From NCBI GenBank assembly GCA_009760855.2, contig WPIO01000038.1, positions 2,132,501 through 2,196,500 on the forward strand: a stretch of 64,000 bases of DNA, in the 5' to 3' direction. The position numbers and the translations under genes were made by a program. Below, one piece after another: positions 1 through 64,000 of the stretch (positions are counted from its first letter, which is position 1; every line of letters begins with the position of its first letter). Origin of the DNA: Cristatella mucedo (taxonomy: Eukaryota > Bryozoa > Phylactolaemata > Cristatellidae). A model generated the notes under the pieces. The model was not told the origin of the DNA and ran no database searches. It was given only the letters and a program-made list of their open reading frames with translations.

Positions 1-115
1 ATCAATACCACAGAAGTGCAGTGCCACTGATGGATGCCCAGGCACTAGATGAGATGCACTCGAGGAGTATTGCTAGTATCAAAGGCTGCCAAAAGACGCA
101 GCAAAACAAGAAGAG
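1..115 (-). mobile_element. LINE-A (L2/CR1-type) reverse transcriptase fragment
   Basis: This short antisense stretch matches, base by base with gaps, the reverse-transcriptase segment of the larger antisense LINE at about 12,800-12,900. Both read 'gatgcccaggc…gatgagatg…agtatcaaa(g)gctgcc' on the plus strand. In the larger copy this encodes the LDL-AAFDT-DHQ catalytic box of an L2/CR1-clade RT. The copy is truncated at the window edge and decayed. It has no intact reading frame. Confidence 0.6.
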
Positions 116-478
116 AGACTCTGATATCCTACGTCGCGAAGAGTCGTCTCCGTCGCCGAGAGCTCTCTCGCGTCTTCTCGGCGCTACGGGCGGCTTGCCG
201 GATGCACGATTTACCAGCGGTGCGAAACGCCCACGGTCGAGACGGCCTTTGTTCGCTGCTTATTTTTGGCGCCGCTCGATTCTTTGAATCCGTGCAGCCG
301 GCGGTGTGAGCGTGCACACAAAGGGGCGGCGGCGCAGGCGACGACGACGACGAGTGCGCTGAAGACGCGATCGAACGGCCGCGGCTGCGCGGCGCGACGT
401 CGACGACAGTCGGCCGCACGCGCGGGCAGGCAGGCGGCGAGCGCCGGCAGCAGTTCGCCGGCAGCAGTTCGCACTCAC

Positions 479-566
479 CGCTGCAGTACAGATCGCTGCT
501 CCTCGCGTAGCAACGCGGGATGAGGGCGACGACGGCCAAGAGCTGCAGCAGCATTTCGTGCAGCAT
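479..566 (-). CDS. Candidate first coding exon encoding a signal peptide; gene continues left
   Basis: On the minus strand an ATG at 566-564 opens 29 codons beginning MLHEMLLQLLAVVAL. This is a typical secretory leader with a leucine/valine core, followed by a plausible cleavage region (IPRCYARS). The frame reaches a consensus donor, GCG|GTGAGT, with the exon ending at 479 in phase 1. A phase-1 break just after a leader is common in secreted and immunoglobulin-type proteins. The following intron and exons would lie below 479 and beyond the left edge; I find no further exon in the window. The region is GC-rich, as expected of a promoter or first exon. The gene family is unknown. The frame also stays open past the donor as arginine- and proline-rich sequence, which I treat as intron. 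Confidence 0.4.
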
Positions 567-1655
567 TTTGTGTCGGCACCGACGCTCGCTCTTCGCTATA
601 CGTAGCGTGAGCGGGAGACGGCGCTCGAACGCCGAGCCTGACAGGCGCGGTCGCCGAGCGCCCTATCATCGCGCGACACCTCACGACCATACAGCCGCCA
701 TTACGCACGCTTCGCTCTGCTATTGGAGACCAGCAGAGCTTAGCGATCGAATGATTCAAATTGAACTATCGACCAAAGAATGACTCGATATTTACTCTTT
801 TAAATTTAATTTCGATATAAATCCCACTGGAATAGCTGTGACTGCCCGAATTTCATGCGCTCTGCCGCTTAGCATAACGCGGACTGGCGCGTCCGGGCGG
901 CGGTGCATGTATGGGCGTGTCTCAGCGAGCGCCGGAGACGTTGACGGTGCACGCTCGTCGCCCATTCAGCCACACGACGGAAAGTACTGAAACGAAGAAG
1001 AAGCACTCACATGATCCCTGTAAATTTAATGAATCCCCATATGCGATATCCAGCGACAACCATCCGCCAGCCTAACTTCCTCCACGCGTTCAGAGTGAAG
1101 ACGACGGGATATCGCAACCGATCGGACTTGTACAGCTGCCGCGTTCATTGGTCTCGCATACAATCCAAACTTATTGATTCTGCGATTGAAAATGTGAATT
1201 CTAAAGGCACTGCCGGTGGATGCACCCTCTGACATGACCTCTGACATGACCCGCTCTGGTGGAAGGTTCTAGCCACATCGCGCACTCCGTAGCTAGCTAT
1301 CGCCTGCGTGTGGGCGGCATCGCATCCAGAATATTCTACATCCGCTTAAAGAGCCGAGGGAAAGTGGGCGGCAGGTCGGCGGGACAGAACTGTTCACAGC
1401 GGCTAGTCAGCTTGGTCGACTTTTATAGTCAATCGTCCGTCAGGTTGACACTAGCTCGTGGAATCTGTTAGCCAAATTTATCAAGTTCGATGACAACTTA
1501 AGAAAATTCAACCCACACGGAACGCTACAATTTTAGTCATCACCGGTGACTGGGAGCTTTTAATCGTAGAGACGATTAGGTAATTGAGCAGCGCTCGTGA
1601 CCTGGCTGTCTTCTCTCTGGCAGTCACCAGAAAGGCGACGAGTGTCCTTGTAGGT
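567..1655. other. Gene-free stretch, GC-rich at its left end
   Basis: No recognisable gene or repeat. The first 150 bases and 840-970 are CpG-rich and could be promoter sequence for the minus-strand leader exon at 479-566. A short direct duplication of 'ctgacatgacc' lies near 1230-1250. Confidence 0.4.
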
Positions 1656-1805
1656 TAATAATAATAATAATAATAATTCACTTGATAAAGCGCCCTCAGA
1701 GAACTTAATCTCTCTCTGGGCGCTTTACATTTGCTGCAAAGTGAAATGCAATTGAATGGTAAGTAAAATCATGCTTGAAAAACAAACAAAATGAATAGGT
1801 TCAGC
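1656..1805 (-). mobile_element. LINE-A 3' end, antisense
   Basis: The stretch starts with an (AAT)n run, followed by 'cacttgataaagcgccctcagagaac…gcgctttacatttgctgcaaa'. This is the reverse complement of the LINE-A 3' terminus seen in sense at 30,400-30,480. Only about 150 bases of the 3' end remain, the usual 5'-truncated LINE insertion. Confidence 0.75.
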
Positions 1806-1919
1806 TAACCGCACGCGGTCATTCATACCCGCAATCTGTGGCTGCCTCTTCGTCATCAAAGATTAAGAAGCTGCCGCGTCCGCCAGCTAAGGATCTGAAT
1901 CTATTGGCTCAACTACCGA

Positions 1920-2045
1920 TGCTCTGCTTTCAAGTGTACAGCATAAGTGAAGCGCTTAGAAAGAGATTAAGTTTTCTGAGGGCGCTATACAATATGTTAG
2001 TATTGGTATTATTATTATAGTAATTATTATTTTCATTTTTACTAT
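1920..2045 (+). mobile_element. LINE-A/SINE 3' tail fragment
   Basis: Sense-strand 'gcgcttagaaagagattaagttttctgagggcgctatacaa' followed by an ATT-rich tail matches the shared 3' hairpin of LINE-A and SINE-1. Too little is left 5' of the hairpin to tell which family inserted. Confidence 0.6.
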
Positions 2046-2568
2046 TATTACTGGTCCTAAAGAAAACTGTACACGACCTCGCAGCCAGTACAGCGACTCG
2101 TATTGCGATTGGCTCGAGCCGCCGCATTGGATGGACCTGAGGACCCAGGGAATCGCCAGGACAGCAGCAAAGTTCCTACCTACGAACTAGGGACTAGAAA
2201 ATCACAAATGTTTCTTGTTATGGTGCTGACTTAGTTGCACTTTCCTAAATTCTTTTTCTTACCATAAAGTTGATCTTTTTTGGTGCTTGCAGAGAGATAA
2301 CGTGCGACTAAAATTATAGTTTTGAGATGCAATTTTTTGCAAACGTTAGTTGTTGATTATTTGGCAATAACTATTCTTTTGCTGAAATGATTGTCGCAAA
2401 GGCCATGAGAATTTCATAGTTTGCGCTCACCGGGCACTTTGAAACGCTTGCACATTAGACAGGACGACCGAGGCAGTAGAATCGCAAAGTTTAGTGACTC
2501 CTAAGCAAAATGTACTGCCATACCCTGTCATCATCATGAATACATGTGGCTGCCAGCAATCGAATTGC

Positions 2569-2690
2569 CCATGGTTTGACCCAGCGGTAAAATGCTCACC
2601 CTGCCCGGTCGAGGATGTGAGCTAGAATCAGAGCCGTGCAGCCAATCTGCAGCACCCCAATTAGAGATTAAGTACTCTTAAGGTGGCAAA
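2569..2690 (+). mobile_element. SINE-1 (tRNA-derived), decayed
   Basis: A tRNA-like head ('tggtttgacccagcggtaaaatgctcac…', A-box region) is followed by a decayed B-box region. The element ends in the hairpin tail 'caattagagattaagtactctta'. Compare the cleaner copy at 5897. Confidence 0.55.
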
Positions 2691-3133
2691 CAGATAAATT
2701 GGTACGGGCACATTCTCGCTTGGTCTGCTGCGGTCTGCTACAGTCGGCACATTGTCGGGGATGCGTGCTGCAAGCGCTTCGTAAGTTCGCCCTCGAGGCA
2801 CCAGCTCCAACCATCAATCTGCGCCACGCGTCTGCAGGGACCAACAACTGATACGTGCGCCGCGTTTCTAGAGAAGGATTTTAGCTCCGGTGCTACGTCA
2901 CGGCCCGCTCCTGACAGCCGAAATTCCGGGTGCTGTCAGTCGAGCCGTCGGAGCTCTTTGACGCCGCATGAACGACATACTTTGGCCCCGCGTAAAACGT
3001 CCGGACCAGGCGAGTTGATATTGCCAAAAGCTACAGTAAACAAGACACGAACACCACAGGACATTTTATTGACAGCAGTTCGCGCGAACAAGGCACCGGA
3101 AAACCGGCTGACCTTGAACTTTGAAGGGAGGTA
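2691..3133. other. No recognisable feature
   Basis: Unique-looking sequence between a SINE and the hairpin at 3134. I see no exon supported by splice sites and no repeat family. Confidence 0.3.
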
Positions 3134-3178
3134 AGAGCCGTGCAGAACGCGGCTCTCAGCTGCGTTCTGCACGGCTCT
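3134..3178. repeat. Perfect inverted repeat, 17-base arms, 11-base loop
   Basis: Arms 3134-3150 (agagccgtgcagaacgc) and 3162-3178 are exact reverse complements around the loop at 3151-3161. No direct duplication flanks it, so it is not obviously a transposon. It lies about 440 bases upstream of the first glutaredoxin start codon. Confidence 0.9.
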
Positions 3179-3615
3179 GGACTCGCCAGCCCCCTATATT
3201 TTGCAGTTTTCTTTTGAATAGTTTAGGACTCTCTTTCGTGAGCCAAGATACTCAGTCTGTAGCCACCGATAAAAGTAACCCCACTGGCAGTAAAAGTTAC
3301 GCACATCTGCACCGGCTAGCAGCTGTACAGGAAATGGGAGGGGCTGCTACGACTTGACCTCACTAGTTTCGGTTAATGGGGTCGCTGTTTGTCTGTTGGC
3401 GAGTAACGTTAGCAGCCTAGTATTAATTTCCGTTGGCGGTGGGTGTCCGAGTGCAGCTCTAGGGGAAGGTTACCTTGGAAAGGTAAGTTTTACGAGTGTA
3501 GTGCCTCTCATTCATTGCATTACCATTGTGCCATGCCCCTCGTTACCTAATCGCGATGGTGCCTGATCGACTTTTCTAAGCCGCGTCTTCTCCGTTTTTT
3601 AAGAGTCACGCGACA

Positions 3616-4136
3616 ATGGCTGCATCTGCAATACGACTAATGGTTGACGAGATCATTGCGTCAAAGAAAGTTGTCGTGTTTTCCAAGACGTACTGCACTT
3701 ACTGCGCGAAAGTCAAGCAGCTGCTGACGACGTACAACATCCCGACAACTGACTACGCAGAAGTTGAGCTCGACAGAGACCATGCCAGCGACTGTGATGC
3801 CATCCAAGACTATCTAGCGGAGAAAACGGGCGCGAGATCGGTGAGGCTCCTCTCAATGCCAGTGCTCGTCTGTCTGAGCAGCCCGGTGCCTGTGTGCATG
3901 AAGGAGCATGCAGCACCCTGGAGGCCCCGATGGGCTCGAGGTTGCTGACTTCGTAGCACGTCGTTTTCTTTCGCGCCTTTCGCCACTACTGGCTTTTTTC
4001 CCGCAAAGCGACTGCATTTCTAACCAGCTTGTTGGTACTTTAGGTGCCCCGAGTGTTCATTAAAGGAGCAAGTGTCGGTGGTTGTGACGATACTACGGCA
4101 CTGCATAACCGAGGAGCTCTCAAGAGCATGATATAG
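3616..4136 (+). CDS. GLRX: Glutaredoxin, cytosolic-type, two exons
   Basis: Exons 3616-3840 (75 codons) and 4044-4136 (30 codons plus TAG) are joined in phase 0 across a 203-base GTGAGG…TTTAG intron, giving 105 residues, a normal length for a dithiol glutaredoxin. This enzyme uses glutathione to reduce protein disulfides and glutathionylated proteins. Visible motifs are the redox centre CTYC at residues 27-30, the cis-proline loop VPRVF at the start of exon 2, and the glutathione-binding GGCDDT near residue 90. The phrases IQDYL and TGAR-VPRVF match animal GLRX rather than monothiol glutaredoxins. The ATG follows a short GC-rich leader and no targeting peptide precedes it, so I infer a cytosolic protein. 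The C-terminus is about ten residues shorter than in vertebrates. A tandem paralogue lies 3 kb downstream on the same strand. CTYC, in place of the common CPYC, is unusual. Confidence 0.93.
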
Positions 4137-4294
4137 AGAGCAGCCGACAGTGCTTGACCGATTCGTACCTTGATCATGCCGCTGTCCTGCAGCTACTTTG
4201 CCTTACTACTGAGCAGTTACTGGTCGCAAGCCTTTCTATAATTTAAATGCCTCTGTAATATGATATGTCACTGTGTCCAACTGGACCAGGGTCA

Positions 4295-4300
4295 ATTAAA
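4295..4300 (+). promoter_or_regulatory. Probable poly(A) signal (ATTAAA) of first glutaredoxin
   Basis: ATTAAA lies 159 bases after the stop codon. It is followed within about 20 bases by a GT-rich stretch (gctgttgggtatgtttg), the usual downstream element. ATTAAA is the commonest variant of AATAAA. Confidence 0.55.
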
Positions 4301-4447
4301 GCTGTTGGGTATGTTTGCCCGTGGCTATCTTCATCGGAATGCAAAGGAGGCAGAAAGTCGAAGCAGTACAAGCTGGATCATACCACTGCTGTAAAGCCCC
4401 TTTAGCTCAGCCCCCTTCTTCCCGTGGTGTTTTTAGAACCCCCTCGC

Positions 4448-4607
4448 TTATAGTAATAATAATACATTTGATATATTGCCCTCGGATAACTCAATCTCTT
4501 TTAAGGCACTTTACAATTGCTGCAAAGGAATTGAATGGTTAGTGATAGCATGCTCAATAACCAACAGAAATAGCATGGTTAATGGGTGACATGCACAGGG
4601 TCAACGC
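4448..4607 (-). mobile_element. LINE-A 3' end, antisense
   Basis: An (AAT)n run leads into 'acatttgatatattgccctcggataactcaatctctt…ggcactttacaattgctgcaaagg'. Towards the right edge come 'aatagcatggttaatgggtgacatgcacagggtca', the same order as in the antisense copies at 19,430 and 56,705. It lies just downstream of the first glutaredoxin and probably does not overlap its transcript. Confidence 0.7.
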
Positions 4608-4759
4608 TTGATTGGCCTCTTCTTTCATGGGGTGCTGCCATGGCTGCACAGTTTGTATATGGCACAGTCGAGAGTTTTGGCTGTTTATTGATCGATGTGT
4701 ATTTCACTTCCTGCTGGGGCCTTCATGCCAAGTTGTTTGGTTCCTTCTTGCCCAGCATA

Positions 4760-4890
4760 ACTGCTGCAACAGTTTCAGCCTCATCGCCCTCAGGTTCTCC
4801 ATGTACAACAAATTAGCTGCTCTATGCCTTCACATAAAATCCGTTAGCAATAGAAGCTTATGACCTGAAGAGCCTAGACCTGGAAACTCG
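4760..4890 (+). mobile_element. LINE-B (L2/CR1-type) fragment
   Basis: The text 'cagtttcagcctcatcgccctcaggttctcc…aacaaattagctgctct' is a decayed copy of the RT C-terminal segment found at 21,790-21,900 (encoding FQP-RA-RS-ID-KLA). It has several frameshifts. Confidence 0.5.
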
Positions 4891-5624
4891 TGTCCCAAAT
4901 GTTACTTGACGACATCTTCTGTCCTGCTTTTGGCCACGGCACATTTTTTGAGCTGTCCTGAGCTGGTGCTTTCATGCTGCATGACTTCATCTGCTTCCCT
5001 CCTGACTTCACATGCTTCTCAAGTTATCCTCGATGCGTGAGATGGAGTCGGATGGCTACCATAACTTTTCACATAAACAATGCTTAGTGTTAGTGGCTTT
5101 ATGCAGTTGCAAGTGGAAATGTTGATTCATACATGCAGAGGTACATCCGTACGTACGCGGATCCTATAGCTTGCTGGTAGGATGCCATAGCTGGCCGGTC
5201 ACTAGTTAGAAGTTGTCGCTGGCTGAGGGTGCGATAAGAGTCACAATTGGCTGTATCTGTAAAGCACGGTAGAACTGGCCCATATCCCATATCCAGTGAC
5301 CTTACCAATAGAACGATGGAGTGTGCAGCCCCACCTCCATACTGCTCCCATTTGCTGTGCAGCTCACACCAGCAGACGAATGTTCCAGCCTCTTTAAATT
5401 AGTAAGTTACAAGGTTGAGTCACCTAATAAATGCCTAGCCATGCAGTTGCCTAAGTGAACGAACCATGTTCCTACAGAGATATTCAGTTGACGAGCAGTG
5501 CAATAAGAGGCAGTGCAATCTGCAAGGAGTCCTCAGACCACTGTTAATAATAAATTTGGAAGTATTTCAGTATTTATATAAAAAAAATATTTCTGAAAGG
5601 TAGGCCAAAGCAAGATAAGCGACT
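4891..5624. other. Gene-free stretch
   Basis: No exon or clear repeat family is visible. The reading frames are short and lack splice context. The right part runs into an antisense LINE fragment. Confidence 0.3.
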
Positions 5625-5800
5625 TGCCATGAATACCATACAAAGCCACAGAAAATCAAGCAAAACAGGCAGAGAAGACCTTACCTGAGTCTGCATTCCT
5701 GAGAAGATCGCTATACACCCAAAGTAAAGCACTCCTTTGAGTGATTAGCTCCAAAACCAGACTGGTGCTTACTTGCTAGGTTTGCAGTATCAATTAAATA
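5625..5800 (-). mobile_element. LINE-A reverse transcriptase fragment, antisense
   Basis: The stretch containing 'aaatcaagcaaaacaggcagagaagaccttacctgagtctgcatt', followed by 'gatcgctatacacccaaagtaaagcactc', parallels 12,890-13,160 of the large antisense LINE, without the SINE inserted there. It therefore shows the empty-site arrangement for that nested SINE. Confidence 0.6.
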
Positions 5801-5896
5801 GTTTAGTTAGTTTGCTACTACTCGTTCTAATGTCTTAGATAGGAACGGCAGTATGGAGGAGACTGTGAGAAAGTGGCACTAGTTCTCTTGGTCGCC

Positions 5897-6032
5897 ATGC
5901 CGGTTTGGCCCAGTGGTTGAGGTGCTCGCCCGACCGAGGTCGTGGGCTCGAGCCCCGTGGCATATGCTAAGCGCCCGAATAGAGATTAAGTTCTCTCAGG
6001 GCGCTATACAAATGAATTATATTTTTTGGTCC
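5897..6032 (+). mobile_element. SINE-1, best copy (tRNA head, LINE-like tail)
   Basis: The head contains an A-box-like 'tggcccagtggttgagg' and a B-box-like 'ggctcgagccc', as in RNA polymerase III promoters of tRNA-derived SINEs. The tail 'gcgcccgaatagagattaagttctctcagggcgctatacaaatg' carries the nested stems GCGCC/GGCGC and AGAGA/TCTCT that also end LINE-A. It lies between the two glutaredoxin genes. Confidence 0.75.
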
Positions 6033-7168
6033 GGTGTTGCTTTATTAATTGGTAGCCTAGCAGCAGCCGTTTTGAAAGATGCAGGGACAAGACCTGAGGC
6101 CAAGGGCATATTTACTGTGTCAGTAATGCATGGCAGCAGCAGCAGATCTATGCATCAAATAAGTCGGACAGTGGTAATAGGGTCTAGAGCACTAGTTGCC
6201 TTTTTGACTGGGAGAGGAATTTCAGGACGAGGTCACTTGTAGCTGCCTTGAATGCACATACAGACGTGCTGCACGGAATTGAGGGAGGAGTCCTGAAGTT
6301 ATGTTACTGAGGGACGGGAATCAAGTTGGGATGCTGTTTCCTCAGGGATAGACTCTCTGATCTTGTCTATCTTTCTAGAGAGACTGTCGGCCATGTCGTG
6401 GTCGTAATTGCCACAAACGCACCGGAAATGTTTATTATCTGAGGTCCTGCTGCATTATGACTGCGCAGTGAACGCCGGTGGTCCCAGAGAGCATTAGTAG
6501 CAGGTTGTCGACTGAGCGACTCGGGTGGCACGGACGCTATTTAGTTTTACCTAGTTTGAGGGCCACGATTACCAAATAAGCAGAACTTTCGGCTTCCATC
6601 GGGTACTGCCAGAATTCGCTACAATACTACAAGGCCGCGGCTTGCAGGCGCTAGCCATTATTTGCAAACATTTGGGTTTCGATCTTTCGGCTGTAAGACT
6701 GTAGCCGCACGGTTCAATTGGATCATCTGTTTGCTTTAGTTATTGCCAGCTTCCCGCTGCGTCAACGTCCGCTCCATCACGCCCCTCTCGTAGTTTTCGG
6801 TCAGCTCGAGACGAGCTACACCATTCAGTTGCAGAAATTTCCTTCAAGTAAACGTGCTCTGAGTTGCGACGACATCAGGCGGCCTGCTAGCCGCTGTCGT
6901 TAGGGCTGCTGCAGGCGGGCGTGAAATAGCCGGAAACTGCTACAACCCAAAATCGGCCTCTACCTCCGCTGGTAGGTCGCCTCGAGGCTGAGCGTCCGCA
7001 GCCACGAAACGATTCCTGGCGGCGGCGGCGGCGGTGGCTGTCGAGTGCAAGTCGTAAGAAAGATTTTTTCATAGCCAGGTCTGGTCTGGTTGTCAACACA
7101 CGCCGAGCCGGTTCTCGGCCGTAGCCGTCCGCCGACGTCCGGAGCCTTTCCGGTGTCGGCCGCGCGTG
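6033..7168. other. Intergenic region upstream of second glutaredoxin
   Basis: No exon is recognised. The last 280 bases, from about 6890, become GC-rich with several CpGs and a (GGC)n stretch near 7020. This probably covers the promoter and 5' untranslated region of the second glutaredoxin. Confidence 0.4.
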
Positions 7169-9129
7169 ATGGTGCTGCGTCGGCTGTTCGCTGCTGCAGC
7201 CGCTATGTTTGTCGGGCGTCAGCCGACGATGGACAAATCGGCCGTGCGAAGATTCGTGGATGACGCTATCGCGTCCAAGAAAGTTGTCGTCTTTTCGAAG
7301 ACCACGTGCCCGTACTGCACGCAAGTCAAGCGACTACTGAAGACGTACGGCATCGCGCCCGGCGACTACGCGGAGATTGAGCTCGACCTAGACTACTCCG
7401 CCGACTGCAGCGCCATTCAAGACTACCTGGCTCAGAAAACTGGTGCGAGGACGGTGAGTGAGTGGTCAGCCAGCGGTGCCCGCCGGGAGCTCTCAGTGGA
7501 GCTGCTGAGCGCTCGCCTCGCCCACGTGTACCCGCCCTTAGGTCGGTCGTTCGAATACGAATCTAGATACGATCGCATGTGTTACAAAAGGAAATGTCAG
7601 CTGATTCAACAGCCTCGCAGCAGCAGCAGCGGACGAGCCCTTTAGCAGGTTTGCCCCTGCTTGCCGCCGAGGACAATAGCGAATTTCCAGCTACAGGAAC
7701 TCACGACCCGGGTTCGTGAAGGGCAAGCACCTGTCCACTCGACGAATCCCAGGGGCAGTAGCGATGCAGCGACATAGCAAAGGCCGGGCAAGCGGAGCCT
7801 GGCTCGCGTAGCGCCAACCGAGCACTCGCGGCCATCCCTTTCGCTGCCGATCTATCAGGTTTGTCGCGGGAATTTGCAATGCCCCGCGAGTAGGAGCGAT
7901 GAATTTGACGGCTGAACCCATATTACGAGCGATAAGCTGGCCGCTGAATTAGAACCGAGCGCTTACGAAATAGCCGCGATAAGCAGCCCAGGCCTATGAG
8001 CAGGGCGACGTAAGATCGTGTGCGATTATTTTCTGACGCATCACCTGATTGCTGTATAAGGCATGGGCCTGACTGCAAGTCACTCTCTTGGAGCAGCCGA
8101 ATGCTGGTCGGCGAATCGTAGCACTGAATGAGAGCTCCTGTAAGCCTGCCGTATCAGCAATAATGCTTAGCCTAGTGTTTGTGCTTTTTCCACTACACTG
8201 TTCTTGCTAGCTCTGTTTGCAGAATATCGTGCTGTGTTGTCATTTCGTCGGCGTATTGCTAGCTTTAGGGCTTTATATATTCCAGGCATTGTGCAGCTAT
8301 CCGAACTAGTGAGGGTTTCGAAGTCATTAAAGGTTGAACCCGAGCTTGAGGTGCCGAGGGCAAGCCTGCTAACGACAGCCTCCCCCATTAATCTGACGAG
8401 GATACTGTTCTCAGCCGTTTCGTTATGCGTCTATGCGTGGTTTCAACTGCTTTACAAGTAATATCAGACTAGTGTCTTCCAGCTGTCTGACTTTGTCAAA
8501 GCAGTTCCCTCGCTGTGTCTTAGCCCAGGGGAAAGGTTCTTGCTCTTCACCACCCAGATCATGGGCTCGAGTCCTGCAGTGGGTGATTCTTTATTGCCTA
8601 CTGCTAGTAGTGGCGATAGCCGTCAAAGCTCTTCTGTCGCTATGCAAATGGGTTTGCTAATTTAGCTAAGATTTGTTTCTCTACCCGAATGAGCAAATCT
8701 TATGATCTGTGAAACATACCATGTTTTTAAGAGATGCCACGAAGGGAGGCACCGATGGCCAATTGCCGATGCCAAGGTGTTCTAGAAGATGGGATTTTTT
8801 GTCGTCTTTCTCTGTGCAAATCTGTTATTTCTTAATGTTGCCATGCTGTCACGGTTGCACTGTAAACCACTTGTGATGACCACTGGTAGGCTCTGTTGTG
8901 CTGTGCTGTGCATTTGGCTTGCTTCAGGGGGTTTATAGTCGGCCGGATTGTCGCCATCTGTGTTGGAAGGATGTCTCACAGGTCGTTTTGCTGCAGGGTT
9001 GCTTTTGTTCTCAGCTGCTCGTTAAATCTGTAGGTGCCCCGAGTGTTTATTAAAGGCATCAGTGTGGGTGGATGTGATGACACGACTGCACTGCACAGCC
9101 GAGGTGCTCTCAAGAGCATGCTATCGTGA
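7169..9129 (+). CDS. GLRX: Glutaredoxin with probable mitochondrial leader, two exons
   Basis: Exons 7169-7453 (95 codons) and 9034-9129 (31 codons plus TGA) join in phase 0 across a 1,580-base GTGAGT…TGTAG intron, giving 126 residues. The redox centre is CPYC at residues 47-50, the cis-proline motif VPRVF starts exon 2, and GGCDDT binds glutathione. Compared with the upstream paralogue there are about 20 extra N-terminal residues (MVLRRLF, an alanine run, MFVGRQ). This arginine/alanine-rich, acid-free segment resembles a mitochondrial presequence. The next in-frame ATGs (7205 and near 7229) would make shorter, cytosolic forms, so dual targeting from alternative starts is possible. The intron position is identical in both paralogues and the exon 2 DNA sequences are close, which shows tandem gene duplication rather than retrocopying. 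The sequence motifs are nearer animal GLRX than GLRX2 despite the leader. Confidence 0.92.
8515..8665 (+). mobile_element. SINE-2 (tRNA-derived) inside glutaredoxin intron
   Basis: The body 'gggctcgagtcctgcagtgggtgattctttattgcc…gccgtcaaagctcttctgtcgctatgcaaa' matches the other SINE-2 copies (11,509; 12,917; 24,885). The head is decayed. It lies in the single intron of the second glutaredoxin gene, in sense orientation. Confidence 0.65.
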
Positions 9130-9331
9130 CGTGCAGTGGACTGTACTTCGTGTGTCCTTGGCTCAATTCCTTGACTCTGTCCTCTCTGGCATGCGTCAGC
9201 ACAGCAGCCACACAGCACAGCAGCTGTGGCGGCACAGTCAGTCAGAGCCGTCTCTGCAACGTCGAGTGCCATCGCGTGCTGTGATACAGTAGGGAGCAAC
9301 CAGCTTACTTGCTGGCCGTCGTTTTGGTCGA

Positions 9332-9337
9332 AATAAA
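9332..9337 (+). promoter_or_regulatory. Probable poly(A) signal (AATAAA) of second glutaredoxin
   Basis: A canonical AATAAA lies 203 bases after the stop codon. A GT-rich stretch (tcgtgctttgttgtttgg) follows 25-40 bases later, fitting a cleavage site in between. Confidence 0.65.
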
Positions 9338-10439
9338 ACCATTCTGCTTCATGCAAGCATCTCGTGCTTTGTTGTTTGGCAATGCGACCATTCGTCTTCC
9401 GACCTGGCTTGGCCGGGCCTAGCCCTGCCCCGTGTTGTCTGGGTGGGTGAGAACGGTGGCTGCTAGATTTGTTGGCTACTTTTACTCGCACATGGCAGAA
9501 GCTTTATTTTGGTGGCTCTTCATTGCAACTCGTGAGGGACACACTAACTTAAGTATAGAGGAGTAGCTGTGCTTGTCTGATTTGAGCGATTTGATGCGGC
9601 TGCCTCGTCTGCTTTTTGCTCCCTGTAGCCTGTCTGATAAGTAGCCCTTGCTCGGTTGTGAACTGATGACATACTTTACCTGTCCTGAGCGTGGTTTGAC
9701 TAGTGGGACGTCTCTCGTATATGCGTGAGCGCTTGCTACAAGCTGGAGAAGCTCATAAATGATTTCAAAAATTGAAAGCATTTTGTGTGGTATCATCCTG
9801 AGAGTTGTTCTGCTTGTTGCAGGCATTTGCACAATTTGCTAATGTACAGGGCTTGTAGATCTGCTGGGCTCGGAAGATTCTAACCATGTCAGAACCTTGT
9901 TCTCAGTAGCTCTAGTGGGATTGTTGCTATGTTATCGGTCGGATAAGATGTTGGTGCATGTGTTCGTTGATGGTTGCTAACACAGTCTGGTTATGATTAT
10001 TTATTCAGCCACCACAGAGCGACAGTGAGAAGAGTTTCGATCAGGCTGAACAATAGGCAGAGAAGGGTGCGATCGCTTAGCCCAAGCAGCTGGAGGGGAG
10101 TGTCTTCTGCCTGCCACAACATGACTGGTGTTGGTTTAGGTTGGTGTCTAACCTCGAGGGATTGGTCTCGAAGCTGGCAAGCGATTGGGTACCCAGTGGT
10201 TGCTGAAGATGGCAGCAGGCCGAACAGTACTTAAGCAACAACCGGACCACCAGTATTGACCTAGAATGCCATTAGTTCAACTGAGGAGCAAAGTTTCTGT
10301 GGAAAGTTTGACTCCCTATTGAAATACTTCCGGTATTTCTTCACACTATAATGTTTGGCTGATACTGCAGCCTCGTTTATGTACCGGCATAAGAGCTTTA
10401 GTAAAAGAGCGTTAAAGGCTCTCACCAAGCTTCAACCGA
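9338..10439. other. Gene-free stretch
   Basis: Short open frames only, with no splice-supported exon and no repeat family recognised. Confidence 0.3.
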
Positions 10440-10535
10440 TTATACCATTGGATCGTGCTTTCTTTGCAGCAAATGTAAAGTGCCTAGAAAGAGATTGAAG
10501 TCTCTAATGGTGCTATGTCAAATGCATTATTGTTT
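10440..10535 (+). mobile_element. LINE-A 3' end, sense
   Basis: 'gcagcaaatgtaaagtgcctagaaagagattgaagtctct…ggtgctatgtcaaatgcattatt' is the LINE-A 3' terminus in sense. It is strongly 5'-truncated. Confidence 0.65.
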
Positions 10536-11364
10536 TTATCATAAAGGATTGTGTGCTTCAGGACTTTAGCTCACAACATGGGTCGTAATGTGCAAGAACC
10601 TTATCCCCTGGCTAAGAGTGACATTTTCCAAGGATCTTGCTGGCAAAAACAGAAGAAGGTTGGCCATGTCGTGATTATTTTTTAGATTAGCTGGCAGGAT
10701 ACATGATGCTGGTTTTCATGCTCTGGTTCAATTTGCTTGTTGCTTTGGAATTTGCATTTTCAAATATTTCTTGTGCAGTTAAATTGTCTGTCGTTGCCTT
10801 GAGCATAATATAGTGAGATGCTCAATGGCCTTCTTATGTAGTAAGCCTACAAAGAAGCTGGCTGACGAGTCTAGGAATTGAGCCAGACTCCAGGAAGGAA
10901 TTTCGGTGCACCGATGGGAGGGGGATTCGAACAACGAGCTGCCTAGAGAGGATTTAAAGATGACGAAATCAATACCAACGGGACATTTTTGTAGCGCCAT
11001 AAGAGCTAAATCTCGACACTGGCACTTTACGGCTGGCTGCACGAGAGTGAACGACCGCGGAGGGTTTTTGACGCGTGTGCTGCCACGTGGCACACGGAAG
11101 CGTGCAGAGCACAAATACCAAGCTTCGGCTTAGGCTTAGGCACGTGTGCGTAGGCCAGCATGCAAAAGTGCACCAGAACGCACGTTGGGCCGCCGCTTAG
11201 TAAGACCCTGGGCTCAGTGTCAAGCCCTGGGTCACGAACACGAACAGGTGTCAGCCCGAAAAAGCCAACAGGAACACAAAGGACTGGACGTTGACTGGGG
11301 CACATGGAAAGGTGGGCAGTACAGATATGCCCATGGCTTTGACTCAAATAATATGATAGGAATA
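10536..11364. other. Gene-free stretch
   Basis: No recognised gene or repeat. Overlapping frames on both strands at 10,780-11,350 have no homology I can name and no convincing splice sites. Confidence 0.3.
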
Positions 11365-11508
11365 ATAAGTTAGTATAGCATCCTCTGAGAACTTAATCTT
11401 CTTCTAGGCACTTTACATCAGCCAGAAAGGAAGCACGATTGAATGATTAGTGGTGGCATGCACAATAAACAACAAGAACATATTTAGAGGTGACGTGCAG
11501 AGGGTCTG

Positions 11509-11670
11509 CTGGCGTGCCGCAATGGCTCACCAGGTAAGGCCGTTGCTTTTCACGACCTCGGCACCGAGGTCGTCGGTTCGAATCCTGCGGTGGGCGATCC
11601 TTTGACACCACTGCAAGCGGTAGTGATAGCCGTAAAGGCTGTCTCTATACAAAAAGACGCTGTGAAATCA
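11509..11670 (+). mobile_element. SINE-2 nested in LINE-A
   Basis: The head 'aatggctcaccaggtaaggc' (A-box) and the exact B-box GGTTCGAATCC are separated by an arm 'acctcggcaccgaggt'. The body 'gggcgatccttt…ccactgcaagcggtag…gccgtaaaggct' and 'tatacaaaa' end follow. It interrupts the antisense LINE close to that LINE's 3' end, so it is younger than the LINE. Confidence 0.85.
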
Positions 11671-12916
11671 GCTAGTAGTATTGTAGTTATTGCGTGCAAG
11701 TCTGGTTAGTGGCAGCATGCACAGTGTCAGCACACATAAAACACATAAAGGACGAACCACAGGGATCCACTAAATGCTGTGATACACAGGTGCTGTTTTA
11801 GTTTCTTTTTATATGTGGTCAAGTCAGGAGATGTTGTGACGCAAGTTTGGATTGAGCTCCAGTCTTTGGGGGCATATGAACTAAATGCACGATCTCCAAA
11901 GGATTTGATGTTTTTGTACAAGGTATAGGTAAATAGATTCCGAAAAGCAGGTATTATGATGCTTAGCCTGTGGTGGCGGAGTAAATCTGATAGGTAGGCT
12001 GGAGCCAAAGAATGAAGTGACCTAAAAGTGAGCGACGAAACCTTGAAGTATTGCGTTGCTTGAGCGCTAGCCGGTGCAGGTCGGCGAGAAGTAATGGATG
12101 TAGCAACTCACGATATCACCAGCCTAGCTACGGAGTTGTGCACCACCTGTAAGCCCCTGATTACATAGGCCGGTAGACCAGCAAGCAGTGAGTTGCAGAT
12201 GTCAAGACGGGATGTCGCAAATGCATGGACCAATTTAGATTCGGTACCCTTATCTAAACAAGCCCGAATTTTAGCAATGTTGTGTAGCTGAAAGGAGGCA
12301 GACTTGAATGTGGAGCTGATGCTGCCGTCTAACGAAATGTCACTTTTGAACATGACACCTAGATTTCGTGCAGATTCAACAGGACATATACTGGCAGAGC
12401 TGATTGTGAGCTATAAGCTTTCCAATTTCTGAATCACACTTGGTTTGCCCATAACTAGTAAATTGGTTGTCTCTTCATTCAATTTAAGAAAGTTTGTTGC
12501 CATCCACGTGCAGATGTCATCAATACATGCAGCAAGTGAGTTGAGAAAATTCGATGCGATTGAGGGCTGGAGAAGAGATCAAAGGCAATGTACAGCTGAG
12601 TGTCATTTGCATAGAAGTGAAAGCCTAGATTGTGCTTGGCAATCTCATCGGCAAAAGGCAGAGTGTAGACAGTAAAAATAGCGGGACCAAGCACCGAGCC
12701 CTGAGGTGTGCCATACTTCAGAGGTTGCCCGGATGGCTTTTTCCATTCATGTCAATACTCTGGAGTCTCCCACTGAAATATGACCTGAACCATTGCAGAG
12801 CAGTGCCAGTGATGCCCAGGCGAGATGAGAGGCACGAGAAGGAGTTGGTGATCAGTAGTATCAAAAGCTGCCCAAAGATCGAGCAAAGCAAGCAGATATA
12901 CTCTACCTAAGCCTGC

Positions 12917-13085
12917 ATTGGTGAGCCGTGATGGCACACCAGGTAAGGCGGTTGCTTTTCACAACCTCGGGCCCAAGGTCGTGGGTTCGAATCCTGTAGT
13001 GGGCGGTCCTTTACCACCACTGCAAGCGGTGGATAAACCGTAAAGGCTACTCTGTCGCTATACAAAAGAGGATGTCTAATCAGCC
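12917..13085 (+). mobile_element. SINE-2 nested in LINE-A reverse transcriptase
   Basis: Starts 'ggtgagccgtgatggcacaccaggtaaggc', has the exact B-box GGTTCGAATCC, and ends 'cgctatacaaaagag'. The LINE sequence on its two sides is continuous in the decayed copy at 5625-5800, so the borders of the insertion are well defined. Confidence 0.85.
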
Positions 13086-13175
13086 GGTGTTTCCTAAGTA
13101 GGTCGTTATACGCCCGAAGCAATGCCGACTCTGTGGAATGATTAGCTAGAAAACCGATTGGAACTTGCAAGGTTT

Positions 13176-13819
13176 GAAGTTTCGATATTTGAGTTCACGA
13201 GTCGTTCCAGTGTTGTTCATAATATTATTAGCTTGAAAATTCTGAAAAATACTCCGATACTTTCGTGGAAATTTTCGCACACACTTAATTTAATCATTTG
13301 CTAGTTTTGATTCGTTACTGTACGCGACCTGATTTAAATGAAACGATCACACCTGCCTGTCTTGTCGCTAGAAATAGCTTAAGAAGTCCATTTAAGCTGT
13401 CTCTGTTCTGGCAATAAAAGGAACGTTATTAGAGTATGTACATGGTGTATGGTTTCGCGCACAAGAAATTCAGAAGCAAAATTACACCTTACTACTCAAG
13501 AACAAACATTACGTAAAATAGAGTAATTCATAGACGGCGGGCTGTGCACTAGAGTAAGCAACGCGTTCTTTGCCCTGAGCAAGAGATTTGATTACATCAC
13601 GTTCCTAGTCGCGTTGGCTTGGTAATCTTGTTTTCGTTACGGTTACGAGACGTTACGTAGGTCCTAGGGAGATCAACTCAAGACTGACCTCGCTTGAGCG
13701 AACCCGCCAAAGTTTGAGGCACCGCCTGAGATGGGGTTGGTGCCCGGCTCGAGGCTGCAGCCACGCTGACTACATGCAAGTAAAAGTAAAGTGGAGTAAA
13801 GGCTAGCTGATTAAAAGGC
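13176..13819. other. Gene-free stretch
   Basis: Nothing recognisable; short, stop-rich frames on both strands. Confidence 0.3.
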
Positions 13820-13965
13820 CTCATTTATATAGCGGCACAAGAGCCTTAACGGTTATTACCACCTCTAGCAATGACGATGAATGATTGCCCGCTACAGGAC
13901 TCGAGCCCACGACCTGGGTCGTATAGTGGGCGCTTGTAAGCTTCTGAGCTAAGACCAAGGAGCCA
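13820..13965 (-). mobile_element. SINE-2, antisense
   Basis: 'tatatagcggcacaagagccttaacggttattaccacc…gattgcccgctacaggactcgagcccacgacct' is the reverse complement of the SINE-2 body and B-box region, with several changes. Confidence 0.75.
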
Positions 13966-15118
13966 AAAAATGCTTGGAAAACCCGTAGGCGGCCAATAAA
14001 AAGCGAATATACTGGTGCTATGGGCAGATTTCGCCGACGTATTGCAAAGCAATGCTTCTTTCATTGATGCGATACGAGATTTCTAATTGCATGCATGTGT
14101 ACAGTGAAGTTCTTAAATAAGCGCTTGAGTAGGCTAAAGGGGGCTGATCGTAGACACAAATATTCAGCTTGAACGTTGAACAGAGAGTTATAGCTCAATT
14201 TACTTCTTAAGCGCTATTCATCCAAACGCTACCTAGGGAGGTCTAGAAACAATCAATGTTAGGATGTATTGTCTGGGGCATTGCAGCCAGCTGTTCGGCT
14301 AGAAAAAATTAATGCCATTAATACTGAATGAATGCTTACTGACCTAGATCAGATGCATGACCTTGACCCCCGCGGACAGTAGTGAAAGGTAAGCATTCGA
14401 AATCGGTCAGAATATGATAGCGCTTGAATTTAAAGTGGTTCCAGAAGTTGAACGATTAGAAATAAGAAATTTCACACACTTTGATTTGCAAGACGTGCAA
14501 GGCTATCTGCAGTGACCGTTCTTTCCAGCCGTAAACTTATGAGTTGTACACTATGACTGGTGCTGTGCACGAGAACCTCGCTATGAAATAAACGCATTCA
14601 AATAGAAGTCAATTGCTTTTCTATTAATTAAGCTAAGGTGTTCTTGAAGAGTGTTTACTAACGTTGCTGCCGACGCAATAATTTCCTGCGTACAAGTAGC
14701 ATTTATGACTCAATAGTCGTGCGGCGACGCTCCAACAGTATCTGTGACGCATCTTCATGGACTAGCATTGATTACTCGCGCTGGGTTTGTGGCAAAGGAC
14801 TTAAGTTCAGGAGCCACTGGATCACTTTTTCAGGAAATGATTAATTAATAATAATAATAATAATAAAGCACTTGATTAGCAGCAAGGAAAATTCGCCTTG
14901 CGGATACATCCGCAATCCAGTTATCTGTAACCGAATTTTGTCTAGCTACCGACATCGCCGAAGAACGTGCAACTTTCTCATGGGTGCACCTCTCTGAGAA
15001 TATCATTCACACGTGACGTCTCGAAAGAGGGTTAGACGGTTGTGCGACGTCAGACGTTAGCAGCGTATGAACGAAATCCAAACCCAACACGACCTACCGT
15101 CCACTACGACACACTCAG
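13966..15118. other. Gene-free stretch
   Basis: No exon supported. A short (AAT)n run at about 14,847-14,866 followed by 'agcacttgatta' is probably a minimal antisense LINE-A 3' end. Confidence 0.3.
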
Positions 15119-15690
15119 TTGAACTGTTGCTTTGATCCCTACCAGCCTTCGAGCAAGTCGAATTCTCTCAACTCCTTAGCTGCATGTATTAATGACATCC
15201 GCGCATGGATGGCAGAACATTTTCTTAGATTAAATGACGATAAAAATAACTTACCGGTTATGGGCAAACCCAGTGTGATTCAGAAATTGGAAAGGCTGAC
15301 GCTCAATGTGGGCTCTGCCAATCATTTGGAGACCGTGCATTTAGTTCGCATGCTCCCAAAGCCTGAAACTCACTCCCGACTTGCGTCACGACATCTCCTG
15401 ATTTGACCACATTTAAAAAGAACTTCAAAACGTACCTATTTATGGCAGCATTTAGTGGATCCCTGTAATTCGTCCTTTATGGGCTCACGCGTGCTGACAC
15501 TGTGCATGCTGCCACTTACCACACTTGCATGCTGACCCTGTGCTTGTCACCAATAACCATTATTCATGTTCATAAAGCATGATACCATTCACCACTCGAT
15601 CGTGTTTCCTTTGCAGTAAATGTAAAGCGCCTATAAAGATATTGAGTTCTCTGAGGGCGCTTTATCAAGTGTATTATTATTATTAAGTGA
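15119..15690 (+). mobile_element. LINE-A copy with internal deletion, sense
   Basis: The first part encodes CINDIRAWMAEHFLRLNDDK, the L2-type segment after the YADD box. Near 15,322 it jumps to the C-terminal segment (TSPDLTTFKKNFKTY) and runs on to the hairpin 'gcgcctataaagatattgagttctctgagggcgc' and an ATT tail. Several hundred bases between these parts are missing relative to the copy at 11,365. Confidence 0.75.
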
Positions 15691-16329
15691 AACCGTCAAT
15701 GTATGCGCATCTTTGGATATTATCAACTAGCTGCTAGCTACTCGCTACTACAAGGATAGTATCTGATAGTAGACGGCAGCATCAGCTTCCAAGACAAGTC
15801 TGCCTCTTTGAGCAGCTTCATGTAATGTAGTAAATCGCCATCTTTAACCCCTCAAAGCCACAAAGATTAAGTTGGCGCTACGCAGTAGGGTTTTCTCTAG
15901 CGAACTTGAAGCTGTGATTTGGGGTTCTCTGTGCACGATTTAGATCGCTGGGAACGCCGGCACACTGCCAGTGCCGGCAGACTGGTAGCGCCCTAAACCA
16001 CCCCAGGGTCTAACAGCTGGTAGCTGTGGCCTTGGGGGACAGGCCGGCGCCCAGCTTTGGTCGGGCGGCTGTGGTTTATCCGCAGGCCGGCGGCTTGGTC
16101 CTCCCGCCAACTCACGAAATGAGTTGCGGCTGAAAGGAAGGAGTGCGCGAGTGGAGGGAACGCCAGCCAACCGGAGAGAGGGGCAGTCGAGTGGGAGAAA
16201 GGGCCGAAGGGAGCCGTGCGCCCATCGGCTCCGTGCGTCACGTAATAAACTGTCGTTGTTGGTCATCGGCTGGCTCTCTGCTGTGCGAATCAAACTACAA
16301 AAGCCTAAGCGACTTTAGGTAGGCATACG
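15691..16329. other. Gene-free stretch, GC-rich at 15,950-16,230
   Basis: No homology recognised. Open frames exist on both strands in the GC-rich part, as expected of biased composition, with no clear donor or acceptor pair. Confidence 0.3.
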
Positions 16330-17250
16330 GAGGGAGGGGGACTAACAGACTTCAGCTCACCCAACAAATAGAAAGTGTGGAAAAGGGTAGGCTTTCTCAG
16401 CTGACTCAGATGAGCAGTTGAGAAGGTGAGTATCATGGAAGAAGCAGTTTAGGACGACTGGAAAGTATGTGTCGCAGTAAGCAGCAGATGAGTAGATGTC
16501 ATTGTGTAAGAATAATGGAAATAAGTCCACAGTCCAAGACCTACAGAGCAAAAGATTCTGCTGCCAGCTTGAACTTTGCCGTCCTTAAGAGAAGGAATGG
16601 AGCGGCTGGTGAGTTTTCCAAAAGATTACTGGAAGTAGGGGTAGGCTGAAATGGGTGCAGCAGTTCAGCTAGGTATGAAAGAGCCAAGCCGGAGGGGGGG
16701 AAGGAGGGCTCGTAGGTCAGTGTAAGATCCTCATTCAGTATCCGTTGATCATTCTGAAGCCATCGAGGCTACTTCAGCAAAAGAAACATTGACTGAACCT
16801 TTGGGGTTTTCTCACAAGCCTTGCATTCATGTTCATTGCCAGCTGAAGTGGCTTAATGGCTCTGTTTTGGTAGCCCAGCCAAAATGTGACTGCAATTATC
16901 TAGCCTACAAAGAACCAATGAGCTAGTTGAATTGCGCGCAAGCCACCGAGGAAGACAGTTTTTAATCTTTGATGTAAATTGGATGTGGTGGCTAACTTTC
17001 AATACAGTTTTATCGACGAGACTCATAGAATTTAGGCAGTTGCCAAAGATAAAACGTAAATTATGAACGCACGGCGACGGTCGAACGACAGCATAACTTA
17101 TTAAAAGACCAAAGTCTCGCATACCAGCTTCACGCTTGGAGTGTCCTATGAGCAGCAGTTCGATTTGGTCGCCGTCTAGTTTATGGGAAAGTAGCCGATT
17201 CCAGCTTACATTGCAAACTTTGGATATAGTTAGACGAGAATACCGCAAAA
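16330..17250 (-). mobile_element. LINE-B (L2/CR1-type), antisense
   Basis: The minus-strand frame near 16,860-17,250 reads LDGDQIELLLIGHSKR, then HNLRFIFGNCLN and LCRLDNCSHILAGLPK, the standard L2-type post-palm and thumb order. At 16,340-16,700 the C-terminal part typical of LINE-B follows (YSSAAYCDTYF, NCSSESA). It is broken by frameshifts. Confidence 0.7.
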
Positions 17251-17330
17251 AAGTGCCTAGGAAGAAATTGAGTTCTATGAGGGCACTATTGTAAATTTCT
17301 TATTAGTAATATTATTATTAATATTTAATT
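17251..17330 (+). mobile_element. LINE-A/SINE-1 3' tail, sense
   Basis: 'agtgcctaggaagaaattgagttctatgagggcact' with an ATT tail. Both halves of the outer stem changed together (GCGCC/GGCGC to GTGCC/GGCAC), so pairing is kept. Confidence 0.6.
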
Positions 17331-17639
17331 TTATGAGGTGCTATGATGACTACGGTAATTCTAGCTCCGAGCGAAAAGCTAAGAAAAGAAGAAGCGTTTA
17401 AAATATATAAAAATATAACACAATTATAATAATATACTATAATTATAAACGTATTAAGGCGTTATTTGCATGCAGCTTAAATTTTGCCTCTGGTTTAAAG
17501 TGCCCAGTTGTGAGGATTTTCCCAATGTTGGCAGCCTTTCCGGAGTCGATACGACCGTTGGAAGGCAGAGTCACGCATCACGTGTGCAAACCTGGAAAAG
17601 TATGCATCCAAAGTGATCGTAGGTTCAAAAGCATCTAGT

Positions 17640-18560
17640 AAGTGTCATTGTGCTTCCCGATGTAGTCGCCTACTCTAGCACAATCCATGCTTTCATTTTT
17701 ATGCATACGACACTGAGCTGCTACCGTCTCTTACAGCATGTCAAAATCTCTAAATTCCCTTACTGCGTGTGTTACTGGAGTTCGCGCTTAGATGGTAACA
17801 GGCTTTCTCAAATTAAATTAGCTGTAAGACAAGCATACTAACTTTGGGCAGCTTAGGTATTAAAGAGAAAATTGAAAACTATACCTCAAACAAGAGCTCG
17901 GTTAAAATATCTTCTGTAACAACAGCACAATGCCGTTGTTGCATGCACTCTTGACATTCCATTACAAAATCTGTAGCTCACCACTCGCTAGCCTTTTGGC
18001 CCGTGCAGTAAGGAGCTTCCACTTGGTGCAAAACTCGGCGGCGTGGCTTGTCTATCCCAAACGTCGTAATCATCACGCCACACCACTTTTAACAGCCCGC
18101 ACCTGCTCCCTCCCAATCGAGCAGCGCATCGAGTTCAAGGTTAATCCACTCACACGTTTTTAGGCTCCTCCATTTTTTTTCTACAGCCTACCAATCCGAA
18201 CTACTTTCAAATCAGACATAGCGTCGTAACGCGTACTCTCTGGACACAAGTTGCTTAGCTGTGCCCCGAACCAACGCCCAATCCAAACAAAGGCTGCGCA
18301 TTTGACTTTTGTGCTCTCAAAGCCAGAATCCTATTTCTGGCTGACATCCATGACATGGCATCAACTCATCGGACGGCGCGTAAAAAGAAACTAAAAAACG
18401 AATTTGTTCCTCCCAGCATTTTTGGGGTCGATGTGAATTGTCCTTTATATGCTTGCATAGGATGAAAGTTTCCGAATTGTCCATATTCAACTGAATAACT
18501 TCACTTCAGCATATTTAAAGTGCTTAGAAAAAGAGTTATTTCTCTTAGGCTGCTACCAAA
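17640..18560 (+). mobile_element. LINE-A-like L2 copy, sense, decayed
   Basis: Pieces include a decayed post-palm region (17,650-17,840), then FHLVQNSAAWLVYPKRRNH and LPIEQRIEFKV at about 18,010-18,150, matching the thumb segment of L2-type RTs. The 3' hairpin lies at about 18,510-18,560. It ends shortly before the PARP16 start codon at 18,729 and may overlap that gene's promoter. Confidence 0.65.
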
Positions 18561-18728
18561 ATGTCTCCGGCCGACCGCGGAGTGCGGTTGCAGGCGGGTT
18601 GATACCACGTGACACGATATTACGGAAACGCCGGGCCACAACAGCAGTGATCGCGGCTGTGCTTCCGGCTTTTGCCGCCGCTGTACGTGGGTGGGGTAGC
18701 GGTTGGGGGGGTTCTCCGACGTCTGCCG

Positions 18729-21700
18729 ATGGATGGCGACGTGCTGCGCCGACACGAAGGCTTGAGTCTATTTCTAGAATGCCTCCAGCAAGACCTCATA
18801 GCAAGCGAACTATATTGGAGCCTTTTTTTGACCGCGGCGTTTCACTACAAAGTGGATTCGTTACTGCGGCCCTTTCCTTCGGCGTTCGTGAGCGGAGGCG
18901 GCGAGAAAGACGTCGTCGCTTTGGTAAGCAGTGCTTCTCGAGTCTGAGACTCGATGCAATCTCGCAGGGCATGCTCAGCTATTCCTATTTGCATTAGTTG
19001 ACAGCCGCATCCATCTTCGTTATGAATCTGCGAGTAGTTAGATCGTGGTTGAGTAGAATTCGCGAAGCTCCGGGCTTGCTCGCTCGGAGATTTCAGCAGT
19101 TTCCGTCGATATGTCGCGAAGACCGTCAGGGGCTGCCGTTCTTGTTGCCTCTTGCGCTATTTTCTGACGAATCATTCCTCGAATGTCTGTGGCTCCGGAT
19201 GAATGGGGGCGCCGTCTGCTCTCTGTCAACCGTAGTCGGGTGCATCGGCTTGGAAGTGCACCCACGGGCCTTTTCAGCCTCCTGAGGCGTCGAGGCTCCC
19301 AGTTTCCCAGTACGTCGGTACCTGGGTTTCGTTCGCTCAAAATATAGCGTCGGTTTTGGCGCATTTTCTGGTTGCGGCCGAGGTGCGAGAGCGCGTCTTC
19401 TCTGTGACGGCATCAGCAGCAGTTAGAAGATAATAATAATAATAATAATAATTCACTTGATAAAGCGCCCTGAGTGAACTCAATCTCTCTCTAGGCGCTT
19501 TACATTTGCTGCAAAGTCAAATGCAATTGAATGGTAAGTAAAATCATGCTTAAAAACAAACAAAATGAATGATATGGTTAGGGGTGACATGCACAGGGTC
19601 AGCATGCAAATGTGGTTAGTGGCAGCATGCACGGTGTCAGCACGCATAAGAACATCAAGGACGAATCACAGGGACCCACTAAATGCTGTCCTAAATAGGT
19701 GTGTTTTTAAGTTTCTTTTAAATGTGGTCAGGTCAGGGGATGTTCTGACGCAGGTCGGGAGGGAGTTCCAGGCTTTGGGAGCATACGAGCTAAATGCACG
19801 GTCTCCAAAGGATTTAAGGTTTGTGATAGCATGCAGTCTCACGTGCGCCGTTGCTGCCTGTGCGCTCGCTCTCGGCTGGCCACACGCTCTGGCAGTGCAG
19901 ACGGGCTCTGCACGCACTCTATTCTGCCACCTCTGCCAGCCGGCTGCGCCAGCTTGCGCTGCCTCGCGGTCTGCCCGAGAGCAGCTGGCCGCGTGCACAC
20001 GTGCATCGCGCTCCGCCTCTTACCAGCGGCAGGTGTGCGGCGGGGTCCCGAGCTTCGGCGAAGTGCTGGCGTCGCGCTGCTCTGCGCTCACGGACGAGCA
20101 GGCTGCACTGCTCAGCTGGCTGTTCAGCGGTGGCCGACAATGGTCGCTCGCGTCGCGCAATCCTGGCGATAAGGTATGGGCAGCAGGTCGCACGCGGCGC
20201 GTTGCTGCCCGCTCTGCTGCGCCCCACCATGACCCACGCCGAGTTGGGCGGCGGCGGCTGCTTGCTCTGAATCGTGGGCGGATTGCTGGGCGCCGGCTTG
20301 CTGCGCCGGAGCCGCGTCGCTTGCTGCCAGCTGAGCGCGGCGGCCGCCGCTGCCGTCGGGCCCAGGTCGCCGAGCTCCGTCGGCTCACGGGCGAGGCGCT
20401 CCCGGCGCGCTGTCCGAGCCACCTGTTCGAGCTCGTCTACGGCGCCGGGCCGGAAGAGAGGTTCGAGCGGCTGCGAGGCGGCCGGCCGCTGCTGCACGCC
20501 TACCACGGCAGCCGCGCCGAGAACTTCTACTCGATCCTCAAGAACGGCCTTCAGTCGCACATGAACAAGGTAATTGGTTGCGGGGACGAACGCCTGCAGG
20601 TGTTGCCTCGCGTGCGTCGCGTCCTCTGCCGACCATGGCCGCCGCTGCCACCGATCCGCTCACGCTGCTGCTGCTGCTGCTGCCGCTTCTGCCACGCGGT
20701 CGCTGCGCGGTTGTTGACTCACGATCCCTCCTCCTCGGGCTCCCGTTGCTACAGACGTCGCTGTTCGGCGAGGGCACCTACTTGACCAGCGAGCTTGCCG
20801 TCGCTATGGAGTTCAGCCCGCTAGTGCCCGTGCAAGCCTGTGGCTCGCTCGGCGGCGATCGCCGCCATGGTGACCGCGGCGGCAGCAGCGGCTGTGGCCG
20901 GCTGAGCGTGGTGGCTCTGTGTGAGCTCGTTGACGATGCGAGCATCAAGTGCGACCGTCGCCACTGCACGCGCGGTAGGGACCAGCGGCTGCGGCTGATG
21001 AGAGCCGTGAGAGGTCGCGCCCTCGAGGTCGCGCATGCATGACGACCGCCGTCTGTTTCACCGTCTGCGCGAGCCACCGCGTGTGGCATGCTCGGGACTG
21101 TGCCAGCTGGGTGCCGCTCACGGCTAAGGCTTCGCTGCCTCGTTCGCAGGTCAGGACGATGGCGTCGGCGCCGGGGGTGGCCGAAGGGCGTCGGGCCGTG
21201 CGCCGAACAGCCAGGCCGGCGATGTGCCGGAAAAGTACTACGTGGCCACGAACAACGAGATGGTGCGCGTCAAGTATCTGCTCGTGTACGCGTCGCCCGG
21301 CGGCGGCGACAGTGCGCCGCAGCCGACTGCGGGCCATGCCACAGCGTAAGTGCTGCACAGCAGCTTGCGCCGTGACAGCGGATCAAAACTAGAGTGACAT
21401 CAGTTGTTGAGGAGATGGTATTGTAAATGTCGCCGGTTGGGATGAGTGAGGTTTTTGCCATCTAGATCGTGCACTTTCAGTGCGTCAGTTATCTGTGAAA
21501 GCATTCAAGGAGCACGAAAAAAAAGCGTTTTCCCGTTCGGCGCCACATGCCGGCCTCTAGCCAGAACAGGTCAGGGGCAGAAGTGTCGGAGCCCCATTGG
21601 TGACTTCCTGTCTCGACAGCTGTCTTTTCAGAGAGGGCCCAATCATTCAGCGTTTTTGCTGGATCTCCAACGCTCGGGTCAGTCCTCCATATCTTGCGAG

Positions 21701-24700
21701 CAGATACTCGAGTACAGAGAAGCTCGGTAGGAGAGCATTAGGCATCCGTGGCTGCTTCAGCGGGCGTCAGCTACACTGAACTGCTGCGCCATTTCCAGCC
21801 TCCTCGTGCCCCCAGGTCCTTTATCGACGAGAAATTAGCTGTACCATTTCTCTGCTTAAAGACCGTTGGCGATAGCAGCTTTTGCTCTGCAGGTCCTAGA
21901 CTGCGGAACTCACTTCCACAATTCTTATGCAACGATTTCTACTCTCCTGCTGCCGACTATGGCTCATCCTTTTCAGCGATCCTGAGCTGCTACTTCCGTG
22001 CTACTCACTACCTCAACTGCTCTCCCGACTCTGCTATGCTTCTCACTTTGTCTTTGTTGCATGAGATGAAGTCTGTTGGCTACCGAATGTGTACCGAAGC
22101 CGCTTAAACTCTTGAGTCCGCTAAACAAAACTGTCATGCGCAACACCCACATAGTCTTTATGGCTTTGTGGAGTTGCAGACATGCATATTAAAGCCGGTG
22201 TGATTCACACATGGTTGTCGCTGTGCAGGAGTTTTGGAAAGGTCACTGCCTAGGATCTTAGCCCGAAACATCGTCTTAATGTGCGGAGCACACAATTTCC
22301 ATGCAGAACACGGCTTTTGCTAGCCTCACTTGGAATTTTGATTTGGCTTACTCTTATGTATTCGATTAGAACCCCCTCGTGACTGTGAGGGGCTACGATT
22401 AAATACAGCTTTTTCGGCAGCTTCATGCAAGCTTGCTTAAACTAAGTCATAGCAGCGTCTACTCTTGAGAGAGTTTGCCCGTTCACGCAGCGTCTGCACT
22501 CGGTTGCTTTTATCTTTTCACTCTGGCAAGCACAGCTACCCACGGGCAAAAAAAGTGTTACTTACCTTCGTTTGGTCGTGGTTAGCATTCAATTTTGACC
22601 ACACATCCGACTAAGGGAGAGGACAGCTCACAGCCGGAACAGAGCCTCGTACTTGTGCTGCTGCTGCTGTGTACGGCTTCCCACAATGCTTCGATGTTGG
22701 CTGCAGTCAAGAGCAGCCCTTTGTGTAATGGCACCAAGAACTCTTTAGCGCCAGGTTTCACGAGAAGCACACCCAAACATGTAATGACCTTGACCTCTTG
22801 TTGCTAGCCAGCTGCTGTGCTTCGCCTAGATGGGTCCATGGACTTAGCCCAGAGGTAAAATGCTAGCATTTGATGGCCAGGTCTTTAGTTCCAATTCTGC
22901 AATAGGCATTTCTATGTTGCACACTGCAACTGAGGTGGGAACTACTCGGGTTTTCTTGCAGCTATAGAAACGAGGTTGTTGAAAACAGTCGTGGTACCGA
23001 GTCTGAGTAAAATTAGTGTACGAAACGACATCTACTCTCCAACTGCCGACTATGGCACATCTTTTTCAGCGGTCCTGAACTGCTACTTCTATGCTACTCA
23101 CTACCTCAACTGCTCTCCTAACTCTGCTATGCTTCCCACTTTCTCTTTGTTGCGTGAGACGAAGTCTGTTGGGTACCGAATGCGTACCGAAAGCCGCTTA
23201 GGCTGTGAGTGCGCTATACAAAACTCTCCTGCGTAACACCCACATGGTCTTTATGACTTTGTGGAGTTACTGAAGGAGATACATTACACATTACATTAAA
23301 TGCCAGTCGTCTTTGTCACGTCATTTACCATTTCCTGCAGTTCAGACAAAACAGATTTGCCTTATTTTCCTGCACGTATTGCGGATTTTTGTAGTCTCCA
23401 AACGGCAGGTACGCGACTCCACGAAGAACACCGAAGCGGGCTCAAAGAGACGTTTATTCACACGATGCCACAGCGAGCCAGTACTGAACGCTGCTAATAC
23501 CCCTTCGTTTGTTCCAACTAATATATGCAGCGTCGTCTACTTATAGATTGAGCCCACTTGCGGCTATGAGCACAATGCCCACTGCAGCTAATTCGGTTAG
23601 TCGTCATTTGGCATAGAGCCAGCTCACTTCCCTCTCGTCCTGCTGTGGGCACTATGCACATAGCCGAAAGTTTGCTGGCTCTACGAACAAAAGTACACGA
23701 CTGTCACAATCGCCTGGCCCCCTGAAGCCCGTTACTTAACACTCACTGCCATAAATCCCATAAATCGCAACGGTGCTTAAAGTAGGACCATAATATAATC
23801 TCTACTGGGCCATTCATCACTCTAGGCCCGTAGTGGGAATAATAAGGCAATAAATGCCACTGACCCATAAACTACGAATACCATAAATCAGCCAATATCA
23901 GTAGCACCTTGACTTTCAAGCCTTTTAAATTATCCAATATCTGTAGCACCTTGACTTTCAAGCCTTTTAAATCAGCCAATATGTGTAGCACCTAGACTTT
24001 CAAGCCTTTTAAATTAGCCAATATGTGTAGCACCTAGACTTTAAAGTCTTTCTTTAGTTTAACGTAATGTAATATAACTACGCCTGAACTCGATCAAGCC
24101 ACCAGGACTGGGTGTTAGGCTGGAAAGCTTTCTATGATGCACGCTTTTTATAAGTGCAAATGCCAGCAATGCACCCAGTAAGGGAGTTCATGGAGCTTGA
24201 CATACTGTAAGTCTAGGAGCGATCAAAGCACAGATCGTGTGCACACAGATGAAAGCCTACATCATGCTTGACGATCACATCGGTAAACCGGGAGAGAGTA
24301 TACAACGTGAAAAGAAGGGTACCCACCGTAGCATGGAGCCCCGGGGTACCTCAGACTGTAGCGGCTCCTCGGATGCTGTGCCTGTTAAGTGCTCGTGCAG
24401 GTCAATCGATGGACGATATCATAGACTTAAGTTGTTGGCCTCATATCCACGACCCCCCTGCTCAGAATCTCGTGACTTGACGACATTAAAATAGAAGCTA
24501 AACACCTGCCCACTCTCAAGAACCTGCCTAATCCCAAAAACCTACCGGCGTATATTGATTGATGTGAAAATAAAAATCCAACTCGTGCCAATGATGGCAC
24601 AGCTGAAGTCGTGACTGAAACCTACGACTAAATCGATGCTCACCGAGCAAAGGAGGCACCAGGCAACCTGAAAAGCAAGAAATCCATCTTTGCATTAGTA

Positions 24701-25412
24701 CACGCGGTAGATCTATTCGGAGTAGAACAGTTTCGTGCTGCCTTCACATGGCGCCGCGTGCTGTTTATGCACTTCATTGGAATATCGGACTGCACTGTTC
24801 ACCGCTCAAGTCACAGTTGATTGTCCACAGCTCAGCACATGGCAGTAGCACGTGATGGCTCACTAGTAATACATAGCAATAACATGGTGATCCGTGATGG
24901 CTCACTCGGTAAGGCGGTTGGTTTTTACGACCTCGGGGCTCGAGGTCATGGTTCGAATCCTGCGTGGGCGATCCTTTATTGCTGCTGCAAGCGGTGGCTA
25001 TAACCTGTAAGGCTCTTCTGTCGCAATAGGAAAAGGCCATGAGCACTTTAAGAACCCGGAAGGGCTGGCGTTCAGGTCAAAATTGTGAAAAGAGACGAAC
25101 ATAACTTGTCGGCTTCGGCCGTTGAATGCTGCCCTCTAATGCCGGAAGTTAGCTAAAAACTCCCACGATTTCTAAGCGTTTCGAGGTGCTGCACCGGTAG
25201 GCTTTTTGCAACCAGCCCCGACAGGCTGCATGCAACTACAAGCCGAGTCTACTAGCGAATTGCACGGGCCTTGCACATTTTGCCTCCGGGCGCAGCAGGG
25301 TTGCTAGAAAGGTATGGTGTAAGTATACGAGCAAGCGAAATTCTCAAGCGAACTCGCCGAGAAGCGAGTTGGGGATAACATCTGGGCTCGCGTTGACTTT
25401 CATCGTCGAGGC

Positions 25413-25449
<37 letters not shown>

Positions 25450-26195
25450 GCTCTGGCTATTAATACTGCACACATGGGCAGCGTTTATTGTACTGGATTG
25501 CAGTTGAACCCACGAGCAGTTCTACCCAAAAATTGGTAGGCAAATCGTCAGTCGCGTTTTAGATTTTTACCACAGCCGCCTGGCCTTTTCTGTGACACGT
25601 GTTGCATATTGGTGGGTGATAGACTGGCTACTCGTAGCTTTACCGACTGCTGAGCGCTGAGCTGCTGTGTGCAGCGTGCTTGCCGCCGCTGTGCTGCCCT
25701 AGAAGAAAAAGGCATGCAGGTCAGCTGCCTGACAGCGTTGACTGGCCGACATACCGACAGGCCGGTGGCTGTATATGTGGCCTGCCGTGCCGAGCTCTGG
25801 GCATCCACGAGTGTGTGCCGACTGACCGCATGGATGGTTTTTTCCTTACCGCTGGCGTGCGCTGGCGTTTCCAGCACTTTGCAAGGCTCTAGAGCGATCG
25901 GCTAGCCAGCCAGTCGCTTAGCTCTCCATCAGTGAGCAATTACATGTCCCTACTACCTTCGTTTTCTTTTTGTAGAGCCAGTGTCGACCGAGCCAGCAGC
26001 AGCTACAGCTCGTCGCTGGCCGCGTCGATGTGGAGGCGGCATCGGTTCTCACTCTCCATGCTGCTCTATGCGGCACTTCTGCTCTGCATCGGCCTGCTCA
26101 GCTCTAAGCGATTCTGGTCGCACGTACGCAAGCTATGCAGGCACGCCTCCGATGCGCTCGCCCTCACGGAGTGGCGTGCGGCCGGCGACTGGTGA
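18729..26195 (+). CDS. PARP16: PARP16, protein mono-ADP-ribosyltransferase, six exons
   Basis: Exons are 18729-18923, 20027-20173, 20366-20569, 20755-20974, 21150-21345 and 25976-26195. All introns are GT-AG and all phases agree, giving 393 residues (human about 322). PARP16 is a tail-anchored ER-membrane enzyme that transfers single ADP-ribose units and, in mammals, acts on the stress sensors PERK and IRE1. The N-terminal helical domain shows DLIASELYWSLF and LLRPFPSAF. The catalytic domain carries HGSRAENF (His161), FGEGTYLTS (Tyr191) and RVKYLLVY (Tyr297). This is the H-Y-Y triad of PARP16 in place of the H-Y-E of poly-ADP-ribosylating PARPs. A single hydrophobic segment at about residues 345-362 near the C-terminus is the membrane anchor, with basic residues after it. 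Extra length comes from glycine-rich insertions around the exon 4-5 border and a longer tail. Exon 2 could start at 20033 instead, but 20027 has the better pyrimidine tract and alignment length. Confidence 0.94.
19428..19825 (-). mobile_element. LINE-A 3' region, antisense, in PARP16 intron 1
   Basis: The (AAT)n run at 19,430 is followed by the reverse complement of the 3' hairpin and then the C-terminal RT segment. On the minus strand this reads NLKSFGDRAFSSYAPKAWN and TSPDLTTFKRNLK. It is one of the least decayed copies and lies in intron 1 about 200 bases upstream of exon 2. Confidence 0.85.
21740..22195 (+). mobile_element. LINE-B 3' region, sense, in PARP16 intron 5
   Basis: A frame of about 110 codons carries FQPPRAPRSFIDEKLAVPF, LKTVGDSSF, RLRNSLPQF and HYLNCSPDSAM. 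This is the C-terminal end of an L2/CR1-type RT. The element then ends 'cacatagtctttatggctttgtggagttgcag'. Confidence 0.75.
22835..22969 (+). mobile_element. Possible SINE-1 head fragment
   Basis: 'gacttagcccagaggtaaaatgctagcatttgatggccaggtctttagttccaattctgcaatagg' resembles a decayed tRNA-type head (A-box then B-box). No tail is left. Confidence 0.35.
22970..23300 (+). mobile_element. LINE-B 3' end, sense, in PARP16 intron 5
   Basis: Encodes NDIYSPTADYGTSFSAVLN and HYLNCSPNSAM, then the terminal 'gctgtgagtgcgctatacaaaactctcctgcg…cacatggtctttatgactttgtggagtta' and a (CATTA)-type tail. A near copy lies in antisense at 43,275. Confidence 0.8.
23885..24052 (+). repeat. Minisatellite, 42-base unit, four copies
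   Basis: Units start at 23885, 23927, 23969 and 24011. Each has the form 'aaat(c/t)a(g/t)ccaatat…gtagcacct(t/a)gactttcaagcctttt'. Units 1-2 and 3-4 share variants (cttgac versus ctagac). It lies in PARP16 intron 5. Confidence 0.9.
24225..24500 (-). mobile_element. LINE-A palm fragment, antisense, with scrambled 3' piece
   Basis: 'gatgaaagcctacatcatgcttgacgatcacatcgg…gagagtatacaacgtgaaaa' parallels 12,610-12,690 of the long antisense copy (the YADD-box region). At 24,470-24,500 a sense-orientation piece ('cgtgacttgacgacattaaaatagaag') resembles the RT C-terminus, so two insertions or a rearrangement are joined here. Confidence 0.5.
24885..25045 (+). mobile_element. SINE-2, in PARP16 intron 5
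   Basis: 'gatccgtgatggctcactcggtaaggcggttgg' head, 'ggttcgaatcc' B-box, 'gggcgatcctttattgctgctgcaagcggtgg' body, 'ctcttctgtcgcaatag' end. Confidence 0.8.
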
Positions 26196-26774
26196 CGTTG
26201 GTGTCTGCCTAGAATAACCATGACTCGTGCAACCGACTAGTCAAAAGGATTTCTCGGCGATTTTCACAGTACAGATCAGGTCGTCCAGTTCATGCAGTCT
26301 TGCAGCTGGAGGTCGAACGAAAAGACGGGACGGACGACGGCTTCGTCACGTAGCTGTCACCTGTTGTCTTAACTGTGATTCGCACGGCTGTACCACTCTA
26401 TGCAACATGTGATAATACTCCGAACATTTCCTTCCTGCCCAGTGTCAAGCATAAACTGCCTGCTTGCCAGCCACTGATTTATTTACAGTGATGCAATGTG
26501 GAGGTGCTCGGCGGCCATCTATCCAAAACGTCTTGCTGGTCTATACCAATAGACGTATGAGCCACCACGACTGTACTGCTGTGGCTCTGCTCGCGTATCT
26601 GTGCATCTCCTGCTTATACAGGTGTTTGCAGAGTGTGTGTGCATGTTCGTACCTCGTTCTGCTCACATGATTTTAAAAAAGTGATTGGATGGACAGTATT
26701 ACTGGTTTACCATCCGTTCATCTTACCTTGTGTCTCTTATCGAAGCACTGCTCTTAAACTCGTTGCGACAATGC

Positions 26775-26935
26775 ACTGCACATGATCTGAGCTAAGGTGC
26801 TCGCTCTTCGCGACTGAGGTAGTGGGTTCAAATCCTGCAGCGGGCGATCCTTTATTGCCAACTGCAAGTGGTAGCAAAAGCCGCTAAGGCTTTTCTGCTG
26901 CGGTACAAATGAAGCTGTGAAATCGGCTAATATTT
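26775..26935 (+). mobile_element. SINE-2 between PARP16 and ARMC6
   Basis: 'gctaaggtgctcgctcttcgcgactgaggtagtgggttcaaatcctgcagcgggcgatcctttattgcc' and 'gaagctgtgaaatcggctaata' match SINE-2. The A-box side is decayed. It lies in the 1.5 kb spacer between two convergent genes. I saw no poly(A) signal for PARP16 in this spacer. Confidence 0.7.
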
Positions 26936-27705
26936 TTTATCTGAGTTGGTTCGTGTGGGCACGATTTCTCAGTTCCCGTGCTGGTGCAAAGGGAAAGCCG
27001 CCACCGGAGCAGCCGAGAGTTTGTACTGTGGTGGGGAACCGACGAAGTGCTGCCCACCTCTGCTAGACAGCATGGGTCAAGTTTGCCATGGATTCACAGG
27101 GTAAGGGGGACTAGCACACACCTGTCTTACTTCGCACCCACCAGGCTAGCTACTGAACTGCCAACCGGTTTGTGACAAAAAACAGACCGCTCGCTCAACA
27201 ACCACAGCGGCTGCAGCAAATTCAGCACAAAGTAAGGAACCAAGCAAGCGGTTCTGCGCACAGTTCTTTTATCATCCGATGCTAGCAGGCACATAGTTCA
27301 ATAGCAGGCAGTCGGGAAACAACGCCCTCCCACCTTGCACCCTTAACACGTGCTCCGCCGTGGCTGCGGAGGCAGGCAGGAGCCGCCACCGGAAGCTCCG
27401 GGGAAGGGGAGAGACGAGGTTACAGGTTTTAGAAGGAGATTTTAGAAGGCATGCCGCTGCTACATCCGGACCAGTGCGATGGGTAGAGTGGACCATCTTC
27501 GTCGAGCTGCAGGCGAGCTGCCACGCGCGGCGTTCTCGAGAGACCAGCAGACAGCAGGCACGGTCGTCGGTCGGCGTCGAAAAGATGCACGCCGCCTTCT
27601 CGAGCCGGGCGTGCATAGCGGCTCGTTTTCCGTGCGAGCGATGGTGCACGCGGCCGGGTCGAACGGTCGGGGGCGGGGCGGGTCGGGGCGTTGACGGCGG
27701 CACGG

Positions 27706-34193
<6,488 letters not shown>

Positions 34194-34811
34194 TCTGCGA
34201 GGCCTGCAATGCGAAGCGACAGCGAGCACCCTGTAGTGGCGGAGGCGCCGGCGGCGGCGGCTCTCGCTGGACACTGTGAGCGTGCAGGCAGGACCGATCG
34301 ATTGATTCTACGAGCGGCGGTTGGACTCGCTACGTCGCTCCAAGCGACGAAGGCGCCTGCGTCAGCGCTCGCCTCGCTTTTCTTTTCGGCTTCGCAAAAC
34401 TCGCGCACGAATGACCGTTCAGGCAGGCAGGCAGGCAGACGGACGCGGGACAGGTCGACACCCAGTCGATCAGGCACTCGGCTACAGCGCACGCCGGCGG
34501 TGCTTAGCGACCCGGATACGGCTTTCTTCCGGTGACCCCGCTCGAACCTGCTTTCAGGTGTTCGGCGCTCAGCGGCGATGGAGAGATGTGCAATGTACGA
34601 ATCGGCGCAGTGCCGGCTGAGAGTTGCGAGTTTACTATTGTGAGTTAAAAAATTAGAAACGTACTCTTAAGAGCCGTTTAGCAAAGAATTCGCGAGCAAC
34701 AGCGGCAGATACGAACCGTGACTAGTGCTTGCGGCTGAAAGGCCATCGGCGGCCTGCGGCTAAAGTCGAGCGTGCAGGGTGGGAAGGGGGGGGGGGAGCG
34801 CGCATGGCTAG
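34194..34811. promoter_or_regulatory. GC-rich region upstream of ARMC6, likely promoter
   Basis: CpG-rich sequence with (GGC/GGA) clusters lies immediately 5' of the ARMC6 start codon. No TATA element is evident. A CpG-island promoter is inferred, and it could be bidirectional if the candidate exon at 34,812 is real. Confidence 0.4.
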
Positions 34812-35063
34812 CGAGCCGCGGTGCTATTAAGCCAGACAGTAAAATCAGGCGAACTTTGTGCCGACCTGCTGGCCACTGCGCGGGACCTCAAGTCATCAGC
34901 ATCTGCTGGTCCGTCGTTCGTGACCGTGGGCTGGACGCAGGCGGCTTCGCCGGACGTCCCGCCGTCTCGTGCGCTAGAAATGTCGTTAATATCGCAGGAC
35001 CGCAAGCTGGTCTGCACACCACCTAGCGGCTGGCAACCCAACGGGCGGCGGCTGGTGCTGCAG
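34812..35063 (+). CDS. Possible coding exon of unrecognised protein
   Basis: An open frame follows a stop at 34809-34811 and reaches a good donor, CTGCAG|GTACAT, with the exon ending at 35063 in phase 0. The translation is compositionally ordinary (FVTVGWTQAASPDVPPSRAL, then MSLISQDRKLVCTPP), unlike the biased frames nearby. The first in-frame ATG (AAATGTC at about 34,980) would give a 28-codon first exon. Alternatively an acceptor near 34,847 makes it internal. I do not recognise the family and found no partner exon. It is transcribed away from ARMC6. Confidence 0.3.
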
Positions 35064-35306
35064 GTACATAACAGCGTAGGATGTGTGCGACCCAGCCGCA
35101 GGCATTGCGTTAAACGCTGCCTCTCCGCATGCTTGGATGAAGGGCGGTCACTCTCTCGGGAGTCGACTTACGTCGCGGCAGTGTAGAACGAGCCGATTCC
35201 GACTAGCTCGAGCGCGTGCGCTGCGCGAAGCGCACGAGCAAATACTCGAGACTGATACGAAGGAAGGTGTGTAGTTCGACGGATGAGCGTGCGAGCGAGC
35301 ATTCGT

Positions 35307-35366
<60 letters not shown>
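35307..35366 (+). repeat. (GGC)n trinucleotide repeat, about 19 units
   Basis: About 58 bases of uninterrupted GGC/CGG lie within a CpG-rich stretch (35,083-35,620), then lead into (GAC)n. It would encode poly-Ala, poly-Gly or poly-Arg on plus and poly-Pro on minus. I see no supported exon around it. Confidence 0.95.
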
Positions 35367-35374
<8 letters not shown>

Positions 35375-35620
35375 AACGACGACGGTCTGGCACCTGCGCC
35401 AGAAGCCAGCCGAAATATGCCGCGGCCCACGAGCGCGGGGCGCGTCGAGGAGATCGACTTCTGCGGCTGACGCTGCGCACGCCAGAAGCGGCGCCGCGGC
35501 CGGTGCATCGCGAGAGACCCGAGAGCGTGTGTGCAGCGTCCCGGCGCATGCGCGGGGCGACTGGGAGATCGTTGCTTGCGCGCATGAACTTGCCAGGACC
35601 GCGATGCTGCTACGCTAGTT

Positions 35621-35992
35621 GCAAAGGTGTGCGGGCGCTAAGAGTGAAGTTAGAAATTCCGTGGGAATTCGGCAGACAGCACCGGAAATAGTATGCGCAA
35701 CGAAGAAAAGCGAGAAACGCCGCTGTACTTGAAGGAAAGCCGTCGAAGTAAGCAGCTAAGACTTAGGGGCGAAAGACGCACGGAGTAGAAGGGCCATTAT
35801 TGCACCGTGAGAAAATATAGCGTCGTTGAGCGGAAATAGCAAAAATATATAGTTATAAAGACGGCAGGACTGCTTGCGAACTTGGCGAACAGATAAGCTG
35901 GTGAGCAATCGTCCGGATGTACCGTCTGCCGGATGAATGGGTGGACCGTCAGCCGAACATGCAATGGGTGTGTATGCACGGCTCCTATAGTT

Positions 35993-35995
<3 letters not shown>
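35621..35995. other. Gene-free stretch
   Basis: No gene or repeat family recognised between the GC-rich region and the TA/TG microsatellite. Confidence 0.3.

Positions 35996-36060
<65 letters not shown>
35996..36060 (+). repeat. (TA)n-(TG)n compound microsatellite
   Basis: About 28 bases of TA are followed by about 33 bases of TG. It lies just 3' of the R2/NeSL-type fragment on that element's strand, so it may mark an insertion border. Confidence 0.95.
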
Positions 36061-36109
36061 TATAGAGAAAATGGTTTTTAACTAGTATATATACATTAGC
36101 CGGCGGTGC

Positions 36110-36520
36110 ACTGTCTTGCCGGGGTCGAGCGTGTTACCCGGGCCTCCCGATGCAGGAACAGGGATCACACGGCTTCCGAGCCGGTAATGGCGTCGGACAC
36201 GCAGTGCCGCCTCAAAGCCATCATCTCCGAGCGTGGGATTCCGATTTTGACCAGGGAACCTTCATTGTCTGGCCACCAGCTGCCGAGAGCCCCGACCACG
36301 AAGGGCCTCACCACTGCCGACCGGTAGCCAGCCGTCCGGAAAGACCGGGCAATGGCTGCATATTTATCAGTCTTGTTCCGGGCCGCCACAATCACAGCAT
36401 CATCGTGGCTGTCGAATGGCATGGTCATATCCACAATTACTAGATCAATGCCGTTGTCAATGACCAGGTCCGGCTTGAGAGCCAAACCACAAACCACAAA
36501 CACACAAACAAACAGCATTA
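36110..36520 (-). mobile_element. R2/NeSL-type LINE, restriction-like endonuclease C-terminus
   Basis: On the minus strand, 36518-36165 is an uninterrupted frame of about 110 codons ending in TGA. It contains KPDLVID and, eleven residues on, IVDMTMPFDS. This is the PD-(D/E)XK core of the restriction-like endonuclease at the C-terminus of R2- and NeSL-type retrotransposons. It is followed by NKTDKYAAIARSF and VVGALGSWWPDNEGSL, where VVGALG-W-P-NE is also characteristic. The rest of the element (the RT domain) is not found upstream, so the copy is 5'-truncated. The intact frame suggests a recent insertion. It is a quite different lineage from the L2-type LINEs elsewhere in the window. Confidence 0.8.
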
Positions 36521-38296
36521 TGTTACATTACTCGTCTATTAGTGGCTCATCGCAAGCATCAGAAGCTAAGCTGGACTGGCGAAACAAAGAAAGGGCATCT
36601 AAGCATTAGCATCCACATTTGGGAAACCCAGAAAGGCAGATTAAGCAGTCTTCCTCTGGAAGAACTTCGGGGAATGTCCGAAAATGCCACAAGGTCTCTT
36701 TTTTTGTGAGAAGGCACACTATCGCCTCTTAGTTCTCCTCCTTGAGATAATAAAGAAGATAATAAAAAAGTCACGGGACTAAGCCAAATGGTAGAACAGC
36801 TGAACGTGCTTATCGGAAATACACGTTGACCTTGAGCAATCGAGCGCTTGCAGTCGGAGCGATCGGTGCTCATCGCAATTGCCTCGATGGCAAACATTCG
36901 TGTCAAGATGCTCAGGCAAGGTCTACCCTCTTTTTGTTGCTTTTGATGACAATGCAGTTGTCAATCCTTTCACAGGCCACTGAGCTCCAGCAAGGTACGC
37001 ATACCAAGGCCGCAGGGTGGTCGGTTGCTATTGCAGATGCAGCACATCGTGCAGGTGTTGTGTAGATGCAGAGACGCACAATTCAGGAGGCAAAACGACC
37101 GCCCAATGCAAGTGTAGGCTCTACCTGTGAAGTCCTCTTTTTCGGAAGATTGCATCCCCCAGATTATTCTACAAGAATTTCAAGGAATAAAGCTGAATGT
37201 TTCCGAATGTCTCCAGCAGAGAGCTGCTGCCTCTTCTGGAAAAACGAGTGTAGATGCTTTGGCACCTGGTATGTACTTGAGTCCTGAGCATATGGCGGAG
37301 GCCTTGCAAACCTGGCTCGTGCACCAGTCATTACCGCCAATGTAATAGCTCTCAAGTACAAGGAATGCATCAGGCTACACCGATGGTATCGCTGGAATTT
37401 CCAAGCAGATGCATCAGATAACGATGATGGCATACCGTGGACAGTCGTATCATTTAGGACCATACAGTTTCAGCCAGTGTAGTGGTCACCACAGCACGGA
37501 CAAAAGCAGTCAGCCACAGAGGATAAAGCACCGCACACTGACGGCACAGCCTGAAACTCAAATGGTGATGCTTCAGATGACAATGTGCTTGTATCATGCA
37601 TACATTCATCGTTTCCATAGTGGTCAAATCTATGTTTGTAGCAGCCATTAGGCAGGGTGGACCAGATGTACCTATGGTGTAGATACGTCACATGTCGAAG
37701 AACTCCTGTCGTAACTGCACTCTGTTGTGTGACAGTGTCTCCGGGTGGCGGCTGTTCTTGTGGAGTCTCACGGAGACACGAGCGGGCAAACGCGAGCCGT
37801 TAACGAGACTCTCGTCTTTATTCCCCAAGCAGGGCACGTATACGAGCTGGGGGGGGGCTGACTAACCACAGATAAGGGAGTGCATCTGTCGCGGGCCACA
37901 TGATTACATCAAAGGCTGCACCGGGTCAATTGCTCAACCACCTGCTGCAGTTGGGGCATACATTAGTGGCCGGATGCTGCTGCAATAATTACAATAGCAG
38001 AAGCAGCAGGCTCGCACAGCGTCCCTTCCCCCATAGAAAATAGATACCATATGTCTCGAAATTGAAAGATTCCGAAAGGCTTAAACGGCGTGCAGGCTAC
38101 GCGACCGCTACTCGCAAGAATCAAAGCTCCTTCAGACACAGCCTTTGCAGGAATAATCACTACGCATGTAGCAAAGATCGTACGGAGTAGCAGTAATAGT
38201 CGGAAATTCCTCCTTACAAGGATAACAATAACCAAAGTAGGAGATTTGAGGGTTTTCCACGAGCTATCTTCATTCAAAGAATGAAATAGTCCTTAC
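36521..38296. other. No supported gene; unexplained moderately open frames
   Basis: Frames at 36,826-37,345 and 37,164-37,463 are non-repetitive but have no homology I can name. A short 'ggagactctcgtctttattcc'-type stretch at 37,800 resembles nothing recognised. This may be a decayed transposon. Confidence 0.25.
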
Positions 38297-38564
38297 CGGG
38301 TAGGATGCTCATAAACATAGCCTTTCGTCGGGAAACTTCTGGGATATTTTTCTCGTGGCACTTCCTTTGAGCGATATGAATGCAGTCAGGGTGCGACTGC
38401 TCTTCATATGTCGGCAGAGTTCTAGTAGCAGATTCTGCGGTATTCCACACAGCCCGCACTGTCGACATCAAATTCTCGTCGAAATTTTTATCTTTGAGTA
38501 AATTTTGAAACAGTCGCACACGTTTGAAGACCACGAACGCAGCCCGGCTGTTGACTGTAACTCG
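38297..38564 (-). CDS. Possible orphan exon
   Basis: On the minus strand a frame of 89 codons runs from an acceptor-like TTCCAG (start 38564, phase 0) to a good donor CCCG|GTAAGG (end 38297, phase 1). The translation is ordinary in composition (FKRVRLFQNLLKDKNFDENL…). It matches no family I know, and no partner exon was found. It could equally be chance or a decayed transposon. Confidence 0.2.
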
Positions 38565-38604
38565 CTGGAAGCTGAGCAAATCCTCACTTTCGACTGGAGG
38601 CGTC

Positions 38605-38815
38605 CTTTTGCAGCAGCCTTGAGCTACTACTTCCATGATACTCGCTTGCTGAACTGCTTTTCTGTCCACTCTTTTGACTGTCTCTTTATTTCGTGAGATG
38701 GTGGAGTCTGCTGACTACCGTATTAGCTGCAAAAGCTACACGGGGTTTGAGCAAGCCTCCAGGCAATCTCTCCAGCTTGCTTATCGCCTCTGCCAAGTCT
38801 TTGTGGAGTAACAGC
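38605..38815 (+). mobile_element. LINE-B 3' end, sense, decayed
   Basis: 'gagctactacttccatgatactcgcttgctgaactgc…tttcgtgagatggtggagtctgctgactaccg' parallels LINE-B at 23,080-23,190, and 'ctttgtggagtaacagccggagatgg' is its 3' end. Confidence 0.65.
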
Positions 38816-38837
38816 CGGAGATGGTGGAGTTATCTGA

Positions 38838-38878
38838 AAAGGCGAGCGTGCATGATGTAAGCATGCACGCTCGCCTTT
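38838..38878. repeat. Perfect inverted repeat, 17-base arms, 7-base loop
   Basis: Arms 38838-38854 (aaaggcgagcgtgcatg) and 38862-38878 are exact reverse complements. It lies just after the 3' end of a LINE-B copy. Confidence 0.9.
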
Positions 38879-39149
38879 CGCTCTGCAGCATGCAAATCTG
38901 TTGGATAATTTCTACGGAAGCGTTTCTTTTATTTTTGAGATTAGTGTCCACGAGTCAAGATAATTGTGTGGCTTGTCTTCTTGAGACTTGGACACTATGC
39001 CAGCACTTCCTCCGACTGGCGACGCGTCTACCCTTGAATTATCTTACGATGAGCAACAGACTAAAGGACAGCTCGGTCGGGCAGGACCAGAGTGATGCGT
39101 ATCGGGCGAATACTTGGTCAGAGCATCCTGGTATCTCATTCCTGCATCT

Positions 39150-39273
39150 TACTCACATATTCTCTCTCATTTCTCTCTCTTACTATCATCCTCTCTCTCT
39201 CTCTCATTTCTTTCTCTTACTATCATTCTCCCACTCTCTCTCTCTCTCTCTCGCTCTCTCTCTCTCTCTGATT

Positions 39274-39309
<36 letters not shown>

Positions 39310-39400
39310 TTCTATCTCTCTCTCACGCTCCCTAACTTTCTGACTCTTGCTCTCTCTATCTTGCTCTCCCTGTTTCTATCTCGACGAAGCCCTACTCAGA
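39150..39400 (+). repeat. (CT)n-rich tract
   Basis: About 250 bases of CT dinucleotide runs with TATCAT and TGATTT interruptions, some of which are themselves repeated ('ctctgatttctatctctctc' twice). Not coding. Confidence 0.9.
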
Positions 39401-40059
39401 GCAGATAAGCAGAATTTTCAAAACATTCTGAAATATTTTTTCGACTACTGCAATAGTTTCGCCTGCTGATTCTCTAATCAGCACAGAGCAGCAGTGCCTC
39501 GAGGGCTCTATCTATTCGGCCGAGTTTGACTTCGTTCATGCTTGCTGTCCGTCTAGTGCTCAGTTTTTTGGGCTCATCAGCTGTCTTTTTGCAGGCCTAC
39601 TCCAGGAAGGAAACTCTGCCCAAACGTTCGCCCACTGAAAGTGCCCCGGCCAAACACCGTGGTGCATGACAGCACTACTGGCACATGACTTGGTCTCTTA
39701 TCGCTCTGAGATACCTAAAGAAATGGCTAAACCATTTTGACAAAATTGCTGAGACACTTTCTATGTTTTTCGCTTTCCATCTTTAATCAGGCTAGTCGCA
39801 TAGAAAGCACCGTAACCACTGCGACTTCTCTGAATTGCATAAACGTCACTAACTAAATTCCCTGCACAGTGAACATGCTGAAGCTGATGCAGAATCATGG
39901 ATTCCACCCTACAGACTTTTTTGACTAATCAGGCAGCCCAACAAAAAGCATCTGTGTTGGCTTAAGCCATTCAAGGGCAGTCCAGTGCACGTAGCAAGTT
40001 TCATAAGTCTAAGCGTGATGGCTAAACTTCTGAATCGAACTAAGTGCAGGCTTTGCTGC
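39401..40059. other. Gene-free stretch
   Basis: No exon or repeat recognised. Confidence 0.3.
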
Positions 40060-40520
40060 TTGTGCTAAAGTATGCTTACAGTTGGTGCAAAACTCTACTG
40101 CTAGGCATGCCCGCGGTGAACTGCCACACTTCTAGCCGATACGTGCAAAGCTAATATCTCATGCAATTTCTAGCCAATTTACACTTTCTCCCAATTAAAC
40201 AGCACACCGACTGCACAGTTCTCTCACTCACCCATAGGCCCCTCCGTTCGTTCCCTCGCTCCGGCTTAAATATCCAAACTATACCCTAAGCAGCAGGCTA
40301 CGCATCCCATTACTTAATGCTATTACTCAAGTCACTCAGGCGTGCCTCAAGCCAGCCTCGTATCTCTCTTGGGTGACAATGCATACAGCAGTTCTTATGC
40401 TCTTAAAGCGTGGAATTTATTACCTACTGAAACCACGCCATCTCCTGATTTGGCAACATTATAAACGAAGCTAAAACCTGCCTGCTCCAGGCAGCCTCAG
40501 CTCTCTCGGCGTTGATTATC
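40060..40520 (+). mobile_element. L2-type LINE fragment, sense, decayed
   Basis: 'cttacagttggtgcaaaactctactgctaggca' (QLVQNST-R), 'ctcccaattaaacagcac' (LPIKQ) and 'ctttctcccaattaa…ctcactcacccatagg' follow the thumb order of the other L2-type copies. The C-terminal 'tctcctgatttggcaacatt' is the SPDL-T segment. Confidence 0.55.
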
Positions 40521-40534
40521 CTGTGCTGTATATG

Positions 40535-40602
40535 CGTGTGCGCGTTTGTGTATGCGTGCGTGCGCGTGCGCGCACGCGTGCGCGTGCACGTGTGTGCTAG
40601 TG
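40535..40602 (+). repeat. Alternating purine-pyrimidine (GTGCGC) tract
   Basis: About 65 bases of nearly strict purine/pyrimidine alternation (GT and GC steps), sequence known to favour left-handed DNA. Confidence 0.85.
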
Positions 40603-40645
40603 AGCTTAAAGTATGCATGCTATAGCGAACGAATAGACATCCTCG

Positions 40646-40690
40646 CATTGTCTGCTTAGGTGCATTTCGCATTGTCTGCTTAGGTGCACT
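40646..40690 (+). repeat. Tandem duplication, 23-base unit, two copies
   Basis: 'cgcattgtctgcttaggtgca' occurs twice in direct succession. Confidence 0.85.
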
Positions 40691-41239
40691 ACCTAAGAGA
40701 GATTCGTTTGATATCGGAGAGTCACACAAAATGATAATGTAATGATTCTAACGAGTGCTCACCCAAGATGCTCCACCCCGTGACAATTCATCAATTATTT
40801 GAAGGCAGCCACACGATAAGATTTAGCAACTCGGTTGCCCCATTATTGAGCCTCGAAGCTCGACATTATGCGTGTCCTAACCCAATTACCGAATAGAAAA
40901 ATGCGCAGAATATCCGAGGAGAAATCCAAAAAAGTCATCCAAGCAATGAGGGCGAATAAGGGTCATCCTGTTCATGTCATGGACTCCTGGTCACAGATCT
41001 TAGGTTGAAGTCCTGGAGGCAACATGTCAAAATGACGCCCAATCTTACAGGCCATCCGAAGCTTAAGCGAAGAGTTACCCTGTGCTTGAGCGATTCTGGG
41101 ATTTTGGCTGCTTGAGAGATAACTTCGACGGGCGTGAGCTTGGGACAAGGTCAAGAAAGGTAGCCCGCAGGGCTCGCTGTGCCACAGGTAGTACCTCCTG
41201 CAAAGAGGACAAGCTGGCCAATGCAACGCCGTACTTCTG
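40691..41239. other. Gene-free stretch
   Basis: Short frames only; no exon or repeat recognised. Confidence 0.3.
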
Positions 41240-42330
41240 ACCTCACAGGAAAGGTATGCACTTTTGGTAGCGGCAATTGATACTATTTCCTTCCAAGTCC
41301 TTATCGAACTCCTGCCGTTGTTCCTGGACATTACTGGCACTGCACAGCCATGATTTAGGTCCTACATCAGTAACAGAATTCAGAGCACTGATGTCAACGG
41401 GCAAAGTTGATCTGAGGAGCCTCTTAAGTACTCAGTACGGCATATTTCTGCGCATGGATCAAATTCTTGTCTCAATTATTACTCTCTCCAATGCCAACGA
41501 AATCACCAAGCCCCATTATGGCTTTCATTTTTTTGCAGATGACAAACAGCTGTCCTTGTGCTTTAATACCCCTGACTTGCAGTGCTCCAAACTCTCTCTC
41601 TCAGCTTCAATGGTGTATGTTTTGCTGACGTTCGCAAATAAGCGGCAAAGAACTTCCTCCCACATAATGACGACGAAATAAAGTTACTAGGAAGTGAAAA
41701 CCTAGTTTGACTCAGAAATTGGAGAGTTATTACTAAAAATCGGCTCGGCGTCATATCTTCTATTTAAATCAGAATGAGATATGCTTTCTTATTCCAAAGA
41801 GACATTTCACTAGACTATCACATTAGTTCCAGTGTCAAGTCTATCTGCTTTCAGCTTCACTGTATTACATCCAAGCTGGTTCTCGCATATGTGACACATT
41901 ATCTTGACTTCTGCAACTTGCTACTCTCACTACTCGCAGGCCATACAACCTGTGCAATCAGGGCTCTCAGCCTTTGCAACAGGACACGCTCAGCCGGTGC
42001 TTAACTCTAAAGCCAGGCCACTTTATTGTAAACGAGCAGTTGCCCCTAATCAAGTAACCACTTCAAGGTTGTGTCCCGAACTTTATGTATATTCTCATTC
42101 TCTAGTCTAAATATCCAAAATACTTCCCGATCAGGCTGAGTATAGTACCACCACTCACTCTTCCCACTCAAGTACTTTAGCTGCGCTTCGAAGCTAAAAT
42201 CTTTTGGATGACGTGCTTTATCTGGATACATTGCGTGCTACGAAAGCCTGGAACACGCTCACAACAAACGTCACGATTTTCCCTGACTTGAATAAATTTA
42301 AAACAGATTTGTGCTTTATTTTCCTCTCAA
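41240..42330 (+). mobile_element. L2-type LINE, sense, long but decayed
   Basis: In order: DTISFQVLIELL, then the palm segment 'HYGFHFFADDKQLSLCF' (YADD box as FADD, near 41,510-41,560), then 'ctagactatcacattagttccagtgtcaag' and the thumb region. It has several frameshifts and no clear 3' tail. Confidence 0.7.
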
Positions 42331-43274
42331 TGTTGTTCATTCAAAGCATCATTTAGGGGGCTATAGAGCAAATTCCAGTGTAGAAACCGATCGAGGCACG
42401 ATGGCTTTGTTGAGTTGCGGATGTGAATACACAGTCCTCTACACCAGCTTTTTGTCCGTGGCATGTTGAGAAACGGGCTTCCTCTTGACGTTTAGCTAGT
42501 TGATTTAGGCAAATGCCAATCGATTAAAGATGATGCACACCAAGGGTAGCCGAAGTAGAGGAGAATGAGCTGCTAACTATACAGTTGAAAGCTGCTTCAG
42601 TGAGCTTGAAACGCCTGACCCTTGATTAATGGCTGTCATTAGAGAAGAGAGGTGATATTGATCTATTCGAGTATGAGAACGGCCAAAGTAGAGAACATAC
42701 ATCCGTTTGGTCAAATTACCCGATCTAGTGACACTTGAAAAGAACATCACTGACCCAGACTCCTTGTACAAAAGCATGGCCGCGATGATCAACCCAGCTC
42801 CTCCATACGTCAGGCCAATGGCAATCCTTCGTTGTCCAAACCCGCTGAAAGGGACGACTGTTGGAGTCACGTCCAATCAAATATCAATCAACGGCGAGTG
42901 CACAGCCTCACTGATCTTATCAAAGTGCCAATAGTCTTTATTAGAAGTCGCACAAGCTCAACCGATGAATAAGAGGAAGCGAGTCGCCTAATAAAAGTTC
43001 ATGAAGCAGCTTCTTTAGAGTTTATCGAGTCACTACTATCTCTGCACAATATCCAAAAGACCTCCAGAGTTTTCTCTCTCACTATCTCACTTGACCCGAC
43101 TTGTATTTCTGTATCTGGAAGCATTAGGCTTCGGGCATACCCAAAAAAATCCACCATTTCACGATAAATGTATCAAAATTGTTTGGACCATTTTGGAAGC
43201 TCATTTAATCAGTAATCTTGTTACAGCAGCCCGATTTGATTTTTCATCACTTGACAACAGGATAACATGTAATG
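42331..43274. other. Gene-free stretch
   Basis: A possible LINE-B terminus ('gatggctttgttgagttgcggatgtgaatac') lies at about 42,400-42,435; otherwise nothing recognised. Confidence 0.3.
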
Positions 43275-43755
43275 CAATGTATCTCCGTCAGTAACTCCAC
43301 AAAGTCATAAAGATCGTGTGGGTGTTACGCAGGAGAGTTTTGTATAGTGCACTCACAGCCTAAGCGGCTTTCGGTACGCATTCTGTAGCCAACAGACTTC
43401 GTCTCACGTAACAAAGAGAAAGTGGGAAGCATAGCAGAGTCAGGAGAGCAGTTGAGGTAGTGAGTAGCATGGAAGTAGCAGTTCAGGACCGCTGAAAAAG
43501 ATGTGCCATAGTCGGCAGTTGGAGAGTAGTTGTCGTTGCGTAAGAATTGTGGAAGCGAGTTCCACAGTCTAGGGCATGCAGAGCTAAAGCTTCTGTCACC
43601 AACTGTCTTTAAGCGGAGGAATGGGACAGCTAATTTATTGTCCACCCAGGACCTGAGGGCGCGAACAGGCTGAAACTGATGCAGCAGTTCAGCTAGGTAC
43701 GAAGGAGCTAAGCCGTGGCGGGCCTTGTGGGTCAGCGTAAGAACTTTACATGGTA
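43275..43755 (-). mobile_element. LINE-B 3' region, longest open copy, antisense
   Basis: A frame of about 150 codons on the minus strand (43,789-43,325) carries LTHKARHGLAPSYLAELL, FQPVRALRSWVDNKLAVPF, LWNSLPQFLRN and HYLNCSPDSAM. The end is 'gagttttgtatagtgcactcacagcc' on the plus strand. This open frame is the least decayed LINE-B piece in the window. Confidence 0.85.
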
Positions 43756-44989
43756 CCACGAGAAGTAAACTTGAACGATGCCAAGACAAAACAAGACAAG
43801 CAACCTTTAGATAGCCGCAAAAAGGCTTTAATATTAAGCTTGGCGGTTACACGTTAATTCGGCATCTTCCAGTAAGCGCATGCCCTTATGATAATTTACG
43901 CTTCCATCGTAAATAGAAAAGCTAACTGCCACAATCACCTAGGGACTTGAAGAAGAGTAGGCCTTCATTAAAGTAAACACACTCGACGAATCAAAATTTA
44001 CAAAGGTTAAAAGTCTTCCGTGAATACGCTGCCAAGACGCTGTCCGTACATTCCTAAAGATCACTAGTTAACGGAAATGTCGTTTTGACCGTTCGCTCCT
44101 CTTTAACCGAAGGCATTTGTTCTATTCTAGTGCTGCCATTGCTTGCATAGTTGTAGACACCCATGATCAAAACAAGTCATACGTTACGCTCAAATCTGGT
44201 CAATTTTAAGAAACGATACGCTCTTTATCTCTTGCATCCCATATTTCCCTCAATTAGTTGTTTCAATCGCTCATTTTGCTCTTAGATTCCCGTCTCGCTC
44301 ATAATCTCTCATTTCTTTCGGATAAGTTCTCTCTACCTCATCTACATTTAGCCCAGCAGGTAATCCATGTCAAATGACTGCTAAAATTATTTCATAATCA
44401 AATTGTCTCCGAATCTCCGGGTCTTCGCGGTCTTCACTTCATTCTCTTCCTTTTCTTTTCCAAGAGTGCCTTCTGCATTGACAGAGAGACGCTGCTCATT
44501 CTTTAGCCTGTGGGTGTTCCTGCAGCCGATGTCAAGCGAAGCTGCGCTCTTTTTGTCTACTGCTGAATTGTAAATACACATTCCTCTTCGGCCTTTCCAT
44601 CCTGTTCAGTCTGCAGTAAATACTTCAGCACCCGCCATTCTTTAGTACTTGTCGCGTTCTCTTCCTTTGCCTGAGATGAGAGTTTAGGGTGGCGACTCTC
44701 CGCATGAATTCATCGAGAAATTGGTATTTAAACCGAACTAAAAATTCACTGTTGCATAGTCCTGTGATGCATATCAGAAATACCAAAGTTTATCACTTTA
44801 AGGATATTGTTAATATGTATCACATGTATACAGTTTGGTTTTCCCATCACATAACGCTGCCAAAAGTAAATTTATAGAGAAATCTGTACTGAATTTTAAA
44901 TTCGACAGCTTAAAGGAGTGTAAGGGTTCGGTTCCTACTGTGCTTGAACTACGTATTACGAAAAATATAATTATTATATTAGGCTGCTC
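43756..44989. other. Gene-free, AT-rich stretch
   Basis: No exon or repeat recognised. Confidence 0.3.
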
Positions 44990-45705
44990 GTGTGACTCAA
45001 TAATAAAAATAATAGTCCACTGGATAAAGCGCCCTCAGAGAACTCAATCTCTTGCTAGGTGCTTTACATTTGCTGCAAAGGAAACGCGATCTAATGGTGA
45101 GTGGTATCATGCTTGAAAAACAACAAGAATAACATGGTTAGGGGTGACATGCACAGGGTCAGCATGTAAATGTGAATAGTGGCAGCATATAACAGTGTCG
45201 GCGCACCTAAGCACGTACATGACGAATCACAGGAACTCACTCAATGCTGTCATATATAGGTCCTTTTTCATATTTCTGTTTAAATGCGGTCAAGTCAGGG
45301 GACGTCGTGACGCAAGTCGGGACCGAGTTCCAGGCTTTGGGAGCATACGAACTAAATGCACGGTCTCCAAAAGATTTGAGGTTTGTACGAGGTATAAGTA
45401 AACAGTTAGATTCCGAAAAGCGGGTGCTACGATGCTTAGCTTGTTGGGGCAGTAGATCTGATAGGTCGGCTGGAGCCAAAGAATGAAGGGACCTAAAAGT
45501 TAGTGACCAAATCTTGAATTCGATGCATTGCTTGACTGGGAGCCAATGCAGGTCGGCGAGAAGTGGTGTGATATGACAACTGCAACGCTCACGACAAACG
45601 AGCCTAGCTGCAGAGTTTTGCACCAGCTGTATGCGCCTGATTGAACAGGCCGGTAGACCAGCAAGCAATGAGTTACAGAAGCCAAGATGGGACGTCACAA
45701 AAGGA
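44990..45705 (-). mobile_element. LINE-A 3' region, antisense
   Basis: The A/T-rich tail and inverted hairpin lie at 44,995-45,070. The minus-strand frame 45,698-45,237 then carries SHLGFCNSLLAGLPACSIR, VQNSAARLVCRERCSCH, LHWLPVKQCIEFK and KSFGDRAFSSYAPKAWN, in correct order. This is about 150 codons without a stop, a relatively young copy. Confidence 0.9.
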
Positions 45706-47214
45706 AAAATTAATCTCTATCCATAATAATATTGCACTTGATCCATGTGCTTGGCAATCCGCTGCAAGGGAAACGACACCCAAGAGGTGGTGACATGCAC
45801 GGTATTGAGTGTGCAAAGAATGACAGCGTCGAGCTTAAGCTAGCCTTCTAAAGCAAGAGCGACGACCCTCATCGCCGGCCGTCAGCAAGTTCCATGGCTA
45901 CTAACATCCGCTGATCCATGCAAAGGTCGCAGCAAGTGCAGAGGGCGGAGCCATACAACGCGAACACCTAAGGCAAAACGAACGCCGCGAACGTCAGCAG
46001 AAGGCTTTCATTTTTCGATAACCAGAAAAGTGCAGGATGTAGAGGTGAATCCGAGAGCCATGACGAACTGTTAGGTGCACTCTCCGGTGGGCGTATTCGG
46101 TCTATCTCTCCAGTTATGGCAGTTTAAGCATGCTCTTAAACCGTGTTCGATTTGCATCTATGTCGTCGGAAACCGGCTTGCACAGCGAGAATCCCACTTG
46201 CCTGTGATCAAATAGCTATGAACAGAGACAATGGTTCACCAGCGAACTCGTGAAGAACTTACTTATGGAGTTTTGATACAAAAAGGGAGCCTTAATAATA
46301 AGATGGACATGTTGGGTACGAGGATAATTCGTAGACACGTGGCAGACTAATCGCTGTTAAGACTAATAATGTTAAGAGACTGCTCTTGTTTCTGAGCCAT
46401 TGACGAATAGCCACTGTGTCTACAAGCCCTCTATACGTTGCAGGTAAGGAGAGAAGTCCAAACTCTTTCAGGAATATACTACATGCACGACAAATGAGCC
46501 GCATCGTAAACTTTGACGCAGCGACATAATGTTTACTTGTCCATATTCCCCATAAGTCGGCTGATTAATCTGCCTCATTTATGTAGAGGCAGACGAGTAT
46601 TTGCAGCAACTGCTCCAGGTATCAGACGGTGCAACAGAATAGCTAGCTGATGGACCCTGGTCCCAGCTTGTTGTGGTAGCGAAGTGGAAGCACTTTATCG
46701 CTCGGTTAAAACCCGCAGGCTCGAGCGAACGTTTGGGTAGAGATCGCACTGGCTCAGTGTGCTTGCACTTCCTCAGGCTCGTTTGTAGCTGGGCCTCCAC
46801 TGAGCAATTCACCGAAACCCTCCCCCACCCACCCCCACCATGTATTCAAATGAGGGCGCCAACAATGGCTTGCTCTTTAATCCACTGCATCCAGCACGGT
46901 CATGCCGTTGATTGAGCCAATTTGGCGACTTACAGCCAGAAAGCTAACATAGATTCCCTAAAAAAGAAGAAAAATTCTCTTTCCCCCACGCGTCCTCTGC
47001 AACTACAGGCAGCCAATACATCAGATTTTTCTCGCCTAGATTTGTATGTATTTAGTATCGTCGCTGTGAAAATTTTAGGGTTCTTGTTATACTACAGATT
47101 TACTTCCTCTGATCTAAGTTAAACGATAAATGAAAGAGGACGGAGAGTGAACACTTTTCAGATTTGTGATAAAAGGTTCCCATGCACTGACAATACGCAC
47201 AGATGGAGTATTTA
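45706..47214. other. Gene-free stretch
   Basis: A short 'ataatattgcacttgatccatgtgcttggcaatccgctgcaaggg' at 45,725 is a decayed LINE-A 3' end. The remainder holds no exon or repeat that I recognise. Confidence 0.3.
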
Positions 47215-47940
47215 GCCAATGCGGGACAGTCTTTTCAGAAGATTTAAAGTACAGGTATCCCAGATATTTGTGCTCGGTCCATATTGTTTCACGATTTGCA
47301 TGCAATATAACTCTTACCAATGCAATCATCAAGCACCATATATAGGCCTTCATTTTCACTCAATTAATACACAGCTTTGCCTGTGCTGTCATGACTTCAT
47401 GCGTTCCTGCTCGCCGACCTCTCTCACCTCAATAACAGCGTGCATAATTGACATTGTCTCTTGGACAGCACCGAGCTTTTTAAAATGGCATGATTGTAAA
47501 ACCAGCTTAATTGGCGTGGGCAAACCTAATATTACTCGGAAATTGGAAAACGTTTCACTCAAGATAGGCTTGGCCAGCATACATCGACATCTTTTGTAGC
47601 ATCTTCATTTTTTGGGTGTCCTTTTTCAGAGTGACATTTTTCTGAACAACCACACCGGCTCCACTACCAAGTCTGCTTACTTACAGCAACATATCATTGC
47701 AAAATCTGGACCTGCTGAGACAAGCATGCATACCACAGTAAAACTGGCCCAGTGTAGTGTTCTTCTAGCCGATCTTGTTTTCTTCCACTCCATGCCGGCA
47801 GATCTTTCAGCCGAGAAATGCGACCCTTACAGTAGGTGCAATACGTGGCAGCCAAATTTATCTATAATTAAGTTCACAATAACCACATTATTCAACGTCT
47901 CATCGAGCTTCACTGGTTCTCCATCAACAAGTTCTACTTC
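47215..47940 (+). mobile_element. L2-type LINE, sense, decayed
   Basis: The segments IGLHFHSINTQLCLC (decayed YADD box), SITACIIDIVSW, IGVGKPNITRKLENVSLKIG and FQSDIFLNNHTGSTTKSAY follow the order in LINE-A. Stops occur between blocks. Confidence 0.7.
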
Positions 47941-47952
47941 AGGGTTCAGTCT

Positions 47953-48732
<780 letters not shown>

Positions 48733-48922
48733 CAACGGTTCTCAACTTGTAGGTCTCGACCCCTTTGGGGGTCGAAGAACACCTTTCGCAAGGGTCGCAT
48801 AAAACCATATTATTGGCCGGGTTACGTTTATTGGCCGTTTAATTTAAAGGTTGTGGGTCGCCACAACATGACGAACTGTGTGTATTAAAGGGTCGCTGCA
48901 TAGGGATGGTTGAGAACCACTG
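48733..48922. mobile_element. Non-autonomous hAT element (MITE), SPIN-like
   Basis: The left end reads caacggttctcaactt and the right end, reverse-complemented, cagtggttctcaacca. These are terminal inverted repeats differing at a few positions. The outer bases are flanked by ctcttgag (48725-48732) and ctcttaag (48923-48930), an 8-base target duplication with one mismatch, the size made by hAT transposases. Inside the left end, 'cgacccctttgggggtcgaa' and inside the right end 'gtcgccacaacatgacgaac' and 'attaaagggtcgc' strongly resemble my memory of the ends of the SPIN family. There is no coding capacity in 190 bases. Confidence 0.8.
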
Positions 48923-48939
48923 CTCTTAAGAGTAGATCA

Positions 48940-49060
48940 AGTGCCTATAAAATTAGGGCAACATAAAATAGAGATTTATTATTATTGTTCAAGTCCCTAT
49001 AAAAAAATGAAGTTAACATAAAATAGGCATTTATTATTATTATTATTATTGCTTATATTG
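48940..49060 (+). repeat. Two tandem-like tail copies ending in (ATT)n
   Basis: 'caagtgcctataaaattagggcaacataaaatagagatttattatt' is followed directly by 'caagtccctataaaaaaatgaagttaacataaaataggcatttattatt'. They look like two SINE or LINE tails in succession, or a local duplication. Confidence 0.6.
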
Positions 49061-49435
49061 GAACTAGGATGGCTGCAAGCTATCTCCAATTGAATGAAGA
49101 TAAAGGAACAGCTGAAGGCTCGTCAGAATTGCAGATAATGCGGTTCTAAATTTAGATCCAGATTGTGAAGGCAGAACAAGGTCTTCTGATAGGCAGTTCA
49201 AAGCTAGAGAGTTAATACATCAAAAAGTGAGCAACAGAACTTTGAATTTGATGAAGTGGTTGATGTGAAGGCATTTAATATCGATGAAAAGTAGACTAGC
49301 CGGGCACTTGCCAAGTCCACGACAACGCAAGCCAAGATGCAGAGGTTTGCACAACTGCTGGCATCCCATGATAATGGCAGAAGACCAGCACGTAATCAGT
49401 TACACGAGTCTAGCTAGGTACTTTATGCAGAGGAA
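49061..49435 (-). mobile_element. L2-type LINE fragment, antisense, decayed
   Basis: 'agtgagcaacagaactttgaatttgatgaagtggttgatg', 'agccgggcacttgcc' and 'agaagaccagcacgtaatcagttacacgag' follow the order of the antisense copy at 45,480-45,690. Confidence 0.55.
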
Positions 49436-50389
49436 AGTGTAGCTGCAACCTCACTGCTACTTAGTTGCAAGTATCCCAGTTGTATCCCCCTGAATCCCAG
49501 CCGGATGTACATACAGTGAGTGTATGAGCTCGTGGAGCTTTTGGTATGTTTTAAAGGGAGACTGCATTGCAAGTAAGTGGTGCAGGTAGTAAAAATTTAT
49601 TCTGCTCGTGAGTGCTTACGTGTGCGCACGATCAAGAGCAGTACCTTGCAGCTGAATAGACGGATATTACTGCATCGTTTGATCTTCTTCTTCTTCTTAA
49701 TCTTCTGCCTCTATTTTCGACAGGACCCCATGACTGAGCACAATGAGTGGCCCGGAACTTTCTCCTGCTCATTCTATTGATTGCAGCAGCCAAGGCAACG
49801 CGGGTCTCAATGAAGCTGAAGCGGCCGAATTATTTGAACACAAATTTGAAGTCAACAGCTCGTTCGACACATGCCAGAATCTGCAACACTTCATTACTGC
49901 TGCCGCTGGATGCAACTTGCGAAACTCAATACCCTAGAAAAGAGCTCTTTTTATTCCCTAAGCGGGAAGGGATAGAATTTTAATAATTGCCGAACTAGTA
50001 AAGTCGTACAGGTATATTTCCCACACCATGGCTTTGTAATGGCTTTTTCGATAGGCGCTGCAAGAGAGAGCTCTCGCTGCTGCAGCTCAGGAAGGGCTGC
50101 TTAGAACAAGCCTTGGTCCACTTGCCACATCTCTCGGCAACACGCCTCTCATGGCAGAACAACGTTTCAAGATTGCTGTACCTTGACCTTGGGAGCTAAG
50201 AATGCAATGCGTGCGGTTGCAGCTAGGGAAAGGGCTGCTTAGTAGAATAATTCTTGGTTCGTAGTTCCATGAAGTATGAGAGACCCCTCATCTCTGTACG
50301 AAATGCATCATTTCCACTGCTTAAGCCGGTCTTCCTATTGACGATGCATTAAGAGGAAATACTTGGCCGCCAAGTGCTTGCATTAATAT
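49436..50389. other. Gene-free stretch
   Basis: A frame at 49,743-49,937 is non-repetitive (MSGPELSPAHSID…) but has no splice-supported context or recognisable homology. Confidence 0.3.
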
Positions 50390-51275
50390 TAATAATAATA
50401 ATAATACATTTTTATAGCACTCTCAGAGATCTTAATCTCTTTCTAGGCACTTTACATATGCTGCAAGGAAAGTATGATCGAACGGCCAGTAGTAGCATGC
50501 TCAATGTCAACAAGCATAACATTGTTAGGGGTGACATGCAATAGGTCAGCATGCAAATGTGGTTTAGCGGCAGTTTTCAGTGTGAGCAATCACAACACAC
50601 GAAGGATAAATCAGATGAGCCCGCTAAATATTGTGACAAATAGATGCGTTTTCAGAGTCTTTTTAAATGTCAAGTTAGGGAATGTCGTGACGTCCATCGG
50701 GAGCGAGTTCCAGGCTTTGGAAGCATGCGCACTAAAGGCACGGTCTCCAAAAAATTTGAGGTTCGTACGAGGTGTAGCCACACGATTTGATTCAGAAAAC
50801 CGGGTGGTACGATATCTAGCGTGGTGGAGTAGATCTGATTGGTAGGCTAGGGCCAAAGAATGAAGAGACCTAAAAGTTAGTGACAGAACTTTTAAGTCGA
50901 TGCACTGCCTGAAAGGGAGTCAGAGCAGGAAGAGGTGTGATGCGGCCACTAAAACTCTCACGACAGACAAGCCTAGTTGCAGAGTTTTGAACTAAATATA
51001 AGTTCCTGTTTGCACAGGCCGGTTGACCAGTAAGCAGTGAGTTAAAGAAGTCGAGACGGGATGTCCCAAATGAGTGGACCAATTTAGATTTAGTATCCCT
51101 GCCTAAGCATGCCCAAATTACAGCCATGTTAGGCAGCTGAAAGTAGGCAGACTTGACTGTGGAGCTGATGTATTCGTCTAATGAAAGGTCACTTGGAACC
51201 GAACACCTACATTTCGTGCAGATTCAACAGGAAATATGCTGGCAGAGTCAATTTTGAGAGTGGGAAACTCTGGAT
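50390..51275 (-). mobile_element. LINE-A 3' region, antisense, long copy
   Basis: The (AAT)n tail starts at 50,390, then the inverted hairpin, then minus-strand frames with KFFGDRAFSAHASKAWN and SRLDFFNSLLTGQPAC. On the plus strand 'cacctacatttcgtgcagattcaacagg' matches 12,358 in the longest copy. Confidence 0.8.
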
Positions 51276-51729
51276 AAGATTTGAATGCAGTGAACTTCTG
51301 GCATCGTGTAACGGCAATCCATTCGATCTCGTTTGAGGGGATCGGCGTGCCAGGGCATGTCTATGCTTCGACTTCGAGGGGGCAGGAGAAGGGAGCGTTG
51401 CCACGGCTTGCTCTGCTCTTGTTCAGGGAGGGGTCTGTCATAAGTCGTCGGGGAAGGAAGGAGCTTCGGCCACGGCAGGTCTGCCATTGCCTCGTGGAAA
51501 TAGAGAAGGAATCACTGTGACTGCCATGGCATATCTGCTCTTGCCATTTGGGAAAGGAGCACGCTGCAAGCTGCTAATGCTGAGGAATCAATGGTAATAA
51601 TAATAGTAACTAATGCTGAGGAAATGCACCAAAGACAGCACTAATTTTCAAGGGAGGACCCGTAACTCCTTCGCCACAATGGCTAACTACAGCTAAAATA
51701 AGATGCCATTTTACTGCACTGACAGACCT
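51276..51729. other. Gene-free stretch
   Basis: Overlapping frames on both strands at 51,280-51,520 have no recognised homology. Confidence 0.3.
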
Positions 51730-51951
51730 TGTTCCCCTCTGTCTGTCTCTCTGCCTGTCTCTTCTCCTCTTGGCCTGACTGCCTCTCTTAGTCTCACTCT
51801 ATCTGCCTAGTCTCTCTCTTTCTCTATTCCCTCTCTCTCTATATATCCCTTTCTCTCACTGTCTCTGTCTCTGTCTCTGTCTCTCCCTGTCTCCCCCTCT
51901 CTCTCTCTGTCTGTCTCTGTCTGTCTGTCTCTGTCTGTCTGTCTGTCTGCC

Positions 51952-52036
<85 letters not shown>

Positions 52037-52290
52037 TGTCCCCCTGAGTCTGTCTTGTCACTTCTCCTCTGTCCGTCTATGTCAGTGTGTCTTGGTCTTG
52101 TCCTCTCTGTCTGCCTATCTGTTCGGCTTCCTCTCTCTCTCTCTCTCTCTCTCTCTGTACCCACTGTCGATAAATCTCAGTCTCTCTCCAAGTCCAGCTT
52201 TGTCTCTGCTTCTCTTTCTTTCTCTGCCTGTCACTGCCCCTCCCTGCCTATTTATCTGTCTCCCTTTTGCTTTTCTTATCCCCCGTGTCT
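51730..52290 (+). repeat. Long pyrimidine tract with (CTGT)n and (CT)n blocks
   Basis: About 560 bases that are almost wholly pyrimidine plus G on one strand. It includes about 95 bases of CTGT tetranucleotide (51,905-52,000), then CT dinucleotide blocks (to 52,033 and 52,130-52,156). Long open frames of Arg-Glu or Thr-Asp-Arg repeats on the minus strand are artefacts of it. Confidence 0.95.
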
Positions 52291-52673
52291 CTTCCGTCTC
52301 CCTCGCCGAATCCACACCGAAGTATACCACGAAACTCAGCACGAACGCGTGCGCTGCTTCTATTGCCGCTAACTGCATGCAGTTTTGGATAACAAATTTT
52401 AAATAAAAAAGTCTGCTGCATAGCGACGGCACGACCCTTTAGCGGAGCCGTTGGACCGGCTGAAAAATTCCCAATGCAGGCAACTATTACTTCAACCAAC
52501 GGCAGGCAGGATATGCCAATTTCATGCTGCCGATCTGCCATGCCAAGTAGGCTGAAACACTTGTCACACAGCTGTTTGCCTGGTCAGCTGTCAATGACTC
52601 AGCAGATGCTGTCAGCTCATTGCTTCTTTGCTGTGCTTTAGCAGGGGCACCGGCAGCCTTTCCGGCTGGCCCG

Positions 52674-52676
<3 letters not shown>

Positions 52677-52731
<55 letters not shown>
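52677..52731 (+). repeat. (CT)n microsatellite
   Basis: About 54 bases of CT dinucleotide. Confidence 0.95.
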
Positions 52732-52733
<2 letters not shown>

Positions 52734-52804
52734 GCTTCTCTGTGGGCTAATTTTTCTCCTGGCACCCAAGAGCCGCCAGGCCTTCACTCATAGCACATGG
52801 TTCT

Positions 52805-53125
52805 CTAACAATAATAAATATAATAACCTTAATATTAGTAACACTTGATAAGTCGCCCTCGAAATAACGCAATCTCTTTCTAGGCGCTTTATATATGTCG
52901 CAAAGGAAGCACAATAAATGCTAACAACAAGAATAGCAGCAAGAATAATATGGTTCGAGTGACATGCACAGGGTTGGCATGCAAGTGTGGCTAGTGGCAG
53001 CATGCGTAGCGTCAGTTTCGTAGCTCACAAGCTCATTAAGGTTGATTCACGTGGACCCACTAAATGCAATGATAAATATGTGCGTTTTTTATTTCTTTTT
53101 AAATATGGTCAAGGAAGGGGAAATA
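52805..53125 (-). mobile_element. LINE-A 3' end, antisense
   Basis: 'cacttgataagtcgccctcgaaataacgcaatctctttctaggcgctttatat', 'ggttcgagtgacatgcacaggg' and 'gtggacccactaaatgcaatgataaatatgtg' align with the copies at 19,430 and 56,705. Confidence 0.75.
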
Positions 53126-53505
53126 ATTCAAGGTTTGCATTGGCGCATTTATCTTCCTTTGTACATCCAGTTCAGCTAGCATTAAGCTGCTTCAGTTTTG
53201 AGTGAGCAATAGAAAGCAAATTACCTTACACTCGCTAGCTGTCCACCGCCTCTACAAGTTGCCACTGGAGACAATCCGTACACGCAGATTCACTGTCTTT
53301 CACTTAGGGACGTTATTGTGAGATTTAACCAATGACCGTAGGGGGCGGGCCCATAGAGATTACTAGACCACGCCTTGGTGATAATTCTGGCCCACGTAGC
53401 GGCAGATCTCAAAACATTTCCGGAGTCCGTCTAGGCTAGTCGCCTTAAGAAGGTTGCCTGCACAAAGGCTTGGCTACGACTTACGAAGGCGCACCTTCAG
53501 CGAGA

Positions 53506-56500
53506 ATGTTTCAGATGCTACAATTGAACATGGTGGCGTTTTTGATGGCGTTCTCCTTCGTCGCGACCACGTTTCTAATGGGTCGCTTCGTCAGAGGTAC
53601 GCCTGGCGGCTCTTGCAGCACTGCTTTGCGACCGGCCAGCGGCGGCGGCCGCGGTTGCACTACGCGGCGGCCGCGGCAGCGGTGGCGGCCGCCACAGCAG
53701 TTCGAATACGGTCACATTTAGCTAACGGTTATCGTTGGCGCTCGTGCTCGTGAACCGCCCGGGGGCGGGGGGGGGGACGGGTGAGCCGAACGCTACCCGC
53801 CCCCCGCACGCCCGGCAATGCGCGCTGAGCGGCGTCGTGTCTAGCGAAGATTTGAGTGGCGCCTGATCGGTCCGAGCTGGCGCGCGAGGGCTGCGCGCGC
53901 GCGCGCGCTCGCCGGTCGAAAGGGTTTGTTAGTGGAGCGACCGCGTATAGCTGCTAATGCGCCCATTCTCTAATAATAATGCATTCTCTGCCCGACTACT
54001 GGGGCATTATTCTGCGCCGTAGGACAACTGCAGAGTTTAGGGTTTCGCTTCAGTACCGCCGGGATCTCCCTATCACTTTCTTGGTATTATAGCGTGATAT
54101 GGCCAATGCCGGTGGTGTAGGTGGCGTATCTGAGCGTAGGCGATAATTATGGCGGAATCGCCGTCCAACTCATACGTTGGACCTAAATTATGCCCGAGTC
54201 ATGATAATAATTGTAGCAAAACACTCGATTGAGCACCCTCAGATAACTCAATCTCTTTCTAGGCGTTCTACATTTGCTGCAAAGGAAATATGATATGTTC
54301 CTGACGTGTCCTTAAAGCTATTAGTAAACTGTTAATATTAACTTTGCAAAGCATCCCAGCTTGCACAATATCTTTCTATTCACTAAACGGAGGCTGGAGC
54401 TGAAGCCTGTACACGGATTTTTAATGATCGCAAATGTAAGCCCTGTTTAGCACTCAAAGAGAAATTCAGGTCGTGAGAGAGTAAAGGCCACTGGAAACAG
54501 GTGGACTTACTGCTACCTTTTAAATGTCACCAAGTTGAGGGACAACTTGTGACATGTAGCTTGGGGTTGTTTGTAGTACTATGTAGTTTGGGGCTGTTGG
54601 AGCATAGGAACTGAATGCTTGGTCAGTTGCATTGGAACTCGGCCGTTTAAGGCACATCTAGAGAGTTTGAGAGAGGGAGAGAGAGAGAGAGAGAAAGAGA
54701 GAGTCGGCAAATGTTATCGTTAATGAACGTATACTAGCAGTGCTTCCGTCCTCGGGGTCTTGGAGGCGTGAACGAATGCGTGCTGGAACCAATTGGTAAG
54801 ATCGATTCGTTGGTAGCTGAGCCTAGCTTGTCAGCAGCAACTAGTCTGAATATCTTGGCTTGTGTTCGCAGGAGAAGGAATGGATGTAAGTTATATCAGT
54901 TCTTTCTTCTGAGTGAAGATTTCTAAATGAGCTATAATCTTCTATCGATACGTAAAGCAACAAGGAAAGGAAGATGCAAACAAGTATTCAGTTGAGAACT
55001 TACTATCAATCCTCGTGCTTGACATATGCGGCAGGGCTGTAACACATGACCTTGTTCTTTAAGGGCAAGCACTTTACTCTGTGTTATTGAAAAGAGAGCT
55101 GCGCATTTAGTGATTGTCGATTGATTCATGTGTGATTGATGATTGATTGATCGATGATTGATGTGATTGATGATGTGTGATTGATTCACGATGCCTCACG
55201 AAGCGCTCTCTCTGCTTCGCATTAGCGTCTGTCTACTAAGGAGCTCCTTGTTTGTGTCACTCCCCATCGAGCGTTGCATCCGTGCCGAGCCTGTCTGGAA
55301 GGATTTCTCGACACGTGACCGGCGCCGACCTCATCCTTCGCCCAGTGCTTGTCTTTCGAGCAGTGCTTGGAGTGGCACTTGATACTCCCCGCGTTTTGGC
55401 GCCAGTCGCTCAATCTCATGCCGTGCATCTCGGTAGCTTAAGGGCGAATTTTTGTTCAGTATCAACATTCTGATAGGATTCTTGCGCGTATGCGACCTGT
55501 CTTCAAGAATCAGAAAATCAAGCGTTGCCCTAAATAACGTGGCTAGGCGTAGCTAGGCGCAGCAAATATTTCGAAAGATTGCTTTAGATTCTGCTTAGCT
55601 TGTGAGGCTGTGACAGAAAACGTGCATGCAGTTACCTTTTTGCCGGTGCTGCACGGTAAGTTAGAATTTCTCGCACGTCTGTCGGTTAGTACCGCGACGT
55701 TAATACCTACTGCTAAATAGGAGGCGGCTGTTGGTCCTCCAGCCATCAGCTGAAGACCTAGGTTATATGCCAGATAAACTAAAGAGCTTCTCAGGTAAGC
55801 CAGTCCAGCAGTCTGATCGACCGGCTACCCTGATCGGCTGCTGACTATCTGAAACGCAGATGCCGTGCAGAAGAATAGCAAAATCCATGCAACGACTGAC
55901 GGTAAAATTACAGGTAATTTGCAGTGACTTTGGCCTATGGCTAGATTAGAGAATTACGACGAGAGGAAGCTCCAGAGGAAGCTGCCAAATGAGACGTGAC
56001 CCTATGCTAGTTGATGCCCACCATTAGCTGGTCTGCATTTCCTCAGAATACTTCTACGGTAGGGATCATACTGAATTCCGGTGTGAGGATGAAATAATAT
56101 GCTTCTCATTTGTCGTTGACCACTTATTCGAGTCTTCTAGAAGTTCTCTGTGCGATAGCAACGGGTCTTGTGACCAAATCCAGTCCAGGTGTCACCTACT
56201 TTTACTGCAGTTAATAGTCAAAGAAGTAGCTCTGGGCTAATTTTTTACTGCTTGGTGCATGTGCTTACCCCGAAAACCGATACGACCGCCGGAAAGAGGC
56301 TGTTGATCTACTAGCATAAAGTGGGCATACGAGACGTCGAATGTGCAATGTATTTTCAACATGGTTTAAAAAAAACCTCACACCTCATCCCCTTATTCCT
56401 GCACTGATCGACCAAGCCCTAGCTGTGGCTAACCTTCATTTCATGTGCCACTTTTATTTTTATTTTCCAAGTCGTGGTCATCACATCAAGAAAGCAAGAA

Positions 56501-59500
56501 TCAGTCCGTTCGGTCAACGACTAAATAATTGAACCATCATGCAGATTCGTTAACATTACATCCGCGAGGGTAATCGTGGTGGAAAGGTCTGTCACCACCA
56601 GCCACACTTCCTCATAATTGAGCCGTAACTGCACTTGACTCTACTTCTCTAATCTCTTCTTCCTCTCGTTAAAGATACTCTAGGGGAGGCCACCATATTG
56701 CGCTATAATAATAATAGTAATAATAATAATGCACTTGATAAAGCGCCCTTAGAGAACTCATCTCTCTCTAGGCGCTTTACATGGGCTGCAAAGGGAAATG
56801 CAATTGAATGGTGAGTAATACCATGCTTGATAAACAAACAAAATGAATAACATGGTTAGGGGTGACATGCACAGGGTCAGCACGCATAAGCACATGAAGG
56901 ACGAATCATAGAGACCCACTAAATGCTGTCCTAAATAAGTGTGTTTTTAAGTTCTTTTTAAATGTGGTCAGGTCAGGGGATGTTCTGACGCAGGTCGGGA
57001 GGGAGTTCCAGGCTTTGATAGCTATATCTTTTCTGTGGAGCCATTGTGACTATCTCAATGACCTGGCGTCTCTTTCTTGTAGATTTTGCATCGAGTAGGT
57101 ATTTTTTTTTTATACCAAATGAATTCCGTGCTCGTCTGCAATAACTTTTGGACTCTATTTTCTACCAGTGCATAACTTCAACTATTGTTTTGTTAATAGC
57201 ACTATGCCAATAATCATTAAGCATTATCTGAGTCCTATTCATTTCAGCTTTGCAGCCATCAACCATGGATGCGACTGGAGATACAATTTAAAAGATAATG
57301 CATGCAAAGCATTCTCGTTGAAATTACCCTGTATAAATAGCCTCGCTTGAAACGTGGTGGATTACTTTTTGCTCGATTGTTCATTGGGCCTCAACAGAAT
57401 GTCATTAATTAAAACATACTCAAGAGCTACATAAAGATGCATACATACAGCCGAGAGATAAATTAATCAAGGCGGCCATAATAATCAGGGTAGAAAGCCG
57501 AATTGATGCGTGAGACGAAGCTTGTTGGCTACCGAATGCGTACCGAAAGCCGCTTAGGCTGTGAGTGCGCTCTACAAAACTCTCCTGCGTGTAACACCCA
57601 CATGGTCTTTATGACTTTGTGGAGTTACAGACGGAGATACATACATAGCACCTCGCTTTATAAATTTCCTCTGAGCCGTCGTGAGTCATTAGGTCACAGT
57701 GCCTCTCTAGCGTACTTGCTTATCTTTTTTTCACGAAACCGTTAAGTTAGAAGAGTTCTAAGCACTAAATACTAAGCAAAGAGAATATGAAGAAGCTCTA
57801 GATTCATGCCTTTCCAAAATTTAGAACGAAACGTCTATTTCAGTATTATCTCAAGGAAGCTTCGTTATGAAATGTGATATAAAGATTGAGTGGTTCAGAA
57901 AGCAGCTAAGCCAAATCGTATGAGACGTATTGAAGAAGCCTGCCTAAAGAAGAGTGTTTTTAGAATAGCTCACAAGCAAGTGACTTATCTAATCTTGATG
58001 GGCTTAATCTGGTAAGTTCAGTCACCCACAGGATAATCAAGGTTGCACTGGCTTAGCTACTAACCAGTTTAAGCCAAAATGAATGTCAGATTTGAGATTA
58101 GGAAAACGTAATGCACCAGCTTTGCCAGTGCTAAGATTCACTTATGTCGATAGGGCTTCTTTCATCCAAATGCAATGATTTAGTTTCATTGAGAAATTTG
58201 ACCCCCACGCGAATGTATTTGTGTGCTATCATGGAAATTTGGAAATCGTATATCATATAATCCTCTTCTTTGACTGAAAATTAAAAAAAATCCTCCGCCC
58301 CAGCTTGGATGCGCATGCAGTAGTTAACAGACCTCAACTGACGCAATGACGAGACATTGTAGAAGCAATGCAGAGTCAGGAGGGCAGTAAAAGAAGTGTG
58401 GAGCAGTGGAGAGCATGGAAATAGCTGCTCAGGATGGCTGGAAAAGTATGTGTGCCACAGTCGGCATCAGGATAGCAGATATCGTTTCCTAAGAATTTCA
58501 AAAGTGAGTTCCACATCTGATAAGCAAACATTTCTGACACCAACAGTCTTAAAGAAGAGGAGTGAAGCAGCTAATATGTTGTCAATAGAGGATCTGAGGG
58601 CACGAGAAGGCTGAAACTGGTTAAGCAGTTCAGCTTTAGTTTGTATAGCAATCAAAGTGAACAAATTATACATTCAAGCATTTAACCATTTCTTCTAGTG
58701 AAGCGCAAACTAGGGATTGATGATAATTATGGTATTGTGCTCAGCTGAGCGTACAAAGTCACTTAGGATTGTGCTCTTTGCTACTGCTTAATTAAGAAAT
58801 TGGTTTATTGCCGTAGCTTGAGATGTTTTCGCAAGAATGAGCTCGAAAAAATAAATGAAAACAAGATTCTATTTACTTTTTCTTGATGGTAAAATCAAGG
58901 AAAGCTCGTCCGTTTTCCCTGTAAAACTTGTGTATCTCAAGCATAGCTATCGCAAAAAAAGTTTTGATTTTAGAAAATGTATTAGTTACTATTTGCGTTA
59001 AAAGCCTTGCGGACTTGAGTTGGCCATCGAATCTAGCTGATACTTTGAACCGTATATATTCCCAGTGAAGTGAAATATGGTCTCTCAACCAGTCTTAGGA
59101 TTTTGTAAGTATACATTCACTACAAAGCATGCATATAAATATATTAAAACATTTAAAAAGCTACGCTTGTATTTGAAGTTTAAGGTTTTGTGTTGAAGCT
59201 ACCCTCGTGGACTTACACGAGGGTAGGTACCACAGCAAAAGCCACACTTTCTATAGATAGACATTGAAGTAATAGCTGCTGCCTCTTTTTCTGCCAAGAG
59301 CTCACTACTTTCTTGCAACTGAAAGGAGTCACTGAACCCCCGGAAATATGAGGAAAAGATGCTTTAAATTATGCTTAGGTGATAAAGAGTGGGTGCTGAT
59401 GACCTTTCAACACAAACCGCACTATCGGTTAGCATGGTCACAAACCATAAGGTAAAGTGAGATAACTTGAGTATCGAGGGTAACCTAGCGGGCCCAACAA

Positions 59501-59870
59501 TATGACGAAGCTTGCTGCTAAGCTAAGCTTGCTCTTTGTACCAGGCTGCTCTGTGCATTGGAGTGTTTAAGCGATGCGGTCTTTTTTTTTTTTTTAGCTC
59601 AGCCACAGTTCGATCCAGACGATCTTCTTTTCAAGGAAGGAAGTCCGATCTTCGTGCGATGCTCTAACGGGAAGCCAAAACCGCGAGAATTTGTGACCCT
59701 TACTTTCCACCGTGGCGGACAGACAGTCAATTTTTCTGCTGGTATCGAGACTACTTCGATAAGCATATCTAATGCTACAGAAGAGTGGCACAACGTCAAT
59801 GTAACTTGCCGTGTCGTTCGCGACGACTCTCTCGAACAGGTCTTGGCGCACGGGGTCCTTAAAGTAAATT
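53506..59870 (+). CDS. Probable secreted or membrane Ig-domain protein, first two exons (partial)
   Basis: Exon 53506-53596 has an in-frame stop upstream (53446) and opens MFQMLQLNMVAFLMAFSFV. This hydrophobic leader of about 30 residues ends at an AGAG|GTACGC donor in phase 1. Exon 59598-59870 starts after a strong polypyrimidine-TTTTTAG acceptor in phase 1 and ends at AAATT|GTAAGT in phase 1; such 1-1 exons typically encode one immunoglobulin domain. Its 91 codons hold two cysteines about 50 residues apart (FVRCSNGK and VNVTCRVV) with three N-glycosylation sites (NFS, NAT, NVT). The usual core tryptophan is absent, so it is a divergent or C2-type domain. Joining the two across a 6-kb intron is my inference from matching phases. 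Further exons should lie beyond 64,000. A CpG-rich block with GC alternation (53,620-53,940) follows the first exon. Confidence 0.5.
53620..53940. promoter_or_regulatory. CpG-rich block after leader exon
   Basis: Very GC-rich, with (CGG) clusters, a G-run (gggggcgggggggggg-like) near 53,760 and 16 bases of GC alternation near 53,892. It fits the downstream half of a CpG-island promoter around the leader exon at 53,506. Confidence 0.45.
54195..54890 (-). mobile_element. LINE-A, antisense, decayed, in Ig-gene intron
   Basis: 'acactcgattgagcaccctcagataactcaatctctttctaggcgttctacatttgctgcaaagg' is the 3' end. 'ttaaatgtcaccaagttgagggacaacttgtgac' and 'gttggagcataggaactgaatgc' follow the order of better copies. 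Confidence 0.6.
54891..55114. other. No recognisable feature
   Basis: Intronic if the two-exon Ig model is right; nothing identified. Confidence 0.25.
55115..55190 (+). repeat. (TGAT)n-like imperfect repeat
   Basis: Irregular TGAT/TGATTGA units over about 75 bases. Confidence 0.8.
55191..56704. other. Gene-free stretch within the candidate Ig-gene intron
   Basis: No exon or repeat recognised. Confidence 0.3.
56705..57025 (-). mobile_element. LINE-A 3' end, antisense, well preserved
   Basis: An (AAT)n tail and 'gcacttgataaagcgcccttagagaactca…ctctaggcgctttacat' are followed by the 3' untranslated region. The C-terminal coding end ('taaatgtggtcaggtcaggggatgttctgacgcaggtcggga…gttccaggctttg') comes next. 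It is cut abruptly at about 57,020, the 5' truncation point. Confidence 0.85.
57500..57650 (+). mobile_element. LINE-B 3' end, sense
   Basis: 'cgtgagacgaagcttgttggctaccgaatgcgtaccgaaagccgcttagg' to 'catggtctttatgactttgtggagttacagacggagatacatacata'. Only the terminal 150 bases are present, but well conserved. Confidence 0.8.
57651..58309. other. Gene-free stretch within the candidate Ig-gene intron
   Basis: Nothing recognised. Confidence 0.3.
58310..58640 (-). mobile_element. LINE-B fragment, antisense, decayed
   Basis: 'gcagagtcaggagggcagtaaaagaagtgtggagcagtggagagcatgg', 'gccacagtcggcatcaggatagcag' and 'agaggatctgagggcacgagaaggctgaaactgg' parallel 43,430-43,690. Confidence 0.65.
58641..59597. 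other. AT-rich stretch before the Ig exon; one hairpin
   Basis: A perfect inverted repeat with 11-base arms (ctaccctcgtg, 59199-59209 and 59216-59226) and a six-base loop is the only structure noted. The last 15 bases are the polypyrimidine tract of the Ig exon acceptor. Confidence 0.5.
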
Positions 59871-61249
59871 GTAAGTACCTAAGATTCACTGCTAAGAGAA
59901 CCACAAGCTTGCTGTGTGCACAATTGGATTTCGAAGTGTTATTTAGCGTTGCGTCGAAGTTTGTGGGGAAATATGTTATTGCAAATTTGATTGGTGGTCT
60001 CCCCAGATACTTGATAAATAACGTGAAGTCTGCGGCTGTTTCTTAGCTTGCATTTATAAAAGTTATGCGTGATGCTGTAACACTGAATTTTACATCTTCT
60101 CCTTTGACATGCAAGCAAAGAGGACTTACTCACAAATTTCCACTGGAGTTACAGTAGTAGCCTCACCATTAAAACGCAGGTTAAAGTCTTACGATGACTT
60201 GTGAAAATATCAAAGGATGCAGGCAGGCTAGTGGATAAGTTTCGGTCGAAATGTGGTGAAGTTCCTAGACATAGATTGAGTTCTCTTAGGGTGCTGTATC
60301 AAATTTACTATTATTATTAGTAACTTTAGAACTTTTGACAGGGGTACGTTTCAACTCTGAGTAGGTCTGATTTTTCCAAGATTTTGTTTGAAAATTCAAT
60401 TAGGCCTGCAGGCTTACAATATTTAAGGTGTGGACAGTTCTTAGACTACATACGGAAAGTTTCATGATGAGTACTTGCTGGTCATTTCATGCTGTGAGGT
60501 TAATAGAAAGGCAACAGTAGATCTATCAAAGGATTAGAGAGCCAATTATCAGCAAATTTTGCGTTATGTCAGCTATGTCACAAGATACCTGAATCATGGC
60601 AAACGAAAGAATTGAATTGATATCAATTGGAACCGATATCAAGGCATCAGAAATATCACTTCAACTATTTAGAATTTAGCTCTATTAACCCGTCCACATT
60701 ATTTGGTATTAAATGACATATTAATTATTTTGTAATTTACCTCTACAGAATGAAATTTCTACCCGGTCAATTTTAACTTATAAATATATAGCAAGACATT
60801 TTAAAGTACCGAAAGAGAACTCAGTCTCTATCCCCATGCTTTATACATCTCGCGATAAGTTAATGACCAATCAAATTTGAGTGGCTTGCAGTTTATCGAG
60901 CATTCAAAGGCAAGCATGCATCCTACTTAGGTCAACATATTTAATTGAAGGTGGCGAAACTTACGGCCATCGCTAGCCCTCTGACAAGAATCAGGCATTG
61001 AATCATGATTTGGTTGGAATGCGAAGTGTAAAGGCACGATAGGGACAAGCTCCGTAGGCAAAGAAGACCGGAACAAACGTGTCTTGGCTTAACTACTCAA
61101 ACGCAAGCACATAGAGATTTATAAAAAAATTCTTAGCTCAAAGTAAGCCGCATTGGAGACGGAAAAAGCGCGTTCATCTAACGACAATTCATTTTGACCT
61201 AGTATGCCTAGATATACTTCCCACCAGGCTAAGAATCGTACAACCTGCT
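59871..61249. other. Gene-free AT-rich stretch after the Ig exon
   Basis: A short LINE-A/SINE tail ('gttcctagacatagattgagttctcttagggtgctgtatc' plus ATT tail) lies at 60,250-60,320, and a decayed antisense one near 60,800-60,845. No further Ig-type exon was found. Confidence 0.4.
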
Positions 61250-61403
61250 TTTCTAAATATAATACTTTAGCTAGGCTTCATGCAAACCTTGAATCATTTG
61301 GAGACAGTGCCTTCACTTTGTATGCTCCCGAAGCCTAAAACTCATTTCCGACTAGCACCAGGACACCCCTGACTTGAAGACACTTAAAAAGAAACTAAAA
61401 ACG

Positions 61404-61479
<76 letters not shown>

Positions 61480-61760
61480 ATGAGTTTTAGGCTATATATA
61501 TATATTTTACAGTAATTAGTAGGTCCATGTGAATTGTCCTTTGTGTGCTTATTTGCTCCTAAACCCTTCATGCTGCCTCTAGCCATATATTTATTCTGAT
61601 CTGTGCATGTAACCTCTAACCAAGTTATGCTTGTTGTCAACGAGCATGCTGCCACTAACAATTCGACCATGCTTCTTTTGCAGCATATGTAAAGTGCCTA
61701 GAAAGAGATTAAGTTCTCTGAGGGTACTATAAACAACGTATTATTATTATTGCTATTATT
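61250..61760 (+). mobile_element. LINE-A 3' end, sense, interrupted by (AT)n
   Basis: 'catttggagacagtgcc…cccgaagcctaaaactcatttccga' and 'cctgacttgaagacacttaaaaagaaactaaaaacgcc' encode the C-terminus. A long AT run follows, then the 3' untranslated region and the hairpin 'gtgcctagaaagagattaagttctctgagggtac' with an ATT tail. Confidence 0.8.
61404..61506 (+). repeat. (AT)n microsatellite inside LINE-A
   Basis: About 70 bases of AT, then 'aaatgagttttaggc' and a second AT run of about 15 bases. The intervening 'atgagttttaggc' is the reverse complement of the LINE text at 61,335, so a small inversion is present. Confidence 0.9.
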
Positions 61761-62019
61761 ATAAAGGAGATACACCATTAGAGTAACATCTGCTGGACTA
61801 ATATATATATATATATAGAGGTCTCCCAACTTCCTATGTTACCCTAGGCTTACCCACAGCTGTCACGTCAGCCTTACTGTGAGAGAATAATTACTAATGC
61901 TCAATAAATGGCAAGGTATCCTACTCATAATGTATTTAGAGCACGTAAGTATAGATCTCGGTCAGAGCTTTTTGGCATCGGGCATGCTAATGTAAGTAGA
62001 GATAGTCATTTTCTATCTG

Positions 62020-62190
62020 ATTCAACAGCCTCTTTTATATAGCGACAAAAGAGCCTTTACGGCTATCACCACTGCTTGCAATGGCGATAAAGGATCGCCC
62101 ACCGCAGAATTCGAATCCACGACCTCGGGGCCGAGGTCTTGAAAAGCAACCGCCTTATCTAATGAGCCATTACGGCACACCAACCTAGTG
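62020..62190 (-). mobile_element. SINE-2, antisense, well preserved
   Basis: Reverse complement reads as the full SINE-2. It runs from 'ggtgtgccgtaatggctcattagataaggcggttgc', through 'acctcggccccgaggtcgtgg' and a B-box-like 'attcgaattc', to the body 'ggcgatcctttatcgcc' and 'ctcttttgtcgctatataaaag'. Confidence 0.85.
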
Positions 62191-63929
62191 TGCCATCACG
62201 GCTCACCATCGTAGCACATGCCAGAACTAGGCTGCAGCACGTGACTGCACAACTCTTGCACAACATGTAGGTGTTAGGCTGGATCACCTAAATAGAAATT
62301 TGAAGTGCCTTTTTTAAAACGCCGAATCGTGACGGAAAATTTAACTGTAGTTTCAATCGATCAGCAGATAAAGAGTTGAAATCATAATTACAACGTTGCT
62401 TAGTCACTATCCACTGCAAGTGAAAGAACCTCTGCTTCGATCATTCGGCAGATGGCCTCTCGTGGGTCTGTATTTAAAAAAAGTCCCGTAGATTCATATA
62501 TCGAGCGATCGCAACTGGATCCATTGCCCAGAGAACTGGACAATTTAATGAAAACCAATTAGGAAGGCCATCCACTTAGGCTATCAACTTCGAGTATCCT
62601 AGGATATCTTAAGACTATCCATTTATAGCATCCTATCCTATAGCTATCCACCGAGTATAAGTGGATAGTATCGCTTACAGCTGAATTTTGTGAGATCCTT
62701 GGTGTAACATTATGCAAATCTTATGATGAAAGACCGATTACACGATTCCTAAGCGATGATTATTATTATAATTATCGTTTAGCGATGATCCTAATCATTT
62801 ATAGCTAATTATATTACAATTAGCCCAAGTACCAAATGCCATCTCTAGCATAAGTAGTGCTACATTGCTAATTCTCTAGAACTGCATAGCCAAGGGAATC
62901 GATTTTATCTCGACAGGTATCACTGGCAAGCATTTCGCTGCAACCGCTTAGGTCTGATCTTGGGAACAATGACAGAACCTCAATAGCATTCACCATTTAT
63001 TTTCACTGGGCCAATGTGGAATGATCTAGCTGCTCCTACGCTCGAGTGAACCTGGATCTTCCTGGATACATTTGTTTTAATATCTTTTTTGGTTCAGCTC
63101 TCTTAATATCAAAGCAGAATCTTAGCTTTGACCTGTATGTGATGGCGTACCAGAGTATTTATGCTTGTGTACCCCTGAAATTTAGCATACAAGTAGGATG
63201 ATTTCATGATTGCTACAGTCATTGCGAACACTTGTACTTGATTGTTTGGAAACATTCTCAAATTGGTGATGGTTGCACTAACTTGAAGAAATAGAAAGTC
63301 GAAGTGCTAGCAAGAAACTATAAAGATTAATTCTCAAGCTTGGCTAGAGAGCTCGACCCTTGGAGTGTGTGCATTCAGCTTCGGGGAAATGTTATTTGAG
63401 GAACTCGTGAGCTTCATATTAGAGTCAGCCTACTTCTACTTGGGTATACTTTTAATATCCGGGCATACGTAGGTCAGAGTACCACATAAAAAATAGCATA
63501 TGCATTTTCGATATCCTGTAAGAAAATATTTAATTCTCTCTTTTCAGTTCCTCCTTGGCTGTGAAACAAAAAAGCATACCGGTAGTACAAAAGTCTCGAC
63601 AGTTATGCCTTTCGTGAATACCCCAACTACACCAATGCATCTATTCTCAATAGCATGCACTTGCTGATTATGATTCGGAGCATATAAATTAAAGCAGTTA
63701 AAATCAGTTCAGGTCTGCGTAAAATAAACATTATCCGTTAAGCAAACGATTTGTTTCCTCCGTTTAAGCTGAGGTCAAATGCGGTTTGCATAAGTTGTAC
63801 ATGTTGTGTATGATTCAACCGCAGATATGCTTCACTTCAAACCTATGTCATATGCCTTTGAATCAGTTGTTATCTAATGGCGCAATAGGAAGTTTTTGCC
63901 ATGATAACATGTTGTAATACATGTAAGGC
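62191..63929. other. Gene-free AT-rich stretch
   Basis: No exon or repeat family recognised. Around 62,580-62,670 'ctatcc' and 'gtggatag' motifs recur irregularly. Confidence 0.3.
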
Positions 63930-64000
63930 AGGTTGGTGAGCCGTGATGGCACACTAGGTAAGGCGCTTGGTTTCACGACTTCGGCTCCGAGGTCGTGGGT
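63930..64000 (+). mobile_element. SINE-2, cut by right window edge
   Basis: 'ggttggtgagccgtgatggcacactaggtaaggcgcttgg…gacttcggctccgaggtcgtgggt' is the first 70 bases of SINE-2, ending just inside the B-box. Confidence 0.85.

Follow-up and report, generated by a model that had tools for sequence, protein, structure and literature searches.

A decayed miniature hAT transposon with SPIN-like ends, dispersed in the genome of a probable lophotrochozoan

The SPIN (SPACE INVADERS) elements, which include non-autonomous forms in tetrapods such as murine SPIN_NA, are a standard case of transposon jumps between distant animals, and few invertebrate hosts are on record, with Lymnaea among them. They are placed in the Buster branch of the hAT transposons, for which the target consensus is nnnTAnnn, and are characterized by an 8-bp target duplication and inverted ends of the form CAGYGGTTCTCAACC. 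The classification is not uniform, as SPIN is classed under hAT-Charlie in the part of PMC4054807 that names it. In the snail Biomphalaria glabrata, a hAT element with significant identity to SPIN is present at about 1,000 copies, and the DNA transposons of this genome are described as not recent, with intact transposase undetected (relevant sections of PMC5440852). The bug Rhodnius prolixus contains SPIN_NA_12_RP and SPIN_NA_13_RP, which are ascribed to horizontal transfer from tetrapods, and fewer than five SPIN copies lie in its piRNA clusters (passages of PMC11614815). SPIN or SPIN-like elements in invertebrates are therefore already on record, as far as these sections go, and what is probably new here is a further host; a literature search, outside which the main SPIN papers (2008, 2010, 2012) fall, brought no invertebrate SPIN hosts to notice beyond Biomphalaria and Rhodnius. 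Buster elements have about 106 bp of terminal similarity in common, and Buster1 carries TGGGTCGCG subterminal repeats (excerpts of PMC4298943), so that some similarity between ends is expected without recent transfer.

The window, a stretch of 64,000 nucleotides of genomic DNA, contains an element (Table 1) that is very probably an old, decayed DNA transposon, miniature and non-autonomous, from the SPIN group of hAT. At only 190 bp it has no room for a transposase gene. The window copy starts with CAACGGTTCTCAACT and ends with the reverse complement of CAGTGGTTCTCAACC, and these ends correspond to the inverted pair that heads the list for this region (17 nt, 88% complementary, 162 nt apart), which includes three nucleotides of flank. 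A sequence-only reading of the region had proposed terminal repeats, and they stand as inverted ends that agree at 12 of the first 15 bases in the window copy and at 14 of 15 in either consensus, but some of the letters it quoted are private to the window copy (e.g. CAACGG, which is CAGCGG in the consensus). The 5′ block includes the palindrome CGACCCCTTTGGGGGTCG and GGTCG-type subterminal motifs, while the core, which is of the GGCCGGGTTACG-type subfamily, contains two TTATTGGCCG direct repeats (48810–48819 and 48828–48837). The copy is mismatched with its consensus at 10.8% of sites. As single-stranded DNA it folds better than 200 of 200 shuffled sequences (z −4.4), as expected from the inverted ends and internal palindrome. 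Elsewhere in the window, two neighbouring open frames (3580–3945 and 7058–7642) both have glutaredoxin domains.

Table 1. Positions of the element, its parts and the related repeats (window coordinates unless loci are named).
Feature	Position	Strand	Remarks
Left target-site duplication, ctcttgag	48725..48732	+	7/8 identical to right copy; family target profile nTCTAGAn
Non-autonomous hAT (probably SPIN-type) element, 190 bp, subfamily A	48733..48922	+	
5′ terminal inverted repeat, consensus CAGCGGTTCTCAACC	48733..48747	+	
5′ block	48733..48808	+	in consensus common to both subfamilies and provisional SPIN
Subfamily-A core	48809..48839	+	borders approximate; absent from subfamily B and provisional SPIN
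3′ block	48840..48922	+	in consensus common to both subfamilies and provisional SPIN; printed mouse DNA matches its consensus
3′ terminal inverted repeat, CAGTGGTTCTCAACC on minus strand	48908..48922	-	
Right target-site duplication, ctcttaag	48923..48930	+	
Dispersed repeat stretches	11692-11876, 15350-15549, 19585-19785, 30182-30336		
Dispersed repeat stretches	45145-45347, 50532-50726, 52960-53124, 56852-57017		
Two Buster-like transposase families	L096-L098, L100, L105, L107-L111 and L094, L112-L114		

The element is one of many copies in the 572 Mb assembly searched (688 contigs). With the window copy as query there are 40 scored matches (itself included) at 74–100% identity, drawn from 1551 first-look candidates, and with a subfamily-B consensus there are 41 from 2336, of which 40 are at 94–96% and one at 85%; these first-look counts are not verified copy numbers. 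The subfamily-B query was made by hand, and majority rule on its 30 copies gave an identical consensus, an agreement that is partly circular, as the query itself had picked these copies. Flanking DNA was sampled for the window copy, 20 of the 39 others found with it and 30 of the 41 found with the consensus, and removal of three of these 51 sequences as duplicate places (L065, L080 and L083) left 48 distinct copies, which are the best-scoring ones and therefore biased in age. An exact 23-mer of the 3′ block has 0 matches in the viral_contigs and genome_contigs collections, and a distant search with the 187-bp consensus gave no match among phages or plasmids.

The flanks of these copies bear the marks of insertion. 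An 8-base target duplication had been proposed for the window copy and is upheld both there (ctcttgag/ctcttaag, 7/8) and in the family, where 37 of 48 copies have flanking 8-mers that agree at six or more positions, 31 at seven or more and 11 at all eight, compared with 9.5%, 1.6% and 0.1% when left and right flanks are taken from different copies; 11 of the 48 copies are without a clear duplication. The 37 copies with one have the target profile nTCTAGAn (33 have T at position 4, and 33 have A at position 5), which matches the nnnTAnnn target of the Buster branch. Empty sites are found for 10 of the 48 insertions (two of them weak): when the flanks are joined and one duplication is taken out, they align over the junction with a repeat from another place in the fetched DNA. 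The alignments are at 80–85% over 169–200 bases for five insertions (L019, L020, L028, L071 and L081; the L019 flanks match window positions 15549–15350 at 84.5% over 200 bases) and at 78–80% over 84–162 bases for three (L073, L074 and L084), while L085 and L092 reach no more than 72% and 67%. The fetched DNA contained no empty site for the window copy.

That the element is no transposon, but a palindrome arisen by chance or a host repeat spread by segmental duplication, is scarcely credible in view of the target duplications and empty sites. The one point in favour is that two copies, L016 and L018, have flanks in common (92.7% over 301 bases on one side, 86.6% over 97 on the second side), as if a single insertion had been duplicated together with its surroundings. 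Several other copies also have flanking repeat sequence in common, but its position or orientation differs, which fits insertion into a frequent repeat. The window element is thus confirmed as a member of a dispersed family that transposed. The dispersed repeat that provides the empty site of some SPIN-type insertions, mainly L019, has at least eight matching stretches in the window (Table 1).

The reference for comparison of the ends was a provisional murine SPIN_NA sequence that stands in for a curated entry, and the SPIN label is therefore provisional. The subfamily-B consensus agrees with it at 85/85 positions at the 5′ end and 80/81 at the 3′ end (165/166), and the majority consensus of the 16 subfamily-A copies at 75/75 and 74/75. 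Inverted ends of the SPIN form CAGYGGTTCTCAACC are present, and the middle of the element differs from that of the provisional SPIN_NA. The inner blocks had been proposed to match both ends of SPIN, and this is sustained by the provisional sequence and, for the excerpts available, by printed murine DNA; rather than being confined to the generic terminal motif of many hAT families, the common stretch spans 75–85 bp of 5′ sequence and about 80 bp of 3′ sequence.

Since a provisional reference is no test of SPIN identity, printed rodent DNA was sought. A literature search with 23–33-base strings of the element returned no paper, and shorter strings led to rodent sequences, which are thus selected, although the matches reach past the strings searched. 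The shorter strings also drew another mouse Ate1 study, work on bacteria and shrimp, and papers hit through a single 12-base string; the sequences used come from rodent studies that contain the more specific strings. Passages of five papers print sequences that match the consensus: two primers for mouse Ate1 (PMC2767504) and one each for mouse Elmod1 (PMC10259482), rat NONRATT000845 (PMC5739704) and mouse Kcnq1ot1 (PMC6221546), together with a mouse FDH gene-targeting sequence (PMC8376875). The primers, as printed, match at 18/20 (one base of which falls outside the element), 18/20, 17/20, 20/22 and 19/20 positions, whereas 300 shuffles of each reach at most 15 matching bases. The mouse 3′-end stretch, as given in the passage of PMC8376875, matches at 59/69 up to the element end, over a longer stretch than the terminal repeat. 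The consensus positions matched by these printed murine sequences are 1–19, 56–75, 58–77, 60–81, 60–79 and 119–187. The passages concerned carry no SPIN label.

Murine rodents carry SPIN, and the printed stretches are presumably SPIN. Sequence of SPIN type past the inverted repeat is accordingly present at both ends, given that the references are presumed to be SPIN. Invertebrate and rodent lineages split more than 500 million years ago, and non-coding ends that are nearly identical in an invertebrate and in rodents suggest that the element may have been passed between widely separated animals and not down a line of descent. A related hAT MITE of Buster or Charlie type, other than SPIN, with ends conserved through very long vertical descent is an unlikely explanation. 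It draws on the terminal similarity and TGGGTCGCG repeats described, in the excerpts at hand, for Buster elements (PMC4298943), but agreement at 165/166 with provisional SPIN and at 85–95% with the murine DNA in the printed passages is too close for so long a separation, and two Buster-like families resident in the same genome have different ends with no significant match to the consensus.

These resident families were sought as controls because of the about 106 bp reported for Buster elements. For an autonomous partner, a search with PF05699 (the hAT dimerisation domain) gave 138 matches from the best 150 of 766 candidates, of which 55 have one score (76.8 bits) and constitute a young hAT family (e.g. 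L034, L040 and L043), presumably Ac-type. Sixteen of the 55 lie in open frames of 635–642 aa, and the family is possibly still active. Neither SPIN-type sequence nor a further SPIN-type copy is present in the 30 loci (L029–L058, ~97 kb) read around it. With a Buster-like transposase fragment (L096) as query there are 152 matches from the best 150 of 745 candidates; about two thirds of the matches listed come from one decayed family, and the others, at 40–43% identity, from a better preserved second family with longer open frames, e.g. 563 aa without a stop (C645:1541652). The 3′ ends, read for four copies of the first family and three of the second, are ...GTTTGCCCACCCCTG-like and ...GGTTGGACACCCCTG, such that on the opposite strand the families end in CAGGGGTGGGCAAAC and CAGGGGTGTCCAACC. 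With the SPIN-type consensus as BLASTN query, the first set yields no match (E up to 1) and the second no more than a 23-bp stretch (E 0.18), which argues that end similarity of the degree seen with SPIN is not general among Buster-like elements here. Both families were also rejected as the source of the SPIN-type copies because the terminal repeats differ in the copies read. Among the PF05699 matches and hAT loci examined there was neither an autonomous SPIN copy nor a gene for SPIN transposase.

The SPIN-type copies fall into two subfamilies, A (16 of 48, including the window copy) and B (32 of 48), with identical consensus ends and a difference confined to a core of about 30 bp. The A copies lie at a mean K2P distance of 10.0% from the consensus and the B copies at 5.1%, although the A copies all derive from the window-copy query while the consensus query supplied 27 of the 32 B copies, so that the difference in age is suggestive only. 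In a tree of the 48 copies and two consensus sequences 88% of the length is in the tips, a pattern of bursts followed by independent decay. Consensus CpG positions are changed in 11.6% of cells and other positions in 5.6%. A plausible course of events is that a SPIN transposase entered an ancestor of the host by horizontal transfer, and would have bound the inverted ends and GGTCG-type subterminal motifs in trans, excised the element and reinserted it at other places; derivatives that had lost internal sequence, with two or more different cores, would then have multiplied and subsequently decayed neutrally.

The host itself is probably a lophotrochozoan. Its mitochondrial COX1 gene (contig C688) needs TGA to be read as tryptophan and has AGA/AGG at positions of serine type and AAA at those of lysine, which is the invertebrate mitochondrial code, so that the host is an invertebrate. 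The mitochondrial genes include a nad1-nad6-cytb-nad4L-nad4-nad5 block, presumably a lophotrochozoan-type order, and the host is possibly a mollusc. C688 (L062, L063 and L115), a mitochondrial contig of 21 kb, has genes on both strands, and its segment from nad1 to nad3 (about 10.6–14.9 kb) contains repeats at 2115-base spacing, one of them with a partial nad3. A COX1 match with six TGA codons lies far inside another contig (C166:4375626-4376390, L060) and is likely a nuclear copy of mitochondrial DNA. Contamination of the assembly by vertebrate DNA, as a source of the SPIN-type copies, is extremely improbable and found no supporting point: the copies lie within multi-megabase contigs (e.g. 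C111, beyond 16 Mb) and interrupt repeats present elsewhere in the host genome, and the two cores are not in the provisional murine form.

The sequence-only reading of a SPIN-like hAT MITE is thus largely supported by a multi-copy family with target duplications and SPIN-type ends, and other copies with 8-base duplications, the absence of which would have counted against it, are found genome-wide. That SPIN invaded a lophotrochozoan lineage other than the freshwater snails on record, independently of them, and in separate waves formed two or more miniature subfamilies specific to this host, is a tentative extension that may well be wrong. If true, the reach of the SPIN wave extends to another invertebrate phylum or class. 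Each added invertebrate host helps to trace the carrying routes (parasites, predators or shared habitat), and many copies in two subfamilies would permit dating of the invasion and comparison with host ecology.

Among the known systems, Buster1 and Buster2 are, like the family described here, hAT elements with non-autonomous forms, and Buster1 has TGGGTCGCG-type subterminal repeats; their inverted ends, however, are CAGGGCTTCTTAAAC and CAGGGGTGGCCAACCT in the excerpts of PMC4298943, whereas those of the element are CAGCGGTTCTCAACC. The SPIN-like hAT of Biomphalaria glabrata is likewise in a lophotrochozoan and the SPIN elements of Rhodnius prolixus likewise in an invertebrate, both compared by their published descriptions, in part, and not by sequence. 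Murine SPIN_NA, in its provisional sequence, differs in having another core, a longer middle and a host that is not an invertebrate, but has in common with the element the CAGCGGTTCTCAACC ends, the 8-bp duplication, 85 bp of 5′ sequence and about 80 bp of 3′ sequence.
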